A DNA stretch of 64,000 nt, from positions 1 to 64,000 of the forward strand of contig JASBRP010000044.1 of NCBI GenBank assembly GCA_030149365.1. Reading direction: 5' to 3'. Both the position numbers and the translations under genes were made by a program. Shown piece after piece: positions 1-64,000 of the stretch. The notes below the pieces were generated by a model. That model did no database searches, was not told the DNA's origin, and was given only the letters and a program-made list of their open reading frames with translations. Numbering within the stretch: the first letter of the stretch is position 1; each line of letters opens with the position of its first letter. The DNA comes from Solimonas sp. (GTDB lineage: Bacteria; Pseudomonadota; Gammaproteobacteria; Nevskiales; Nevskiaceae).

Positions 1-140
1 TGGGCTTCCATGACCGCGGGGCTGGCGTAGTTCTCGGAGGCGATCAGCTCGATGTGCGCTTCCTGCCGGCCTTCTTCCTTGCGGATGGCAGCGGACAGCT
101 CAGGGTCGAATTCGGCGAGGCTCGGGGCGTTGGTCCACAT
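1..140 (-). CDS. glyA: Serine hydroxymethyltransferase, N-terminal fragment (runs off window)
   Basis: Only the first ~46 codons lie in the window; the minus-strand reading continues past base 1. The peptide begins [19 protein letters not shown] and contains [15 protein letters not shown], the conserved N-terminal block of GlyA, the PLP enzyme that interconverts serine and glycine and makes 5,10-methylene-THF. A GGAG lies 7 nt before the ATG at 140, so that start is preferred; an in-frame ATG at 146 overlaps the stop of the small upstream ORF (ATGA) and is the alternative. It lies downstream of metE on the same strand, so it probably shares a one-carbon/methionine operon with it. Confidence 0.93.
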
Positions 141-142
141 GC

Positions 143-322
143 TCATTCTCCACGCAGGTTGCAGCTGCAGTTCTCGCCGTGGCGATGTTCTGCGGATTCG
201 TTTGCGATGCTTTCCTCCGGCTCCACGTAGGCGAAGCGCGCCAGCGGGTCCGCTTCCCGGGAGTCATCCCGGGAGGCATCCTTCGCCGCGTCGTGACGGC
301 GCCTGGCGTAGCCGAAGCCCAT
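143..322 (-). CDS. Small 59-aa protein between metE and glyA (unannotated, too short for ORF track)
   Basis: The ATG shares one base with the metE stop (TGATG), and the TGA stop overlaps an in-frame upstream ATG of glyA (ATGA), so the reading fits the gap between the two genes exactly. It encodes 59 residues beginning [14 protein letters not shown], strongly charged, with a middle [14 protein letters not shown] and a C-terminal [10 protein letters not shown] in which two His and a CxC could bind metal. I do not recognise the family. Coding is inferred from the two-sided overlap and the absence of another explanation for 180 bases in a tight operon. A zinc- or thiol-related role next to the zinc enzyme MetE is speculation. 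It could instead be decayed sequence. Confidence 0.5.
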
Positions 323-2586
323 CAGCCCAGCGCCTGGCGCGCTTCGCGCGCCGTGGCCACCATGACCTGCAGCGCCGCCTCGGTCTCGGGCCAGCCGCGG
401 GTCTTGAGGCCGCAGTCCGGGTTCACCCAGAGACGCTCCGCCGGCACCACCTTCAGCGCGCGCTGAAGCAGGTCCTTCATCTCGTCCTGCGCCGGCACGC
501 GCGGCGAATGGATGTCGTAGAGGCCGGGACCGATGTCGTTCGGGTACTTGAACTCAGCGAAACCATCCAGCAGCTTCATGCGCGCACGCGAGGTCTCGAT
601 GGTGATGACGTCGGCATCCAGCGCCGCGATGGACGGCAGGATGTCGTTGAACTCCGAGTAGCACATGTGCGTGTGGATCTGCGTCTCGTCGCGCACGCCC
701 GAGGCGGTGATGCGGAAGGCCTGCACCGCCCAGTCCAGGTACGCCGGCCAGTCGGCCTTCTTCAGCGGCAGGCCCTCGCGGATCGTCGGCTCGTCGATCT
801 GGATCACCTTGATGCCGGCGGCTTCCAGGTCCACCACCTCGTCGCGCAGCGCCAGCGCCAGCTGCAGCGCCACGTCGCGCTTGGGCAGGTCGTCACGCAC
901 GAAGCTCCAGAACAGCATCGTCAGCGGGCCACTGAGCATGCCCTTCATCGGCTTGGCTGTCAGGGTCTGTGCATACCGGGACCACTCCACGGTCATCGGC
1001 GTCGGGCGCGAGACATCGCCGTAGATGACCGGCGGCTTCACGCAACGCGAGCCGTAGCTCTGCACCCAGCCGAACTGGGTGAAGGTGTAGCCGTCCATCT
1101 GCTCGCCGAAGTACTCGACCATGTCGTTGCGCTCGGGCTCGCCGTGCACCAGCACGTCGATACCCAACTGCTCCTGCTTGTCGACGCAGAGCTTGATCTC
1201 CGCCTTCATCGCGGCGGTGTAGTCGGCCTCGCCGAGCTTGCCGGCCTTGAAGGCGGCGCGGGCGGCGCGGATCTCCGCGGTCTGCGGGAACGAGCCGATG
1301 GTGGTGGTCGGCAGCTTGGGCAGGTTCAGCACCGCCTGCTGGGCGGCGATGCGCTGCGCGAACGGCGCGCTGCGCTCGGCGTCCGCCGGCTGCAGCGCGG
1401 CCACCCGGGCACGCACGGCCTCGCGCCGGGTGCTGGGCGCGTTGCGGCGGCTCTCGATCACCTGGGCCGCTGCCTGCAGCTCGCGCCACACGGCGGGCTC
1501 GCCCTGCTCCAGGGCGCGCTTCAGCAGCGAGAGCTCGTCCAGCTTCTGCACGGCGAAGGCCATCCAGCTCTTCAGCGTCGGGTCGAGCTTTTCTTCCAGC
1601 GCCAGGTCGGTCGGTACGTGCAGCAGCGAGCAGGAGGGCGCGATCCACAGGCGCTCGCCCAGCAGGGCCTTGGCCGGGTGCAGCAGGGCCAGCACCCGGG
1701 CCAGGTCCGTGCGCCAGAGGTTGCGGCCGTCGATCACGCCCAGCGACAGCGCCTTGTCCTGCGGCCAGTCCGGCAGGAAGGCCTCGAGCTGGCGCGGCGC
1801 GCGCACCAGATCCAGGTGCAGCGCCGCGACCGGCAGCGACTTCAGCAGTGCCGCATGCTCGGCCACGCTGCCGAAGTAGGTCGCCAGCAGCACCGGCGGG
1901 GCGGCGGGCGCGATGGCGCCATAGGCCTGCGGGTAGGCCGCCAGCCACTCGGCCGGCAGGTCCAGCGACAGGATCGGCTCGTCCAGCTGCAGCCAGGCCA
2001 CGCCCAGCGCGCGCAGTTCGGCGGCCAGCTCGGCGTAGACCGGCAGCAGCCTGGGCAGCAGCGAGAGCTTGTCGAAGCCCGCCGGTGCGCTGGCCTGCCA
2101 CAGCCAGGTCAGCGGGCCGGGCAGCACCACCTTGGCGCGATGGCCGGCGGCCAGCGCGCCCTGCAGTTCCGGCAGCAGCCAGTCACGGTTGAGGCGGAAT
2201 GTGCTGCCGGCATCGAGCTCGGCCACCAGGTAGTGGTAGTTGGTGTCGAACCACTTCTTCATCGCCAGCGCCGGCTGCGCGGCCGTGCCGCGCGCCATCG
2301 CGAAGTAGCCCGCCAGGTCCACCGGGCCCTGCAGGCCGAAGCGGGCCGGCGCGGCGGAGAACAGGGCCGTGGCGTTGTGCAGGTGGTCGTAGAAGGCGAA
2401 ATCACCCACCGTCACGCAGTCCAGGCCGGCGGCCTGCTGCAATGCCCAATGCCGGGCGCGCAGGTCGCGGCCCACGGCGCGCAGGCCGGCTTCGTCGAGC
2501 TGGCCCTTCCAGTGGGCCTCCACGGCGGTCTTCAGCTCGCGCCGGGCGCCGATGCGGGGAAAGCCAAGGATATGAGCGTGGGACAT
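322..2586 (-). CDS. metE: Cobalamin-independent methionine synthase
   Basis: This 754-residue protein has the family's usual length. It transfers the methyl group of 5-methyltetrahydropteroyl-triglutamate to homocysteine as the last step of methionine synthesis, in the cytoplasm. It opens with the typical N-terminal [15 protein letters not shown]. The C-terminal half carries the zinc-ligand motifs HTHMCYSEF (about residue 640) and NPDCGLKTR (about 725), and [10 protein letters not shown]. It is divergent from metR across 94 bases that contain near-consensus MetR boxes, the classic arrangement in which MetR with homocysteine activates metE. It ends overlapping a small ORF, then glyA. No B12 riboswitch is visible upstream although the window also has a B12 uptake module. 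Confidence 0.97.
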
Positions 2587-2604
2587 GTCATGAGCCGGTT
2601 GGAT

Positions 2605-2617
2605 TGAAGGACGCTCA
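2605..2617. promoter_or_regulatory. Candidate MetR box 1 (metE/metR intergenic)
   Basis: TGAAggacgCTCA matches the MetR consensus TGAA-N5-TTCA with one mismatch. It lies 19 bases upstream of the metE start on the metE side of the divergent intergenic region. Assignment rests on the motif and on the metR neighbour; it has not been tested. Confidence 0.45.
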
Positions 2618-2668
2618 TGGTCAGCCGCTTGCTGCTATGATTCAATCTCGCAGTTTTATTGGTTTTGT

Positions 2669-2681
2669 TGAGAGAAATTCA
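2669..2681. promoter_or_regulatory. Candidate MetR box 2 overlapping the metR start
   Basis: TGAGagaaaTTCA matches TGAA-N5-TTCA with one mismatch and ends on the first base of the metR start codon, where binding could give autorepression. In E. coli two such boxes 50-70 bp apart serve metE and metR; here the two are 64 bp apart. Confidence 0.45.
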
Positions 2682-3586
2682 TGATCCAGTCCCCCCTGGA
2701 GATGCGCCACCTGCAGACCCTGGTGGCTTTGGCCGACACCGGCTCCCTGTCCAAGGCGGCCGAGCGGGTCTTCGTCACCCAGTCCGCCCTGTCGCACCAG
2801 CTCAAGCTGCTGGAAGGCCACTATGGCTCGCCGCTGTTCGAGCGCGGCACCAAGCCGCTGCGCTTCACCCAGGCCGGTGCCCGCCTGCTGGCCCTGGCCC
2901 GCGAGGTGCGTGAGCTGACCGCCGAGGCCGAGCGCGAGGTGGCGCAGTGGGTTTCCGGTGGGGGCGGCCAGCTGCGCGTCGCCGTGGAATGCCACACTTG
3001 CTTCGACTGGCTGATGCCCGCCATGGATGCCTTCCGCGAGCACTGGCCGCAGGTGGAGCTGGACCTGGTCAGCGGTTTCCAGGCCGAGCCCATCAGCCTG
3101 GTCGAGGGCGGCGTGGCCGATTTCGCCGTGGTGCATGACCGCCCGGCGCCGCGCAACGGCGTGGCCATGGCGCCGCTGTTCACCTACGAGACGGTGGCCA
3201 TCCTGTCGCGCCACCACCCCCTGGCGCAGAAATCCTGGCTCGCGCCGGAGGACTTCGTTGGCGAGACCCTGATCAGTTATCCGGTGGAAGACGATATGCT
3301 GGACGTCGTACGCCACTTCCTCGCGCCCGCCGGCGTGAAGCCTAGGCGCCGCAACGCCGAGCTGACCGTTGCCATCCTGCAACTCGTCGCCAGCGGCCGC
3401 GGCATCGCGGCGCTGCCGGCCTGGAGCGTGCAGGCCTACCTGGAGCGGGGCTACGTGGTCGCCAAGCCGCTGGGAGAATCGGGCTTGCGCTGCGAGCTGT
3501 ACGCGGCGATGCCGGAAAGCCTGGCGGAGAAGCCATACCTGCAGGACTTCGTGACCACGATTCGCGAAGGCAACGGCGGAATGTAG
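2681..3586 (+). CDS. metR: LysR-type regulator of methionine synthesis
   Basis: A 301-residue LysR protein with an N-terminal winged helix (HLQTLVALADTGSLSKAAE, then FVTQSALSHQLKLLE) and a C-terminal co-inducer domain from about residue 90. It is divergent from metE, and FVTQSALSHQLKLLE together with HHPLAQK further on is typical of MetR, which senses homocysteine and activates metE, metH and glyA in relatives. The ATG at 2681 is used because the HTH starts directly after it. Two near-consensus MetR boxes lie in the intergenic region. Confidence 0.93.
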   Translation: MIQSPLEMRHLQTLVALADTGSLSKAAERVFVTQSALSHQLKLLEGHYGSPLFERGTKPLRFTQAGARLLALAREVRELTAEAEREVAQWVSGGGGQLRVAVECHTCFDWLMPAMDAFREHWPQVELDLVSGFQAEPISLVEGGVADFAVVHDRPAPRNGVAMAPLFTYETVAILSRHHPLAQKSWLAPEDFVGETLISYPVEDDMLDVVRHFLAPAGVKPRRRNAELTVAILQLVASGRGIAALPAWSVQAYLERGYVVAKPLGESGLRCELYAAMPESLAEKPYLQDFVTTIREGNGGM

Positions 3587-3615
3587 CGGCGACGTCGCTT
3601 GCCGCGGAAGGAGAG

Positions 3616-3645
3616 GGGCCCGCGCGTGCCGGAATGGCAGGGCCC
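3616..3645. other. Hairpin between metR and the antiporter gene
   Basis: Nested arms GGGCCC...TGCC and GGCA...GGGCCC form a GC-rich stem-loop 30 bases after the metR stop. There is no T-run after it, so it may be an inefficient terminator or an mRNA stabiliser. Confidence 0.3.
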
Positions 3646-3680
3646 ATGACCACTCACTCGGACCAGGTTTTCGAAGAACC

Positions 3681-5402
3681 ATGTCACACGAGACACAACT
3701 GATCGCAACGCTGGCCATCGCGCTGGCGGTCGCCTTCTTCGGCGGAGCCTTCGCGGCCCGCCTGAAGCTGCCCCCCATCATCGGCTACCTCGTTGCCGGC
3801 ATCATGGTCGGGCCGTTCACGCCGGGCTTCGTGGCGGACGAGGGCCTCGCCGCGCAGTTCTCCGAGATCGGCGTGATCCTGCTGATGTTCGGCGTGGGCA
3901 TGCATTTCTCCATCGGCGACCTGATGGACGTGCGCCGCATCGCCGTGCCCGGTGCCATCGCGCAGATCCTGGTGGCAACCATCATCGGTGCCGGCATCGC
4001 CCACTACTGGGGCTGGTCGCTGCCCGCGGGCATCTGCTTCGGCCTGGCCTTGTCGGTCGCCAGCACGGTGGTGCTGCTGCGCACCCTGGAGCAACTGGGC
4101 GAGCTCGATACGCTGAACGGCCGCATCGCCATCGGCTGGCTGGTGGTGGAAGACCTCGCCATGGTCATCGCGCTGGTCCTGCTGCCGGTCGCAGTGGAGT
4201 TCATGGGCCCAACCGGTGACGCCGCCTCGTCGAGCGGCTGGCTGGCGCCGCTGATCCACCTGGGCATCGTGCTGGGCAAGATCGCCCTGTTCTTCGTGCT
4301 GATGTACGTGGTCGGCATGCGCGTCTTTCCCTGGCTGTTCGCGCAGATCGCGCACACCGGCTCGCGGGAACTACTGACCTTGTTCGTGATCGGCGTCTCG
4401 CTGGGGATCGCCTACGGCTCGGCGGAACTGTTTGGTGTGTCCTTCGCACTGGGCGCGTTCTTCGCCGGTGTGGTGATCAACGAATCCAAGCTGAGCAGCC
4501 GCGTGGCGGCGGAGTCGGTGCCGCTGCAGAACATCTTCACGGTGTTGTTCTTCGTCTCCGTGGGCATGCTGTTCGACCCGTCGATCCTGGCGGACAAGCC
4601 GCTGCAGGTGCTGGCGGTCCTGGGCGTGATCGTCATCGGCAAGTCGGTGGCGGCCATCGCCATCGTGCTGATGTTCGGCTATCCGCTGAAGACCGCGCTG
4701 CTGATCGCCATCAGCCTCGCGCAGATCGGCGAGTTCTCCTTCATCATCGCCGCGCTGGGCGTCAGCCTGGGCGTCCTGTCGTCCGAAGCACAGAGCCTCA
4801 TCCTGTCCGGCGCGCTGCTGTCCATCGCACTCAATCCGCTGCTGTTCAAGCTCATCCGCCCGGTCGAGCGCACGGTCGAGGGCAATCGCCGCCTGGCCTG
4901 GCTGTCGCGCCTGGGCGAGGCCAGGATCCGCCTGGCAAAGGACGAGCAGGCCATCCCCGAGCTCTACGACCATGTCGTGGTCGTCGGCTACGGCCGTGTC
5001 GGGCGGGCGCTGACCAAGATCCTGCGGCGCGCCGAGGTGCCCTTCGTGGTGATCGACAACAACCGCGAACATGTGGCGCGCCTGCGCAAGAAGGGCATCC
5101 CCACCATCAGCGGCGATGCCGCGATCGAAGACATCCTGACCCAGGCCCGGTTGTCCAGCGCGCGCCTACTGGTGCTGGCCGTCTCCGACGCCTTCCACTC
5201 CCGCCGCGTCCTGCAGACGGCGCGCAAGGTCGGCCCGAACGTCGAGACCGTGGTGCGCACGCACAGCGAGGAGGAGCGATCCTTCCTCGAGCGCGAAGGC
5301 GTCGGCCTGGCGCTGATGAGCGAACAGGTGCTGGCGGATTCGATGGCCGAGCACGTGCTGGAAGTCTACCGCCTGTCCGAACTGCTCAGCGAGGCACGTT
5401 GA
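3681..5402 (+). CDS. ybaL: CPA2-family cation:proton antiporter with TrkA-N domain (YbaL/KefB type)
   Basis: A 573-residue inner-membrane protein. Residues 1-390 form about twelve hydrophobic segments of the Na+/H+ exchanger fold (LKLPPIIGYLVAGIMVGPF, FALGAFFAGVVINES). A cytoplasmic RCK/TrkA-N domain follows with the nucleotide-binding VVVGYGRVGRALTKIL and an acidic residue at the end of strand two (FVVIDNN). The family expels K+ or Na+ in exchange for H+, gated by NAD(H) or glutathione. Length and architecture match E. coli YbaL (558 aa) better than KefB/KefC because there is no long C-terminal tail. The ATG follows a gap of 94 bases after metR. Confidence 0.88.
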   Translation: MSHETQLIATLAIALAVAFFGGAFAARLKLPPIIGYLVAGIMVGPFTPGFVADEGLAAQFSEIGVILLMFGVGMHFSIGDLMDVRRIAVPGAIAQILVATIIGAGIAHYWGWSLPAGICFGLALSVASTVVLLRTLEQLGELDTLNGRIAIGWLVVEDLAMVIALVLLPVAVEFMGPTGDAASSSGWLAPLIHLGIVLGKIALFFVLMYVVGMRVFPWLFAQIAHTGSRELLTLFVIGVSLGIAYGSAELFGVSFALGAFFAGVVINESKLSSRVAAESVPLQNIFTVLFFVSVGMLFDPSILADKPLQVLAVLGVIVIGKSVAAIAIVLMFGYPLKTALLIAISLAQIGEFSFIIAALGVSLGVLSSEAQSLILSGALLSIALNPLLFKLIRPVERTVEGNRRLAWLSRLGEARIRLAKDEQAIPELYDHVVVVGYGRVGRALTKILRRAEVPFVVIDNNREHVARLRKKGIPTISGDAAIEDILTQARLSSARLLVLAVSDAFHSRRVLQTARKVGPNVETVVRTHSEEERSFLEREGVGLALMSEQVLADSMAEHVLEVYRLSELLSEAR

Positions 5403-5436
5403 GGAAGCGCGAAAGGCGGGCGGGGGTGATCCGATT

Positions 5437-5450
5437 GCAGGCCGGCCTGC
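5437..5450. promoter_or_regulatory. 14-bp palindrome upstream of the crotonase gene
   Basis: GCAGGCCGGCCTGC is a perfect palindrome three bases before a -10-like TACATT (5453-5458) and 35 bases before the crotonase start. It could be an operator; GC-rich chance palindromes are common in this genome. Confidence 0.25.
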
Positions 5451-5484
5451 GCTACATTCACCGTTCAAATCCGAGGAAGCTGCC

Positions 5485-6264
5485 ATGTCGCATATCGAGG
5501 TCACTGCCGGGAATCACATCCTCGACATCCGCATCAACCGCCCGGAGAAGCTCAATGCGCTCTCGCCCGAAATGTACGGCGACATCGCGCTCGCGCTGGG
5601 CCGGCTCGACCGCGAGCCGGATCTGCGGGTCGGCCTGATCCACGCCGAGGGCAAGCACTTCAGCTCCGGCATCGAGCTCGACAAGTGGGCGCCGATCTTC
5701 GCCGCCGGCAAGGGCTTCCCGTTGCCTGAAGGCGGCGTTGATCCGTTCGCGATGAACGGCCCGCGCTGCCGCAAGCCGATCGTCATTGCAGTGCAGGGTT
5801 ACTGCTACACCTGGGGCGTCGAGATCATGCTGACTACGGATGTGCGCGTCGCCAGCGAAGACACGCGCTTCGCCATGCTGGAAGTGAAGCGGGGCATCTA
5901 TCCCTGCGGCGGCGCCACGCTGCGGCTGCCGGCGCAGATGGGCTGGTCGAACGCGCAGCGCTACCTGCTGACCGGTGAGCCGTGGACGGCTGCCGAGGCG
6001 CATCGCACCGGGCTGGTCCAGCAGACCGTGCCGGCCGGCGAGCAGTACCGCGCGGCGCGGACGATCGCCGAGAGCATCGCGGCGGCGGCGCCGCTGGGCG
6101 TCGCCGCGGTGCTGAAGTCCTCGCGGTTGGCCGAGGCCGAAGGCGAGGCTGTTGCCGCCGCCCGCATCTTCGACGACATGCCCTCGGTCATGGGCAGCGA
6201 GGACGCGCGAGAAGGCGTGCAGTCCTTCGTCGAACGCCGTGCCGCGGCCTTCAAGGGCCGGTAA
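5485..6264 (+). CDS. Enoyl-CoA hydratase/isomerase (crotonase) family protein
   Basis: A 259-residue single-domain crotonase. The motif INRPEKLNALSPEM, the oxyanion-hole segment GKHFSSGIELDKW and the second one QGYCYTWGVEIML are all present, as is the AAEAHRTGLVQQTVPAGE helix near residue 170. The usual hydratase glutamate region reads IYPCGGATLRLP, so the exact reaction cannot be set from the sequence; a CoA thioester of a fatty or aromatic acid is the likely substrate. The start has a good ribosome site (GAGGAAGCTGCC before ATG). It stands alone, tail-to-tail with the next gene after 23 bases. Confidence 0.85.
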   Translation: MSHIEVTAGNHILDIRINRPEKLNALSPEMYGDIALALGRLDREPDLRVGLIHAEGKHFSSGIELDKWAPIFAAGKGFPLPEGGVDPFAMNGPRCRKPIVIAVQGYCYTWGVEIMLTTDVRVASEDTRFAMLEVKRGIYPCGGATLRLPAQMGWSNAQRYLLTGEPWTAAEAHRTGLVQQTVPAGEQYRAARTIAESIAAAAPLGVAAVLKSSRLAEAEGEAVAAARIFDDMPSVMGSEDAREGVQSFVERRAAAFKGR

Positions 6265-6287
6265 GCCCGGCGCCGGGGGAGGCCCGG

Positions 6288-6620
6288 CTATTCCTGCCGG
6301 GCGTACCACGACGCGTAGGGTGTGTTCCTGGCCAGGTGCCGGTTGTAGTCCGGCGCGCCGTCGTCCCACCACACCGGTCCGCGCTCGCCCAGCGCGACCT
6401 TGGCGGCATGGACCTGCTGCCTGGCGGCACGCAGCCGGTCGGCATCACCGGCTCGCTGGGCGCGGCCCACTTCGCGACGGGCATCCATCAACTTGGCGAC
6501 CAGGGCTTGCCGCTCCCCGGGCGGCAGATGCGGATTCGCCGCCCGCCACAGGCGCCCGCGCACGACGATGTAGCGCCCATCAGGCGTCGTCGGCACAGGG
6601 GTGTCGGTAGGTGCGGTCAT
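6288..6620 (-). CDS. Conserved hypothetical protein, 110 aa
   Basis: A soluble 110-residue protein that begins with a low-complexity Thr/Pro stretch and then DGRYIVVRGRLWRAANPHLP, followed by an Arg/Ala-rich helix (about 45-75) and a Trp-rich C-terminus (GPVWWDDGAPDYNRHLARN). I recognise this layout as a widespread proteobacterial hypothetical family but know no function. GGATGGA lies just before the start. It follows the TetR-like gene at 6675 by 54 bases on the same strand, so the two may be co-transcribed. Confidence 0.75.
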   Translation of the reverse strand: MTAPTDTPVPTTPDGRYIVVRGRLWRAANPHLPPGERQALVAKLMDARREVGRAQRAGDADRLRAARQQVHAAKVALGERGPVWWDDGAPDYNRHLARNTPYASWYARQE

Positions 6621-6674
6621 TCCATCCAGACCGCGCGCGGCGGCGATCGGTTCGCCGCCCGCGGAAAGCCAGGT

Positions 6675-7253
6675 CTAGGCCGCCTTGGCGATCGCGAAGC
6701 CGACCGGGCTGGCCGGAACGGCATGGGCGAGAAAGTCGTCCAGCGCGCGGCGCAGTGCCGGGTTGGGGGCGCCATTCTCGCCCTCGATCCGGATCGTCTC
6801 CAGCACCATCAGGTGGTACACGCGGGCGATCGAGGCGGCATTGGCGCAGCCCAGTGCCTTCAGCGACGCGCCGGTGGTGAGCGACAGCGAATGATCGCGC
6901 CGCTGGAAGGCCCGGCCGACCAAGGGCAACTCGCGCCGGGCCTCCGCCAGCAGGTTCTGCAGGGCGCGATGCTCCAGGCAGATGTCGAGCTGCAGCGAGG
7001 TCGCCCGGCATAGGCGCGGCAGCCCCGACGCGCTCCCGCCGTTTTCACGCAGCAGGCGCGCGGCGATGTAGTCCAGGAACTGCTGGTTCAGCTCCAGCAG
7101 GTAGCCGTCGACACTTCCGAACTGCGTAGCGAATTGTTCGGCGCTCAAGCCGATGGTGTCCGCGATGAGCTCAGGCGTCAGCTCGTCCAGCGCATATTGG
7201 CTCGCCAACAAGGCGCCCGTATTCAGCAGGCGCAAGGAAATCGGTCCATTCAT
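6675..7253 (-). CDS. TetR-like regulator, paralog 1
   Basis: A 192-residue helical protein. The N-terminal ~50 residues (ALDELTPELIADTIGLSAEQFATQFGSVDGYLLELNQQFLD) read as a TetR helix-turn-helix: helix 2, turn, helix 3, then the aromatic residue and D-x-Y-L start of helix 4. The rest would be a ligand/dimer domain. It is clearly paralogous to the gene at 8123-8713 (shared LNQQFLD, LPRLCRATSLQLDICLE, the spacing of GCANAASIARVY and NPALRR). A third, broken copy lies between the two. The ligand and the targets are unknown; the gene downstream (6288-6620) may belong to the same transcript. Confidence 0.7.
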   Translation of the reverse strand: MNGPISLRLLNTGALLASQYALDELTPELIADTIGLSAEQFATQFGSVDGYLLELNQQFLDYIAARLLRENGGSASGLPRLCRATSLQLDICLEHRALQNLLAEARRELPLVGRAFQRRDHSLSLTTGASLKALGCANAASIARVYHLMVLETIRIEGENGAPNPALRRALDDFLAHAVPASPVGFAIAKAA

Positions 7254-7377
7254 GAGGGTCTGCTCCTGGGGCAGGTCTCTGCAGGAGCGCTACCTTAAGC
7301 GCGGGCAGGCCCCCGGTCTGGGACGCAGTGCACAATGCATTGCCCCCTGGAAAGGGGGTGCGGGCCGGGCTCGGCGG

Positions 7378-7455
7378 TCAGCCCTTGGCCGTGAGCGCGG
7401 TCGTCCTGACCGGTGGCGACGACAGCTCATTCGCCAGGAACTCCGCCAGCATGCG
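7378..7455 (-). pseudogene. Remnant 3' end of a third TetR-like paralog
   Basis: Read on the minus strand, this gives RMLAEFLANELSSPPVRTTALTAKG and a stop, matching the C-terminus of the intact paralog at 8123-8713 (RMLAEFLANALAAPP...). Twenty-eight bases are identical to that gene (7428-7455 = 8182-8209), then the two copies diverge but stay homologous to their stops. Nothing upstream of 7455 belongs to a TetR gene; the sequence changes abruptly to the A/T-richer insert. Confidence 0.75.
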
Positions 7456-7685
7456 GCGCATACTATCTGGCAGCGGAGTTCTTTGGCGCCAAGGATGGCC
7501 TGGCAGCGCGTCGCGCGAAGCAATTTGCGAAGAATCCTTCCGTTTCAGGCACACAACCAACAGCTTCCAGCGAGAACGACAAAGGAAAGTCGACAGACTA
7601 TTCCGCCATCATCGCCATGTTCATAGCGCTAATTGTCATCGGGTCGTTCTTGTACTTTTCTCTGAAGCGAGCGAGGAAGGCGTGA
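7413..7685 (+). CDS. Chimeric or truncated small membrane protein, 90 aa
   Basis: The frame opens at a GTG inside the TetR remnant, so the first ~15 residues are antisense to it and probably not native. From about residue 16 it reads AYYLAAEFFGAKDGLAARRA, then a Ser/Thr/Lys linker, a single membrane helix (IIAMFIALIVIGSFLYF, about 66-83) and a basic tail KRARKA, the look of a tail-anchored or C-terminal membrane segment. No native start is visible, so it is likely the 3' end of a larger gene brought in with the insert. Its stop overlaps the next start (GTGA). Base composition is visibly richer in A/T than its neighbours. I do not recognise it. Confidence 0.4.
   Translation: MATTAHSPGTPPACGAYYLAAEFFGAKDGLAARRAKQFAKNPSVSGTQPTASSENDKGKSTDYSAIIAMFIALIVIGSFLYFSLKRARKA
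7428..7455. repeat. 28-bp direct repeat, left copy
   Basis: Identical to 8182-8209 (starts CATTCGCCAGGAACTCC). The two copies bound a 754-bp unit made of the A/T-richer gene pair plus the 3' tail of the intact TetR gene. In each copy it codes for RMLAEFLAN on the minus strand. Confidence 0.85.
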
Positions 7686-8092
7686 TCGACCCACAGGAAA
7701 TCATCGACGCGCGTAGCGTAGGCGACGTCCGTTGCCTGCTCGTTGCCGAGCCCTCGCAGGACCTGGGCAAGGTGCTTGGCCAGGCGGGCTTGAAGCCCGA
7801 TGGCAGCCAGCTCCGGGAGCACGATCATGCCGGCGCGCATGCCATTCTCACGGCGCTGCTTCACAAGGACATGCCGTTCCAGATGCCGCTCATGTCCAGG
7901 CCCGAGGCGGAGCAGATGGCGGACGCGATCCTGTCTGCTCACGTGAAGCCCGGTAGCCGGTACTTTTCCAATGGCAACTGGGTCGAGGGAGAGATTTCGG
8001 ATTCCCTCACCGAGTCGCCGTTTGCTGCAGGCATTGTCGTGGCCCGCGAGGACGGGCGGTATTCCTGTGTCTGGATCGAAGACAAGGATTGA
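7682..8092 (+). CDS. Unknown 136-aa cytoplasmic protein in low-GC insert
   Basis: Starts at a GTG that overlaps the upstream stop by 4 nt (GTGA), so translation is probably coupled. The product is soluble, acidic, and has no signal or membrane segment. The readable core is HAGAHAILTALLHKDMPFQM, MSRPEAEQMADAILSAH, GSRYFSNGNWVEGE, and a C-terminal VAREDGRYSCVWIEDKD. I do not recognise the family. The small size, the pairing with a membrane tail, the foreign composition and the location in a repeat-bounded insert are like orphan immunity or cargo genes, but that is only an analogy. The ORF-track version (7328-8092) is longer because it runs into the TetR remnant. Confidence 0.6.
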   Translation: MIDPQEIIDARSVGDVRCLLVAEPSQDLGKVLGQAGLKPDGSQLREHDHAGAHAILTALLHKDMPFQMPLMSRPEAEQMADAILSAHVKPGSRYFSNGNWVEGEISDSLTESPFAAGIVVAREDGRYSCVWIEDKD

Positions 8093-8122
8093 TGAGCGTA
8101 GGGCCGCCGTTGCCCTACCTGC

Positions 8123-8713
8123 CTAATCCTTGGCCGCCACCGGCATGCCTGCCGTCTTCGCCACTGGCGGTGCCGCCAACGCATTCGCCAGGAACTCCGC
8201 CAGCATGCGTCGTAGTGCCGGGTTCGGCGAACCGGCTTCGCATTCGATCTGCGCGGCCTCCAGCACCATCTGGCAGTACACCCGGCCGATGGCATTGGAG
8301 TTGGGGCAGCCCAGGGATTTGAGCTCTACGCCGATCATCATCGCCGTGGTGCGGTTGCGTTTGTGGAAGGCCAGGGCCATGCCGGGCAGCAGGCGGCGCG
8401 CCTCGCTCAGCAGCAGGCGCAAGCTGCGGTTCTCCAGGCAGAGGTCGAGCTGCAGCTCGGTGGCGCGGCACATGCGCGGCAACCCCGGCGGCGTGCTGGC
8501 GGCGTCGCGCACCAGCCGGTCCAGGATGTGATCCAGGAACTGCCGATTCATCTCGGTCAGGTAGCTGTCCAGGTTGCCGAACTGCGCCGCGAATTGCTCG
8601 TGCGTCAGGCCGGTGGTGTCGGCCACGTTTTCCGGTGTCAGCTGCTCGAAGCTGTAGCGTGCGGCCAGGGCGGCCCCCGCCGCCAGCAGCCGTGATGAAG
8701 CCGGTCCGCTCAT
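8123..8713 (-). CDS. TetR-like regulator, paralog 2
   Basis: A 196-residue protein starting MSGPASSRLLAAGAALAARY, aligned with paralog 1 (MNGPISLRLLNTG). The HTH region is FEQLTPENVADTTGLTHEQFAAQFGNLDSYL and is followed by an all-helical effector domain with conserved LPRMCRATELQLDLCLENRSLR. The track's start at 8776 adds 21 residues that lack a counterpart in paralog 1, so the ATG at 8713 is preferred. The 28-bp repeat lies in its 3' end. Targets and ligand are unknown. Confidence 0.72.
   Translation of the reverse strand: MSGPASSRLLAAGAALAARYSFEQLTPENVADTTGLTHEQFAAQFGNLDSYLTEMNRQFLDHILDRLVRDAASTPPGLPRMCRATELQLDLCLENRSLRLLLSEARRLLPGMALAFHKRNRTTAMMIGVELKSLGCPNSNAIGRVYCQMVLEAAQIECEAGSPNPALRRMLAEFLANALAAPPVAKTAGMPVAAKD
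8182..8209. repeat. 28-bp direct repeat, right copy (inside TetR paralog 2)
   Basis: Identical to 7428-7455. It falls in the codons for the last conserved helix (RMLAEFLAN) of the intact TetR gene. Confidence 0.85.
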
Positions 8714-8808
8714 GAGTGTCTGCCCCCGCAGTTCCCCCGATCCCGCCACTATAGGCCCGGAAGGCCGGGCGGTCATGGACCTGGGTCACAGCGCCGGCCG
8801 GGCAAAAG

Positions 8809-8833
8809 AAAAGGGGCCACCAGGGCCCCTTTT
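8809..8833 (-). terminator. Rho-independent terminator of sat
   Basis: Perfect 10-bp stem AAAAGGGGCC / GGCCCCTTTT with a 5-base loop, 19 bases after the sat stop; on the minus strand it continues TTTTCTTTT. Confidence 0.85.
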
Positions 8834-8851
8834 CCTGCCACATCAGCCGCT

Positions 8852-10048
8852 TCAGGCTTTCTTGGCGTCTTCCAGCTGGTAGTACTCCATCAGCACCTTG
8901 GCCACTTCCGGGCGCGAGAACTCGGGCGGCGGGGCGATGCCTTGGCCCAGCATCTGGCGCACCTTGGTGCCCGACAGGGCGATGAAGTCCTCCGGCACAT
9001 GGTCCGGGGCCTCGCGCATCATCACCACGCGGCCCAGCTTCTTGCTGTAGGCGGTGTTGTCGGCGCCGAAGATCTGGATCTGCAGCGCGCCGGCCGGCAC
9101 ATGCGTCTCGAAGATGGTCTGGGCGTCGAAGGGGCCGTAGTAGTCGCCCACGCCGGCGTGGTCACGACCCACGATCAGGTAGTCGGTGCCCATGTTCTGG
9201 CGGAACACGGCATGCAGCACGGCCTCGCGCGGGCCGGCGTAGAGCATGTCGAAGCCGTAGCCGGTGATCATCACCGTGTTCTTCGGGAAGTAGTGGTCCA
9301 CCATCGTGCGGATGCAGGCATCGCGCACCGGCGCCGGGATGTCGCCTTCCTTGAGCTTGCCCAACAGCATGTGGATGACCAGGCCGTCGGCCTGCAGGCG
9401 CTCGGTCGCCATGCGGCACAGCTCTTCATGCGCGCGGTGCATCGGGTTGCGGGTCTGGAACGCCACGACCTTCTTCCAGCCACGCTGCTGGATCTCGTTG
9501 CGGATCTCCACGGCGGTGCGGAAGGTTTCCGGGAACTCGCCCTGGAAGTAGCTGTAGTTCAGCACGTCGATCGGGCCCGAGACCAGGGTGTTGCCCAGGT
9601 TCAGGAAGGTCTGCACGCCGGGGTGCTTGGCGTCGAGGTTGCCGAAGATTTCCTTGGCCATGAACTTCAGCTCGTCGTCGCTGACGTTCTCCACGGCCTG
9701 CACGTCCATCACCGCCAGCACCGGATTGCCGTCGACGTTGGGGTCGCGCAGGGCAATGCGGCTGCCGGCCTTGATGCCGGACTCCTTGGTCAGGTTGAGG
9801 ATGGGCACCGGCCAGAACAGGCCGGCGGCGGTTTTCAGGTCCTTGGCCACGCCCAGGGCGTCGGCCTTGTTCATGTAGCCGGTCAGCGGGTTGAAGTAGC
9901 CGGCGCCGAGCATCACCGCGTTGGCGGCGGCGGCGGAGTTCAGCAGCAGGCTCGGCAGGCCCTCGGCCTCCTTCTGCAGGGCGGCGCGGCGGGCGTCGTC
10001 GGCGACATAACGCGGGTTCAGGGTGTCGGAGCCGTGGGGCTTGATCAT
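8852..10048 (-). CDS. sat: Sulfate adenylyltransferase (ATP sulfurylase, homo-oligomeric type)
   Basis: A 398-residue enzyme that makes adenosine 5'-phosphosulfate from ATP and sulfate, the first step of sulfate activation. It starts MIKPHGSDTLNPRYV, with the catalytic QTRNPMHRAHEELC (the HxxH nucleotide-binding signature) near residue 190-200 and GRDHAGVGDYYGPF further on. This is the single-chain Sat type, unrelated to CysDN. The track ORF to 10534 is an artefactual extension. A LysR gene is divergent from it and a clear terminator follows. No APS reductase or kinase lies in the window. Confidence 0.96.
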   Translation of the reverse strand: MIKPHGSDTLNPRYVADDARRAALQKEAEGLPSLLLNSAAAANAVMLGAGYFNPLTGYMNKADALGVAKDLKTAAGLFWPVPILNLTKESGIKAGSRIALRDPNVDGNPVLAVMDVQAVENVSDDELKFMAKEIFGNLDAKHPGVQTFLNLGNTLVSGPIDVLNYSYFQGEFPETFRTAVEIRNEIQQRGWKKVVAFQTRNPMHRAHEELCRMATERLQADGLVIHMLLGKLKEGDIPAPVRDACIRTMVDHYFPKNTVMITGYGFDMLYAGPREAVLHAVFRQNMGTDYLIVGRDHAGVGDYYGPFDAQTIFETHVPAGALQIQIFGADNTAYSKKLGRVVMMREAPDHVPEDFIALSGTKVRQMLGQGIAPPPEFSRPEVAKVLMEYYQLEDAKKA

Positions 10049-10183
10049 GGTTCGTGTCCAGCTGGGTGAGGGGGCGGGCACCGGGAATCCGGGCGCCGGA
10101 CCGGCATTGTAGGCCCCCACGACGCCATAAATAAATTGCAATATATCGATGCCTTCGTTCTCTTTAATACATATATAAGCTCC
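10049..10183. promoter_or_regulatory. Divergent sat/LysR control region with an AT-rich core
   Basis: Between the two start codons the sequence turns sharply A/T-rich (CATAAATAAATTGCAATATAT and TTTAATACATATATAAG) within an otherwise GC-rich genome. LysR proteins usually bind A/T-rich T-N11-A sites in such divergent gaps, so this is the probable binding region and holds promoters for both genes. No exact operator is called. Confidence 0.45.
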
Positions 10184-11062
10184 ATGAATCTCAACCATCT
10201 CGCCATCTTCCAGGCCGTGGCCGCCAGCGGCAGCGTCAGCGGTGGCGCGCGCGAGCTGCACATCAGCCAGTCGGCGGTCTCCAAGCAGCTGGCGGAGTTC
10301 GAGCGGACGCTGGGGGTGGTGCTGCTGGACCGCCTGCCGCGCGGCGTGCGGCCCACCGAGGCCGGCCGCCTGCTGCTGGGCTATGCCAACCGCTTGTTCG
10401 CGATCGAGGCCGAGGCCACACAGGCCCTGGGTGACCTGCAGCAGCTGGGCCGCGGGCGCCTGGCCATCGGCGCCAGCCGCACCATCGGCGGCTACATGCT
10501 GCCGGAGACCCTGGCGGCCTTTGCCCGGCGCCATCCGGGCGTGGAGCTGAGCCTGCAGGTGGAGAACACCCAGGCCATCGAGGCCAAGCTACTGGCCGGC
10601 GAGATCGACATCGGCTTCGCCGAGGGCGTGGTCAGCAGCGACCAGCTCGACTACCGCGTGTATGCCGAGGACGAGCTGGTGCTGATCGCCGCGCCGCGCC
10701 ATCCGCTGGCCACCGGCGGCCCGCTGACCTTGGCGGCGCTGGCCGAGTGCCCGTTGCTGATGCACGAGCCCGGCTCCGGCACCCGCGCCGTCACCGAGCG
10801 CGCGCTGGCCGCCAAGGGCATCCGCCTACGGCCGGCGATGACGCTGGCGAGCAGCGAGGCGATCAAGCACGCCGTGGCCAGCGGCGTGGCACTGGCCTTC
10901 CTGTCGGCGCAGGCGATCCGCACCGAGCTCAAGGCCGGCATCCTGCGGGTGGTGGAAGTGAAGGGGCTGCGTATCCGCCGGCCGCTGTATCGCGTGCTGC
11001 TGAAGAGTGCCTGGCACAGCCCGGCGCTGGAGGCCTTCCTGGGTGAGCTGAAGCCGCGCTAG
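10184..11062 (+). CDS. LysR-family regulator, probably of sulfur assimilation
   Basis: A 292-residue LysR protein. The HTH is HLAIFQAVAASGSVSGGAREL, then ISQSAVSKQLAEFE, and the effector domain begins near residue 90 (LAIGASRTIGGYMLPETLAAF). The effector part resembles the CysL/CbbR-like branch rather than CysB. Position opposite sat suggests it controls sulfate activation, an inference from context only. The ATG at 10184 is preferred to 10136 because LysR proteins start a few residues before the HTH. It meets the next gene tail-to-tail with a 4-bp CTAG overlap. Confidence 0.85.
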   Translation: MNLNHLAIFQAVAASGSVSGGARELHISQSAVSKQLAEFERTLGVVLLDRLPRGVRPTEAGRLLLGYANRLFAIEAEATQALGDLQQLGRGRLAIGASRTIGGYMLPETLAAFARRHPGVELSLQVENTQAIEAKLLAGEIDIGFAEGVVSSDQLDYRVYAEDELVLIAAPRHPLATGGPLTLAALAECPLLMHEPGSGTRAVTERALAAKGIRLRPAMTLASSEAIKHAVASGVALAFLSAQAIRTELKAGILRVVEVKGLRIRRPLYRVLLKSAWHSPALEAFLGELKPR

Positions 11063-11643
11063 CTCGAACGATAGCGCTCGTAGTGCGAGCGCACCTTCTC
11101 GACGTAGGCCTGGGTTTCCTTGAACGGCGGCACGCCCTGGTGCTTGGTCACCGCGCCGGGACCGGCGTTGTAGGCCGCCAGCGCCAGCTTCTGGTTGTTG
11201 CCGAAGCGGTCCAGCATCAGCCGCAGGTAGGTGACGCCGCCGCGGATGTTCTGTGCGGGGTCGAAGCTGTCGCTCACGCCCATGTCGGCGGCGGTGCCCG
11301 GCATCAGCTGCATCAGGCCGCGCGCGCCCACCCGCGACACCGCGCGGTGGTCGAAGCAGGACTCCACGCGCATCACCGCCTTCACCAGCGCGGCCTCCAC
11401 CCCTTGCTGCTCGGCATAGCGGTCGATCAGCGCCTCGTAGCTGCGCAGGCGCGCCTCGAGTCCGGCGGAACTGATGCCCTTGCAGGAGACGTAGGCGGTG
11501 GGGCGGCCGAACTTGGAGATGAAGACGTAGGCGGGGTCGCGCACGCGCTGGTCGGTGAACAGGCGGGTGCCGGCAGGTTCGCGGTAGACGTAGACTTCCG
11601 CGGCCTGGGCGCTGGCGGCCGCCAGCAGCAGGCCCAGCAGCAT
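11059..11643 (-). CDS. Soluble lytic murein transglycosylase-like protein (family 1)
   Basis: A 194-residue exported protein. Signal peptide MLLGLLLAAASAQA, a short DUF4124-like stretch (VYVYREPAGTRLFTD), then the SLT domain from about residue 85 with catalytic Glu in AVMRVESCFDHRAVSRVGA, then ARGLMQLMPGTA and LALAAYNAGPGAV. It would cleave MurNAc-GlcNAc bonds in periplasmic peptidoglycan. The start at 11643 has AGGGG six bases upstream; the track start (TTG at 11739) overlaps the TSUP gene and gives an unlikely long basic leader. It follows the TSUP gene on the same strand. Confidence 0.88.
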   Translation of the reverse strand: MLLGLLLAAASAQAAEVYVYREPAGTRLFTDQRVRDPAYVFISKFGRPTAYVSCKGISSAGLEARLRSYEALIDRYAEQQGVEAALVKAVMRVESCFDHRAVSRVGARGLMQLMPGTAADMGVSDSFDPAQNIRGGVTYLRLMLDRFGNNQKLALAAYNAGPGAVTKHQGVPPFKETQAYVEKVRSHYERYRSS

Positions 11644-11731
11644 GGCGCTGCCCCTGCGGCGAATCCCCCCGATAACGCCCCGTTTGCCCAAGACTTTTCT
11701 CACCCGCGGCAGCAATCGCCGCCCGGGGATT

Positions 11732-12520
11732 CTAGCCAATCAGCATCTTCAGCCCAACGCCGGTCAGCAGCAGGGCGAAACCGCGCTTCAGCTGGCGCGG
11801 CGGCAGGCGGTGGGCCAGCCGGGCACCCAGCGGCGCCATCAGCACGCTGGCCACGGCCAGGCCCAGGAAGCCATGCAGGCTGACGTAGCCCAGGTGCGGG
11901 GCGGGCAGGTCCGTGCGGTCCCAGCCGGACAGGATGAAGCCGACGGCGCCGGCCCAGGCGATCGGCAGGCCGCAGGCCGCCGAGGTGCCCACGGCCTTGC
12001 GGATGTCCACGCTGCGCCAGGTCAGGAAGGGCACGGTCAGCGAGCCCCCGCCGATACCGACCAGGGCCGACAGCAGGCCGATGATGCCGCCGGTTCCGGC
12101 CAGGCCCACGGGGCCAGGCAGGGGCGCGGCGGCCTTGGGCTTGAGGTCGAAGAACATCTGCGCCGCCACCGCCAGGGCGCCGCCGCCCACGATCAGGGCC
12201 AGGGTGCGGCTGGCCAGCTGGTCGGCCACGAAGGCCCCCGCCACCGAGCCGGCGACCAGGCCCAGGGCCATCCAGCGGAAGACCGGCCACAGCACGGCGC
12301 CGTGTTTCTGGTGGCTCAGCATCGAGGACACGGAGGTGGCCGAGATCACTGCCAGCGAGGTGGCCACCGCCACCTGCATGTTGGCTTCGGGCGGCACGCC
12401 CTGGCCCGGCAGCACGAAGGCCAGCGCCGGCACCATGACCATGCCGCCGCCGATCCCGAACAAACCCGCGAGCAATCCGGCGGCGGCGCCGGTCAGAACG
12501 TAGATGAGCAAGGATTCCAT
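11732..12520 (-). CDS. TSUP-family (TauE/SafE) anion exporter
   Basis: A 262-residue inner-membrane protein with about eight hydrophobic segments and the two diagnostic repeats of TauE/SafE proteins, GLLAGLFGIGGGMVMVPAL (residues 15-33) and GLLSALVGIGGGSLTVPFL (about 148-166). Members move sulfite, sulfoacetate or related organosulfur anions across the membrane. Closeness to sat suggests sulfite or sulfate handling, but the substrate is not readable from sequence. Confidence 0.9.
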   Translation of the reverse strand: MESLLIYVLTGAAAGLLAGLFGIGGGMVMVPALAFVLPGQGVPPEANMQVAVATSLAVISATSVSSMLSHQKHGAVLWPVFRWMALGLVAGSVAGAFVADQLASRTLALIVGGGALAVAAQMFFDLKPKAAAPLPGPVGLAGTGGIIGLLSALVGIGGGSLTVPFLTWRSVDIRKAVGTSAACGLPIAWAGAVGFILSGWDRTDLPAPHLGYVSLHGFLGLAVASVLMAPLGARLAHRLPPRQLKRGFALLLTGVGLKMLIG

Positions 12521-12589
12521 GATTCAGCGAACTCTCAGCCAGCGCGCACTACAATGAGGCGCGCATCCTACAACAGGCACCCCCCACTG

Positions 12590-14554
12590 ATGCTCCGTCT
12601 CCCTGCATTCCTTCTGTGCTTATTCCTGAGCGGCACCGTCTCGGCCCAGACCGCCAACGAGGTGCTGCGCGTCGAGTTCCGCTCGGCCCTGAAGACCGTC
12701 GAGGGTGGCGGCGAGGCTGCCGAAAGCCCCGGCCTGCGCAACTACATCCTGTACCCCTACCTGCAGGCCGCGCGCCTGCGCCAGGCACTCAAGACCCGCC
12801 CCGGCGAGGCGCTGGACGCCGAGATCGCCGGCTGGCTGCGCGCCAATTCCGCGCTGCCGGCCGCCCGCGCGCTGCAGCGTGACTGGCTGGGCAACCTGGC
12901 CCAGCGCCAGCAGTGGACCACCCTGCTGGCCAACAGCGAGCCCACCGCGTCCGACGATGCGCTGCGCTGCCACCGCTACAGCGCCTGGCTGCAGACCGGC
13001 GGCATCGAGGACAGCCTGCGCGACGAGATCCTCGGTGTCTGGATGACCGGGCAGCAGCTGCCGCAGGCCTGCGTGCCGCCGTTCCAGTGGCTGCAGCAGC
13101 GTGGCGCGCTGACGCCGGAGCGCCTGGAGCAGCGTGCCCGCCTGGCCCTGGAGGCCGGCAATACCGATCTGGCCGAGTGGCTGCTGCGGGGCGTGCCCGC
13201 CGAGCGCGCAGCACCCCTCAAGCACTGGTCGCGCCTGCTGCGCGAGCCGCGCCCGGCCATCGAGGCGCTGATCGCCTCGCCAGAAGCCAAGGTCGAATGG
13301 GCGCCGCTGGAAGCGGCCTGGGCCAAGCTGGCGCGCGGCAAGCCCGACGAGATCGCCCCGCTGCTACCGAAGATGATCGAGCGCCGCCGCATCGACGCCC
13401 GCCAGATTGCGGAGCTGCGCCGCGACCTCGCCATGGGCTACGCGCTGGATCGCCGTCCGGAAGCCCTCTCGCTCTACAAGCTGGTGCCGGACGACGTGCT
13501 GGACGACAAGGGTCACGAGTGGCGCGTGCGCGCGGCGCTGTGGCAGAGCCAATGGGAGCTGGCCGCGCAGTGGCTGCACGCCATGCCCCCGGCGCAGTCG
13601 GCCGAGCCGCGCTGGGCCTACTGGCGCGCGCGCACGCTCGAGTACATGGGCCGCCGTGCCCAGGCCGAGCCGATGTTTGCCGTGCTGATGCAGGAGAACG
13701 GCTACTACGGCGTGCTCGCCGCCTGGCGCCTGCAGAAGAAGCTGGTGCCGCAGTCGCAGAAGCTGGTGGAGGACACGGGTATCCAGCAGCAGCTGATGGC
13801 CAAGCCCGAGATGCAGCGCGCCCGCGAGCTGTACCTGATCGAGCGCACCGACCTGGCCAACCCCGAGTGGCGCCTGGCGCTGCAGGGCGCGGACGAGCTG
13901 ACGCGGGTGCAGGCCGCGCGCCTGGCCTCCGCCTGGGGCTGGCACATCCAGTCGGTGGGCATGCTCAACCAGATGAACCTGACGAAAGACCTGACGCTGC
14001 TGTATCCGCAGGCCTTCACCAAGGAGATCGAGGCAGGCGCCAAGTTCGCCGGCATCCCGGGGCCGTGGATCTACGGCGTCATGCGCCAGGAGAGCCTGTT
14101 CCTGCCCACGGCCGTGTCGCGCTCGCAGGCCCTGGGCTTGCTGCAGTTGCTGATGCCGACCGCGCAGCAGGTGGCGCGCAAGTGGAAGCAGCCGGCACCC
14201 ACGCGCGAGTCGCTGTTCGACCCCGCCATCAACGTGCCGCTGGGCGCCGCCTACCTGCGTGACCAGACCGACCGTTTCGGCGGCCGCTTCATCCTGACCC
14301 TGGGTGCCTACAACGCCGGCCCCAACGCGGTGGCGCGCTGGCTGCCCAGCGAGTTCAAGGACGCCGACGTCTGGATCGAGAACGTGCCCTACAACGAGAC
14401 GCGCGGCTACATCCAGAAGATCATCTGGCACATCACCGCCGACGCCTGGCTGAGCACCGGCCAGCCGCAGGACGCCAGCAACCTGCTGCTGCCAGTGTCC
14501 GCGCCGCCGCCCGCCGCGGCGGCCTGCCTGAAGGGCAGCCCGGGCTGCGTGTGA
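12590..14554 (+). CDS. slt: Soluble lytic murein transglycosylase, Slt70 type
   Basis: A 654-residue periplasmic enzyme. Signal peptide MLRLPAFLLCLFLSGTVSA, then a long helical U-domain (residues 30-450), and a C-terminal SLT domain with catalytic Glu in WIYGVMRQESLFLP, then SQALGLLQLLMPTA and LTLGAYNAGPNAVARW. It cleaves peptidoglycan to 1,6-anhydromuropeptides, the substrate stream handled by AmpD and AnmK, both also in this window. A TACAAT -10-like sequence at 12550-12555 makes the ATG at 12590 more likely than 12554. The stop overlaps a GTG (GTGA) that opens a duplicated copy of the cca start. Confidence 0.93.
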   Translation: MLRLPAFLLCLFLSGTVSAQTANEVLRVEFRSALKTVEGGGEAAESPGLRNYILYPYLQAARLRQALKTRPGEALDAEIAGWLRANSALPAARALQRDWLGNLAQRQQWTTLLANSEPTASDDALRCHRYSAWLQTGGIEDSLRDEILGVWMTGQQLPQACVPPFQWLQQRGALTPERLEQRARLALEAGNTDLAEWLLRGVPAERAAPLKHWSRLLREPRPAIEALIASPEAKVEWAPLEAAWAKLARGKPDEIAPLLPKMIERRRIDARQIAELRRDLAMGYALDRRPEALSLYKLVPDDVLDDKGHEWRVRAALWQSQWELAAQWLHAMPPAQSAEPRWAYWRARTLEYMGRRAQAEPMFAVLMQENGYYGVLAAWRLQKKLVPQSQKLVEDTGIQQQLMAKPEMQRARELYLIERTDLANPEWRLALQGADELTRVQAARLASAWGWHIQSVGMLNQMNLTKDLTLLYPQAFTKEIEAGAKFAGIPGPWIYGVMRQESLFLPTAVSRSQALGLLQLLMPTAQQVARKWKQPAPTRESLFDPAINVPLGAAYLRDQTDRFGGRFILTLGAYNAGPNAVARWLPSEFKDADVWIENVPYNETRGYIQKIIWHITADAWLSTGQPQDASNLLLPVSAPPPAAAACLKGSPGCV

Positions 14555-14573
14555 AGCGCTATCTGGTTGGTGG
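14551..14573. repeat. 23-bp direct repeat, left copy (duplicated cca start)
   Basis: GTGAAGCGCTATCT plus GTTGGTGG, matching 14685-14707 at 22 of 23 positions. It marks a 134-bp insertion or duplication between slt and cca. Confidence 0.85.
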
Positions 14574-14688
14574 GCGAGGCGGAAAAAGCAAAAAGTCCGG
14601 TGGACCTTTTGCCCGCCGAGCGCCAGGCCACGGATGGCCTGGCCGGGCTGCCGCGCCATGGACGGCTGTCCTGCGAGGTGTGGAGTGA
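14551..14688 (+). CDS. 45-codon mini-ORF produced by an insertion at the slt/cca junction
   Basis: GTG at 14551 overlaps the slt stop by 4 nt, and its TGA overlaps the GTG of cca by 4 nt. The first eight codons (VKRYLVGG) are a copy of the cca N-terminus; the rest is Gly/Arg/Pro-rich repeat translation. It is probably not a functional protein, but reading through it would keep ribosomes coupled from slt to cca. Confidence 0.4.
   Translation: MKRYLVGGRGGKSKKSGGPFARRAPGHGWPGRAAAPWTAVLRGVE
14595..14671. repeat. GCC-ATGGAY-GGC hairpin repeat, copy A (right half only)
   Basis: Contains a perfect 8-bp stem GCCAGGCC / GGCCTGGC closing the loop ACGGAT and a second hairpin CGCC-ATGGAC-GGC. Both correspond to the right-hand part of the copies near 46.6 and 59.8 kb, with a different first stem but the same loop type. 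It sits inside the 134-bp insertion. Confidence 0.55.
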
Positions 14689-14707
14689 AGCGCTATCTCG
14701 TTGGTGG
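14685..14707. repeat. 23-bp direct repeat, right copy (native cca start)
   Basis: Pairs with 14551-14573 (one mismatch). Confidence 0.85.
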
Positions 14708-15935
14708 TGCCATCCGCGACGAACTGCTCGGCCTGCCCGTGCGCGAGCGCGACTGGGTCGTGGTCGGCGCCATGCCGGAGGAACTGGGCGACGCCGGCTA
14801 CCTGCCGGTGGGCAAGGACTTCCCGGTGTTCCTGCATCCGCAGACCAAGGAAGAGCATGCGCTGGCGCGCACCGAGCGCAAGACCGCGCCGGGCTACCGC
14901 GGCTTCAGCTTCCACACCGGGCCCGAGGTCACGCTGGAAGATGACCTGGTCCGCCGCGACCTGACGATCAACGCCATTGCCCGCGACGACGACGGCCGCA
15001 TGGTGGACCCCCATGGCGGCCAGCGCGATCTCGAGGCACGCCTGCTGCGTCACGTGTCGGAGGCCTTCTGCGAGGATCCGGTGCGCATCCTGCGCGTGGC
15101 ACGCTTCCACGCGCGCTTCGCCGCGCTGGGTTTTCGCGTGGCCGACGAGACCCTGGCGCTGATGCGGCAGATGGTCGACAGCGGCGAGGTGGATCACCTG
15201 GTCCCCGAGCGCGTCTGGCAGGAGACCAGGAAAGGCCTGATGACGGATTCACCTGGCACCTATTTCCGAACGCTGCATGAATGCGGCGCGCTGGCGCGCA
15301 TCATGCCGGAGCTCGCGGCGCTGCACGGCGTGCCCCAGCGCGCCGACTATCATCCGGAAGTGGACACGCTGGTCCACGTGCTGATGTGCGTGGATACCTC
15401 GGCGGTGCTGCAGCTGCCGCTGGAGGTACGCTACGCCGTGCTGGTGCACGATCTGGGCAAGGGCGCCACGCCGCAGGAGGAGTGGCCCAGCCACCGCATG
15501 CACGACATGCGCGGCGTGCCGCTGGTGGAAAAATTCAGCGCGCGCCTGCGTGTGCCATCGGCCTGTCGCGACCTTGCCCTGGTGCACACCAAGGAGCACC
15601 TGATCATCCACCAGGCGCTGCAGCTCAAGCCTTCGACACTGCTGGGCCTGCTGGAGCGGATTGGGGGCTTTGCCAAGGGTGAGCGCTTCGAGCAGGTGTT
15701 GCAGGCCAGCGTCTGCGACGCCCGTGGCCGCCTCGGGTTCGAGCACAGCCATTACGAGCAGGCGGACTACCTGCGCGCGGCGCGCGTGGCTGCCAACGAA
15801 ATCCAGGCGGCCCAGGTGATGGCCGACGGCATCACGGGCGTGGCGATCGGCGAGGCGCTGAAGGAGCGCCGGACACAGCGGCTGAAGGATTGGAAGGCGC
15901 AGCAGAAGGCGGGTCAGCAACCTGATTCAATGTGA
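14685..15935 (+). CDS. cca: CCA tRNA nucleotidyltransferase
   Basis: A 416-residue enzyme adding CCA to tRNA 3' ends. It opens KRYLVGGAIRDELLGLPVRERDWVVVGAM, with the G(G/S)-x-x-R(D/E) and DxD-type catalytic block of class II enzymes, then LVRRDLTINAIARD and EDPVRILRVARFHARF. A C-terminal HD domain follows (AVLVHDLGKG, about residue 255; HTKEHL), as in gamma-proteobacterial multifunctional Cca. The start is GTG at 14685 with GAGG 7 bases upstream. Its first 23 bases are duplicated 134 bases upstream next to slt, so the original slt/cca overlap has been split. Confidence 0.95.
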   Translation: MKRYLVGGAIRDELLGLPVRERDWVVVGAMPEELGDAGYLPVGKDFPVFLHPQTKEEHALARTERKTAPGYRGFSFHTGPEVTLEDDLVRRDLTINAIARDDDGRMVDPHGGQRDLEARLLRHVSEAFCEDPVRILRVARFHARFAALGFRVADETLALMRQMVDSGEVDHLVPERVWQETRKGLMTDSPGTYFRTLHECGALARIMPELAALHGVPQRADYHPEVDTLVHVLMCVDTSAVLQLPLEVRYAVLVHDLGKGATPQEEWPSHRMHDMRGVPLVEKFSARLRVPSACRDLALVHTKEHLIIHQALQLKPSTLLGLLERIGGFAKGERFEQVLQASVCDARGRLGFEHSHYEQADYLRAARVAANEIQAAQVMADGITGVAIGEALKERRTQRLKDWKAQQKAGQQPDSM

Positions 15936-15944
15936 GGCCTGCTC

Positions 15945-15974
15945 ATGCAGGAGCCAGCAAGCCGGCTCCTGCAT
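15945..15974. terminator. REP-like hairpin between convergent cca and uppP
   Basis: ATGCAGGAGCC / GGCTCCTGCAT is an 11-bp perfect stem with an 8-base loop. It lies 9 bases after the cca stop and its core GGAGCCAGCAAG recalls the GTAGGAGCCAGC REP family. It probably also ends transcription in one or both directions. Confidence 0.5.
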
Positions 15975-16007
15975 ACGGCCGCCCGCCCTTGCGGACAGGG
16001 CGCGCCG

Positions 16008-16793
16008 CTACAGCATCGTCAGCAGCACCCCGCCCAGCGCCAGTCGATACCAAGCAAACGGCTCGAAGCTGTGGCCAGAGATGAATTTCATCAGCCATTT
16101 CACGGTGAAGAAGCCCACTGCCGCCGACACGCCGAAGGCGATGCCGAGCTCCGTCCAGTTCTCCGCCTGCGCCGCCGCGGGGTTGCCCAGGGTCTTGTAC
16201 AGCTCGTAGCCGGTGGCGGCGAACATCGTCGGGATGCCGACCATGAAGGCGAATTCCGCCGCGCGCGGGCGGCAGGACAGGCCGAACAGCAGGGCCGCGA
16301 AGATCGCCGCGGCAGAGCGCGAGGCCCCGGGAAACACGGCTGCGATCACCTGGGCCACGCCCACCGCGATCGCCACCTTCCAGGTCACCGCCTCAACGAT
16401 TGGCCGTCCCCGGTTCCAGCGCTCCACGGCGAAGATCACGAAGGCGCCGGCAATCAGCGCCCAGGCCACCGGCTCCACCGTCTCCGGCAGTTCCGCGCCG
16501 AGCTTCTTGGCGATCAAGCCTCCCACGGCGGTGACACCGAAGGCCGTGGCGAGCTTCGCCAGGTAGTCGCGCGTGCCGGGATCGCGCCAGGTGGTGGCCA
16601 GGTCCAGCAGGCGCAGGCGGTAGACCAGGGTCACCGCCAGGATGGCGCCAGCCTGGATCGCCACGTTGAACAGGTCCGAGCGACGCTCCAGCCAGTGCTG
16701 GGCGATCAACAGGTGGCCGGTGCTGGAGATGGGGAGGAACTCGGTGACGCCTTCAATGACGCCGAGGAGAATCGCTTCGAGGATGCCGTCCAC
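16008..16793 (-). CDS. uppP: Undecaprenyl-diphosphatase (bacitracin resistance protein)
   Basis: A 261-residue inner-membrane phosphatase that recycles undecaprenyl pyrophosphate to the monophosphate lipid carrier for cell-wall synthesis. The signatures GVIEGVTEFLPISSTGHL (near the N-terminus) and AAVFPGASRSAAAIF (about 155-169) carry the catalytic residues, and there are about eight membrane segments. The start is GTG at 16793 (VDGILEAILLGVIEG); the track ORF to 17264 runs into the divergent SDR gene. It is convergent with cca across a hairpin. Confidence 0.95.
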   Translation of the reverse strand: MDGILEAILLGVIEGVTEFLPISSTGHLLIAQHWLERRSDLFNVAIQAGAILAVTLVYRLRLLDLATTWRDPGTRDYLAKLATAFGVTAVGGLIAKKLGAELPETVEPVAWALIAGAFVIFAVERWNRGRPIVEAVTWKVAIAVGVAQVIAAVFPGASRSAAAIFAALLFGLSCRPRAAEFAFMVGIPTMFAATGYELYKTLGNPAAAQAENWTELGIAFGVSAAVGFFTVKWLMKFISGHSFEPFAWYRLALGGVLLTML

Positions 16794-16851
16794 AGGACAG
16801 TTACACTTGGCATTGAGGAAAGAGCGGCTAAGGATAAAGCAAAGGTACGTC

Positions 16852-17586
16852 ATGGCAATGTCACCAGTGATCTTGGTCACAGGCGCCGCCCGGCGCGTGG
16901 GCGCGGCCATCGTGCGCGAGATGCATGCGGCCGGCTGGAACGTGGTGATCCACGCCAACCGATCCTTCGAGGAGGCTTGGGCCCTGGCCATGACGCTCAA
17001 CCAGGCCCGCCCGGACTCGGCCCAGGCTCTGCAGGCCGACCTGCTCGACCCCGCGGCGCTGGAGAAGCTGGCGCAGGCGGCGCATGACTGCTGGGGGCGC
17101 CTGGATGCGCTGGTCAACAACGCCTCCACCTGGTATCCCACGCCGATCGGCGAACTGACCGCCGCGGCGTTCGAGGACCTGGTGGGCAGCAACCTGCGCG
17201 CGCCCCTGCTGCTGACCCAGGCCTGCGCCGCGCGCATGGAGCAGGGCGCGGTGGTGAACATCATCGACGTGCATGCCCGGCGCCCGCAGCGCGGCTATAG
17301 CGCCTACACCGCTGCCAAGGCCGGCCTCTGGGCGGTGACGGAATCGCTGGCGCTGGAGCTGTCGCCGCGCATCCGCGTCAACGGCGTGGCCCCTGGCCAC
17401 ATGATCTGGCCCGAGGCCGGCAGCCTCAACCAGCTGCAGCAAGGCGCCGAACTCGCGCGCGTGCCGATGGCGCGCCTGGGCGGTGGCGAGGAGATCGCCC
17501 GCGCCGTGAAATTCCTGCTGTCGCCGGAAGCGGCCTACATCACCGGTGCCGTGTTGCCGGTGGATGGCGGCCTGCGCCTGGGCTGA
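16852..17586 (+). CDS. folM: SDR-family pteridine reductase (FolM/PTR1-like)
   Basis: A 244-residue short-chain dehydrogenase with the modified cofactor motif VTGAARRVGAAIVREM, the dinucleotide-binding NANRSFEEA region typical of pteridine reductases, VNNASTWYP, and the catalytic YSAYTAAKAGL (YxxxK). C-terminal TGAVLPVDGGLRLG is characteristic of the group. It would reduce dihydrobiopterin or dihydrofolate with NADPH. AAGG lies 6 bases before the ATG at 16852. An adjacent Ap4A phosphorylase starts 3 bases after its stop, so they are one transcript. Confidence 0.82.
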   Translation: MAMSPVILVTGAARRVGAAIVREMHAAGWNVVIHANRSFEEAWALAMTLNQARPDSAQALQADLLDPAALEKLAQAAHDCWGRLDALVNNASTWYPTPIGELTAAAFEDLVGSNLRAPLLLTQACAARMEQGAVVNIIDVHARRPQRGYSAYTAAKAGLWAVTESLALELSPRIRVNGVAPGHMIWPEAGSLNQLQQGAELARVPMARLGGGEEIARAVKFLLSPEAAYITGAVLPVDGGLRLG

Positions 17587-17588
17587 GC

Positions 17589-18407
17589 ATGGACCTGCCG
17601 GAGCAGATTCGCGCGGCCACGCATCGCGCCCTGGACAGCGGCGCCCTGCAGCCGATCCCGACACGGCCGCAGGTGCTGCGTGATCAAGGGCTGGACTTCG
17701 TGCTGCGTGTCGGCGACCTGCGCCGCAAGAGCGAATCCGGGCAGCGCCAGCGCGCCGCAACGCAGCCGGCCAATCCCTTCCTGCCCTACGATCCCGCGAT
17801 GCTCGTCGCCGAGCTGTCGGACACGCACGCGCTGCTGCTCAACAAGTTCCAGGTGCTGGAAGGCCACGTGCTGGTGGTGACCCGCGCCTTCGCCGAGCAG
17901 GAAGCGGCGCTGGAGGAAGCAGACTTCGCCGCGGTGGCACAGGTGCTGCGCCAGACCTCGGGCCTGGCCTTCTTCAACGGCGGCGCGGCCGCCGGCGCCA
18001 GCCAGCAGCATCGTCACGTGCAGCTGCTGCCCTGGCCGCTGATGCCGGCCACCGAGGCACAGCCCTTCGATCCGCGGCAGTGGGTGCAGCAGGGAGCGGG
18101 CTGGCCTTTCGCCCATGCCTGCGTGGAGCTGTCATCGCAGGACCTGGTGCAGCCGGCGCGGCTGCGAGCCCGCTACGATCAACTGATCGCGGACATTGGC
18201 CTCGGCGGGGCGGCGGGCTACAGTGGCTACAACCTGCTGATGACGCCGGACTGGATGATGGCGGTGCGCCGCAGCCGCGGCGCGCACGAGGGGCTTGGGG
18301 TCAATGCGCTGGGCTTTGCCGGCACGTTGCTGCTGCGTGGCGAGGAAGAACTGCAGCGGCTGCGGGCGATGGGGCCGCTGGCACTGCTGCGCGCGGTCAG
18401 CCGTTGA
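17589..18407 (+). CDS. ATP adenylyltransferase (diadenosine tetraphosphate phosphorylase)
   Basis: A 272-residue HIT-superfamily protein of the APA1/APA2 type. The N-terminal DLRRKSESGQRQ and FLPYDPAMLV regions are followed by LLNKFQVLEGHVLVVTRAF and the histidine signature GASQQHRHVQLLPWP (about 138-152), where the central His is the nucleotidyl acceptor. It phosphorolyses Ap4A to ATP and ADP, lowering alarmone levels. It is closely coupled to the SDR gene upstream. Confidence 0.88.
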   Translation: MDLPEQIRAATHRALDSGALQPIPTRPQVLRDQGLDFVLRVGDLRRKSESGQRQRAATQPANPFLPYDPAMLVAELSDTHALLLNKFQVLEGHVLVVTRAFAEQEAALEEADFAAVAQVLRQTSGLAFFNGGAAAGASQQHRHVQLLPWPLMPATEAQPFDPRQWVQQGAGWPFAHACVELSSQDLVQPARLRARYDQLIADIGLGGAAGYSGYNLLMTPDWMMAVRRSRGAHEGLGVNALGFAGTLLLRGEEELQRLRAMGPLALLRAVSR

Positions 18408-18417
18408 GGCATCCTGT

Positions 18418-21414
18418 TCACTGCGGCGCCAGCTTTACGCGGAATTCCACATCCGCGGTGCTGCGATAACTGCCGGTGGCCGGCGTTGGAATCTGCGCCG
18501 GATCGCTGATGGGTACGGTCGCCGGCTTGCCCGTGGCCAGAACCTGGGCCGAGCCGCTGACCGAGATCACGATCAGATCCTTGCCTCCTACCCGGCGGGG
18601 GGCCTTGAATATGACGGTCTCCGAAAACGGGATCACCTGGTCCGCTGACTTGCACTCGGCGACCCAAAGTACCGGGACGCGGCCGCTGCCGTCCGGTTTG
18701 CGGATCAGGCTCTCGTTGACCGGATCGGTCGGGATGTAGGGCGTCACGCCATTCTCGTAGCGCGAGGCGATACCGGAGAAAGGCGTCATCATGACCAGCC
18801 CGGACAGTCCCGCACAGCGCAGTTCACCTTCGATGCGTACCGGCGTGTCCTCCGATACCTCGAAGTAGCTGAGCGTGTTGATCACGCCAGCAGCCTGGTT
18901 CTTGGTGCATCCACCGAAGACCTCGTCGAAGCGGCAACTGCCGCTGATGTCGGCCTGCAGGCGCAGGCCCAGCGTGCCGTCCTCGCGGGCATAGGTCAGG
19001 CTTTCGCCTTTGCTGCTGCCGCTCAAGCGGGCGCTGGCGCAGTTGCCGTTGCCGTCGTCCTGGCGGACGGTGACGTCCGTGATGAAGTCCGCCGTAATGC
19101 GCTCGCTGCGCTCGAACCAGAGCAGGTTGTCCGCGGGGATTGCAGGGGGCAACACGATATCCGCTTCATTGACTTCCTGGCGCGTGGACTGTGGCTCGAC
19201 CTCGGAGTAGGGAGGGCAGGAGGCGCTGCCATCCGATTCGATGCCAACGCCGTCGGCCTCGAACAGGCCGGCGGAGTAGTGAATCTTGCGCAGGCAACTG
19301 CGTAGCACGGACAGGCTGATCTCGTCGCTGGCGTTGCGATCCGCCCGCGAGGTGGCACGCAGCGTCAGCGTGCCGGCCTGGCCGGCACGCACGACGATGC
19401 GTTGAGTCGCCTGGTTGTCTGCATGGCTGACCAGGGTGCCGCCGCTGAGCTGCAAGTCAACGCCAAGCTCGCTGGCGCCGAACCCTGCCAGGCTGACGGA
19501 GAACTCCACCTCCGAGTCCGGCAGCAGGCAGGCGCTGCCCTGACGGGTCAGCTTGAGCTCGCCGCCGATATCGATCACGGCGATGCGCTCGCGCGCCGGG
19601 CCGCCTGGCAGTACCGGATTCATCGGTTTGAACTCGATGCGCAGCGGGAAGTCCTCGCGTTTCGCGCTGGTCTGCACATCGACCTCCAGCAGATCGCCGT
19701 TGATCCGTGCGCCGCGGAGCTGGTGATCCCCCAGGGTCAGGATGCGGCGTGCGATGTTCACGGGCCCATTGGGCCCCGCCTCGGAATTGGCGATGGTGGC
19801 GCCGATGCTCGCGGTCTGGCCCGGTGCCGACAGGCGTACCGACGAAGGCAGCAGCGACAGCACCTGCGGATTCACCGCGATGGCCAGGGCTTTGGAGTAC
19901 CCGCTGCCGAGCACGCCGAACTTCTCGCCACGCAGGATGATCTTGAGCTCCGCTCCGCCGATGGCGGCTCCCCGGTAGGTCCGATGGTCGATTCGCGTGA
20001 CCGCATCTCCAGTGATCTCCGAACGTGTCCAGTCCTCATCGGAGACGTCAATCGGGCCGTAGCGGGGGGCATTGATGCGGGTGCATCCGTCCTTGGTCAG
20101 TTCCTTCAGTGCCGCGCTGATGGGATTGGCAAATGCGGTACTGCCTACCCCGACGATGGCGCCCACAGGACCCGGGACCATGCCGACGGTGGTGATCAGG
20201 CCATCCAGCGCCGCTTCGTTGACATTGAACTCCTCGCCAACGGCGATCACCGACGCATTTTCCCAGCGGCCCGGCTGGTTGGCCGGGCGGTCTTCCACCA
20301 GCAGGGTGTCGGCGCGGCGGACATCGAAGGATTCGATACGGCGAGGTTCCAGCGCCTGGCGCGCGGCCTCTGTGGTCTTCAGTACGTACAACTGCGCTCC
20401 GAGGGCATTGGCTCCGACGCTGACACCACCGGCGCCGAAGGCGTTTGCACCGCTGCCGGCCTCCTCGCTGGCCGCGATGCCGACGGTGCCCAGGAACTGG
20501 CCCAGTGCGTTGCTCTGGTAGAGGCCGCCCTTCCCGGCGGCCAGCATCCGCCGCGACAGCTCCGCAGCACTGTTGATGGGAGGTGGATTCGGTGTCAGCC
20601 GCTCACCCTCGCAAAGTGCATTCTTGGTGGGCACTGCCGCCTCGGCCGGGGCCGCCGCCGGCGGTAGTGGCAGTGCACGCAGTTCGGCAATGGCGCGATC
20701 GAGTTCCCCCTCCAGGTCGGCGGCGGCCATGACACCGGGGATCACGCGATCGCCGCTGGCGATGGCTTGTGCCACCTGTTGCCGCAGCCAGCCCGGTCGG
20801 GTCTCGCTGCCCAGCAGGCGCAGATTCACGGCAAAGGGCAGCAGCCCCGGGTCAATGGTGTCGCGCTCTGCCGTCAGCAGGGCATCGGGATCGCCGCCAA
20901 GAAGGCGGACCTGCAACTCCAGCCACTCTGCCAGCTTGTCGACCACCCGGCCGGCCAGTGCGGGTTCGGCATCCGGCAAGGCGCCGATTTCCAGCGGCAC
21001 GGCCTCGCAGCGCTGGCGACCATCGCCGATCTCGATCATCACCGGGCCGCCTTCAAGCGGCCGGGCCGGGCGAGGTGGTACGGAGAAGCGCGAGGGCTGA
21101 CCGCTGGCGGGAGCCTCGAAGAACGCTGAGCCGATCACCTCGGACGACCCTTCGCGAGCGATGACGCGCATGCCGGGGCGGACGAAGCTGGAGGGAATGC
21201 CATCCACCTGCACCACTTGGCCCGGCTCCGCCCTGTTGCCTGACAGCGTCAGGCGGCAGGGCACGGTCTTTCCCAGTGGGGCGGTGATGACTCGACCAGG
21301 GCCGGCGCCCGGCGGGCGGCCATCGGGACCGTTGTCGTCCCGGTCGGTGCAGGCCGCCAACAGCAGGACGGCGATCAGGGTGGCCGCAAAGGGCCATGGT
21401 GCTTTCATGTTCAT
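18418..21414 (-). CDS. Large lipoprotein of unknown function, 998 aa
   Basis: A secreted lipoprotein: MNMKAPWPFAATLIAVLLLAACTDRD has a clear lipobox with Cys at about 22. The acidic residue at +3 does not settle which membrane holds it. The body is mainly beta-rich with Ig/TIG-like stretches (VIKI-type strands such as AELKIILRGEKFGVLGSGYS; VRLSAPGQTASIGATIANSEAG), a Gly/Ala-rich hydrophobic patch (TTVGMVPGPVGAIVGVGSTAFA, about 430-455), and many paired Cys in the C-terminal third (CPPYSEVEPQ, CTKNQAAG), suggesting periplasmic disulfides. I know no match. It starts 20 bases after the exported protein at 21434 in a run headed by a GAF-LuxR gene. The track's 1114-aa version begins inside that gene. 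Confidence 0.8.
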   Translation of the reverse strand: MNMKAPWPFAATLIAVLLLAACTDRDDNGPDGRPPGAGPGRVITAPLGKTVPCRLTLSGNRAEPGQVVQVDGIPSSFVRPGMRVIAREGSSEVIGSAFFEAPASGQPSRFSVPPRPARPLEGGPVMIEIGDGRQRCEAVPLEIGALPDAEPALAGRVVDKLAEWLELQVRLLGGDPDALLTAERDTIDPGLLPFAVNLRLLGSETRPGWLRQQVAQAIASGDRVIPGVMAAADLEGELDRAIAELRALPLPPAAAPAEAAVPTKNALCEGERLTPNPPPINSAAELSRRMLAAGKGGLYQSNALGQFLGTVGIAASEEAGSGANAFGAGGVSVGANALGAQLYVLKTTEAARQALEPRRIESFDVRRADTLLVEDRPANQPGRWENASVIAVGEEFNVNEAALDGLITTVGMVPGPVGAIVGVGSTAFANPISAALKELTKDGCTRINAPRYGPIDVSDEDWTRSEITGDAVTRIDHRTYRGAAIGGAELKIILRGEKFGVLGSGYSKALAIAVNPQVLSLLPSSVRLSAPGQTASIGATIANSEAGPNGPVNIARRILTLGDHQLRGARINGDLLEVDVQTSAKREDFPLRIEFKPMNPVLPGGPARERIAVIDIGGELKLTRQGSACLLPDSEVEFSVSLAGFGASELGVDLQLSGGTLVSHADNQATQRIVVRAGQAGTLTLRATSRADRNASDEISLSVLRSCLRKIHYSAGLFEADGVGIESDGSASCPPYSEVEPQSTRQEVNEADIVLPPAIPADNLLWFERSERITADFITDVTVRQDDGNGNCASARLSGSSKGESLTYAREDGTLGLRLQADISGSCRFDEVFGGCTKNQAAGVINTLSYFEVSEDTPVRIEGELRCAGLSGLVMMTPFSGIASRYENGVTPYIPTDPVNESLIRKPDGSGRVPVLWVAECKSADQVIPFSETVIFKAPRRVGGKDLIVISVSGSAQVLATGKPATVPISDPAQIPTPATGSYRSTADVEFRVKLAPQ

Positions 21415-21433
21415 GAGGGGAAACCTGGAAAAA

Positions 21434-22300
21434 TCAATCGCCGAAGATCTTGCTGAAGGCCTTGTCGAGTACCCGATCGACCGTACGGTCGGTTGCCGCG
21501 TCGGCTTCCGATTCGGTGCGACCCTCAACACGTTCCTGCTGCCGTTGTGCCTTGTCGCCCAGGATGCGGCCCAGCCATCCGCCACTGGATGCGGTTGCTG
21601 GCGTCGTGGGCCCACCGTCGCCCAGCGCGGGCATTTGCTGCGGTGCCGACGGCAGGTCGAAACGCGCCGTGTCGGGCTCGCCACCGAAACTGACGACGCG
21701 GAACTCATGGCCGTAGCGCAGCACACCCTGGTTGCCGAGTTGCTGGCGGAGAGCGGCTTCACCCGCGGTCTCGGCGTTGCCGGTCATGCCGCGGAAGGTC
21801 AGGGCCATCCGCTGCAGCGCCTCACCCAGTTCATGTACGCGCGCATCGGGAGACAGCACCAGTTCTTCACTGTGCCTGTGCCCGGATACGTCCTCGTAGC
21901 GCAGGAGGTGGACGGTGCCGGTGATCCCGGCGACCGTTTCCTTGCGTGGGGTGCGCTCCAGGCCGAGATAGCGGGCCAGGTCGTCGGGGCCGTTGCTGAT
22001 GGCGCCCTGCTGCATCTGGCCCAGCATGCTGCCAATGCCGCTGAGGTCGATCACCATGCCATCGGCCAGCGCATAGGCCCGGCCTTCGCGCAGGATCAGG
22101 GCGCCGCCGGCCTGGCCCTCGGCGTCGGCGCGCAGCAGGCCGCCACGATATTCCAGGGTGGCACGCTGCCGGTCGCTGCCGCTTTCGACGACGGCGCTGC
22201 CCGCGTGGGCCGGGATGCCGCAAACCAGCAGGATCAGGCCGGGGAGCAGGGCCGGCGAGCGCGCCAGGGTTCGGGCGAGGCAATGGCGAATCTGGATCAT
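21434..22300 (-). CDS. Exported protein of unknown function, 288 aa (DUF4412-like start)
   Basis: It begins MIQIRHCLARTLARSPALLPGLILLVCGIPAHAG, a signal peptide with a long basic n-region. Then comes a short beta-rich domain (ATLEYRGGLLRADAEGQAGGALILREGRAYAL) in the style of exported DUF4412 proteins, then helices and a Pro/Thr-rich linker, ending DRTVDRVLDKAFSKIFGD. Function is unknown. The start at 22300 is chosen over 22354 because the latter would put 18 non-signal residues first. It lies between the LuxR gene and the large lipoprotein gene, both on the same strand, and 55 bases downstream of a 28-bp palindrome. Confidence 0.75.
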   Translation of the reverse strand: MIQIRHCLARTLARSPALLPGLILLVCGIPAHAGSAVVESGSDRQRATLEYRGGLLRADAEGQAGGALILREGRAYALADGMVIDLSGIGSMLGQMQQGAISNGPDDLARYLGLERTPRKETVAGITGTVHLLRYEDVSGHRHSEELVLSPDARVHELGEALQRMALTFRGMTGNAETAGEAALRQQLGNQGVLRYGHEFRVVSFGGEPDTARFDLPSAPQQMPALGDGGPTTPATASSGGWLGRILGDKAQRQQERVEGRTESEADAATDRTVDRVLDKAFSKIFGD

Positions 22301-22354
22301 GGGGACGCATGCCGCAGGAGGGGATGCGTCGGATGCTAGGGGGAGCCTGCCCAA

Positions 22355-22382
22355 GCAAATACCTCCCCAGGGAGGTATTTGC
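22355..22382. promoter_or_regulatory. 28-bp palindrome: candidate LuxR operator
   Basis: Perfect 13-bp arms (GCAAATACCTCCC and its complement) around a 2-base centre, lying in the 103-base gap after the luxR-type gene and 55 bases before the exported-protein start. No T-run follows on either strand, so an operator is more likely than a terminator. Confidence 0.55.
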
Positions 22383-22403
22383 CGGGGTGGCCGGCCTCGG
22401 CGC

Positions 22404-23531
22404 CTAGTTCAGCCGGGGCTGATGCCTTTGCAGATCAAGCACAACGGACTCGGATTGGCGTGCCAGCAGTTCGCGCAAGGCTTTGACCCCGCTCACATCC
22501 AGGCGGCCGTACAGGTCCTTCTGATAGGCCTTGAGGGTACTGAGGCTGATGCCGAGTGCGGCGCAGAGTGCCGCAGGAGAGTGGCCGCGCCACAGCGCGA
22601 AGGCAATACGTCGCTGCTGCGGCGTCAGCGGGCTGCGCTCCAGTGCGCCGAGTACGCGCAGCTCACGGCGCATCTCCAGGCAGATCTGGATGCCGACGTG
22701 GGTGGATTGGTCGGCGCTGGAGGACGACAGGCCGTAGGCGCGTAACCGCAGGCGCCCGCCGGCGACGGGCAGCGTCAGGGTCGGGGCCCGATGCGCGGCT
22801 GACGCATGGCTGCGCAGCGGACGCCGCAGCGCCGTCCAGTCACGGCAGAGACGGCGGCAGGCCTCGGGCAATACGCGATGATCCCGGAGCAGGCTGCGCT
22901 CCTGGCCGAAGCTCGAGGCTTCGAGCCAGGCGCAAGCCTGCTCCGAAGCCCACTGGATGCACCCGTCGGTGGTGGCGATCAGCAGCGCACTATCGATCTC
23001 GTCGAAATCGTCCGGGATCGGGCGTGCCAGGCAGGCATGCACCAGGTGCGAATAGAGTGCCCCGACGGTGTCGAGGTCCTTTCGCGAAAAGTGAGGGGCC
23101 ATTCGTTCGCGAAAGATGCCGAGGATGCCGATGGGGCCGTTGTCGTCCCGCAACGCGATATCCAGGCAATGATGGATGCCATTGCGCTGGAACAGGTGCT
23201 GGTAGGTGGCGCCATTCTGGTAGTTGACCGAGGTATCGATCAGGTTGCCATAGGCTCGTGGTGCGGCCAGCAGGCTGCTGAAGGCAGCGGGATCGTCACT
23301 GCGCGCGGAAAAGACATGGCCAGCGCTGGCGAACAGCTGATGGCTGTATTCGTCGAAGTATTCGCTGTAGTGCTCCTGGGGCGCGCATTGCGCATCGACC
23401 CGGATCATCGACAGGCTGAACGCCGGAATCAGGCGGCGCAGCACCTCAGAGGCCAGCGGCATCTGCACCATGATGTCGGACCCCGAGCTGCAGAGTAGAC
23501 GAAGGAAGGCGAGATCACCGCTGTAAGACAC
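22404..23531 (-). CDS. GAF-like/LuxR-type transcriptional regulator
   Basis: A 375-residue regulator. Residues about 20-180 form a GAF-like sensory region, then a linker with WASEQACAWLEASS (PAS-like), and a C-terminal LuxR helix-turn-helix: LTPQQRRIAFALWRGHSPAALCAALGISLSTLKAYQKDLYGRL. There is no receiver or autoinducer domain signature that I can see, so the signal is unknown. It heads the exported-protein/lipoprotein run, and the palindrome following it makes control of those two genes likely. The ogt gene is 39 bases upstream on the same strand. Confidence 0.82.
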   Translation of the reverse strand: MSYSGDLAFLRLLCSSGSDIMVQMPLASEVLRRLIPAFSLSMIRVDAQCAPQEHYSEYFDEYSHQLFASAGHVFSARSDDPAAFSSLLAAPRAYGNLIDTSVNYQNGATYQHLFQRNGIHHCLDIALRDDNGPIGILGIFRERMAPHFSRKDLDTVGALYSHLVHACLARPIPDDFDEIDSALLIATTDGCIQWASEQACAWLEASSFGQERSLLRDHRVLPEACRRLCRDWTALRRPLRSHASAAHRAPTLTLPVAGGRLRLRAYGLSSSSADQSTHVGIQICLEMRRELRVLGALERSPLTPQQRRIAFALWRGHSPAALCAALGISLSTLKAYQKDLYGRLDVSGVKALRELLARQSESVVLDLQRHQPRLN

Positions 23532-23570
23532 TGCCTGCTCCTGGTGGGACCTTCGCTGGGAGGGTCGGCC

Positions 23571-24197
23571 CTAGAGTGTCGGCGAGCGGGTAGGCTCCGA
23601 CAAGGACGTGGTTCGCACAGAGATGGCGGATTCCAGCTCCAGCAGCCGCTGCTTGCGCCACAAGCCTCCGCCATAACCGCCCAGCCCGCGCCCGTCCTTG
23701 TTCCCCAGGCGGTGGCAGGGCACGACGATCGCCAGGCGGTTGATGCCGTTGCAGGTGCCGATGGCGCGCACGGCGCCGGGCACGCCGAGCTGCGCCGCCA
23801 TCTGCTCGTAGCTGCGCCGCTCGCCATGGGGAATCTCGGTCAGTGCCTGCCATAGCGACTGCTGCAGCGGCGTGCCAGGGAACACCAGCGGCACCTCGAA
23901 GCGATGGCGGCGGCCGTTGAAGTAGGCCGACAGTTCCGCCTCCAGCTGGCGCAGCCAGGGATGATCCGCGGCGGTCCAGTCATCACCGAAATGCTGGCGC
24001 AGCGCGGCGCCGGCGCGGCGCAGTCGTGCCGCGTCGGCGAACTCCAGCAGCACCACACCTTGTGCATTCGCACCGGCAAGCAATGTGCCCAGGGGGGTGT
24101 GCATGCGGCGCAGCCAGACATCGGCGGCGCCGCTGCCCTGGGGCAGGCGCTCCAGCCATTCGTCCAGCAGTTTCTCTTCCTGCTCCAGCTCGTCCAT
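23571..24197 (-). CDS. ogt: Methylated-DNA--[protein]-cysteine S-methyltransferase
   Basis: A 208-residue DNA-repair protein removing O6-alkyl groups from guanine in a suicidal transfer. The active site is IVVPCHRLGNKDG (Cys at about 159), preceded by SYEQMAAQLGVPGAVRAIGTCNGIN, the DNA-binding helix-turn-helix and arginine-finger block. The N-terminal ribonuclease-like domain is present (GTLLAGANAQGVVLLEFAD). It lacks an Ada regulatory domain. It is 9 bases from the NRDE gene, in the same transcript. Confidence 0.92.
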   Translation of the reverse strand: MDELEQEEKLLDEWLERLPQGSGAADVWLRRMHTPLGTLLAGANAQGVVLLEFADAARLRRAGAALRQHFGDDWTAADHPWLRQLEAELSAYFNGRRHRFEVPLVFPGTPLQQSLWQALTEIPHGERRSYEQMAAQLGVPGAVRAIGTCNGINRLAIVVPCHRLGNKDGRGLGGYGGGLWRKQRLLELESAISVRTTSLSEPTRSPTL

Positions 24198-24206
24198 GGC
24201 CGCAGC

Positions 24207-24974
24207 CTAGCCGCCGAGCGCGAAGCGTTCCAGGGTTTCGCCGGCGGGCTCGCCGTCGGCGCCGTAGCGGCGCTCGCTGAAGCTGAGCTGGCCGTCCTCG
24301 CAGATCAGCAGGCTGCTGCTGCGCGTGCCGTAACTGGTGCCGCGGATGAAGGGCGGCGACAGGAAGCGCTCCATCTCCAGACCCACGCCGGTGTCGGGCA
24401 GCTCGGCGTCGTCGGCGCTGCGCGAATCGCCCAGCAGATCGAACAGCGCGGCGCTGTCGGTGCGGTCGCGGGCCACCCAGGTCGAGAGGCCGTCGCGCAG
24501 GCGCCGCAGCTTGGGCCAGGGCGTGTCGAGCGTGGCATTGCTCAGGCCATGCACGCCGGAGCGCAGCACTTCCACGCGGTACTCCGGCTGGTTGGTGACG
24601 TAGAGCGCGCTGTTGCTGTCGATCAGCAGCAGGTTGAAGCCGGAGAACAGCGCCGCGCCGCCGGCGAGTTGCGCGGCGTACTCGGCGCAGCTGAGCCGCC
24701 CACCCACGAAGTCGGATACCAGCACGCCACGCGAGGGCGCATGCGGGTTCGGCGGGATCATGCGCCGCACGTTGGTCACGGCGGCGATGCGGCCATCACG
24801 CGAGGCGGCCAGCCAGCTGCCGTGGCCCGACAGGTCACGGCCGCCGAACACGCCGGGCGCGTCCGGCCAGAACGCCGCCGCCGCCGTGGGGCGGTGATGG
24901 AACTCGTCGCGGTTCGCCGCCATGACCAGCGGGTAACGCGGATGGGCCTGCCAGGCCAGGGCGATCAAACACAT
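24207..24974 (-). CDS. NRDE-family (TANGO2-like) protein
   Basis: A 255-residue protein starting MCLIALAW, then YPLVMAANRDEFHHRPT, the family-naming Asn-Arg-Asp-Glu motif, and VFGGRDLSGHGSWLAA. Cys at position 2 suggests an N-terminal-nucleophile-hydrolase-like fold. TANGO2 relatives have been linked to heme or lipid handling, but the bacterial role is not known. The start at 24974 puts Cys second, as in relatives; the track start at 25004 adds an unlikely leader. Divergent from the EcsC gene by 47 bases. Confidence 0.87.
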   Translation of the reverse strand: MCLIALAWQAHPRYPLVMAANRDEFHHRPTAAAAFWPDAPGVFGGRDLSGHGSWLAASRDGRIAAVTNVRRMIPPNPHAPSRGVLVSDFVGGRLSCAEYAAQLAGGAALFSGFNLLLIDSNSALYVTNQPEYRVEVLRSGVHGLSNATLDTPWPKLRRLRDGLSTWVARDRTDSAALFDLLGDSRSADDAELPDTGVGLEMERFLSPPFIRGTSYGTRSSSLLICEDGQLSFSERRYGADGEPAGETLERFALGG

Positions 24975-25021
24975 GCGCCAGAATGTTGTCAGACTGCATA
25001 TCACGTCAACCGGGTGCCGAA

Positions 25022-25858
25022 ATGACCGAGTACGAACAGCAGCAACTGGAGACCCTGCGGCAGTGGGAGCAGGAGAAGCCGGGCTGGGGTACGCGCCTGC
25101 TGGCCAAGCCCGGCAGCAAGGCGGCCGTGGCGGTGAAGACCCTGGTGCCGGTGTCCGCGCTGCGCGCGGCGCTGAACGGCCTCAACGACGTGGCCTTCCG
25201 CTACTTCGGCCGCGAGGCGTTGCTGAAGACCGCCGGCATCGACGAGTTGCGCCAGCTGCGCGAGCTGCCGCTGGAGGTCTGCGACCAGCTGTCCCGCCAG
25301 GTGGAGCGCCGCGCCATGGCCGTGGCGGGTGCGGGCGGCGCGGTGCTGGGCATTGCCGGCGCTGCCGGCATGGTGGTGGATGTGCCGGCGCTGCTGGGCA
25401 TGGGCCTGCGCACCATCCACCGCACCGCCATGTGCTACGGCGAGGACGGCCTGCAGGCCCACAAGGCCATGGCCATCGGCATCTTCGCGCTGGCCTCCGC
25501 CAACTCCATGGAGGAAAAGCAGGCCGCGCTGGCGGCCCTGCGATCGCGCGGCGACCTGCTGGACGCGGCCTGGCGCGACGGCGTGGAGCGCGTCGCCGAG
25601 CGCGAGATGGCCAAGGAGGCAGCGGTGTTCAGCATGCAGACCCTGGCTAGCCGCATCGGCGTGCAGATGGGCCGGCGCAAGGTCATGGGCGTGGTGCCGG
25701 TGCTGGGCGCGGCAGTCGGCGCGTCGATGAACGCCTGGTACGTGCATGACGTGGCGGGGGTGGCGCGCTATGTCTTCCAGGAGCGCTGGCTGCACGCCAA
25801 GTACCCGAAAAACAAGGCTTTATCGGCGCCGTTCAAGGTGCTGACCCCGCCCGGCTGA
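25022..25858 (+). CDS. EcsC-family protein
   Basis: A 278-residue protein. Its hydrophobic Gly/Ala-rich central stretch (AMAVAGAGGAVLGIAGAAGMVVDVPALLGMGLRTI) matches the pattern of EcsC proteins, with a second small-residue stretch near the C-terminus (VMGVVPVLGAAVGASMNAWYV). EcsC is the third product of the Bacillus Ecs transporter operon, but here no ABC genes are near and the role is unknown. The ATG at 25022 is chosen over 24983 because it lies just before the acidic helical start EYEQQQLETLRQW. Confidence 0.8.
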   Translation: MTEYEQQQLETLRQWEQEKPGWGTRLLAKPGSKAAVAVKTLVPVSALRAALNGLNDVAFRYFGREALLKTAGIDELRQLRELPLEVCDQLSRQVERRAMAVAGAGGAVLGIAGAAGMVVDVPALLGMGLRTIHRTAMCYGEDGLQAHKAMAIGIFALASANSMEEKQAALAALRSRGDLLDAAWRDGVERVAEREMAKEAAVFSMQTLASRIGVQMGRRKVMGVVPVLGAAVGASMNAWYVHDVAGVARYVFQERWLHAKYPKNKALSAPFKVLTPPG

Positions 25859-25864
25859 GAGCCT

Positions 25865-25897
25865 GTGGTAATCTTTGCCGCAGTGCAGCATTACCAC
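25865..25897. promoter_or_regulatory. Inverted repeat upstream of ndh
   Basis: Perfect 8-bp arms GTGGTAAT and ATTACCAC separated by 17 bases, ending 12 bases before the ndh start. Candidate operator overlapping the promoter or an mRNA leader hairpin. Confidence 0.45.
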
Positions 25898-25909
25898 TAG
25901 AAAAGCCTT

Positions 25910-27223
25910 ATGTCTCCGACCACTGCCCAGCATCACGTCGTCATTGTCGGCGGCGGCTTCGCCGGCCTGCATGCGGCCAAGCGCCTCGGCCAGCGCGGCT
26001 ATCAGGTCACCCTGCTCGACAAGCGCAACTTCCAGCTGTTCCAGCCGCTGCTGTACCAGGTGGCGACCGGCTCGCTGTCCACCGGCGACATCGCGATCCC
26101 GCAGCGCGTAGTGCTGCGCAAGTACCCGCGCGTGCGCTGCCTGGCCACCACGGCCTTCGACGTGGACCCGCAGGCGCGCGTGCTGAAGCACGAGTTCGGC
26201 GAGCTGAAGTACGACACCCTGATCGTCGCCACCGGCGTGAAGCACCACTACTTCGGCCGCGAGGAATGGCGCGAGTTCGCGCCCGGCCTGAAGACGCTGG
26301 AGCATGCGCTGGAGATGCGCCGCAAGATCTTCAGCGCCTTCGAGCGTGCCGAGCTGACCGATGACGAGGCGCTACGCCGCGAGCTGCTGACCTTCGTCGT
26401 GGTCGGTGCCGGCCCCACCGGCGTGGAGCTGGCCGGCGCCATCGGCGAGCTGGCCCACAAGACCATGCGCCGCGACTTCCGCGGCATCGACCCCAGCCAG
26501 GCGCGCATCCTGCTGGTGGAAGGCGCCAAGGACGTACTGCCGATGTACCCGGAAGGCTTGCGCCAGGCGGCGCGCAAGCACCTGGAGCAGCTCGGCGTCA
26601 CGGTGATGACCGAGACCATGGTCGAGGACATCGACGCCGACTCCGTGCGTACCAAGAAGGGCGAGACGCGCGAGATCCTGCGCACGCAGACCATCCTCTG
26701 GGCGGCCGGCGTGCGCGCCTCGCTGTTCGGCGAGATCCTGGCGCAGCGCACCGGCGTGCAGCTGGACCGCGGCGGCCGCGTGAAGGTGGAGCCGGACTGC
26801 TCGCTGACCGGCCACCCGGAAATCTTCGTCGTCGGCGACCTCGGCCGCCTGACCGACGCCACCGGCCGCGAAGTGCCGGGCCTGGCGCCGGCCGCGATGC
26901 AGCAGGGCCGCTACGTGGCCGACCTGCTGCATTCGCGCGTCACCGGTGCCAAGGCCCCCAAGCCCTTCGAATACCTGGACCGCGGCACCATGGCCGTGAT
27001 CGGCATGAACAAGGCGGTGGGCGACCTGAAATTCATGAAGGTCACCGGCTGGTTCGCCTGGCTGGCCTGGGCCTTCGTGCACATCGCCGCGCTGGTGGAT
27101 GGCGCGCAGCGCCTGCGCGTGTTCGTGCAGTGGACCTGGAAATACTTCACGCGGCACATCGGTGACCGCCTGGTGACCGGCGCGCCCACGCAGACGCGCA
27201 AGCTGCGCGCCGAGCGTTCCTGA
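25910..27223 (+). CDS. ndh: Type II NADH dehydrogenase (non-proton-pumping)
   Basis: A 437-residue FAD flavoprotein that passes electrons from NADH to quinone without pumping protons. The first Rossmann motif is VVIVGGGFAGLHAAKRL (residues 9-25), the second, for NADH, is VVVGAGPTGVELAGAIGEL (about 163-181), and EIFVVGDLGRL holds the FAD-binding GD. The C-terminal amphipathic/hydrophobic helix (FAWLAWAFVHIAALVDG) anchors it to the inner membrane. A perfect inverted repeat lies in the leader and a hairpin terminator follows. Confidence 0.95.
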   Translation: MSPTTAQHHVVIVGGGFAGLHAAKRLGQRGYQVTLLDKRNFQLFQPLLYQVATGSLSTGDIAIPQRVVLRKYPRVRCLATTAFDVDPQARVLKHEFGELKYDTLIVATGVKHHYFGREEWREFAPGLKTLEHALEMRRKIFSAFERAELTDDEALRRELLTFVVVGAGPTGVELAGAIGELAHKTMRRDFRGIDPSQARILLVEGAKDVLPMYPEGLRQAARKHLEQLGVTVMTETMVEDIDADSVRTKKGETREILRTQTILWAAGVRASLFGEILAQRTGVQLDRGGRVKVEPDCSLTGHPEIFVVGDLGRLTDATGREVPGLAPAAMQQGRYVADLLHSRVTGAKAPKPFEYLDRGTMAVIGMNKAVGDLKFMKVTGWFAWLAWAFVHIAALVDGAQRLRVFVQWTWKYFTRHIGDRLVTGAPTQTRKLRAERS

Positions 27224-27256
27224 GCCCAGGGTTTCGCAACCCGGGCCTGAAAAGAG

Positions 27257-27278
27257 AAGAGCCCCTTGCGGGGCTCTT
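27257..27278. terminator. Bidirectional terminator between ndh and parM-like gene
   Basis: 9-bp stem AAGAGCCCC / GGGGCTCTT with a TTGC tetraloop. The ndh side ends TTGG; on the minus strand it is followed by the T-rich CTCTTTTC. Confidence 0.8.
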
Positions 27279-27331
27279 GGTTCACACCTGGCTGAACTCC
27301 GGGGCGGCGCTGGCCGCCACGGGCTCGGGGC

Positions 27332-28345
27332 TTATGCGCCCCAGATGTTCATCCCGTACTTCCAGTACCCCATCACGTTGTTCAGGCGCGCATCCTGGTC
27401 CGCCGGCACCGGCAGCACCTCGCCTTCCAGCAGCGGTGTCAGGAACGGCGCCAGCGAGGCACCGCCGCCGCCAGTGATGACGATGGCGTCGATGTCCCAG
27501 TCATCGGCCCAGAGGCGGTTCACTTCCTGGGCGATGCGCGAGGCCAGCTGGCCGAAGGCGGCCTGCGAGATCGCGTTGAGATCGTAGCGCTTGCCCTTGA
27601 TCTTGATGCTGCCCTTGGAGATACCCTCATACAGGCGGTACAGCTCCACGTTGATGCCGCTCTTCTCCAGCAGCGCGTTGGCGATGGCGGTGTAGGCCAC
27701 CGAGATGCCGGAGTCGCTGGACTGGCTGCCGCGCTCGGAATAGCGGGTCTTGTCGCTGATGGTGTAGTCGGCGGTGCGGAAACCGATGTCGATGATGCCG
27801 ATCTTCTCGCTGACGAAACGCTGGCTGGCGGCCTTGCCCACGTCGTTGAGCATCAGGTTGAACATCGAGCCGAAGGGCTGCGGGATCACGCGCACGCGCT
27901 CCACGTACAGCACCTTCTCCTCGCGCTCGCCGCTGCCGGGCTTCACCACCGTGACCGGGTGGCGGTTCTGCAGCATCGTGGTCAGCGCATCCTTGTGCTT
28001 GCGGAAGTAGCTGATCGGCAGGCCCGCCACCAGGCGGATCGGATCGCCGCTGTCCACGAAGGGCGCCATGGCGGCCAGGGCCAGGGTCTTCTTGTACTGC
28101 GTCAGGAACTGGGTCTGGTCCAACGTGAAGCCGCGGCCGCGCGACTGCGTCTCGGCGAGCTCGCCGACGAACACCGACTGGCCGCCGACGATCAGGTGGC
28201 GCGGGAACAGCGGCTGGCCCGGCAGCAGGCTTTCACCGAACTGCGACTCGTTGGCCTCGCCGACGATCGACTTGAAAATCTGGTGCTGCTTGCCGTCCGT
28301 GGCCTTGGTGTAGCCGAACCCGATGTCAGCCCCGAGCACTTTCAC
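27332..28345 (-). CDS. ParM/StbA-like actin-family ATPase, chromosomal
   Basis: A 337-residue actin-fold protein. Phosphate-1 motif GADIGFGYTKATDG at the N-terminus, phosphate-2 GIIDIGFRTADYTI at about residue 188, and the adenosine motif AIVITGGGGASLAPF near 285. The layout is that of plasmid-segregating ParM and of the archaeal Ta0583-type actin. Neither a ParR-like partner nor a parC-like repeat array is visible beside it, and the neighbours are chromosomal, so a segregation role is doubtful. The start is GTG at 28345 with GGGAG 8 bases upstream. Confidence 0.85.
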   Translation of the reverse strand: MKVLGADIGFGYTKATDGKQHQIFKSIVGEANESQFGESLLPGQPLFPRHLIVGGQSVFVGELAETQSRGRGFTLDQTQFLTQYKKTLALAAMAPFVDSGDPIRLVAGLPISYFRKHKDALTTMLQNRHPVTVVKPGSGEREEKVLYVERVRVIPQPFGSMFNLMLNDVGKAASQRFVSEKIGIIDIGFRTADYTISDKTRYSERGSQSSDSGISVAYTAIANALLEKSGINVELYRLYEGISKGSIKIKGKRYDLNAISQAAFGQLASRIAQEVNRLWADDWDIDAIVITGGGGASLAPFLTPLLEGEVLPVPADQDARLNNVMGYWKYGMNIWGA

Positions 28346-28424
28346 TTGATGAACTCCCTCTCGTCGAATCGCGGCTTTCTAGCATGGTGGTCCGGGGTGG
28401 TCAAAAGCCGTATGCTCCGGCGCC

Positions 28425-29315
28425 ATGAAAGTGTTCCGCACGCCCGAGGCGCGTTTCGCCGATCTGCCGGGCTACCCCTTCAAGCCGAACTACCTGCTGC
28501 TCGACGATGGCCTGCGCATGCACCACGTCGACGAGGGCAGTGCCGCAGCGCCGCCGGTGTTGATGCTGCACGGCGAGCCGAGCTGGTCCTACCTGTACCG
28601 CAAGATGATCCCGCTGTTCGCCCAGGCCGGCTATCGCGCCCTGGCGCCGGACCTGGTCGGCTTCGGCAAGTCCGACAAGCCGCTGGAGCCGGAGCTGTTC
28701 AGCTACCAGGCCCACGTGGACTGGCTGACGCAGTGGATCGTCAAGCTCGATCTGCGCGACATCACCCTGGTCTGCCAGGACTGGGGTGCGCTACTGGGCC
28801 TGCGCATCGCTGCCGAGCAGCCCGAGCGCTTCGCCCGCATCGTGGTGGCCAACGGCTTCATGCCCACCGGCGATCGCAAGCCGCCGGCGGTGTTCAAGCT
28901 GTGGCGCGCCTTCGCGCGACACTCGCCGTGGTTCCCGATCTCCGGCGTGATCCGCTCCGGCTGTGCCCGCAAGCCTTCGGCCGAGGAGCTGGCGGCCTAC
29001 GACGCACCCTTTGCCACCGAGGCGTCCAAGACCGCCGCGCGCTGCTTCCCGGCGCTGGTCCCGACCACGCCCGACGATCCCGCCACGCCGGCCAACCGCC
29101 GTGCCTGGGAGGCGCTGGGCCAATGGCAGAAGCCCTTCCTGACGATCTTCGGTGACCAGGACAAGATCACCCGCGGTGCCTACCGCGTCCTGCAGAAGCA
29201 GGTGCCGGGCGCCCAGGGGCAGCCGCACGAAATGCTCAAGGGCGTAGGCCACTTCATCCAGGAAGATGCAGGCGAAGAGCTGGCAGGGAAGATCCTGGAC
29301 TGGATGCGGCGCTAG
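28425..29315 (+). CDS. Haloalkane dehalogenase (subfamily I, DhlA/DhmA type)
   Basis: A 296-residue alpha/beta-hydrolase. Oxyanion-hole HGEPSWSYLYRKMIP (about residues 49-63), nucleophile Asp and halide-binding Trp in LVCQDWGALLGLR (about 108-120), FGKSDKP, the acid Asp in FGDQDKITR and the base His in GVGHFIQED near the C-terminus complete the triad. It hydrolyses C-halogen bonds of short or medium haloalkanes to alcohol and halide. Overall layout follows the HLD-I branch (Xanthobacter DhlA). No dehalogenation pathway genes sit beside it. The -10-like TATGCT ends 8 bases before the ATG, so the leader is very short. Confidence 0.85.
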   Translation: MKVFRTPEARFADLPGYPFKPNYLLLDDGLRMHHVDEGSAAAPPVLMLHGEPSWSYLYRKMIPLFAQAGYRALAPDLVGFGKSDKPLEPELFSYQAHVDWLTQWIVKLDLRDITLVCQDWGALLGLRIAAEQPERFARIVVANGFMPTGDRKPPAVFKLWRAFARHSPWFPISGVIRSGCARKPSAEELAAYDAPFATEASKTAARCFPALVPTTPDDPATPANRRAWEALGQWQKPFLTIFGDQDKITRGAYRVLQKQVPGAQGQPHEMLKGVGHFIQEDAGEELAGKILDWMRR

Positions 29316-29331
29316 GGCCGTGCCGCCGCGC

Positions 29332-29724
29332 TCAGGCGAAGAAATCCGCCCCGCCGCCCGCCTGCCGCGCCACCACGTTGAGCACGGTTCCCGCCGGGTC
29401 CATCACCGAGAACGACAGCTCCCCGCCCGGGTGTTCGCCGAGCTGGCCCAGCAGCTCGAAGCCCTTGGCCTGCATGATCCCGTGCACCGCCCGCACGTCC
29501 TCCACCTCCAGCGCCAGGCACAGCCCGCGGGTCAGCGTCGTGTGCGCGAACACCGGCAGGCGCCGCGGATGGCTGGGGTGCAGGAAGCCGATCTCCCAGC
29601 CGTCCACCGACAGGTGCAGGTACCAGTCCTGCTCGAACAGCACCTGCGCGCCCAGCGCCTCCACGTAGAAGGCGCGGCAGCGCGCCAGGTCGGGCGTGGT
29701 GATGATGGGGTAGAGGTGCCTCAT
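29332..29724 (-). CDS. VOC-superfamily (glyoxalase/bleomycin-resistance-like) protein
   Basis: A 130-residue single-domain protein with the paired beta-alpha-beta-beta-beta modules of the vicinal-oxygen-chelate fold: RHLYPIITTPDLARCRAFYVEALG, then LALEVEDVRAVHGIMQAKGF and FSVMDPAGTVLNVVA. The usual metal Glu/His set is partly present (GFLHPSHPR; the C-terminal MDPAG lacks the Glu of glyoxalase I). It may be a resistance or dioxygenase-type binder. Convergent with the dehalogenase across 16 bases. Confidence 0.82.
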   Translation of the reverse strand: MRHLYPIITTPDLARCRAFYVEALGAQVLFEQDWYLHLSVDGWEIGFLHPSHPRRLPVFAHTTLTRGLCLALEVEDVRAVHGIMQAKGFELLGQLGEHPGGELSFSVMDPAGTVLNVVARQAGGGADFFA

Positions 29725-29837
29725 GGCGCTCGCCCCCGGCCGGTCCGCTGTGTCCGCTGGTTCATCCTGGAGCCAATATTCCCCTTTGGTTCAAGAGCAT
29801 ACGCTCCCGGGCCGGCGCGGGACAGTAGAATGGCGGG

Positions 29838-30677
29838 ATGAAGCTCCCGTTCACCAAGATGCATGGCGCCGGCAATGACTTCGTGGTCATCGACGCCACG
29901 CGCGCGCCGTTCCGCCCAACCCCGGCCCTGCTGCAGAAGCTGACCGACCGCCGCTTCGGCGTCGGCTGCGACCAGGTGCTGGTGATCGAGGCGCCCGGCG
30001 CCCCGGACGTGGATTTCGACTACCGCATCTTCAACGCCGACGGCTCCGAGGTCGGGCAGTGCGGCAACGGCTCCCGCGCCCTGGCGCGCTTCGTGCGCGA
30101 GCAGGGGTTGTCGGACAAGGACAGCATCCGGGTCCGCACCCGCACCAGCACCCTGGAGCTGCGCCAGCTGCCGGATGGCCGCGTGCGCGTGAACATGGGC
30201 GTGCCGCGGCTGCAGCCGGCGCAGGTGCCGTTCACCGGCGCCGATGCGGCGGCACCGCAGTACCGCCTGGAGCTGGACGGCGAGACCGTGGAATTCGGCG
30301 CGGTCAGCATGGGTAATCCCCATGCGGTGCTGGAGGTGGCGGACGTGGACAGCGCCCCGGTGGGCGAGCTGGGTCCGCGCCTGCAGCGCCACGGCGCCTT
30401 CCCGGAGCAGGTCAACGTCGGCTTCCTGCAGATCCAGGGCCGCGATCGCGTGCGCCTGCGCGTCTACGAGCGCGGCGCCGGCGAGACCCTGGCCTGCGGC
30501 AGCGGCGCCTGCGCCGCGGTGGTGGCCGGCCGCCTGTGGGACCGCCTGGGTGAAAAGGTGGACGTGGAAGTGCGCGGCGGTATGCTCACCATCGAGTGGG
30601 CGGGGGAAGGCCAGCCGGTCTACATGACCGGGCCGGCCGAAACGGTATTTACAGGGGAATTGGAATGGCCGAACTGA
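29838..30677 (+). CDS. dapF: Diaminopimelate epimerase
   Basis: A 279-residue cofactor-free racemase that turns LL-DAP into meso-DAP for lysine and peptidoglycan synthesis. It starts [19 protein letters not shown]. The two catalytic Cys are in [13 protein letters not shown] (about residue 74) and [14 protein letters not shown] (about 218). A -10-like TAGAAT ends 6 bases before the ATG. The next gene starts inside its 3' end, so dapF-DUF484-xerC form one coupled operon, as in many Gammaproteobacteria. Confidence 0.97.
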
Positions 30678-31366
30678 AGGCACAGAAGGACACCGACGCG
30701 CCCAAGCTCAACGAGCGCGAGGTCGTCGCCTACCTCAAGGCGCATCCGGATTTCCTGACCCGTCACCCGGACCTGCTGGAGGCCATCGAGATGCGCCACA
30801 AGGCCGGCTCGGCGGTGTCGCTGATCGAGCGCCAGGTCGACGTGCTGCGCGCCAAGAACCAGCGCCTGGAAGACAAGCTCGAGCGCCTGCTGACGGCGGC
30901 GCATGACAACGAGAAGCGCGCCGAGAACGTGCAGCGCCTGGCGCGCACGCTGATGCGCGCCCCCTCGCTGGCCGCGGTCACGGTGGGCCTGGCCAAGTGC
31001 ATGCGCGAGGACTTCGGCATCGAGGAAACCTTCATCGGCCTGTCCAGCACCCAGTACAAGCGCCACGACATCGACGGCCTGGTCTCGGTGGAGCCCGACG
31101 GCAAGATCGCCCGCGCCTTCGAGAACTTCTTCCGCACGCGCCTGATCGAGTGCGGCCCGCTGGCCGCCGACAAGGCCAAGCTGCTGTTCCCCAAGGCGGA
31201 GTCGCTGCCGGCCTCGGCCGCGATCATCCCGCTGGAAAAGGAAAAGCACCTGGGCATGATCGCCCTGGGCGCGGTGGACCCGGAACGCTTCCAGCCGCGG
31301 CAGGGCAAGCTGTTCCTGGAGATGACCGCCGAGCTGGTGGCCGCCGCGGTGCGCGCGCGCCTCTGA
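30665..31366 (+). CDS. DUF484 (GAF-like) family protein
   Basis: A 233-residue soluble protein with the DUF484 signature [25 protein letters not shown], a coiled-coil-like stretch ([25 protein letters not shown], about 58-82) and a GAF-like C-terminal domain ending [14 protein letters not shown]. The biochemical function is unknown. It overlaps dapF by 13 bases and shares one base with the xerC start, the standard dapF-DUF484-xerC order. Confidence 0.92.
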
Positions 31367-32289
31367 TGGCGCAGCCCGCGCCAGCGCCCTTCGGGGCCGA
31401 GATCGCGGAATACCTGTCCTACCTGCGGCACGAGAAGCGCTACTCGCCGCATACACTGACGGCCAGCCAGAGGGACCTCGAAACCTTCACCGCCTACTGC
31501 GGCCAGGCCCGCATCTCGCGCCTGGACCAGGTGGACCAGCACACCGTGCGCGGCTTCATCGCCGCCCGCCACCGCGCCGGTATCGAGCCGGCCTCGCTGC
31601 ACCGCTATCTCTCCAGCCTGCGCGGTTTCTTCAAGCGGCAGGTCAACCGGGGGCTGCTGCAGGCCAACCCCGCCACCGCCGTGCGTGGCCCCAAGCTGCG
31701 CCGCAAGCTGCCGTCGGTGATCCCGATGGAGGACCTCAACACCGCGCTCGATGCGCCGGTCGACGGCAACTGGGCCGAGCGGGACCGTGCCATCGCCGAG
31801 CTGTTCTACTCCACCGGCATGCGCCTGTCGGAACTGCACGACCTGGACCTGGCCCAGGTGGCGGGCGGGCAGGCGGAAATCACCGTCAACGGCAAGGGCG
31901 GGCGCCAGCGCATCGTCATGGTCGGCTCCAAGGCCCGGCAGGCCCTGCAGGCCTGGCTGGAGCAGCGGCCCGCGGTCGCCGCGCCGGGAGAGGCCGCCCT
32001 GTTCGTGGGCCGCAGCGGCCAGCGGGCGACACGCGCCATCATCGGCCAGCGGCTCAAGCTCTGGGCCCAGCGGGCCGGCCTGGGCACCCACCTGCACCCG
32101 CACCGCCTGCGGCACTCCTTCGCCACCCACCTGCTGACCGAGACCGGCGACCTCCGGGCCGTCCAGGAGATGCTGGGGCACGCCAACCTCAGTACCACCC
32201 AGATCTACACCCACCTGGACTTCAAGCGCCTGACCGAGGTCTACGACCAGGCCCACCCCCGCGCAAAACGCCCTAAAAAGGCTGGATGA
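31366..32289 (+). CDS. xerC: Tyrosine site-specific recombinase for dimer resolution
   Basis: A 307-residue recombinase that resolves chromosome dimers at dif with XerD and FtsK. The SAM-like N-terminal core-binding domain covers residues 10-95. The catalytic domain has Arg in LFYSTGMRLSELHDLDL, HPHRLRHSFATHLL (HxxR), and LGHANLSTTQIYTHLD with the tyrosine nucleophile. The ATG shares its A with the DUF484 stop (TGATG). The dapF operon context marks it as XerC and not a phage integrase. Confidence 0.95.
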   Translation: MAQPAPAPFGAEIAEYLSYLRHEKRYSPHTLTASQRDLETFTAYCGQARISRLDQVDQHTVRGFIAARHRAGIEPASLHRYLSSLRGFFKRQVNRGLLQANPATAVRGPKLRRKLPSVIPMEDLNTALDAPVDGNWAERDRAIAELFYSTGMRLSELHDLDLAQVAGGQAEITVNGKGGRQRIVMVGSKARQALQAWLEQRPAVAAPGEAALFVGRSGQRATRAIIGQRLKLWAQRAGLGTHLHPHRLRHSFATHLLTETGDLRAVQEMLGHANLSTTQIYTHLDFKRLTEVYDQAHPRAKRPKKAG

Positions 32290-32303
32290 AGGCTGACTCA
32301 GTC

Positions 32304-32331
32304 TTGTGCGCTGCAAAAAAATGCGTATGAT
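32304..32331 (+). promoter_or_regulatory. Sigma70-type promoter for the Ala-rich lipoprotein
   Basis: TTGTGC, a 16-base spacer and TATGAT. The predicted leader is about 78 bases. Confidence 0.6.
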
Positions 32332-32415
32332 TTCGCCCTTAATCGGGGCAGATCACGATTTGTCCGGATTGCTAGCTAGTTAACTTAATTTTTCAAACCC
32401 TTGGGAGTTGTTCAA

Positions 32416-32670
32416 ATGCGTAATGTTCTGATCGCTGCTGGCCTCGCCGCCGCCCTGGCCCTCGCCGCTTGCAAGAAGGAAGAAGCTGCTCCGGCTCCGG
32501 AAGCCGCCCCGGCTGCCGCCGCTGAAGCCGCCCCGGTCGAGCAGCAGGCTGCCGACGCCGCCGCCGCTCCGGCTGCTGACGCCGCCGCCCCGGCTGCTGA
32601 CGCTGCCGCCCCGGCTGCCGACGCTGCCGCTCCGGCCGCCGAAGCTGCCCCGGCCCCGGCCGCGCAGTAA
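32416..32670 (+). CDS. Small Ala/Pro-rich lipoprotein, 84 aa
   Basis: A signal peptide MRNVLIAAGLAAALALAACKKEEAA with a lipobox (Cys at 19). The rest is Ala, Pro, Glu and Asp only, including three repeats of PAADAAA made by an imperfect 21-bp tandem DNA repeat. Such tails are extended and flexible, like small spacer or envelope lipoproteins, but function is unknown. It has its own promoter and a good terminator, so it is probably highly expressed. The track's earlier TTG start (32401) is disfavoured. Confidence 0.78.
   Translation: MRNVLIAAGLAAALALAACKKEEAAPAPEAAPAAAAEAAPVEQQAADAAAAPAADAAAPAADAAAPAADAAAPAAEAAPAPAAQ
32570..32642 (+). repeat. 21-bp imperfect tandem repeat in the lipoprotein gene
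   Basis: About three and a half units encoding PAADAAA (CCGGCTGCTGACGCCGCC and variants). Unit-number change would alter tail length without a frameshift. Confidence 0.7.
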
Positions 32671-32708
32671 GAATCGCCCCGCGCCGCAAGGCGCAGCGAT
32701 GTGAAGAA

Positions 32709-32733
32709 GGCGCCGCAAGGCGCCTTTTTCTTT
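32709..32733 (+). terminator. Rho-independent terminator of the lipoprotein gene
   Basis: GGCGCC-GCAA-GGCGCC followed by TTTTTCTTTT. Confidence 0.9.
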
Positions 32734-32811
32734 TGCGCCGCGCCCTGCGGCGCAGCTTGAATCACCGTGCTGTCGCCCCCACCATCCCAGCAGAACCAAA
32801 TGGGGTCAGCG

Positions 32812-33354
32812 ATGCAGCAATTCGACGGAACCACGATCCTCTGCGTACGCCGCGGCAACCAGGTTGCCCTGGGCGGCGACGGCCAGGTGTCGATGGGCAA
32901 CACGCGCGTCAAGGGCAACGCCCGCAAGGTGCGCCGCCTCTACAACGGCAAGGTCATGGCCGGCTTCGCCGGCGGCACCGCCGACGCCTTCACGCTATTC
33001 GAGCGCTTCGAAGGCAAGCTCGAGAAACACGGCGGCCAGCTCACCCGCGCCGCGGTGGAGATGGCCAAGGACTGGCGCACGGACCGTTACCTGCGCAAGC
33101 TCGAGGCGCTGCTGATCGTGGCCGACCACGAGGCTTCCCTGATGATCACCGGCAACGGTGACGTGATGGAGCCCGAGCCGCATGGCGTCATCGCCATCGG
33201 CAGCGGCGGCAGCTTTGCCAGCGCCGCGGCCCGCGCCCTGGTGGACAACACCGAACTCGGCGCGCGCGACATCGTCGAAAAGGCGCTGCACATCGCTGCC
33301 GACATCTGCATCTACACCAACCACAATCTCACGCTCGAGACGCTCGATCTCTGA
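32812..33354 (+). CDS. hslV: ATP-dependent protease subunit HslV
   Basis: A 180-residue proteasome-like peptidase. The mature N-terminus would be the Thr of [20 protein letters not shown], so six residues (MQQFDG) are removed; many relatives have a similar short propeptide. [21 protein letters not shown] and [13 protein letters not shown] are typical. It forms a double hexamer capped by HslU. The start at 32812 is used because GGGG lies 6 bases upstream and an ATG at 32800 would only add MGSA. The ATPase gene follows after 14 bases. Confidence 0.96.
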
Positions 33355-33368
33355 GCGCGCAGGAAAAA

Positions 33369-34719
<1,351 letters not shown>

Positions 34720-34727
<8 letters not shown>

Positions 34728-34741
34728 TCGTCCTGTGATCG
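34720..34741. repeat. 11-bp perfect tandem duplication at the hslU/DUF971 junction
   Basis: TCCTGTGATCG occurs twice in a row. The first copy holds the hslU stop inside GTGA; the second supplies the GTG used by the next gene. Confidence 0.8.
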
Positions 34742-35148
34742 CCTCGCGTGTCACCGCGCTGAAGCTGCACCGCGGCTCGCGGCTGCTGGAGGTGGCGTTT
34801 GCCGACGGCAGCCGCCACAGCCTGCCCTGCGAATACCTGCGCGTGTTCTCGCCCAGCGCGGAGCTGCGCGGCCATGGCCTGGCCGAGCCGATGCTGGTGG
34901 GCGGCAAGCGCACGGTGAACATCGAGCGCGTGGAACCGGTGGGCAACTACGCCGTGCGCCTGGTGTTCGACGACGGACACGACACCGGGCTCTACACCTG
35001 GGAACTGCTGCGCGAGCTGGGGCAGGACCAGCAGACGAACTGGGCGCGCTACGAGCAGCGCCTGGCCGAGATCGGCATGTCGCGCGATCGCGACGTGACC
35101 AAGCTGGCGGCGCTGGTGAAGAACTACACGCCGCCCAAGCCGGGCTAG
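34735..35148 (+). CDS. DUF971 (GBBH-like N-terminal) family protein
   Basis: A 137-residue protein with the DUF971 core: ALKLHRGSRLLEVAFADGSRHSLPCEYLRVFSPSAE, then VGNYAVRLVFDDGHDTGLYTWELL, a fold shared with the N-terminal domain of gamma-butyrobetaine hydroxylase. It is often beside hslVU or ubiE and has been proposed to act in Fe-S or heme-related steps, without firm proof. The GTG at 34735 is the only workable start, because the GTG that overlaps the hslU stop hits TGA after four codons. Confidence 0.88.
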   Translation: MIASRVTALKLHRGSRLLEVAFADGSRHSLPCEYLRVFSPSAELRGHGLAEPMLVGGKRTVNIERVEPVGNYAVRLVFDDGHDTGLYTWELLRELGQDQQTNWARYEQRLAEIGMSRDRDVTKLAALVKNYTPPKPG

Positions 35149-35156
35149 ATTCCCAT

Positions 35157-35222
35157 GTGGGAGCGGCTTCAGCCGCGATCTTTTCTTGCAAGGCAAAAGA
35201 TCGCGGCTGAAGCCGCCCCCAC
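35157..35222. repeat. REP inverted pair, family 1
   Basis: GTGGGAGCGGCTTCAGCCGC and its inverted partner (one mismatch) around a short spacer, in the gap between DUF971 and the convergent GGDEF/EAL gene. Confidence 0.8.
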
Positions 35223-35237
35223 AGATGCTTTAGTGGC

Positions 35238-37388
35238 TCAGAACAGCGTCGGCGTCTCGTCCAGCAAGTCCTTCAGCGGCGAGGCCACGTGGAACAGGTG
35301 GCCCTGCGCGTTGCGCACGCCCAGCGAGGTCAGCGCCTCCAGCGTCTGCTGGTCCTCCACGCCCTCGGCGATCACCTCCAGGTTGAGGCACTGGCCGATC
35401 TTGCAGATCGACTGCACGATGGTCTGGTTGACCGGGTCGTGCACCAGGTCGCGGGTATAGCTCTGGTCCACCTTGATGCCGTCCACCTGCAAGGACTTCA
35501 GGCACTCGAAGGACGTAAAGCCGCTGCCGAAATCATCCAGCAGGATGCGGTGGCCGCGCTCGCGCAGCGCGTCCAGCAGTTCCTTGGCAGCGGCCTGCCG
35601 GCCGAAGGCGGTGGCCTCGGTGATCTCGAAGCCGATGCGTGCCGGGTCCGCGCGGGTCTCGCGCAGCGTGTCCAGCAGCAGCGGCTTGAAGTCGGGATCG
35701 GCGATGCTGCTGCCGGACAGGTTCAGTGTCAGGTAGGCATAGCCACCCATGCCGCCGTCGCCGCCACGCCGGTCGCGCTGCTGCAGGAACGACAGTGTCT
35801 TCTGCACGATCCAGCGATCCAGCTTGCCGGCCAGGCCGAAGCGGATCGCGGGCGGAATGAAGGCGCCGGGATAGATCAGCCGGCCGTCGGGCTCGCGCAG
35901 GCGGATCAGCACCTCCAGGCCGGGGCTGCGGCGTCCGTCCAGCGCCACGATCTTCTGCGCATGCAGCTGCATGCGGTCCTCGTCCAGCGCCTGTTCCAGG
36001 CGCGAGGCCCAGTCCATGTCGCTGTGCGCCTGCTGCACTTCCTCGTCGCTCTGCTGGTACACCTGCGCGCGGTTGCAGCCGCGCTGCTTGGCGATGTAGC
36101 AGGCCGTGTCGGCACGCTTGAGCAGTTCGGCGCTGCTGCGGGTCATGTCGTCGGCCACGGCGATGCCGATCGACAGGCCCAGCTGGAACTGGCGGTCCTC
36201 CCAGACCAGGCGATACGCGCCCACCACCTGGATCAGGCTGTTGGCCAGGCGCAGCGCCTCTTCGGCGCCGGCGCAATCGGCGATCACCGCGAACTCGTCG
36301 CCGCCCAGGCGCGCCAGCACGTCGCCGCTGCGCAGGCGCTCGCTGAGCAGGCGACTCAACTCGCGCAGCACGCGGTCGCCGGCCTGGTGGCTGCAGGTGT
36401 CGTTGATCAGCTTGAAACGGTCCAGGTCCAGGTACAGCAGGGTCTGGCGCCGCCGTCCGAGGCCGCCGCTGTAGAGCCGCTCGTCCAGCACGTCCTCGAA
36501 GTAGCGGCGGTTGGGCAGGCCGGTGAGCGCGTCGTGATGCGCCTCGTGCGTCAGCGAGTCCTCGTAGCGCTTGCGCTCCGAGATGTCCTGGATCTGCGAG
36601 ATGAAGAACTGCGGACGGCCCTGCGGATCGCGCTTCAGCGAGACGTCCAGCTGGATATCCACCACGTGGCCGTTCTTGTGGATGTAGCGCTTGTCCAGCG
36701 TATAACCCTCGCGCTTGCCGGCCAGCACCTGCTCCAGCATGGCCAGGTCGCTGTCGACGTCTTCCGGGTGCGTGATGTCCTGGAAGGTCATGTCCAGCAG
36801 CTCGCGCTCGCTGTAGCCGACCAGGCGCGGCAAGGCCCGGTTCACCGCCAGCCAGCGCCCCTCGGGCGATACCAGGGCGATGCCGATCGGGGCGTTGTCG
36901 AAGGTGTGGCGGAACAGGGTCTCGCTCTCGCGCAGCGCGATCTCGGCGTCGCGCCGGCCGCTGATGTCGCGTCCCTCCGCGATCAGCATCGTGATGACGC
37001 CGGCCGGGTCACGCACCGGCTTGATCGAGAAATCGATCGCCAGCAGGCGGTCGTTGAGCCCCTTGAGCTCGGTCTCGTAGCGCACGAATTCGCCCGCGGC
37101 AGCGCGCTGGATGGCGCGGCGCAGTTGCTGGCGCGAGCCCATGTGGGTCTGCCACCAGGCGGTGCGCCAGAACGGCTGGCCCATGACGTCCGCGGGCGTC
37201 ACCCCGGCGAAGTCCAGCGCCGTCTCGTTGATCTCGATGACGCGGCCGTCCGGCTCCAGCAGGCAAATGAACTGGAACATGGAATTGAAGATCGCCCGGA
37301 AGCGCTGTTCCCAGCTGCCGGCACTGCCGGTTCCCGGCGGCGCGGAGGCGGCCGGCAGTGCAGGCGGGTTCTTCAGGGAGGGCTTCAT
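35238..37388 (-). CDS. PAS-PAS-GGDEF-EAL cyclic-di-GMP protein
   Basis: A 716-residue cytoplasmic protein. Two PAS domains with PAC-like ends (about 35-140 and 155-270: QFICLLEPDGRVIEINE, DKRYIHKNGHVVDIQLDVS), a GGDEF domain with intact VLARLGGDEFAVIADCAG (about 405), and an EAL domain reading GLEVLIRLREPDGRLIYPGAF. The EAL triplet is EVL, but the Glu and the other ligands are kept (LTLNLSGSS, EITEATAF, LLDDFGSGFTSF, IKVDQSYTRD, EVIAEGVED), so phosphodiesterase activity is plausible. No transmembrane segment. The start is ATG at 37388; the track extends to 37499 through Pro/Arg-rich non-coding sequence. Confidence 0.92.
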   Translation of the reverse strand: MKPSLKNPPALPAASAPPGTGSAGSWEQRFRAIFNSMFQFICLLEPDGRVIEINETALDFAGVTPADVMGQPFWRTAWWQTHMGSRQQLRRAIQRAAAGEFVRYETELKGLNDRLLAIDFSIKPVRDPAGVITMLIAEGRDISGRRDAEIALRESETLFRHTFDNAPIGIALVSPEGRWLAVNRALPRLVGYSERELLDMTFQDITHPEDVDSDLAMLEQVLAGKREGYTLDKRYIHKNGHVVDIQLDVSLKRDPQGRPQFFISQIQDISERKRYEDSLTHEAHHDALTGLPNRRYFEDVLDERLYSGGLGRRRQTLLYLDLDRFKLINDTCSHQAGDRVLRELSRLLSERLRSGDVLARLGGDEFAVIADCAGAEEALRLANSLIQVVGAYRLVWEDRQFQLGLSIGIAVADDMTRSSAELLKRADTACYIAKQRGCNRAQVYQQSDEEVQQAHSDMDWASRLEQALDEDRMQLHAQKIVALDGRRSPGLEVLIRLREPDGRLIYPGAFIPPAIRFGLAGKLDRWIVQKTLSFLQQRDRRGGDGGMGGYAYLTLNLSGSSIADPDFKPLLLDTLRETRADPARIGFEITEATAFGRQAAAKELLDALRERGHRILLDDFGSGFTSFECLKSLQVDGIKVDQSYTRDLVHDPVNQTIVQSICKIGQCLNLEVIAEGVEDQQTLEALTSLGVRNAQGHLFHVASPLKDLLDETPTLF

Positions 37389-37553
37389 GGGCGGGATAGC
37401 GGCAGCGCGCGGGACGCCTGAAGGGACAGGGGGCAGGCGGTCGCCCGGCGGCGACGAACGGTGCCGGGCCGGCGGCGGCCGCAACCGCGGCGGCACCAAC
37501 CGGCCCGGCCCGGCTTGCCGCTACAATGCCCGCCTGTCGTCCCGAGTGCCGCC

Positions 37554-38336
37554 ATGTCGTCCGAGAACAAACCGCCCCAGAAGGACAGCCCCCCGTCCGG
37601 AACCACCCATTTCGGGTTCCAGGACGTGCCCACCGCCGAGAAGCAGAAGCGGGTGGCCGGGGTATTCACCTCGGTGGCCGGCAGCTACGACGTCATGAAC
37701 GACCTGATGTCGTTCGGAATCCATCGCATCTGGAAGCGCTTCGCCATCGACCTGGCTGGCGTGCGGGCCGGCGAGCGCGTGCTGGACGTGGCCGGTGGTA
37801 CCGGCGACCTGACCCGCGAGTTCGCCCGCCTGGCCGGGCCGCGCGGGCAAGTGATCCTCACCGACATCAACGCCGCCATGCTGGGCGAGGGCCGCCGCGC
37901 CCTGGCCGACCGCGGCGTGGTCGGCGTGCCCCTGGTGCAGGCCAACGCCGAGAAGCTGCCCTTCGCCGAAAACTCCTTCGACTGCATCACCATCAGCTTC
38001 GGCCTGCGCAACGTCACCGACAAGGACGCCGCGCTGCGCTCGATGAAGCGCTGCCTCAAGCCCGGCGGGCGCCTGCTGGTGCTGGAATTCTCCAAGCCGC
38101 AGAGCCAGCTGCTGGGCAAGGTCTACGACCAGTATTCCTTCCGCCTGCTGCCGCTGATGGGCCAGCTGGTGGCGCGCGATGCCGACTCCTACCGCTACCT
38201 CGCCGAATCCATCCGCATGCATCCGGACCAGGAAACGCTCAAGGGCATGATGCAGGGTGCCGGCCTGTCGCGCGTGCAGGTCTACAACATGACCGGCGGC
38301 ATCGTCGCCGTGCACCGCGGATTCCGACTGGACTGA
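37554..38336 (+). CDS. ubiE: Ubiquinone/menaquinone C-methyltransferase
   Basis: A 260-residue SAM-dependent methyltransferase. [45 protein letters not shown] is the UbiE N-terminal signature, then the SAM motif [35 protein letters not shown] and [14 protein letters not shown] at the end. It methylates the quinone ring carbon. A -10-like TACAAT at 37522-37527 gives a leader of about 20 bases. It begins the ubiE-ubiJ-ubiB operon. Confidence 0.97.
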
Positions 38337-38340
38337 TCCC

Positions 38341-38952
38341 GTGAGAGCACCGGCACTGATCTGCGCCGCCGTCGAGGTGGCGCTCAACCGCACGCTGCGG
38401 CTCGAGCCCTCGGTGGCCGAGGAATGCGGGCGCCTGGCCGGCCGCGTCATCGCGCTGGACGTGGAAGGCCCCGGCTGGAGCTTCTACATCGAGTTCGCCC
38501 CCGGCGGCGTGCGCGTGCTGGACGATCTCGCCGGCGAGCCCGACGTGCGCGTGGCCGGCAGCCTGACCACGCTGATGCGCCTGGCCTGGCAGGTCACGCA
38601 GGGCGAGGCCGGCGTGCCGCAGGGCCTGCGCGTGGACGGCGACACCGAGCTGCTCAGCCGCTTCAACCGCCTGCTGTCCCAGGCCGGCTTCGATCCGGAA
38701 GAACTGGCGGCCAAGGTCGTCGGCGATGCGGGCGCACACCGGCTGATGCAGGGCGTGCAGAAACTGTTCGGCTGGGGCCGCCAGACCGCGGCGACGCTGG
38801 GCCTGGACACCGCCGAGTACCTGCGCGAGGAAACCCGCGACCTGGCCCGCGCGGCCGACGTCGAGGACTGGATGAACGCGGTGGACGAGCTGCGCGGCAG
38901 CGTCGACCGCCTGGAGGCGCGCCTGCGCCGGATCGAGGAAGCCCCGCGATGA
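38341..38952 (+). CDS. ubiJ: Ubiquinone biosynthesis accessory factor UbiJ (SCP2 domain)
   Basis: A 203-residue protein with an SCP2-like lipid-binding domain (residues 10-110: VEVALNRTLRLEPSV, FYIEFAPGGVRVLDDLAGEPDVRVAGSLTTLMRLA) and a C-terminal coiled coil (MNAVDELRGSVDRLEARLRRIEE). It holds isoprenylated quinone intermediates for the Ubi complex. GTG start four bases after ubiE; its stop overlaps the ubiB start (ATGA). Confidence 0.93.
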   Translation: MRAPALICAAVEVALNRTLRLEPSVAEECGRLAGRVIALDVEGPGWSFYIEFAPGGVRVLDDLAGEPDVRVAGSLTTLMRLAWQVTQGEAGVPQGLRVDGDTELLSRFNRLLSQAGFDPEELAAKVVGDAGAHRLMQGVQKLFGWGRQTAATLGLDTAEYLREETRDLARAADVEDWMNAVDELRGSVDRLEARLRRIEEAPR

Positions 38953-40565
38953 ACTTCGTGCGCCTGCGCCGCCTGTGGCAGATCCAGCAGGTCATGCGCC
39001 GCTACAACCTGCGCGCGATCCTCAAGGGCGAGAAGGACCGCGATCCGCGCCCGCGCGGCGAGCGCATCCGCATGGCGCTGGAGGAACTGGGCGCCGTCTT
39101 CATCAAGTTCGGCCAGGCCCTGTCCACGCGTCCGGACATCGTGCCGGCCGACATCGCCGTGGAGCTGGCCAAGCTGCAGGACCGCGTGCCGCCGTTCCCG
39201 GGCGCAGTGGCGCAGGCCATCATCGAGGCCGAGCTCGGCAAGCCGGTCAGCGAGATCTACGCCGAGTTCGACACCGTGCCGATGGCCTCCGCCTCGGTGG
39301 CACAGGTGCATGCCGCGCGGCTGTTCCCGGCGGCGCCGGGCGAGCCCGGCCTGCAGGTGGTGGTCAAGGTGATCCGCCCCGGCATCCGCGACAAGATCGA
39401 CAGCGACGTGCAGCTGCTGCACACCCTGGCCGACATGGCCGAGCGCTTCTCGCCGCTGGCTCGCCGCCTGCGCCCGCGCGAGATCGTCGCCGAGTACGAG
39501 AAGGTGCTCTACGACGAGCTGGACCTGATGCGCGAGGGCGCCTCCTGCGCGCAGCTGCGGCGCAACTGGCTGGGCTCCGAGCTGATCTACCACCCGCTGG
39601 TGTTCTGGGACCAGACCCGCACCAACGTGCTGACCATGGAGCGCATCTTCGGCATCTCGATCCGCGAGCTGGCGCATCTGCGCGAGCTGGGCGTGGACTT
39701 CGAGGCGCTGTCCGAGCGCGGCGTGGAGATCTTCTTCAAGCAGACCTTCCGCGACAACTTCTTCCACGCCGACATGCACCCCGGCAACATCTTCGTGGAT
39801 GCCAGCAACCCGAAGAAGCCGAGCTACCTGGCCGTGGACTTCGGCATCGTCGGCACGCTGACGCCGGCCGACCAGCGCTACCTGGCCGAGAACTTCTACG
39901 CCTTCTTCAACCGCGACTACCGTCGCGTGGCGGAGCTGCACGTCGAGAGCGAGTGGATTCCGGCCGAGACCCGCGTCGAGGAGTTCGAGGCTGCGATCCG
40001 CACGATCTGCGAGCCGATCTTCATGCGGCCGATCAAGGACATCTCCTTCGGCTTCTTCCTGATGCGCCTGTTCCAGGTGGCACGGCGCTTCAATTACCAG
40101 GTGCAGCCGCAGCTGGTGCTGCTGCAGAAGACCCTGCTGCAGGTCGAGGGCCTGGGCCGCCAGCTCAATCCCGAGCTGGACCTGTGGAAGACCGCCAAGC
40201 CGATCATGGAAGACTGGATGCGCCAGCGCCTCGGCCCGCGCGCCACGCTGGAGCGCATGCGTCGCGAGATGCCGGCGCTGACCGAATCGCTGCCGGAGCT
40301 GGCGCACCACGCGCTGCGCCAGCTGCAGAAGGGCGAAGGCCTGGGCGGCCCCAGCCGCCGCGAGCTGCAGGCCCTGCGCGTCGAGCTGGAAGCCTCCGGC
40401 CGCCGCACCCGCCGCAGCGTGCTGGCCGGCGCCTGCCTGATCGGCGGCGTGCTGGTCTACGTGCTGGCGCCGCAGGCGCAGCCGCAGCTGCTGGGCGTGC
40501 CGTCGCTGGCGTGGTTGCTGGGCGCGCTGGCGGCAACGTTCGCTTGGGGCGGGCGCAGCCGCTAG
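38949..40565 (+). CDS. ubiB: Ubiquinone biosynthesis regulatory protein kinase-like UbiB
   Basis: A 538-residue ABC1/COQ8-family atypical kinase. The KxGQ motif FIKFGQALSTRPDIVP lies near residue 50, the A-rich loop SASVAQVHAARL near 117, the catalytic-like HADMHPGNIFVD at about 275 and VDFGIVGTL at about 298. The C-terminus has two membrane helices (SVLAGACLIGGVLVYVLAP and PSLAWLLGALAATFAW). It supports coenzyme Q synthesis, probably through ATPase activity. ATGA overlap with ubiJ. Confidence 0.97.
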   Translation: MNFVRLRRLWQIQQVMRRYNLRAILKGEKDRDPRPRGERIRMALEELGAVFIKFGQALSTRPDIVPADIAVELAKLQDRVPPFPGAVAQAIIEAELGKPVSEIYAEFDTVPMASASVAQVHAARLFPAAPGEPGLQVVVKVIRPGIRDKIDSDVQLLHTLADMAERFSPLARRLRPREIVAEYEKVLYDELDLMREGASCAQLRRNWLGSELIYHPLVFWDQTRTNVLTMERIFGISIRELAHLRELGVDFEALSERGVEIFFKQTFRDNFFHADMHPGNIFVDASNPKKPSYLAVDFGIVGTLTPADQRYLAENFYAFFNRDYRRVAELHVESEWIPAETRVEEFEAAIRTICEPIFMRPIKDISFGFFLMRLFQVARRFNYQVQPQLVLLQKTLLQVEGLGRQLNPELDLWKTAKPIMEDWMRQRLGPRATLERMRREMPALTESLPELAHHALRQLQKGEGLGGPSRRELQALRVELEASGRRTRRSVLAGACLIGGVLVYVLAPQAQPQLLGVPSLAWLLGALAATFAWGGRSR

Positions 40566-40587
40566 ACCCTCGCGGCCGCGGTGACGT

Positions 40588-40655
40588 CCTGTCGCCAGCA
40601 AGCTGGCTCCTACAGGTAATGTTCCGGATGTCGGAGCCAGCTTGCTGGCGACAGG
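40588..40655. repeat. REP inverted pair, family 2
   Basis: GTCGCCAGCAAGCTGGCTCC and, inverted, GGAGCCAGCTTGCTGGCGAC around a 17-base spacer, right after ubiB. Confidence 0.82.
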
Positions 40656-40710
40656 ATCGCTAATGCGCCGAGATCGTTGCGCCGCATCTGCTCACCCTAT
40701 GTGACTCATT

Positions 40711-40776
40711 GTGGGAGCGGCTTCAGCAGCGCTCTCACTGGTCAAGCCCAGGGATCGCGGCTGAAGCCGCTCCCAC
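40711..40776. repeat. REP inverted pair, family 1
   Basis: GTGGGAGCGGCTTCAGCAGC (partly decayed) and GATCGCGGCTGAAGCCGCTC inverted, between ubiB and yibQ. Confidence 0.78.
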
Positions 40777-40809
40777 GAATCCACAACCGGCTCCCGCCGG
40801 CATGATGAA

Positions 40810-41693
40810 TCACGGCGCGGGCGTGCCTGCCGGCTCCGCCGCCGCCGCAACCGGCTCTACCGCCGCCGGCTCCGAAACCTGCGCCGTCTCCACCGCCGGC
40901 TCCGCCATGACGGCGGCCAGCCGCAGCGGCGCCGCCGCCACGCGCTGTTGGCGCGAGGTGCCCTGCTCCCGGATCAGTTGCGACGGCGCGATCAGGCGGA
41001 TGCCCTGCGCCTGCAGTCGCGGGATTTCCCGCTGCAGCAGCGCCAGGGTTTCCGGATAGGGATGGCCGATCGCCAGCGCGGTGCCGTTCTTGCGCGCCAG
41101 CGCCAGCAGGCGCTGCCATTCGCCCTGTATCGCCGCGGGGCTCCGGCTGTTGTCGAGGAACACCTGCCGGCGCGTGGTGGGCAGGTCGCGTTGCCAGGCC
41201 TCGGCCTCGGCCTGCGTCGCCGCGCTGGTGCGGCTGTCAATGAAGTACAGGCCGCCATGCTCGCGCAGGGCCTGCATCAGCCAGCGCATCGGCTCGCTCT
41301 CGCTGGTCAGGCGGCTGCCCTGGTGGTTGTTGACGCCCACCGCCTGCGGCACGGCCGCCAGCGCCCGCTGCAGCAGCGCATGGCGCTGTTCGGGGCTGGC
41401 GGTATCGAGGATCGTCAGGGGATGGCCGCGGCCCTGTCCGGGCTGCAGCGGCAGGTGCAGCATCACTTCCTTGCCGCGCGCCTGGGCCAGCGCGGCGATC
41501 TGCGGCGTGTAGGGAGATTCGGGCAGCATCGCGCAGGCCACCGGGCCCGGCAGTTCGGCGGCGGCGCGGCTCTCCGCCAGGCGGTCGCCGAGATCGTCGA
41601 TGACGATGCTGATCGCCGGTGCGCGGGCACCGGCGATGCAGGGCAGCAACAGCAGCGCGGCACCGAGGCGATAGCGCAGGTGCCGCACCCGCC

Positions 41694-41697
<4 letters not shown>
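40810..41697 (-). CDS. yibQ: Divergent polysaccharide deacetylase, YibQ family
   Basis: A 295-residue exported protein with a basic n-region and hydrophobic stretch ([16 protein letters not shown]), then the divergent NodB-like domain starting [58 protein letters not shown] and [14 protein letters not shown]. The C-terminal tail is Ala/Pro/Glu-rich. The usual metal His/Asp set is incomplete, as known for this family, so activity is uncertain. GTG start overlapping the ctpA stop by 4 nt (GTGA). Gene order envC-ctpA-yibQ is conserved. Confidence 0.9.
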
Positions 41698-43034
<1,337 letters not shown>

Positions 43035-43095
43035 GGTTCGGAAAGGGGTTTTCAAGCGTGGAGATGACGATAGCATATCGGCCAGGGGCCGCTGT

Positions 43096-44310
43096 TCAGC
43101 GGGTCAGCCACAGTTTCGGGTCCATGGCCATGGTGCCTTTACGGACCTCGAAATAGACGCCAGGTTGCTCATGGCCGCCGGTGGTGCCGGCCTGGGCGAT
43201 CACCTCGCCGGCCCGGACCAGGTCACCGGCGCTGTGCGCCACGTTCTGGTTGTGTCCGTACAGGGTGAAATAGCCGCCTTCGTGCTCCAGGATCACGATC
43301 AGGCCATAACGCTGCATCCAGCCGGTGTAGACCACCCGGCCGGCGGAGACGGCGCGCACCGGGGCACCGGCATCGGCGCCGATCCAGTTACCGTTCCATG
43401 ACAGGCGCCCGCCCGCCTTGGGTTGCCCGAAGCTGGCCAGCAGCGGCCCGCGTACCGGCCAGGCCAGCTTGCCCTTCTGGCTGGGGAAGGGGCGGTCGCT
43501 GAACTGCTCCGGCCCACGGGGCGCTTCCGGCTCCTGCTGGGGCTTGGGCCGGGAAGGTGGCTGGGCTGCCGCCGCGGCGGCCTCGCGCAGCGCGCGCTGG
43601 ATCGCCTCCAGGGTGCGCTTGACCTCGCGCTCGGTGTCGCGCAACTGGTTGAGCTGGCTTTCCTGGTCACCCAGCTTGAGCTGCAACTGTGACAACTGGG
43701 TGGAGCGGCTCTGGCGCAGGCCGCGCTGGCGCGCCAGCGCGGCCTGCTGCTCCGCGCGCAGGGCCGACAGGGTCGCCGCCTCGTCGTCCAGCTTGTCGCG
43801 CAGGGCGCGCAGCTTGTCGGCGTGGGCCAGCATGTTGCGCATGCGGCTGGCGCGGGAGCGGGCCAGGTAGTCGTAGTAGGTGACCATGCGGTCCACCTGC
43901 TGCACGTCGCTGAGGTTCAGCAGCAGCCGCGCCGCCGGGTTCTGGCCGATCATGTAGGCCGCCCGCACCTGCGCCGCCAGGGCCCGCTTCTGGCCTTCCA
44001 GCTCGCGTTCGGACTCGTCCAGCTCCGCCTGGGCGCGCCGCACCCGGGCCAGCTGGGTCTGCTCCTTGCGCCGCAGCAGGCCGATCTCGGTCTGGGCCAC
44101 CGTGATCTGCTTCTCCACGGTCTCCACGTCGCGGCGCAGGGCGTCCTCGCGGCTCTTGTTGCCCTCGATCTGGCCTTGCAGCTCCTCGATCCGGCCCCGG
44201 ACCTCCTCCAGGCGGCGGTCATTGGCCGCGGGATTCCCGCCGTCCGGGTCGTCCCCGGCGAGGGCGATGGCCGGCAACAGCAGGGCGAGGGCGAGGAGGG
44301 TGCGGATCAT
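43096..44310 (-). CDS. envC: Murein hydrolase activator EnvC
   Basis: A 404-residue periplasmic protein. Signal peptide [19 protein letters not shown], two long coiled coils (about 30-110 and 155-240), a Pro/Gln-rich linker, and a C-terminal LytM domain ([46 protein letters not shown]). The catalytic zinc ligands of active M23 enzymes are not complete, as expected for EnvC, which activates AmiA/AmiB amidases at the septum. A TATCAT box ends 6 bases before the ATG, so the leader is very short. Divergent from the rhodanese gene. Confidence 0.93.
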
Positions 44311-44365
44311 GCGATAATGATAGGACCTAGCAGCACCCGACCGAAATGGCCTTGACGCGGTAGAT

Positions 44366-44788
44366 ATGGACCAGATCATCACCTTCGTGCAGAACCACCC
44401 CGGGTTGTTCATCGCCCTGGCCGTGGTCGTTCTCCTCCTCGTGGCCAATGAAGTCCACGGCAACCTGGCCGGGGGCAAGCGCCTGACCGCCATGGAAGCG
44501 GTGCGCTTCATCAACGACAAGGACCCGCTGATCGTCGACCTGCGCACCGCCGCCGACTACAAGCGCGGCCACCTGCTCAACGCCGTCAACGCCCCCTTCG
44601 CCAAGTTCGACGAGTACGTCGGCCAGTTCCGCGACAAGACCCGCCCCGTGTTAGTCTACTGCGCGCTCGGTACCATGGGCAGCGCCATCGCCGAGAAGCT
44701 GCGCAAGCAGGGCTACGCCGAGGTCTACCCGCTGCGCGGCGGCATCAACGGCTGGTTGATGAACAGCCTGCCGGTGACGGTGAAGTAG
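44366..44788 (+). CDS. Membrane-anchored rhodanese-like protein
   Basis: A 140-residue protein: an N-terminal membrane helix (GLFIALAVVVLLLVANEV, about 13-30) and one rhodanese domain (IVDLRTAADYKRGHLLNAVNAPF, active loop VLVYCALGTMGSAIAEKL with Cys at about 97). It may transfer sulfane sulfur near the membrane. It is three bases from grxC; the rhodanese-grxC-secB-gpsA order is common in Gammaproteobacteria (YibN). Confidence 0.92.
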   Translation: MDQIITFVQNHPGLFIALAVVVLLLVANEVHGNLAGGKRLTAMEAVRFINDKDPLIVDLRTAADYKRGHLLNAVNAPFAKFDEYVGQFRDKTRPVLVYCALGTMGSAIAEKLRKQGYAEVYPLRGGINGWLMNSLPVTVK

Positions 44789-44790
44789 CC

Positions 44791-45054
44791 ATGAAGCCGG
44801 TGCGCATGTACACCACGCGGGTCTGCCCGTTCTGCGTGATGGCCAAGCGGCTACTGAGCTCCAAGGGCGTCACCTACGAAGAAATCCGTGTCGACGAAAG
44901 CCCCGGCGTGCGCGAGGAGATGATGCGCATCAGCGGCCGCCGCACGGTGCCGCAGATTTTCGTCGGCGACACCCATGTCGGCGGCTTCGACGACTTGTCC
45001 GCCCTCGACCACGCGGGCAAACTCGACCCGCTTCTCAAAGACTCCAGCCCATGA
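44791..45054 (+). CDS. grxC: Glutaredoxin 3
   Basis: An 87-residue thioredoxin-fold protein with the CPFC dithiol active site (YTTRVCPFCVMAKRLL), the cis-Pro TVPQIFVGDTHVGGFDDL and ending KDSSP. It reduces disulfides with glutathione. Stop overlaps the secB start (ATGA). Confidence 0.96.
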   Translation: MKPVRMYTTRVCPFCVMAKRLLSSKGVTYEEIRVDESPGVREEMMRISGRRTVPQIFVGDTHVGGFDDLSALDHAGKLDPLLKDSSP

Positions 45055-45572
45055 CCGAAGAAACCACCCCGAACGCCGCCGCTGGCGCTGCCGGCGCCAC
45101 CCCCGCGCGCCAGGTGCTGCTACAGAAGATCTACCTCAAGGACGCCTCGCTGGAAGTACCGCTGGCGCCCGACGTCTTCACCCGCCAGTGGCAGCCGCAG
45201 CTGGACGTGCAGGTCAACACCGAGCTCAAGCCGCTGCCGCAGGACCACTACCAGCTGATGCTGTCGGTCACCGTCACCGCCAAGCTGGGCGAGGACGTGG
45301 CCTTCCTGGCCGAGGTCCACCAGGCCGGCGTGTTCATCGTGCGCGGCTTCGACAACCCGGCCGAGAAGCATGCCGTGCTCGGCGCCTTCTGCCCGGGCCA
45401 GGTCTTCCCCTTCGCGCGCGACGCGATCGCCGACCTGGTACAGCGCGGCGGCTTCCCGCAGCTGCTGCTGCAGCCGATCAACTTCGAAGCGCTCTACGTC
45501 GAGCACCAGCAGAAGGCTGCGGCCGGACGCGCCCAGGCGGACACCCATGGCGCCGCCCTCGCCACCCACTGA
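45051..45572 (+). CDS. secB: Protein-export chaperone SecB
   Basis: A 173-residue cytoplasmic chaperone keeping preproteins unfolded for SecA. LLQKIYLKDASLEVPLAPDVF, VTAKLGEDVAFLAEVHQAGVFIVRGF and FPFARDAIADLVQRGGFPQLLLQPINFEALY form the conserved core. The N-terminal ~20 residues and the C-terminal 20 are low-complexity extensions. It overlaps grxC by 4 and gpsA by 26 bases. Confidence 0.96.
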   Translation: MTEETTPNAAAGAAGATPARQVLLQKIYLKDASLEVPLAPDVFTRQWQPQLDVQVNTELKPLPQDHYQLMLSVTVTAKLGEDVAFLAEVHQAGVFIVRGFDNPAEKHAVLGAFCPGQVFPFARDAIADLVQRGGFPQLLLQPINFEALYVEHQQKAAAGRAQADTHGAALATH

Positions 45573-46584
45573 GGGGTCGGAACCGCACGGGCCGATCACC
45601 GTCCTGGGTGCCGGCTCCTTCGGAACCGCCCTGGCGGTGCACCTGGCGCGCCGCGGCTCCGAGACCTTCCTCTGGGGCCGCAACGCCGACAAGATGGCGG
45701 CCATGGAGGCGGCGCGCGAAAACGCGCAGTACCTCCCCGGCTGCCACTTCCCGGCGCGCATGACCGCCGTCTCCGACCTCGCCGCCGCCGTGCGCGAGAG
45801 CGAAGACCTGCTGATCTCCACGCCCAGCTACGCCTTGCGCGAGACACTGGAGAGCCTCAAGCCCCTGCTGCGTGAAGGCCAGGGCATCGCCTGCGCCTGC
45901 AAGGGCCTGGAGCCCAACACCGGCCGCCTGGTGCACGAGGTCATCCTCGACGTGGTCGGCGCGCACTATCCCATCGCCGTGATCTCCGGCCCCACCTTCG
46001 CCAAGGAGCTGGGCATCGGCCTGCCGACGGCCGTGACCATCGCCGCGCAGGACGAGGACTTCACCCGCCGCATGGTCGGCCGCCTGCACGGCGACGGCTT
46101 CCGCGCCTATTCGTCGGAGGATTTCGCCGGCGTCGAGATCGGCGGCGCCGCCAAGAACGTGATGGCGATCGGCGTCGGCATCGCCGACGGCCTCAACCTG
46201 GGCGCCAACACCCGTGCCGGCATGATCACCCGCGCCCTGGCCGAGATGATGCGCCTGGGCAAGGCCCTGGGCGGCAAGCCCGAGACCCTGATGGGTCTGG
46301 CCGGCATGGGCGACCTGGTGCTGACCTGCACCGACAACCAGTCCCGCAACCGCCGCATGGGCCTGCTGCTGGCCCAGGGCAAGACCGTGCCCGAGGCGAT
46401 CCAGGAGATCCAGCAGGTGGTGGAAGGCGTCCGCGCCGCCCCCGAAGTGGCGCGCCTGGCGCGCCGACTGGGCGTGGAGATGCCGATCACCGAGGCGATC
46501 AACGCCGTCATCCAGGGCGAAATCACGCCGGTGCAGGCGGTGATGCAGCTGGCTACGCGGCCGGCCAGAGCGGAGCTCGAGTAG
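45547..46584 (+). CDS. gpsA: Glycerol-3-phosphate dehydrogenase [NAD(P)+]
   Basis: A 345-residue enzyme reducing dihydroxyacetone phosphate to sn-glycerol 3-phosphate for phospholipids. Rossmann motif ITVLGAGSFGTALAVHLARRG (about 17-37), ISGPTFAKELGIGLPTAVTIA, the catalytic Lys in EIGGAAKNVMAIGVGIADGL and GLAGMGDLVLTCTDNQSRN. The start at 45547 lies inside secB in a different frame; the track ORF from 45370 is an overrun. A structured repeat follows the stop. Confidence 0.95.
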   Translation: MAPPSPPTEGSEPHGPITVLGAGSFGTALAVHLARRGSETFLWGRNADKMAAMEAARENAQYLPGCHFPARMTAVSDLAAAVRESEDLLISTPSYALRETLESLKPLLREGQGIACACKGLEPNTGRLVHEVILDVVGAHYPIAVISGPTFAKELGIGLPTAVTIAAQDEDFTRRMVGRLHGDGFRAYSSEDFAGVEIGGAAKNVMAIGVGIADGLNLGANTRAGMITRALAEMMRLGKALGGKPETLMGLAGMGDLVLTCTDNQSRNRRMGLLLAQGKTVPEAIQEIQQVVEGVRAAPEVARLARRLGVEMPITEAINAVIQGEITPVQAVMQLATRPARAELE

Positions 46585-46600
46585 CTCTTTTCTCCCCTCG

Positions 46601-46731
46601 CCCGCTTGCGGGTGATACGCCGCGCTTTGGCGATGACTAAATGTCATCGCCTGCGGCGGATCACGGGCGGCCATGGATGGCCGCCCTGGGGCTCAATCGA
46701 GTGGCTGCAGTCTCGCCATGGACGGCGCCCC
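46601..46731. repeat. GCC-ATGGAY-GGC hairpin repeat, copy B (full length)
   Basis: A nested stem-loop (outer CGCCGC/GCGGCG, inner GGCGATGAC / GTCATCGCC closed by TAAAT), then GGGCGGCC-ATGGAT-GGCCGCCC, 27 bases, and CGCC-ATGGAC-GGCG. The layout matches copy C base for base in spacing, with paired substitutions that keep the stems. It lies between convergent gpsA and trmL. Confidence 0.8.
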
Positions 46732-46749
46732 TCAACAGGGCAGGAGTCG

Positions 46750-47220
46750 TCAGACCTCCTTCGCGCCGTCGAACCCCATCTGCCGCCAGGCCTCGAACAC
46801 CGCGATCGACGCGGCATTGGACAGGTTCAGGCTGCGGTTGTCCGGGCGCATCGGCAGGTAGATGCGCTGCTCCTCCGGCAACTCGTCGATCACATCCTGC
46901 GGCAGCCCTCGCGACTCCGGTCCCAGCAGCAGCACGTCGTCCTGCCGGTACACCACCTTGTCGTAGCGCTGCCGCCCACGCGTGGTGAAGGCCAGCACGC
47001 GCGAGCCGGGCAGGGCGGCGCGGAAGGCCGCCCAGTCGGCGTGATGGCGGATGTCCACGAACTCCGCGTAGTCCAGCCCCGCCCGGCGCAGCGAGGCGTC
47101 GTCGGTGCGGAAACCCAGCGGGTGGATCAGGTGCAGCCGGGCACCGCTGTTGGCGCAGAGGCGGATCAGGTTGCCGGTATTCGGGGGGATTTCCGGCTGG
47201 TACAGCGCCAGGTTGATCAT
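46750..47220 (-). CDS. trmL: tRNA (cytidine/uridine-2'-O-)-methyltransferase TrmL
   Basis: A 156-residue SPOUT methyltransferase acting on the wobble base of tRNA-Leu. It starts MINLALYQPEIPPNTGNLIRLCANSG and has the knot motifs LLLGPESRGLPQDVID and IYLPMRPDNRSLNLSNAASIAVFEAW. The ATG at 47220 overlaps the upstream stop (ATGA); the track start at 47295 is not supported. Confidence 0.95.
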   Translation of the reverse strand: MINLALYQPEIPPNTGNLIRLCANSGARLHLIHPLGFRTDDASLRRAGLDYAEFVDIRHHADWAAFRAALPGSRVLAFTTRGRQRYDKVVYRQDDVLLLGPESRGLPQDVIDELPEEQRIYLPMRPDNRSLNLSNAASIAVFEAWRQMGFDGAKEV

Positions 47221-47522
47221 GTCGGCCGCGGTTCCCCACAGGACCAGCAGGTTTCGAAGTTCACCGGGGAGGTCTCCCCGCAGGCGCAGCGCCACTCGGC
47301 ATGGGAATGGCGGCGGTGCTCGTACTGGCGCAGCAGGGTCTGCGCCTGGGGGCGGTCGCGCTCATCCTGCAGGACCAGCTTCGGATAGAGGTCGGCGCCC
47401 AGCTCTCCGCGCCCGCTCCACAAGCCGCTGCCCAGCACGCTGCAGGCAATCCCGTGCGCGGCCAGGTACTCCCGGAGGATTTCGGCCTCGATCGGGTCGG
47501 CGGCGAGGTAGAGCGTCTCCAT
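47217..47522 (-). CDS. DUF2007-like small protein with C-terminal zinc ribbon
   Basis: A 101-residue protein. METLYLAADPIEAEILREYLAAHGIACSVLG and LYPKLVLQDERDRPQAQTLL are the DUF2007 (PII-like signal-transducer) fold, and the end WRCACGETSPVNFETCWSCGEP is a four-Cys zinc-ribbon-like tail. Function unknown. The start at 47522 is chosen over 47618 because family members begin MKxLYxA. It overlaps trmL by 4 bases. Confidence 0.82.
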   Translation of the reverse strand: METLYLAADPIEAEILREYLAAHGIACSVLGSGLWSGRGELGADLYPKLVLQDERDRPQAQTLLRQYEHRRHSHAEWRCACGETSPVNFETCWSCGEPRPT

Positions 47523-47616
47523 GGGGATCGTCGGGGTGGGTCGGACTTGATTGACAGCTTTCGAAGCGGCGCCTAAGCTGCTGACGCTACATGATATTCG
47601 AGGTTGGGGGAAAGTC

Positions 47617-47910
47617 ATGAAACTGTCTCACGTCGCTGCCGCTGCCATTCTCGCCCTGAGCGCCAACCTGGCGCAGGCCGACGAGTACCGCGAAGACGCC
47701 GGCACCACGCCGTCCGGCGCCGCCATGGCGGCCGATCTGATCCTGGTGCGTCCGCTGGGCGCCGTCGCCACCGTGCTGGGCGTCGGCCTGTTCGTGCTGA
47801 ACCTGCCGCTGTCGATCGTGCAGGGCGAGCCGCCCTCCGCGCCGGCGCAGCGCTGGATCGTGGAGCCCGCGCGCTACACCTTCTCCCGCCCGCTGGGCCA
47901 GATGGAATAA
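47617..47910 (+). CDS. Small exported/membrane protein, 97 aa, conserved
   Basis: Signal peptide MKLSHVAAAAILALSANLAQA, then DEYREDAGTTPSGAAMAADLILVRPLGAVATVLGVGLFVLNLPLSI with one hydrophobic helix, then APAQRWIVEPARYTFSRPLGQME. It is a widespread pseudomonad/xanthomonad-type conserved protein of unknown function. GGGGGAAAG precedes the ATG; the track start at 47551 is disfavoured. A strong terminator follows. Confidence 0.82.
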   Translation: MKLSHVAAAAILALSANLAQADEYREDAGTTPSGAAMAADLILVRPLGAVATVLGVGLFVLNLPLSIVQGEPPSAPAQRWIVEPARYTFSRPLGQME

Positions 47911-47928
47911 GTCCATCGCGTCTGCATG

Positions 47929-47961
47929 AAAAAAGCCGCCGGGCATACCGGCGGCTTTTTT
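47929..47961. terminator. Rho-independent terminator, bidirectional
   Basis: 14-bp perfect stem AAAAAAGCCGCCGG / CCGGCGGCTTTTTT with loop GCATA, serving the small exported gene (+) and possibly the minus strand. Confidence 0.92.
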
Positions 47962-47975
47962 GTTGGTCGGCGCTT

Positions 47976-48001
47976 GTGGGAGTGGGCAAGCCCGCTCCCA
48001 C
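47976..48001. repeat. Single REP-like palindrome
   Basis: GTGGGAGTGGGCAAGCCCGC, then TCCCAC: an isolated GTGGG-headed hairpin next to the terminator. Confidence 0.65.
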
Positions 48002-48016
48002 AAGATCAGGGAAGTA

Positions 48017-50770
48017 CTAGCGCAACACCTTGCCGTCAGAGTCCAGCACCGTCACCTCGCCCCAATCCAGCTTGCGCACCCCGGCCTCGATCTTCTCCAG
48101 ATCGCCCACGATCAGCCAGGTCAGGGCCTGCGGTTGCACCAGGCGCTGCGCCGCAGCGTTGACCGCACCGGGGTCCAGGGCCTCGACCTTGCCGACCAGG
48201 TCGTTCCAGTAGCTGTCGGGCAGGCCGAACTTGAGCAGCGTGCCGTAGGACATCGCGATCTCGCCGGAGGTCTCGTTGGCGCCGGGCAGGCGGCGCACGG
48301 TGCGGTCCTTCGCGTCGCGCACTTCCTGCTGCTGCAGCGGGCGCTTGCCGATCAGCTCCTGGTACTCACGCAGCAGCTCCTTGAGCGAGTCCACCGTCTT
48401 GTCGGTCTGCACCGGTGCGCGCAATGCGAAGGGTCGCTGCGCCTGCGTCGCCATCACCTCGCTGCGCACGCCGTAGCTCCAGTGCTTGTCCTCGCGCAGG
48501 TTGAGGTTGGTGCGCGACAGGAAGTCGCCACCGAAGGCATCCGCCGCCAGGCGCATGGCGATGTCGTCCGGGTCACGCAGCGGCGGCGCGAGCTGCGCCG
48601 CCAGGATGTAGGACTGCTGGCTGCCACTGCGGTTGATCAGGAACACGCGCGGCTTCTGTGGCAGCGCCACCTCGGCGAGCTGCTTCTGCGGCGCCGGTTC
48701 TGCCGGGGCCTTCCAGGCGCCCAGGTGCTGCTCCAGCAGCGGCCGGATGCGCGCCTCGCTGGTGTCGCCCACCACCAGCAGCGTGGCGCGGTCGGGGCGC
48801 ATCCAGCGCGCGTAGAACGCACGCAGGTCGGCCACGGAAAGCTTCGCCAGCTGGTCCTCGTTGCCCAGGCCGCTGAGCGGGCCGGAATAGGCGTGGCCCT
48901 CGCCGTAGATCAGGCGCGGGTAGACGCGGCCGGCGATGCCGGCGGGCTGCGCCTTCTCCTGCTGCACGGCGGCGATGATCTGCTGGCGGATACGGTCGAG
49001 TTCCTTCTGCGGGAACACCGGGTGCAGCAGCACGTCGGCGAACAGTTCCAGGGATTCCGGCAGGCGCCCGCTCAGTGCGTTGAGCGACACCAGGAAGCTG
49101 TCGAGGTCGGCCATCGCCGCCAGCTCCGCGCCCAGGGTCTCCTTGCGTGCCGCGATCTGCAGCGCGTCGCGGGTCGGCGTGCCCTCGTCCAGCATCTCCA
49201 GCATCAGCCTCGCGGTGCCCGGCGTGCCGCCCAGGTCCGCCGCGTAGCCGGCGTCCACCAGCAGGCTCAGTTGCACCACCGGCGCGCTGGGGTACTCCGC
49301 CAGCGCCACCTTCAGGCCGTTGGACAGCGTGAAATGCTGCAGCGGCGGCAGGCGCAGGGCCGGCGCATCGCCGCGCGGCGGCATCTTCGAGCGGTCGGCG
49401 CCGGCTTCAGAGGTGCTGTACTCGGGGAAGGGCTCCACGGTCAGCGTGAAGACGCCGTCGTCCAGCCAGGCGCGCGCGGCGCGCTGCACGTCGGCCGGAG
49501 TGGCGCGGCGGATGCGATCGGCCTCTTCCGCCAGGGCGTCCGGCGAGCCGCAGTAGACCTGGTAGGTGGCCAGCACACCGGACTTGCCGGCACGGCCGTC
49601 GATCTGCTCCAGGCCGCGCACGCGCGCGGCGAAGTAGCGCGTCTTGGCGCGCTGCAGTTCCGCCGGCGTCGGGCCGGTCTGCAGGAAGCGCTTCAGTTCC
49701 TCCTCCATCACCCGGTCTACCACCGTCGCATCGCCGCCCGGCTGCACGTAGGCGTCCAGCGTCATCGGCGAGGCGATCTCGAAGGGATAGCTGGCGCTGG
49801 ACACAGCCGTGGCCGTGCGGTCGCGGTAGACCAGGCGCTGGTACAGGCGGCTGGTGCGGCCGTCGGCCAGGATGCCGCCGGCGAGGTTCAGCAGCGTGGC
49901 GTCGGGCTCGCACAGGCCCGGCGTGTTCCAGACCTTGATGATGCGCGGCTGCGGCACGCGGTCCTCCAGAACGCTGCGCTTGGCCCCCTGCCGTTTGGCC
50001 GGCCAGGCGTCGATGCGCTCGCGCACCGGGCCGGAGGGGATGTCGCCGAAGTACAGCTGCACCTTCTTGAGTACCTCGGCCGGGTCGATGTCGCCGGCCA
50101 CCACCAGGGTGGCGTTGGCGGCGCCGTAGTGCGCACGGAACCAGCTCTTCACGTCGTCCAGCGTCGCCGCGTTGAGGTCCTTCTCCGAGCCGATGGTGGT
50201 CCAGGAATAGGGATGGCCCGCCGGGTAGATCGCACGGGTGATCACGTCCCAGACCCGGCCGTAGGGCTGGTTCTCACCCTGGCGCTTCTCGTTCAGCACC
50301 ACGCCGCGTTGCTCGTCGAGCTTGGCCTGGTCCACCGCGCCCAGCAGGTGGCCCATGCGGTCCGATTCCAGCCACAGCACGCGGTCCAGGGCCGGCGTCG
50401 GCACGTTCTGGAAGTAATTGGTGCGGTCCATCCAGGTGGTGCCGTTGATCTTGGTGGCACCGGCCTCCGCCAGCGGGCGGAAGAACTCGTCGTTGTGGTT
50501 CTCCGAGCCGTTGAACATCAGGTGCTCGAACAGGTGGGCGAAGCCCTGGCGTCCCGGCGGCTCGTCCTTGCTGCCGACGTGATACCAGACGTTCACGGCG
50601 ACGAGCGGTGCCTTATGGTCCTCGTGGAGGATCAGCGTCAGGCCATTGGGCAGGATATGCTTCTCATAGGGGATGCGCAGGTCCGGGAAGGCCGGTTGCG
50701 CGGTGGCGGCGGCGATGGCTTGACCCTGCGACAGCAGCAGGCCCAGCGCGACGGATAGCGCCTTTCTCAT
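48017..50770 (-). CDS. M16-family zinc metallopeptidase (pitrilysin-like)
   Basis: A 917-residue exported peptidase. Signal peptide MRKALSVALGLLLSQGQAIA, then the catalytic N-terminal half with inverted zinc motif HLFEHLMFNGSENH (HxxEH, about residue 80) and the distal Glu near ERGVVLNEKRQGENQPYG. The C-terminal half (from about 500) is the inactive M16 repeat. It would degrade peptides in the periplasm. It is a single-chain fusion of the two halves that other bacteria make as a pair. Divergent from ampD across 51 bases. Confidence 0.93.
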   Translation of the reverse strand: MRKALSVALGLLLSQGQAIAAATAQPAFPDLRIPYEKHILPNGLTLILHEDHKAPLVAVNVWYHVGSKDEPPGRQGFAHLFEHLMFNGSENHNDEFFRPLAEAGATKINGTTWMDRTNYFQNVPTPALDRVLWLESDRMGHLLGAVDQAKLDEQRGVVLNEKRQGENQPYGRVWDVITRAIYPAGHPYSWTTIGSEKDLNAATLDDVKSWFRAHYGAANATLVVAGDIDPAEVLKKVQLYFGDIPSGPVRERIDAWPAKRQGAKRSVLEDRVPQPRIIKVWNTPGLCEPDATLLNLAGGILADGRTSRLYQRLVYRDRTATAVSSASYPFEIASPMTLDAYVQPGGDATVVDRVMEEELKRFLQTGPTPAELQRAKTRYFAARVRGLEQIDGRAGKSGVLATYQVYCGSPDALAEEADRIRRATPADVQRAARAWLDDGVFTLTVEPFPEYSTSEAGADRSKMPPRGDAPALRLPPLQHFTLSNGLKVALAEYPSAPVVQLSLLVDAGYAADLGGTPGTARLMLEMLDEGTPTRDALQIAARKETLGAELAAMADLDSFLVSLNALSGRLPESLELFADVLLHPVFPQKELDRIRQQIIAAVQQEKAQPAGIAGRVYPRLIYGEGHAYSGPLSGLGNEDQLAKLSVADLRAFYARWMRPDRATLLVVGDTSEARIRPLLEQHLGAWKAPAEPAPQKQLAEVALPQKPRVFLINRSGSQQSYILAAQLAPPLRDPDDIAMRLAADAFGGDFLSRTNLNLREDKHWSYGVRSEVMATQAQRPFALRAPVQTDKTVDSLKELLREYQELIGKRPLQQQEVRDAKDRTVRRLPGANETSGEIAMSYGTLLKFGLPDSYWNDLVGKVEALDPGAVNAAAQRLVQPQALTWLIVGDLEKIEAGVRKLDWGEVTVLDSDGKVLR

Positions 50771-50821
50771 TGGTTGGGGGTCCCCTGGAACTCTTCTGGA
50801 AAATCTGCGGACGGTTATAGC

Positions 50822-51424
50822 GTGACCGGTTCATCGACACCACAGCGGGCGGCGGGTTCCGCGGCGATCCTGCTGCCGGACGGCCTGTTGCGCGGCGCCC
50901 GGCAGCGTCCCTCCCCGAACCAGGACCCGCGACCCGACCCGGACGACGTCAGCCTGCTGGTGATCCACAACATCTCGCTGCCGCCGGACCGCTTCGGCGG
51001 CCCCTGGATCGACGCGCTGTTCACCAACAGCCTGGACCCCAAGGCGCATCCCTATTTCGAGACCATCCACACCCTGCGCGTCTCGTCGCACCTGTGCATC
51101 TTCCGCGACGGCCGCGTCACCCAGTACGTGCCCTTCGGCCGCCGGGCCTGGCATGCCGGGGTGTCGAGCTTCGAGGGCCGCGAGCGCTGCAACGACTTCT
51201 CCATCGGCATCGAGATGGAGGGCTGCGACAGCAAGCCCTTCACCGCGAAGCAGTACGCCCGCCTGGCCCGCGTCACCGGCGCGCTGCTGGCCGCCTATCC
51301 CCGCCTGACGCCGGAGCGCATCACCGGCCACTCCGACATCGCCCCCGGCCGCAAGACCGACCCCGGCCCCTGTTTCGACTGGACCAGATACCGCGGCGCG
51401 CTCACAGGTAAAGTAGGCGCATGA
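50822..51424 (+). CDS. ampD: 1,6-anhydro-N-acetylmuramyl-L-alanine amidase
   Basis: A 200-residue cytoplasmic amidase that removes peptides from anhydromuropeptides during wall recycling. LLVIHNISLPPDRFGGPWIDALFTN (first zinc His), SSHLCIFRDGRVTQYVPFGRRAWHAGVSSFEGRERCNDFSIGIEMEG and ITGHSDIAPGRKTDPGPCFDW (zinc and catalytic ligands) are all intact. The start is probably GTG at 50822, with a longer N-terminus than E. coli AmpD. Stop overlaps ampE (ATGA). Confidence 0.94.
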   Translation: MTGSSTPQRAAGSAAILLPDGLLRGARQRPSPNQDPRPDPDDVSLLVIHNISLPPDRFGGPWIDALFTNSLDPKAHPYFETIHTLRVSSHLCIFRDGRVTQYVPFGRRAWHAGVSSFEGRERCNDFSIGIEMEGCDSKPFTAKQYARLARVTGALLAAYPRLTPERITGHSDIAPGRKTDPGPCFDWTRYRGALTGKVGA

Positions 51425-52290
51425 ACCTTATCGGCATCCTCATCGCGCTGCTGCTGGAGCGCCTGCTCGGGCAACTGCCCGGCTGGGGGCGTCCGCTGCT
51501 GTTCCTCGGCTACGTGCGGGCGCTGATGTCCGTGCTGCCGTTCCCGACCCTGTGGCGCTCGCCGGTGGCGTTGCCGCTGCTGCTGGTGCCGCCGCTGCTG
51601 CTGATCTGGTGGCTGTCGCAACTGTTCGCGCACCCCCTGGCCGAGCTGGCCTGGTCGTCCCTGGTACTGCTGCTGTGCCTGGGGCCACGCGACCTCGCCG
51701 AGGACGTGCACCGCCTGGTCGAAGCCCGCGACGCCGGCGACGGCGAGCTGGCCACCCAGCTTGCCGCCGCCCTGCAGCGCGGCCCGCAGCCGGATGCCGG
51801 CCACCGCTCCCTGCTCGGTGCCCTGTTCATCCAGTCGCACGAGCGCCTGTTCGCCGTGCTGCTGTGGTTCTTCGCGCTGGGCCCGGTCGGCGCCGTGCTG
51901 TACCGCTGCCTCAGCCGCCTGCCGCGCATCCTGCGCGAGACCGTGCCCGACAGCCCCGCCACGCGCCTGGCCGACCTGCTGCACGGCGCCTGCGCCTGGC
52001 TGCCCGCGCGCATCACCGCGCTGCTCTACGGCATGGCCGGCAGCCTCGACGACGCCATGCAGACCTGGCGCCAGCTGCTGGCCGAGCCCCAGCATGGCTG
52101 GCGCTCCCACACCTGGGCCGTGCTGGCCGAGGTATCCAGCGCCTCCATGCGCGCCGAGGAGCCGGATGGCCGCGTCGTGGTGCCGGCCTCGCTCGAAGCC
52201 AGCCTGGATGAAGTACTGCGCATGCAGACCCGCGCGCTGCTGATCCTGCTCGCCTTCTTCGCCCTGTTCGCCACCGGCAGCATGTTCTGA
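51421..52290 (+). CDS. ampE: Regulatory membrane protein AmpE
   Basis: A 289-residue inner-membrane protein with about four hydrophobic segments, starting MNLIGILIALLLERLLGQLPGW, RDLAEDVHRLVEARD, FIQSHERLFAVLLWFFALGPVGAVLYR (the AmpE core) and ending LLILLAFFALFATGSMF. It partners AmpD in cell-wall recycling and beta-lactamase signalling; no ampC or ampR is seen here. ATGA overlap with ampD and TGATG with the next gene. Confidence 0.93.
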   Translation: MNLIGILIALLLERLLGQLPGWGRPLLFLGYVRALMSVLPFPTLWRSPVALPLLLVPPLLLIWWLSQLFAHPLAELAWSSLVLLLCLGPRDLAEDVHRLVEARDAGDGELATQLAAALQRGPQPDAGHRSLLGALFIQSHERLFAVLLWFFALGPVGAVLYRCLSRLPRILRETVPDSPATRLADLLHGACAWLPARITALLYGMAGSLDDAMQTWRQLLAEPQHGWRSHTWAVLAEVSSASMRAEEPDGRVVVPASLEASLDEVLRMQTRALLILLAFFALFATGSMF

Positions 52291-53129
52291 TGAAACGATT
52301 CTCCGCGGTTGTCCTGCTGGCCCTCACCGCCGTCCTGCCCGCGCAAGCCGCCGAGCGCATCGTCACGCTGGCGCCGCACCTGGCCGAGCTGGTCTGCGCC
52401 GCCGGCGCCTGCGACAAGCTGGTAGGCGTGGCCCGCTACACCGACGAGCCCGGCGCTCGTGGCAAGCCGGTGGTCGGCGACGCCTTCACTGTCAACATCG
52501 AAGCATTGCTGGCGTTGCGCCCGGACCTCGTCCTGGCCTGGGGCGGCGGCACCTCGCCGCAGTTCATCCAGCGCCTGCAGGCCGTGGGCATCCCGGTGCG
52601 CTGGGTCAGCGTGCGCAAGCTCGACGACGTCGGCACCGCCGTGCAGCAGATCGGCGTGTTGCTCGATACGCGCCCGGCCGCCGACAAGGCCGCCGCCGCC
52701 TACCGCAAGCGCCTGGCCGGCCTGCGCGAGCAGTACCGCGGCCGTGCGCCGCTGAAGGTCTTCTACCAGATCGAAGTGAACCCGATGTTCACGCTCAACG
52801 ACAGCAGCCCGATCAGCGAGGCCATCACCCTCTGCGGTGGCGTCAACGCCTTCGCCGGCAGCCGTAAGCTGGCGGGCCCGGTGAACGTGGAGTCCGTGCT
52901 CGCCGCCAGCCCGGACGTGATCGTCTTCGGCAAGCAGGACATGGCGAAGAAGATCCGCGACTTCTGGAAGAAGTGGCCGCTGGTGCGCGCCGTGGCACAC
53001 AAGCAGCTCTACGAGATCGACGCCAGCACGCTGACGCGCCAGTCGCCGAAGGTGCTGGATGGCGTGCAGGAGCTGTGCAAGGTGCTGGATACGGCGCGGC
53101 CGGTGTACCTGGATCTGCCGAAAAACTAG
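52290..53129 (+). CDS. btuF: Periplasmic cobalamin-binding protein (BtuF-like)
   Basis: A 279-residue exported class-III substrate-binding protein. Signal peptide MKRFSAVVLLALTAVLPAQA, then ERIVTLAPHLAELVCAAGACDKLVGVARYTDEP, ALRPDLVLAWGGGTSPQFIQRL, and MFTLNDSSPISEAITLCGGVNAFAG. These match BtuF-type proteins more than siderophore binders. Its ABC partner (btuCD) is not in the window. It shares a base with the ampE stop, and the B12-related adenosyltransferase and btuB follow on the opposite strand. Confidence 0.82.
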   Translation: MKRFSAVVLLALTAVLPAQAAERIVTLAPHLAELVCAAGACDKLVGVARYTDEPGARGKPVVGDAFTVNIEALLALRPDLVLAWGGGTSPQFIQRLQAVGIPVRWVSVRKLDDVGTAVQQIGVLLDTRPAADKAAAAYRKRLAGLREQYRGRAPLKVFYQIEVNPMFTLNDSSPISEAITLCGGVNAFAGSRKLAGPVNVESVLAASPDVIVFGKQDMAKKIRDFWKKWPLVRAVAHKQLYEIDASTLTRQSPKVLDGVQELCKVLDTARPVYLDLPKN

Positions 53130-53168
53130 CTTCTCTTCCTGCGGAGCTCTGCGACGGGCTTTTCCCGA

Positions 53169-53210
53169 ACCGTTCATGCCGAGTGCCGCATAGCGGCGTA
53201 TCGAGGCACG
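53169..53210. repeat. Half-copy of the CGAGTGCCGC / GTATCGAGG repeat
   Basis: About 41 bases with two mismatches to the right end (inverted) of the element at 59969-60113. It lies in a 268-base gap after the BtuF-like gene that holds nothing else except the terminator. Confidence 0.65.
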
Positions 53211-53352
53211 CGCTGCAGCTCGGGAGGCGGCCACGAGGCAGGCGCTACTGGAAGGTAACCCGGTATATCAAAAGCATTCGCTGCGCTCACCAGGACTTTC
53301 AAGAACCGTCGGATTCCTTCCCTCGGCAAACGCTTTCAATGGGGCAATGAAA

Positions 53353-53380
53353 AGCCCCTCCATCTCGCGATGAAGGGGCT
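53353..53380 (-). terminator. Terminator of the btuB-adenosyltransferase operon
   Basis: Stem AGCCCCTYCAT / ATGAAGGGGCT with a 6-base loop, then TTTTC on the minus strand, 18 bases after the adenosyltransferase stop. Confidence 0.8.
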
Positions 53381-53397
53381 CGTATGAACCCGCCGCC

Positions 53398-53967
53398 TCA
53401 AACCCGCTGCCAGCCTACTTCCTCTCCCGACTGCGCCTTGCCCAGGGTCCGCGCAATCACGAACAGGTAATCCGACAGCCGATTGAGGTACTGCATCGCA
53501 AACGGGCTCAGCGGCTCGTCGGCGTGCAGCACCCACAGCGCGCGCTCCGCGCGACGCGCCACGGCACGCGCCATGTGCGCCTGCGCGGTGGCTGGCGAGC
53601 CGCCGGGCAGGATGAACTCCTTCAGCGGCGGCAGATTCTCGTTCAGCGCGGCCAGTTCCTCGTCCAGCTTCTCCACGTGTGCCTCGGTGACCAGCGCATG
53701 GCCGGGCATCGCCAATTCGCCGCCGAGGTTGAACAGCTCGTGCTGGATGCGCTGCAGGCTGGCATCCAGGCCCGGGGTCAGCGGCAAGGTGCGCAACAGG
53801 CCGATGTGGCAGTTCAGCTCATCCACGTCGCCCATGGACTGCACGCGCTGATGCGCCTTGGGCAGGCGGCCGCCGGTGGCCAGACCCGTGGTGCCGGTGT
53901 CGCCGGTGCGGGTGACAATCTTGCTGAGTCGGTGGCCCATGGTGATGCGCTCGCTGGAGGAAGCCAT
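53398..53967 (-). CDS. Cob(I)alamin adenosyltransferase, PduO type
   Basis: A 189-residue ATR enzyme making adenosylcobalamin from ATP and cob(I)alamin. ATP-binding TRTGDTGTTGLATGGRLPKAHQRVQSMGDVDELNCHIG is typical of PduO proteins, followed by LPPLKEFILPGGSPATAQAHMARAVARRAERAL and the end LNRLSDYLFVIARTLGK. Start 53967 (MASSSERIT) has GGAGGG 9 bases upstream; 53940 (MGHRLSK) is the alternative. It is 40 bases downstream of btuB on the same strand, behind an occluding hairpin. Confidence 0.93.
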   Translation of the reverse strand: MASSSERITMGHRLSKIVTRTGDTGTTGLATGGRLPKAHQRVQSMGDVDELNCHIGLLRTLPLTPGLDASLQRIQHELFNLGGELAMPGHALVTEAHVEKLDEELAALNENLPPLKEFILPGGSPATAQAHMARAVARRAERALWVLHADEPLSPFAMQYLNRLSDYLFVIARTLGKAQSGEEVGWQRV

Positions 53968-53971
53968 AAAG

Positions 53972-54000
53972 GTCCGCCCTCCCGGGTGGGGAGGGCGGAC
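53972..54000 (-). promoter_or_regulatory. GC-rich hairpin covering the adenosyltransferase ribosome site
   Basis: Perfect 12-bp stem GTCCGCCCTCCC / GGGAGGGCGGAC with loop of 5. Its 3' arm contains the GGAGGG ribosome site of the downstream gene, 9 bases before the ATG. Confidence 0.6.
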
Positions 54001-54007
54001 GCGCAGC

Positions 54008-55963
54008 TTACAGCTCGTAGCCGAGCGTGAGCCAGAAGTTGCGTTCCGGCGAGGGCTGATAGGCCGCCGCCTCGGCGAAGGTGCCCGGGTCGGTGCCCGC
54101 GGCGCCGTACTCGCTGTACTCGCGGTCCAGCAGATTGTTGATCCGGCCGCGCAGGCTCAGCTTGTTCCAGCGCCAGCCCAGCGACAGGTTCACCACGGCA
54201 TAGCCCGGCAGGTCGCCGAGCGTCTGGTCGTAGTCGCCGGCGAATCCGCGCGAGTTCATGGCCACTACCTCGGTGTAGGCGTTCAGGCCATAGGGCAGGC
54301 CGAGATCGGCGGAAACCTTGCCGCTGAAGCGGGCTACCAGAGGCACCGGGTTACCGGCGAATCCGCCATTGCGCAACTGCGCGTCCACGTACTGGCCGGC
54401 GGCGGCCAGCGCCAGGCGGTCCAGCGCCTGCCAGCGCGATTCCACCAGTACGCCGTCACGCCGGGTGTGGTCGAGGTTGATGTTGGAGAACGTAGTTGGG
54501 TCGAAGACGATCTCGTTCTCCAGGTCGGTGCGGAACAGGCTGGTGTGCAGTAGCAGGCCCGCTTGTGCCCACTCCGCGCCCGCCTCGTAGGAGTCGCCGG
54601 TCTGGGTGTCGAGCAGGTTGATGTTGGAGCCTGCCGGAGCGCCGGCGTTGGTGAACTCGTCGACCTTGGCGAAACGGTAGTTGCGGTCGTAGCGCAGGAA
54701 CAGGCGTAGGCCGTCACGGGCCTTCCAGGACAGGCCTGCCTCGCCCGCCGTGCGGCTGTCGGTGAACTCCGTGGGCTGCACGAAGGTGAAGCCATCCTCC
54801 ACCTTGTTATCGACATGTGCGCGGCGCAGGCCGACCGTGAGGTCCAGGGCAGGCGCCACCGGCAGGATCGCTTGGCCGTACACGTCGGTCTGGTCCTGGC
54901 GATTGGCCTGCACGCCGAGCTGGGAGCTGAGCTCGTAGTCGGCCCGCTGCAGGTCGCTGCCCACCGTGATCAGTGCGGTGCCGCTGCCCATGGGATAGCG
55001 GCCGACCATGCGCGGGTTGAAGGCGCGGAGCTTGCGGTCTTGGAAGGAATCCTGGGTGGCCACCCCGAAAGTCCCGAGGCGGAAGCTGCCGTCGGAGCGG
55101 CGTTCGGTGGCCTCGGCTTCGAGCTTCCAGCGCGAGCCCAGCGCTTGGTTGACGCCCAGACGCAGTACACGCGTGTCGGTGTCGGAAAAATCGTTGGCGA
55201 AGCGCGCCGCGGACTGGCGACGGTTGGCCTTCATCTCGGCGGCGAACAGCGAACCTGGCGTCTCCAGGTCCTCGTCAACCCAGGAGGCTTCGGCAAAGGC
55301 ACCACCCGAACTCCAGTCGTAGCCGGCGCGGCCCAGCACGTTGCTGTAGTCCAGCTTGTTGTGGTCGCGGTAATTGTCGCTGCTGCGCATTTCCGCCGAC
55401 AGGCGCAGGCTGGCTCCACCCTTGGCGAGACCGCCGGTAGCGCGGGCTCGCTGTCCGTCATAGCTGCCGCCCCCCAGTTCCAGCGCGGCGCTGTTTCCGG
55501 TGCGGGCGCGGGTGATGATGTTGATGACGCCGCCGACCGCCTGGTCGCCGTAGAGGGCGCCGGCGCTGCTATTGAGGATCTCGATGCGCTCGATGTCCTT
55601 GAGCGAGATGCTGCTCAGGTCCGGCGGCGCGATGTCCGGATTGTTGAGGCGGCGGCCATCCACCAGGATCAGGGTGTTGGCATTGGCGGCATCGCCGAAG
55701 CCGCGCAGGTCGATCTGCGCACGCGAGCCGTCGCCGTAGAGATCGGTGACCTGGGCGCCGCCGAAGCTGCGCAGCACGTCGACCAGGTTCGCGGCGCCGG
55801 AGGATTCGATCTGGGCGCGGCTGATAACGCTGACCGCGGCAGGAAGCCGCACTTCCGACTGCTCGGAGCGGGTGGCGGTAACGTAGACCGGGTCGAGCAC
55901 CACGGCATCATTGGCAACAGCAGCGAAAGGCGCCAGGACGGCGCCCAGGAAGAGCTTTCTCAC
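54008..55963 (-). CDS. btuB: TonB-dependent vitamin B12 receptor, BtuB-like
   Basis: A 651-residue outer-membrane receptor. Signal peptide MRKLFLGAVLAPFAAVA, TonB-box-like DPVYVTATRSEQ, plug domain (about 40-145: VSVISRAQIESSGAANLVDVLR, GDQAVGGVINIITRA), and a beta-barrel to the C-terminus NFWLTLGYEL with the terminal aromatic-x-aromatic-like pattern. The cobalamin riboswitch upstream identifies the substrate as B12. The chosen start is GTG at 55963 with GGGGG 9 bases upstream; an ATG at 55984 would add MQRGIYL. The adenosyltransferase follows. Confidence 0.92.
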   Translation of the reverse strand: MRKLFLGAVLAPFAAVANDAVVLDPVYVTATRSEQSEVRLPAAVSVISRAQIESSGAANLVDVLRSFGGAQVTDLYGDGSRAQIDLRGFGDAANANTLILVDGRRLNNPDIAPPDLSSISLKDIERIEILNSSAGALYGDQAVGGVINIITRARTGNSAALELGGGSYDGQRARATGGLAKGGASLRLSAEMRSSDNYRDHNKLDYSNVLGRAGYDWSSGGAFAEASWVDEDLETPGSLFAAEMKANRRQSAARFANDFSDTDTRVLRLGVNQALGSRWKLEAEATERRSDGSFRLGTFGVATQDSFQDRKLRAFNPRMVGRYPMGSGTALITVGSDLQRADYELSSQLGVQANRQDQTDVYGQAILPVAPALDLTVGLRRAHVDNKVEDGFTFVQPTEFTDSRTAGEAGLSWKARDGLRLFLRYDRNYRFAKVDEFTNAGAPAGSNINLLDTQTGDSYEAGAEWAQAGLLLHTSLFRTDLENEIVFDPTTFSNINLDHTRRDGVLVESRWQALDRLALAAAGQYVDAQLRNGGFAGNPVPLVARFSGKVSADLGLPYGLNAYTEVVAMNSRGFAGDYDQTLGDLPGYAVVNLSLGWRWNKLSLRGRINNLLDREYSEYGAAGTDPGTFAEAAAYQPSPERNFWLTLGYEL

Positions 55964-56029
55964 GAGATATATCCCCCGCTGCATCCCCGCAGCGTCAGAA
56001 CCACAAACCGGCAAGGCGCCGGAGCCTGC

Positions 56030-56195
56030 TTGAGGCCGGTCTCCGGACTCGAGGCTTGCTGGACCGGCGCCTTCCCATGCCTGTGGCACAGTGGCGTGTA
56101 GCCGGTCCCGAACCTCTTACCGTTGCGGGGGCAGTGAGCGCTTTGCACGCTCTTCCCGTTTAACCCAGGGGCATCGCCCTCTGGGAACCTGAAGC
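56030..56195 (-). ncRNA. Cobalamin riboswitch controlling btuB
   Basis: Minus-strand leader with the conserved B12 core CTGCCCCCGCAACGGTAAG (near 56118-56136) and the 3' element GTCCGGAGACCGGCC (56034-56048), plus flanking paired elements (GGTTCCCAGAGGGC...). This is the classic B12-binding aptamer that represses btuB when adenosylcobalamin is high. Downstream CCGGC-loop-GCCGG (56007-56021) may be the expression platform before the ribosome site. Confidence 0.95.
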
Positions 56196-56272
56196 GGGGC
56201 GAATTATACGCAGGCAGGGCCTGAACCCGTATCATGCGCGCGGATTAGAGCCTCCCTGGACAAGTTTCCCCG

Positions 56273-57052
56273 ATGAACAGCCCCTTCCTGAGCGCCGCCC
56301 TCGACGCCGCCGCCGCCGCCACCGAAATCATCCGCAAGGCCTACCGCGGCAACTTCGACGTGCAGTACAAGGCTGACGCCAGCCCGGTGACCGAGGTGGA
56401 CGTGGCCTCGGAGCAGGCGATCAAGGCCGTGTTGCAGGCGCGCTTCCCGGACCACGGCTTCTTCGGCGAGGAGACCGGCAAGTCCAACCAGGACTCCGAC
56501 TATCTCTGGCTGGTGGACCCCATCGACGGCACCAAGGCCTTCGTGCGCGGCTACCCGATGTTCTCGATCCAGATCGCGCTGATGCACAAGGGCGAGCTGG
56601 TGCTGGGCGTGTCCTCGGCCCCCTGCTGGAACGGCGGAGCCGGCGAGACCATCTGGGCGGAGAAGGGCAAGGGTGCCTGGCTGGGCGAGGAGCGCCTGCA
56701 GGTCAGCAACATCGACACCCTGGCCAAGGCCACGCTGTCCACCGGCAACCTCGCGCGCCTGGCCAAGTCACCGCAGTGGTCCGAACTGGGCCGGCTGATC
56801 CCGCAGCTGCACCGCATCCGCGGCTACGCCGACTTCGTCCACTACCACCTGCTGGCCTCGGGCCGCATCGACGCGGTGGTGGAATCGGACGTGAACATCC
56901 TCGACATCGCCGCGCTCACCGTCATCGTGCGCGAGGCGGGCGGCACCTTCACCGATCTCGACGGCGGACCGGTGGGGCTGGACATCACCACCGTGCGCGC
57001 GACCAACGGCCGCCTGCACGATGCTTTCGCCGGGCTAGCCCTCGGCGCTTGA
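56273..57052 (+). CDS. Inositol-monophosphatase-family phosphatase (HisN-like)
   Basis: A 259-residue enzyme with the two metal motifs FFGEETGKS and LVDPIDGTKAFVRGYPMF (about 82-100), and the C-terminal ESDVNILDIAALTVIVREAGGTFTDLDGG. The RGYADFVHYHLLASGRIDAVVE segment and the DGTKAFVRG motif recall histidinol-phosphatase HisN and related phosphatases more than CysQ. The substrate is not settled. It overlaps the HAD gene by 18 bases tail-to-tail. Confidence 0.85.
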   Translation: MNSPFLSAALDAAAAATEIIRKAYRGNFDVQYKADASPVTEVDVASEQAIKAVLQARFPDHGFFGEETGKSNQDSDYLWLVDPIDGTKAFVRGYPMFSIQIALMHKGELVLGVSSAPCWNGGAGETIWAEKGKGAWLGEERLQVSNIDTLAKATLSTGNLARLAKSPQWSELGRLIPQLHRIRGYADFVHYHLLASGRIDAVVESDVNILDIAALTVIVREAGGTFTDLDGGPVGLDITTVRATNGRLHDAFAGLALGA

Positions 57053-57712
57053 GGGTGCTTCGCGCAGGCTGATCACCTGCCAGCCGCGCTTCCCCGCCTC
57101 CGCGCGCAGCACGTCGTCCGGGTCCACGGCCACGGCCTGGTCGGCCATCTCCAGCAGCGGGATGTCGTTGCGCGAGTCGCTGTAGGCCGTCATGTGCGTG
57201 TAGGCCTGCGGCTGGGCCGCCAGCCATTCCTTCAGCCGCACCACCTTGCCACCCTGGAAGTTCGGCAGCCCCGCGACCTGGCCGGTGTAGCGGCCGTCGC
57301 GGATCTCCGGATCGGTGCCGATCAGGTGCGGCACGCCCAGCAGCTCGGCGATCGGCTCGGTGACGAAGCGATTGGTGGCGCTGGTGATCAGCAGCGTCGC
57401 GCCCTCGGCGCGGTGGCGCTCCAGCAGGGCAGGGGCGCCCGCGGCCACCACCGGCTCGATCTTTTCGCGGATGAACTGCCGGCGCCAGGCGTGCAGCGTT
57501 TCCATGCTGTGCTGCGACAGCGGCTTCAGCGAAAACGAGCAGAACTTCAGGATATCCAGCGTGCCGGCCTGGTATTCCTCGTAGAAGCGCCGGTTCTCGC
57601 GCTCGTAGGCCTCGCGGTCCACGTGGCCCTGCTCCACCAGGAACTGGCCCCAGAGGTAGTCGCTGTCGTTGGCGAGCAGGGTGTGGTCGAGGTCGAAGAC
57701 GGCGATTTTCAT
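57035..57712 (-). CDS. HAD-superfamily IB phosphatase (SerB-like)
   Basis: A 225-residue phosphatase with the HAD motif I AVFDLDHTLLANDSDYLW, a helical cap (residues 15-85), motif II LLITSATNRFVTEPIAELL, motif III Lys near GGKVVRLKEWL, and motif IV TAYSDSRNDIPLLEMA. Like SerB relatives it would dephosphorylate a small phosphomonoester. Convergent overlap with the IMPase-like gene; the N-terminal 28 residues are well conserved in the group. Confidence 0.9.
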   Translation of the reverse strand: MKIAVFDLDHTLLANDSDYLWGQFLVEQGHVDREAYERENRRFYEEYQAGTLDILKFCSFSLKPLSQHSMETLHAWRRQFIREKIEPVVAAGAPALLERHRAEGATLLITSATNRFVTEPIAELLGVPHLIGTDPEIRDGRYTGQVAGLPNFQGGKVVRLKEWLAAQPQAYTHMTAYSDSRNDIPLLEMADQAVAVDPDDVLRAEAGKRGWQVISLREAPSSAEG

Positions 57713-57824
57713 GGCGTGAAAGGCGGTTGGTGAAGCTTCGGGGCCGGCATCTTACCCGGGGCATATACAGCACCGGGGGGATTTGCCATTATCCTTCGAG
57801 AACTTATTCATCCTCATCCCGCAA

Positions 57825-58343
57825 GTGATTGATTCAGAAGGATTCCGTCCAAACGTTGGGATTGTGCTGACGAGCGCGGCCGGCCAGGTGCTGTGGGCCA
57901 AGCGCATCGGCCAGCAGGCCTGGCAGTTTCCGCAGGGCGGGATCAAGCGCGGCGAGACCCCCGAGGCCGCCCTGTTCCGGGAGCTGCACGAGGAACTGGG
58001 CCTGCTGCCGCAGCACGTCGAAGTCATCGGCGTGACCAGCGGCTGGCTGCGCTACCGCCTGCCACAGCGCTACCTGCGCCGCCCGCGCGGGCGGCTGTGC
58101 GTCGGCCAGAAGCAGAAGTGGTTCGCGCTGCGCATGGTCGCCGCCGACCAGCTGGTGCGTTTCGACGCCAGCGACAAGCCGGAATTCGACGGCTGGCGCT
58201 GGGTGGACTACTGGCTGCCGATGGACGAAGTGGTCGAGTTCAAGCGTGACGTCTATCGCCGGGCGTTGACCGAGCTGGCCCCCCTGCTGGGCCAGTCCGG
58301 GCAGCAGCCTCCCGCGGACGCGCCCCGGGCAGCCAACGCGTGA
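57825..58343 (+). CDS. rppH: RNA pyrophosphohydrolase
   Basis: A 172-residue Nudix enzyme that converts 5'-triphosphate RNA to monophosphate, starting RNA decay. [40 protein letters not shown] is typical, and the Nudix box reads [22 protein letters not shown]. The start is GTG at 57825 because family members begin with the equivalent of [11 protein letters not shown]; the track TTG start is an overrun. The stop overlaps the next start (GTGA). Confidence 0.95.
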
Positions 58344-58867
58344 GGTTGGCTGCTGGCCTGCTGGCGGCCCTGCTGCTGGGCGGCTGCGCCACCCTGGACC
58401 GCAACCAGTGCCTGCAGGCCAACTGGACCGACCTGGGCGCCCGCGATGGCCAGTCGGGCTACGCCACCAGCCGCCTGGAAGAGCACCGCGAAGCCTGCCG
58501 CGAGCACGGCATCATCCCCGATGATCGCAGCTACCTCGCCGGCCGCGAGCAAGGCCTGCGCTACTACTGCACCGCCGAAAGCGGCTACCGCGAAGGCCGC
58601 CGCGGCGCCGGCTACTCGCGCGTCTGCCCCCTGGACGCCGAGGCGGCCTTCCTGCCCGAGTACGAGCGTGGCCGCGAGATCCACCAGTTGGAACAGGACG
58701 CCGACGCCCTGCGCAACAACATCGACGAGCACGAGCGCGCCCTCAGCGACCCCAACCTGACGCGCGACCAGCGCTATTACCACCGGCGCGAGCTGGACTA
58801 TCTTTACCGCGAGCTGGCCTCCCTGCGCCGGCAGATGGACCGCCTCGAAAACGGCCCCCGGTACTGA
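58340..58867 (+). CDS. DUF2799-family lipoprotein
   Basis: A 175-residue lipoprotein: [21 protein letters not shown] has a lipobox (Cys at about 16). The body has Cys-rich repeats ([65 protein letters not shown]) of DUF2799, and a C-terminal coiled coil ([19 protein letters not shown]). Function unknown. GTG start overlapping the rppH stop by 4 nt. Confidence 0.9.
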
Positions 58868-58901
58868 GCGGCCGACGGCCGGTCGTTCGGTAATCGGGAA
58901 G

Positions 58902-58934
58902 TTTATTGACAATCATTATCATTTCGTATGCAAT
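58902..58934 (+). promoter_or_regulatory. bfd promoter overlapped by a Fur box
   Basis: TTGACA (58906-58911), 17 bases, TGCAAT (58929-58934). The 19-base site ending AATCATTATC (58902-58920) matches the Fur consensus GATAATGATAATCATTATC at 15 of 19. The predicted transcription start is at about 58941, directly before the bfd ATG. Confidence 0.75.
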
Positions 58935-58941
58935 GCGACGC

Positions 58942-59172
58942 ATGATCGTTTGCGTCTGCAAAGCAGTTTCCGACCGCCACATCCGCCGCGCCGTAGCGGC
59001 CGGTGAAGTCGTGAGCCTGCGCGATCTGACTCGCGAGCTGAGCCTGGGCACCTGCTGCGGCAAGTGCGTCCCCGCCGCGCGCGAAGTGCTGGGCGAGGCC
59101 CTGGCTACCCTGCCGGCCTCGTCGCTGATGATGCCTGGGGTCGCCAACCAGCCGGTCGCCCTCAGCGCCTGA
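58942..59172 (+). CDS. bfd: Bacterioferritin-associated ferredoxin
   Basis: A 76-residue [2Fe-2S] protein: [21 protein letters not shown], then [18 protein letters not shown], giving the C-x-C and C-x-x-C ligands of Bfd. It donates electrons to bacterioferritin to release iron. A Fur box overlaps the promoter, so it is induced at low iron. No ribosome site precedes the ATG, and the predicted transcript starts at or next to it, so translation may be leaderless. The track start (58906) lies inside the promoter. Confidence 0.95.
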
Positions 59173-59182
59173 GCCCTGAACG

Positions 59183-59199
59183 CGCATGCGAATCGCATG
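59183..59199. other. Palindrome between bfd and bfr
   Basis: GCATGCGA-A-TCGCATGC, 8-bp arms, 11 bases after the bfd stop, with no T-run close by. Possible operator or mRNA hairpin. Confidence 0.35.
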
Positions 59200-59297
59200 C
59201 AAAAGCGTTTAAAAAACCAATAAAAACAGCCACTTGGGCTAGACCAGATCCGGGGTCTGGCGGTACACTGCGCGTCTACCCCACCCAGGAGCGCGTC

Positions 59298-59786
59298 ATG
59301 CGCGGTGATCCCAAGGTTATCGATTTCCTCAACCAGGCCCTGCGCAACGAGCTGACGGCCATCAACCAGTACTTCCTCCACGCCCGCATGCTGGGCAACT
59401 GGGGCATGAAGAAGCTCGAGAAGGTCGAGTACCACGAGTCGATCGACGAGATGAAGCATGCCGATCGCCTCATCAAGCGCGTCCTGTTCCTGGACGGCCT
59501 GCCCAACCTGCAGGACCTGGGCAAGCTCTACATCGGCGAGGACGTGAAGGAGCTGCTGGAGTGCGACCTGCGCCTGGAACTGGAGGCCGTGCCCCTGCTC
59601 AAGGACGCCATCGCCTACTGCGAGCAGGTCCGCGACTACAACAGCCGCGAGCTGTTCGAGGACATCCTCGACAGCGAGGAGCACCACATCGACTTCATCG
59701 AGGAGCAGCTGGGCCTGATCGAGCGCATGGGCATTCAGAACTACATCCAGTCGGTGGCAGGTGCGCCGGCGGAAGAGGGCGAATAG
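59298..59786 (+). CDS. bfr: Bacterioferritin
   Basis: A 162-residue heme ferritin: [36 protein letters not shown], ferroxidase ligands [16 protein letters not shown] with Met in the heme-binding position (about 52), [44 protein letters not shown]. It forms 24-mers that oxidise and store iron. CAGGAGC lies before the ATG at 59298. The track ORF from 59064 begins inside bfd. A hairpin repeat follows directly after the stop. Confidence 0.97.
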
Positions 59787-59898
59787 CCGCGCTTTGGCGA
59801 TGCCTAAATGGCATCGCCCGCGGCTGTTCGCGGGCGGCCATGGATGGCCGCCCAGTGGGTAGCTGGGCGAGCAGAAGTCCCGCCATGGATGGCGCCCC
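59784..59898. repeat. GCC-ATGGAY-GGC hairpin repeat, copy C (full length)
   Basis: The first stem begins in the bfr stop: AGCCGC / GCGGCT outer, GGCGATGCC / GGCATCGCC inner with loop TAAAT; then GGGCGGCC-ATGGAT-GGCCGCCC, 27 bases, and CGCC-ATGGAT-GGCG. Paired changes relative to copy B (GAC/GTC to GCC/GGC; C-G to A-T in the outer stem) keep both stems. Confidence 0.8.
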
Positions 59899-59920
59899 GG
59901 CATCTTGCTGATGTGCAAAC

Positions 59921-59951
59921 GAAAAAGCCCCGCCGGAAGCGGGGCTTTTTC
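59921..59951. terminator. Rho-independent terminator after bfr repeat
   Basis: 13-bp perfect stem GAAAAAGCCCCGC / GCGGGGCTTTTTC with a 5-base loop. Confidence 0.92.
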
Positions 59952-59968
59952 GTTTTGGGGGTGATCCG

Positions 59969-60113
59969 CCGACCGGTTCACCCCGAGTGCCGCGTCCCTC
60001 GATACAACCCGCTAGGGCGGGTCACTCGGGATGACCGGAACCCGGCTGTATCGAGGGGCGCGCGACTCGTGCCTCGATACGCCGCTACGCGGCACTCGGG
60101 GTGAACGGGTCGG
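59969..60113. mobile_element. 145-bp MITE-like element with 26-bp terminal inverted repeats
   Basis: Left end CCGACCGGTTCACCCCGAGT and its inverted match at the right end agree at 25 of 26 positions. A second inner inverted pair (CCTCGATACA / TGTATCGAGG) is nested. There is no coding capacity. A half-copy is at 53169-53210. Confidence 0.6.
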
Positions 60114-60128
60114 TTGGTGCCGCGGGGC

Positions 60129-60551
60129 TTAAAACGGCTTCACCACCACCAGAATCACCACCGCCACCAGCGCCAGCGCCGGCACCTCGTTCATGATCCG
60201 GTAGAACCTGGCGCTCTTGGTGTTGCGCTCCTGGGCGAAGGCCCGCACCCGGGTCTTGAGCCAGCCGTGGTAGCCCGACAGGGCCAGCACCAGGGTCAAC
60301 TTGGCGTGCAGCCAGCCGGACTTCATGTAGCCCGGGAACTGCGACAGCAGCCACAGGCCGAACACCCAGGTGCCGATCATGGCGATGGTGGTCAGCGTCA
60401 TCAGGCGCTTCTCCATCAGGCAGAAACGCTGGTAGTTCTCCGCGTCCGAGGTCTTGACCTCGGTGTGGTAGACGAACAGCCGCGGCAGGTAGAACAGGCC
60501 GGCGAACCAGGCGACGACGAAGATGATGTGAAACGACTTGATCCAGAGCAT
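60129..60551 (-). CDS. hemJ: Protoporphyrinogen oxidase HemJ
   Basis: A 140-residue inner-membrane protein with four hydrophobic segments, starting MLWIKSFHIIFVVAWFAGLFYLPRLFVYH. It has the conserved His residues (one in HIIF, one in LFVYH), then GWLHAKLTLVLALSGYHGW and the end NEVPALALVAVVILVVVKPF. HemJ oxidises protoporphyrinogen IX in heme synthesis. It lies divergent from argC across 88 bases. Confidence 0.94.
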   Translation of the reverse strand: MLWIKSFHIIFVVAWFAGLFYLPRLFVYHTEVKTSDAENYQRFCLMEKRLMTLTTIAMIGTWVFGLWLLSQFPGYMKSGWLHAKLTLVLALSGYHGWLKTRVRAFAQERNTKSARFYRIMNEVPALALVAVVILVVVKPF

Positions 60552-60639
60552 GTCAGAGGCGCCTGCGGTTACGTGGGCTGAAGTTCAGGTTTTGGGCCGG
60601 AGCCTCTATTATCGCGCCCTTAACGGATGGATGTGAGTC

Positions 60640-61674
60640 ATGATCAAGGTCGGAATCGTCGGCGGGACCGGTTATACCGGCGCCGAGCTGCTGCGCCTGC
60701 TAGCGCAGCACCCCCAGGTGCGGGTCACCAAGCTGACCTCGCGCAAGGAGGCCGGCCTGCGTGCAGACCAGCATTTCCCCCACCTGCGTGGCTACACCGG
60801 TGACCTGACGTTCAGTGCCCCGGACGTGGACACGCTGTCCGACTGCGAGGCGGTGTTCTTCGCCACCCCGCACGGCGCCTGCATGGCCATGGCGCCGGAG
60901 CTGGTCGCCCGCGGCGTGAAGATCGTGGACCTGTCGGCCGACTTCCGCCTCAAGGACACCGCCGAGTTCAAGCGCTGGTACGGCATGGACCACAGCTGCC
61001 CGGACCTGCTGGCCGAGGCCGTCTACGGCCTGCCCGAGGTCAACCGGGTGGACGTCTCCAACGCGCGCATCGTCGGCAACCCCGGCTGCTATCCCACCTC
61101 CGTACAGCTCGGCTTCCTGCCGATGCTGGAGGCCGGCCTGGTGGATTCGGAGCACCTGATCGCCGACTGCAAGTCCGGCGTCAGCGGCGCCGGCCGCGAG
61201 GCCAAGATCGGCTCGCTGTTCGGCGAGGCGGCCGACACCATGAAGGCCTACGGCATCCCGGGCCACCGGCACTGGCCGGAGATCACCCAGGGCCTGCGCG
61301 GCATGTCCGACACGCCGGTGAGCCTGGTGTTCAGCCCGCACCTCACCCCCATGATCCGCGGCATCCACTCCACGCTCTATGCGCGGCTCAAGGACCCGTC
61401 GGTGGACCTGCAGGCCCTGTACGAGTCGCGCTACAAGGGCGAGCCCTTCGTGGACGTCATGCCGGCCGGCGAGCACCCGGAAACGCGCAGCGTGCGCGGC
61501 AGCAACCGCTGCCGGATCGCCGTGCACAAGGCGCCGGACGGCAAGACCGCCGTGGTGCTGGTGGTGATCGACAACCTGGTCAAGGGCGCCTCCGGCCAGG
61601 CCATCCAGAACCTCAACCTGATGCTGGGCCTGGACGAAACCCTGGGCCTCGACGCCCCGCCGCTGTCGCCGTAA
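60640..61674 (+). CDS. argC: N-acetyl-gamma-glutamyl-phosphate reductase
   Basis: A 344-residue arginine-pathway enzyme: NADP-binding [18 protein letters not shown] (residues 4-21), catalytic Cys in [20 protein letters not shown] (about 150), [15 protein letters not shown], and [11 protein letters not shown]. It reduces N-acetylglutamyl phosphate to the semialdehyde. A TATTAT -10-like box lies at 60607-60612. Confidence 0.97.
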
Positions 61675-61689
61675 CCAGGCGCCGCCCGC

Positions 61690-62460
61690 ATGCAGCACAA
61701 GATCGTCATCGCCCGCCACCGGCCCTGGCTCAAGACCGGGCTGGTCGCGGGCGCTGTCGCCCTGCTGGCCCTGCTGATGTGGGGGCTGTACTCCTACACC
61801 CGCGCCACCACCGTCTCCGACTTCGAGCGCGCCCAGACCGAGCTCGAACGCGCCCAGGACGAGCGCCGCAACCTCACCCGCGACCTGCGCGCCGCCCGCG
61901 CCCAGGTGGATGAGTTGCGCAACCAGGTGGCCTACCAGAAGCGCTCCGTCGAGATCGACACCCACGCCTGTGACGAGGTCCGGCAATCCCTGACCGCCCT
62001 GCAGAGCGAGGTGTCCTCCCTGCGCGAGCAGCTGACCTTCTACCGCGGCATGTCGCCCACCGGGCAGACCCGCTCCGGCGTGCGCGTGCACGACATCAAG
62101 CTGCAGGCCAAGGACAAGGAACCCCGTGCCTACAGCTTCGACCTCACCCTGATCCAGTCGGCGCAGAAAGACCGCTTTTTCGGCGGCAGCGTACGAATGG
62201 AAATTCAAGGACTTAACGGCGCCGTGCGCCACAACCTGGCGCTTGAGGACATTGCCCTCGGCGACACCAAAAAGCTGATATTCTCGATGAAGTACTACGA
62301 GGAATTCCGCGGCGAATTCCGGTTGCCGGACGGCTTCAAGCCGCAGCGGGTCGTCGTCGCGCTACAGATAGACGGCGAAAACACTCCCCGACCCGAGGAA
62401 AGCTTCGAGTGGAATCGGATCCTGGCGGGAGTTGGAGGAAATGAAAATGTTCGGCGGTAA
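61690..62460 (+). CDS. DUF6776-family membrane protein with coiled coil
   Basis: A 256-residue protein: N-terminal membrane helix (TGLVAGAVALLALLMWGLYSY, about 16-36), a coiled coil (DFERAQTELERAQDERRNLTRDLRAARAQVDELRNQV, about 42-78; a second at about 88-115), then a beta-rich periplasmic C-terminal domain (VRVHDIKLQAKD, FFGGSVRMEIQGLNG). Function unknown. It is 16 bases after argC and overlaps the bactofilin gene by 14 bases, suggesting a joint envelope or shape role. Confidence 0.85.
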   Translation: MQHKIVIARHRPWLKTGLVAGAVALLALLMWGLYSYTRATTVSDFERAQTELERAQDERRNLTRDLRAARAQVDELRNQVAYQKRSVEIDTHACDEVRQSLTALQSEVSSLREQLTFYRGMSPTGQTRSGVRVHDIKLQAKDKEPRAYSFDLTLIQSAQKDRFFGGSVRMEIQGLNGAVRHNLALEDIALGDTKKLIFSMKYYEEFRGEFRLPDGFKPQRVVVALQIDGENTPRPEESFEWNRILAGVGGNENVRR

Positions 62461-62908
62461 CAATCCCAAGGGCAACAGCTCGTCCACCCCGGTGGACACC
62501 CTGATCGGTCGCCAGACCGAGATTCTCGGCGACGTCCGCTTTTCCGGCGGCCTGCACGTGGACGGCAAGATCAAGGGCAAGGTCATCGCCAACAGCGACA
62601 AGGCGGCTTCCCTGTCGATCAGCGACACGGGCCTGGTTGAAGGCGACGTTCGCGTCCCCAATATTGTGTTGAACGGCGCCGTCATCGGCGACGTGCATGC
62701 GACGGAGAAGATCACCCTGGCCGCCAAGGCCCGCGTGAACGGCAACGTCTACTACAAGATCATCGAGATGGAAGGCGGCGCCACGGTCAATGGCCAGCTG
62801 GTGCACGAAGGCGAAGGCGGACGGGCACCTGCGGCACTTGCGCAGCAGAAGCCGGCCGACGAGTCGGCGGACCAGCTGAGCGAGGCCCGGCGCGCCAAGG
62901 GTCTGTAA
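62447..62908 (+). CDS. Bactofilin
   Basis: A 153-residue cytoskeletal polymer protein. DTLIGRQTEILGDVRFSGGLHVDGKIKGKVIA, LSISDTGLVEGDVRVPNIVLNGAVIGDVHATEKITLAAKARVNGNVYYKIIEMEGGATVNGQL is the right-handed beta-helix of DUF583. The C-terminal ~30 residues are disordered. It can scaffold wall enzymes at the membrane. GGAGGA is 7 bases before the ATG at 62447, so the longer MEEMK reading is rejected. It overlaps the DUF6776 gene. Confidence 0.94.
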   Translation: MFGGNNPKGNSSSTPVDTLIGRQTEILGDVRFSGGLHVDGKIKGKVIANSDKAASLSISDTGLVEGDVRVPNIVLNGAVIGDVHATEKITLAAKARVNGNVYYKIIEMEGGATVNGQLVHEGEGGRAPAALAQQKPADESADQLSEARRAKGL

Positions 62909-62940
62909 AAGCGGTTTTTTAGACGCCCGCGAGGGCAAGA

Positions 62941-63297
62941 GTGGTTGTGATGGAAGCTGAAGCTGAGTTTGAAACGGTGATCTTCACCGAGGCCGCGGCC
63001 AATAAGGTCCGCGAACTGCTGGACGAGGAAATCGACGTCAAACAGAACCTGCGCGTGTTCGTCACGGGCGGTGGCTGCTCCGGCTTCCAGTACGGGTTCA
63101 AGTTCGACAAGGAAACCGAGGAAGGCGACACCCTGGTGACCCGCAACGGCGTCACCCTGGTCGTGGACCCCATGAGCGTGCAGTACCTCATGGGCGCCGA
63201 GATCGACTACAAGGAAAGCGTCGAAGGTGCGCAGTTCGTGATCCGCAACCCGAACGCCAGCACCACCTGCGGCTGCGGGAATTCGTTCTCCGTCTAG
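62941..63297 (+). CDS. erpA: Iron-sulfur cluster insertion protein ErpA
   Basis: A 118-residue A-type carrier with the three Cys: [18 protein letters not shown] (about 48) and the end [16 protein letters not shown]. It delivers Fe-S clusters to IspG/IspH and others. GAGGG is 5 bases before the GTG at 62941, so that start is favoured over the ATG at 62950. Neighbours argC and anmK fit the usual pseudomonad-type context. Confidence 0.95.
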
Positions 63298-63339
63298 CGC
63301 CGCGGACAGGTGGGCCGTCCGCGCGCACCTGCTGCACCT

Positions 63340-63397
63340 GTAGGAGCCAGCTTGCTGGCGACCTCGGCCTTGCAGTCGCCAGCAAGCTGGCTCCTAC
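63340..63397. repeat. REP inverted pair, family 2
   Basis: GTAGGAGCCAGCTTGCTGGC and the inverted copy around a 12-base spacer, between erpA and anmK. Confidence 0.85.
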
Positions 63398-63409
63398 AGG
63401 TCAAGCGAT

Positions 63410-63442
63410 AAAACCCGGCTTCGCCCAGCGAAGCCGGGTTTT
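63410..63442. terminator. Bidirectional terminator between erpA and anmK
   Basis: Stem AAAACCCGGCTTCG / CGAAGCCGGGTTTT with loop CCCAG, then TTTGC; A-rich upstream gives a T-run on the minus strand. Confidence 0.9.
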
Positions 63443-63493
63443 TGCTTTCAGTGCCAAGGAGCGACTTGCGGTACTCCCAAGCCCTGGTCTTCC

Positions 63494-63565
63494 GTAGGAG
63501 CGGCTGTCAGCCGCGAAAGGAGTCGGATAGGCGTACCGGCGCTCGCGGCTGACAGCCGCTCCTAC
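63494..63565. repeat. REP inverted pair, family 3
   Basis: GTAGGAGCGGCTGTCAGCCG and inverted CGGCTGACAGCCGCTCCTAC, between the terminator and anmK. The head GTAGGAGC is shared with family 2 but the body differs. Confidence 0.82.
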
Positions 63566-63606
63566 ACGCGCCATGCAGTGCGGTCGTGCTGTCGCGGAGC
63601 CCGCAA

Positions 63607-64000
63607 TCAGCCCCGGTAAACCCCGCCCAGCACCACCGCCCGCTGCGCCCCCGTCACCGCCGGCAGGTTCCCCGGCAGCCCGTGCATCGTCCGCATCGCC
63701 AGCCAGGCGAAGGCCGCCGCCTCCACGTGCTGTGGGTCCAGGCCGGCATCGGCGCTGGAGTGCAGCGACATGGGCGCCAGCAGGGCATGCAGGCGTTCCA
63801 TCAGCAGGTGGTTGCGCGTGCCGCCGCCGCAGGCCAGCACCTCGCGCGTCTGCGGCCCATGGCGGCGGATCGCCTCCGCCACCGTCCGCGCCGTCAGCTC
63901 GCACAGCGTGCGCTGCACGTCGGCCGGCGGCAGGGCGTCCAGGCCGGGATAGCGCCGGCGCAGCCAGTCCAGGTGGAAGTCGCCGCGGCCGGTGCTCTTC
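63607..64000 (-). CDS. anmK: Anhydro-N-acetylmuramic acid kinase, C-terminal part (runs off window)
   Basis: The 3' part, about 130 codons, reads KSTGRGDFHLDWLRRRYPGLDALPPADVQRTL, then TVAEAIRRHGPQTREVLACGGGTRNHLLMERL and GLDPQHVEAAAFAWLAMRTM, ending VVLGGVYRG. This is the end of AnmK (catalytic/ADP site GGGTRN), which phosphorylates and opens anhydroMurNAc in wall recycling. It works with Slt and AmpD found elsewhere in the window. The start is beyond base 64000. Confidence 0.95.
   Translation of the reverse strand, partial: KSTGRGDFHLDWLRRRYPGLDALPPADVQRTLCELTARTVAEAIRRHGPQTREVLACGGGTRNHLLMERLHALLAPMSLHSSADAGLDPQHVEAAAFAWLAMRTMHGLPGNLPAVTGAQRAVVLGGVYRG

Follow-up and report, generated by a model that had tools for sequence, protein, structure and literature searches.

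A dispersed hairpin repeat of Solimonas and other Gammaproteobacteria, probably a small mobile element that carries paired CsrA/RsmA-type loops

Three copies of one hairpin arrangement (A, B and C) lie in the window analysed here, a stretch of 64,000 nucleotides from a Solimonas draft genome, and they raise the question of whether such a family is a functional RNA or a mobile hairpin. The original prediction named these as the two possibilities. Hairpin pairs of this type occur three times in the window and not once in 60 first-order shuffles, and the folding z-scores of the RNA are -3.9 for copy B, -5.6 for copy C and -3.2 for copy A. Each copy consists of a long hairpin (hairpin 1) followed by two loop hairpins (hp1 and hp2), which are located as follows.

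14551..14573, + strand: upstream copy of the direct duplication at copy A, the start of cca up to GG
14574..14684, + strand: copy A, the whole 111-bp insertion, including an 18-nt tail after hp2
14622..14643, + strand: copy A hp1, hexaloop ACGGAT
14655..14666, + strand: copy A hp2, hexaloop ATGGAC
14685..14707, + strand: downstream copy of the direct duplication at copy A, the start of the intact cca gene
46612..46727, + strand: copy B, whole element through hp2, in the 3' region of gpsA; left end GTGATACG after GCGG
46629..46651, + strand: copy B hairpin 1, inner stem and loop TAAAT
46665..46686, + strand: copy B hp1, 8-bp stem, hexaloop ATGGAT, CsrA-type
46714..46727, + strand: copy B hp2, hexaloop ATGGAC, CsrA-type
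59779..59894, + strand: copy C, whole element through hp2; left end GCGAATAG after GG
59796..59818, + strand: copy C hairpin 1, inner stem and loop TAAAT
59832..59853, + strand: copy C hp1, hexaloop ATGGAT
59881..59894, + strand: copy C hp2, hexaloop ATGGAT
59922..59950, no strand assigned: terminator-like palindrome 3' of copy C, read by eye (a scan gave the - strand only)

The order first described for copies B and C holds: a nested hairpin, GGGCGGCC-ATGGAT-GGCCGCCC, exactly 27 bases, and CGCC-ATGGAY-GGCG. The stem change between them (GAC/GTC versus GCC/GGC) is real. Copy A had been taken for the right half only, which is wrong; it has all three hairpins, namely hairpin 1 (GGCGG..CAAAAAGTCC-GGT-GGACCTTTTG..CCGCC), then GCCAGGCC-ACGGAT-GGCCTGGC, a shorter linker and GCC-ATGGAC-GGC. 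The TAG stop codon of bfr (59784-59786) falls within copy C, and the palindrome downstream, in our reading by eye, would put this copy within the bfr 3' UTR. An intrinsic terminator was looked for at copy B and none was found. The window also contains a cobalamin riboswitch (56017-56207, - strand; Rfam RF00174, 119.5 bits).

A covariance-model search had been proposed as a check on the family, and it revealed many further copies in the Solimonas genome (4.83 Mb) and its relatives. With a model of both loop hairpins and their linker, whose E-values are rough, 52 places in this genome (the seeds included) reach E<=0.01, and 36 of these score above 58 bits; congeners have 37 to 68 copies each by the same search. 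The element was detected in 48 of 58 genomes at the level of the family and, with strict filters, in 24 of 276 genomes of an even draw across the class, representing 20 families. Its spread across the class is patchy, and the copies in all these counts are not independent by descent. No element match was found in the plasmids and phages searched; the hairpin pattern did match viral contigs, but at ordinary hairpins that lack the element. We discounted the matches in Rhizobium, Mesorhizobium, Nonomuraea, Synergistaceae and Rhodobacter as chance or unrelated hairpins; the one in Rhodobacter has the loop AGCAAT and lies in a genome without a CsrA match. No description of such an element was found in the literature searched, which was mainly openly accessible.

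The element is about 110-120 bases long and has the same order in many genera: a target GG, the left end G(T/C)GAG, the long hairpin (in many cases bulged on its 5' side), frequently GAAC, then hp1 (8 bp and a hexaloop ANGGAU), a poorly conserved linker and hp2 (3-4 bp and a hexaloop ANGGAY). The tails after hp2, compared by eye, have no common sequence. In all 68 copies measured, the loop starts are 43-46 nt apart within a searched range of 38-49. Anchoring 112 copies on GGGTGA and GAAC, we found that the pairs of hairpin 1 at offsets 1-6 are 78-90% Watson-Crick; when the partners were re-dealt 1000 times, the means were 29-50% and the highest value was 62%. The covarying pairs draw on GC, CG, AT and TA. 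In a second alignment, changes on both sides were seen in 4 of 11 loop-hairpin pairs, a count reached by none of 500 shuffles; this test is weaker than the one on hairpin 1, because here the hp1 stem was largely fixed by the search pattern. In congener G048, the orthologue of copy C has exchanged GCC/GGC for GAC/GTC in hairpin 1, a double change that keeps the pairing, and its two loops differ solely at their second base. The TAAAT loop, once thought constant, varies across the family.

Comparison with congeners indicates that the element moves. Copy A breaks into the start of cca and is flanked by a 23-bp direct duplication with one mismatch in 23, and the same site in congener G050 has a single copy of the 23-bp stretch and no element. 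The site of copy C behind bfr is occupied in G048 and empty in G049 and G050. Thus, orthologous sites with and without the element, as expected of mobile DNA, are found at both cca and bfr. At the 3' end of gpsA the insertions differ between congeners; G050 has one or more decayed inverted copies there (L365), where the Solimonas genome has copy B. The upstream copy of the cca start opens a frame of 45 codons (14551-14688) that continues through the inserted element. Its TGA and the GTG at which cca begins overlap, and cca may be translationally coupled to this frame.

Direct duplication of the target is likewise present around the element, with a variable length. In 13 of 156 elements the alignment of the upstream with the downstream flank scores well above that of control pairs (99% of the controls score <=26, and one reached 43), and in 12 of these 13 the upstream copy ends exactly at the left junction after GG. 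Target duplications usually have a fixed length, whereas those of the element range from 19 to about 110 bp; some sit in tandem arrays, whose growth could also produce them. Among the duplicated stretches are tRNA-Phe and tRNA-Thr genes as far as the D-loop (the whole tRNA follows downstream), a glycine-riboswitch-like leader, and gene starts that we take, by eye, to be those of ruvA, mutL, a YaiI/DUF188 gene and an RNase G gene. Genes for tRNA-Phe, tRNA-Thr or tRNA-Arg directly follow the element at several loci of distant gammaproteobacteria (L312, L315, L316, L317, L319, L321, L322, L323, L325 and L330); at those inspected at the sequence level, the element is preceded by a tRNA 5' half duplicated as far as the D-loop, sometimes in tandem arrays. 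Some duplications start at a functional 5' boundary, such as tRNA nucleotide 1 (L317) or a start codon (copy A, L135 and L205), and in L133 and L318 the start is a few bases after a -10-like box. Such sharp starts follow a tail of about 18-60 bases that is unrelated to the flank of the other copy. Selection for restored genes could account for them, as could a route of insertion tied to RNA 5' ends. We know of no familiar transposition scheme that matches this style, in which insertion after GG is accompanied by a long, gene-sparing upstream duplication.

As for the mobilising enzyme, Y1_Tnp (RAYT-type) genes were not seen beside the copies and were not found in two carriers. A reverse transcriptase was rejected as the mobiliser, with none found in the Solimonas draft genome or in several carriers. 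The distribution of Y1_Tnp and RVT_1 does not follow that of the element.

The copies were predicted to be placed after genes, which is true of most of them, with some found in the leaders of genes or tRNAs. In four sets, with approximate gene calls from a home-made codon-usage gene caller, 45 copies are in convergent, 35 in sense codirectional, 10 in antisense codirectional and 8 in divergent contexts, and under looser criteria the codirectional copies of the Solimonas genome are 9 sense and 9 antisense. A strict rule of sense 3' UTRs was rejected, given that antisense and 5' copies occur. At gene 3' ends the element often provides the stop codon, its G-TGA being joined to the target GG. A count of copies relative to stops, also proposed at the outset, lists 66 sense copies near a stop codon; 26 of them use the TGA that follows GGG, and the others have an element-internal or upstream stop. 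Orientation by itself is no proof of an RNA role, because insertion at GG together with selection for intact genes can give much of the pattern, and GTAG REPs are similar.

The main argument for an RNA role is the loop code. We scanned public genomes with all six loop positions unconstrained (N), and among 84 gammaproteobacterial matches in the listed loci the hp1 loop has A at position 1 in 83, any base at position 2, G in 83, G in 82, A in 81 and mostly T at the end. The hp2 loop, picked by stem and distance only, reads A (68 of 70), N, G (69), G (69), A (68) and Y (65). All four bases occur at position 2, so the loop ATGGAY, earlier held to be constant, is indeed conserved but in the form ANGGAY. 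A high-affinity CsrA/RsmE site determined by NMR is a hexaloop ANGGAX directly on a stem (PMC4005645). Judged by sequence, the loop code of the element is that of this published CsrA/RsmA hexaloop, and ANGGAN is likewise set directly on the stem. In 462 kb of the Solimonas genome, ANGGAN is present in 15 of 86 intergenic hexaloop hairpins and in 0 of 301 coding ones (stems >=6). For dual-site binding by CsrA the optimal intersite distance is >18 nt (review, PMC7652899). csrA is present in all 29 tested carriers with >=90% completeness. This code, the insertion target and the duplications go beyond what was first noticed, and the alternatives of functional RNA and mobile hairpin hold together, in view of the many copies, the strong covariation of anchored pairs, the empty site and the direct duplications.

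We consider it likely that the family is a small mobile element, non-autonomous, and that it spreads two-site CsrA/RsmA-type hairpins into mRNA ends and leaders, although both the binding and a mobiliser acting in trans are inferred. Insertion would occur directly after GG, with duplication of about 19 to 110 bp ending at that GG. Thanks to the duplication, an insertion into the 5' part of a gene or tRNA would leave an intact version downstream. At gene 3' ends, the reading frame would be closed by the left end of the element or by an internal stop. The sense transcript would present a strong hairpin and then two ANGGAN hexaloop hairpins with loop starts about 45 nt apart. Sense copies are presumably transcribed as 3' UTRs or leaders, and one CsrA/RsmA dimer could bridge both loops, for which their spacing seems suitable. 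This could result in local control of the host transcript and, with tens of copies, in some titration of CsrA/RsmA, and movement would depend on an enzyme supplied in trans. Several points speak against this reading: codirectional copies in the Solimonas genome are split evenly between sense and antisense (though not in the larger set), antisense copies would not present GGA, the hp1 stem has 8 bp, whereas SELEX work favours short stems (reviewed in PMC7652899), and the searches revealed no mobilising gene.

The mobility and the GG target would also fit a purely DNA-level REP-like or MITE-like element, whose transposase would read the hairpins and loops as single-stranded DNA and whose likeness to CsrA sites would be incidental. 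Orientation is near-even in the Solimonas genome, as this would have it, and placement at 3' ends with supply of a stop codon is known from GTAG REPs too (PMC3733652). However, the constraint on the loops spares exactly position 2 and keeps A1, G3, G4 and A5, which is the CsrA/RsmA code, hairpin 1 diverges freely in sequence while its pairing is kept, and a Y1 transposase was not found beside the copies or in the two carriers, so that we regard an explanation at the DNA level as unlikely. It is very improbable, in our estimation, that strong stems at the stop codon do the main job, stabilising the 3' UTR or stalling ribosomes, with the loops of minor importance. The element does begin at or over the stop codon, hairpin 1 is strong, and REPs <=15 nt from a stop reduce translation (PMC12306157), but this leaves the conserved loop code and the fixed spacing of the two loops unexplained, as well as the copies in tRNA and gene leaders. 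The duplication starts near transcript 5' ends, the precise left end and the variable, non-homologous tail could also mark a new class of RNA-linked mobile elements whose paired CsrA/RsmA sites would write transcripts into the CsrA network while the copies buffer CsrA; we hold this to be decidedly unlikely.

Two other features rich in GGA loops were encountered. About 0.7-0.9 kb from the rsmA gene of the Solimonas genome, on the opposite strand, is an array of the same AUGGAU hairpins as in the element, together with other GGA hairpins (C4; L031, 2369-2600, - strand). It has AUGGAU and AGGAUU loops, ends in a strong terminator and is adjoined by tRNA genes; Rfam rsmX matches part of it with 26.9 bits, under the gathering score of 56, and we regard the array as a candidate RsmX/Y/Z-like sRNA of Solimonas. 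The other feature is a longer repeat, also dispersed, in which GGACAGGATGTCC and GGCCATGGATGGCC hairpins lie within an extended imperfect palindrome (L005, 1290-1735; also L001, L012, L013, L015, L018, L020, L022, L023 and L025), often at contig ends. It differs from the CsrA-type element, though it is GGA-loop-rich too.

The usual view is that a global RNA regulator such as CsrA acquires its targets by point mutation. If a small mobile element does spread paired CsrA-type hairpins, ready-made at stop codons and in tRNA and gene leaders, it would offer a direct route to rewire or titrate the network. The rewiring idea is testable, since natural copies number in the dozens and empty sister sites exist, and the insertion style could indicate an undescribed mobilising machinery.

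Bacterial MITEs such as Correia/NEMIS and ERIC are non-autonomous, about 100 bp long and form structured RNA when transcribed. Unlike these, the element has a GG target, a long variable duplication and regulator-type loops, and no terminal inverted repeats were seen in it. With REP and BIME sequences it shares short palindromic repeats near 3' ends and the supply of stop codons; GTAG REPs lie near 3' ends in convergent and unidirectional gaps and can supply the stop codon (PMC3733652). However, REP/RAYT systems have a GTAG or CGTC tag on a palindrome of 20-40 bp, whereas the element has the left end G(T/C)GAG and about 110 bp, and it differs from REP/BIME in being a longer composite with CsrA-type loops, long direct duplications and no adjacent RAYT. 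RAYT/REP membership was rejected because the tag and the adjacent enzyme are both absent. Rfam gave no match to the element at the gathering score (best RsmW, 15 bits versus 52), and identity with an Rfam family, including the Csr/Rsm clan CL00106, was rejected as below gathering. Another GGA-bearing RNA is RsmU (sRX061) of Xanthomonas campestris, from a related order, which derives from a 3' UTR, has GGA motifs, and binds and can sequester RsmA, although GGA changes did not abolish its overexpression phenotype (PMC7694677). As described there, RsmU is set apart as a single RNA kept only within Xanthomonas, whereas the element is a dispersed mobile repeat. The sRNAs RsmX, RsmY, RsmZ, RsmW, CsrB and CsrC (CL00106) resemble the element in having several GGA stem-loops with ANGGAN hexaloops for CsrA/RsmA; each of these is an sRNA gene of its own, present once or a few times, whereas the element is dispersed, mobile and sits beside other genes.
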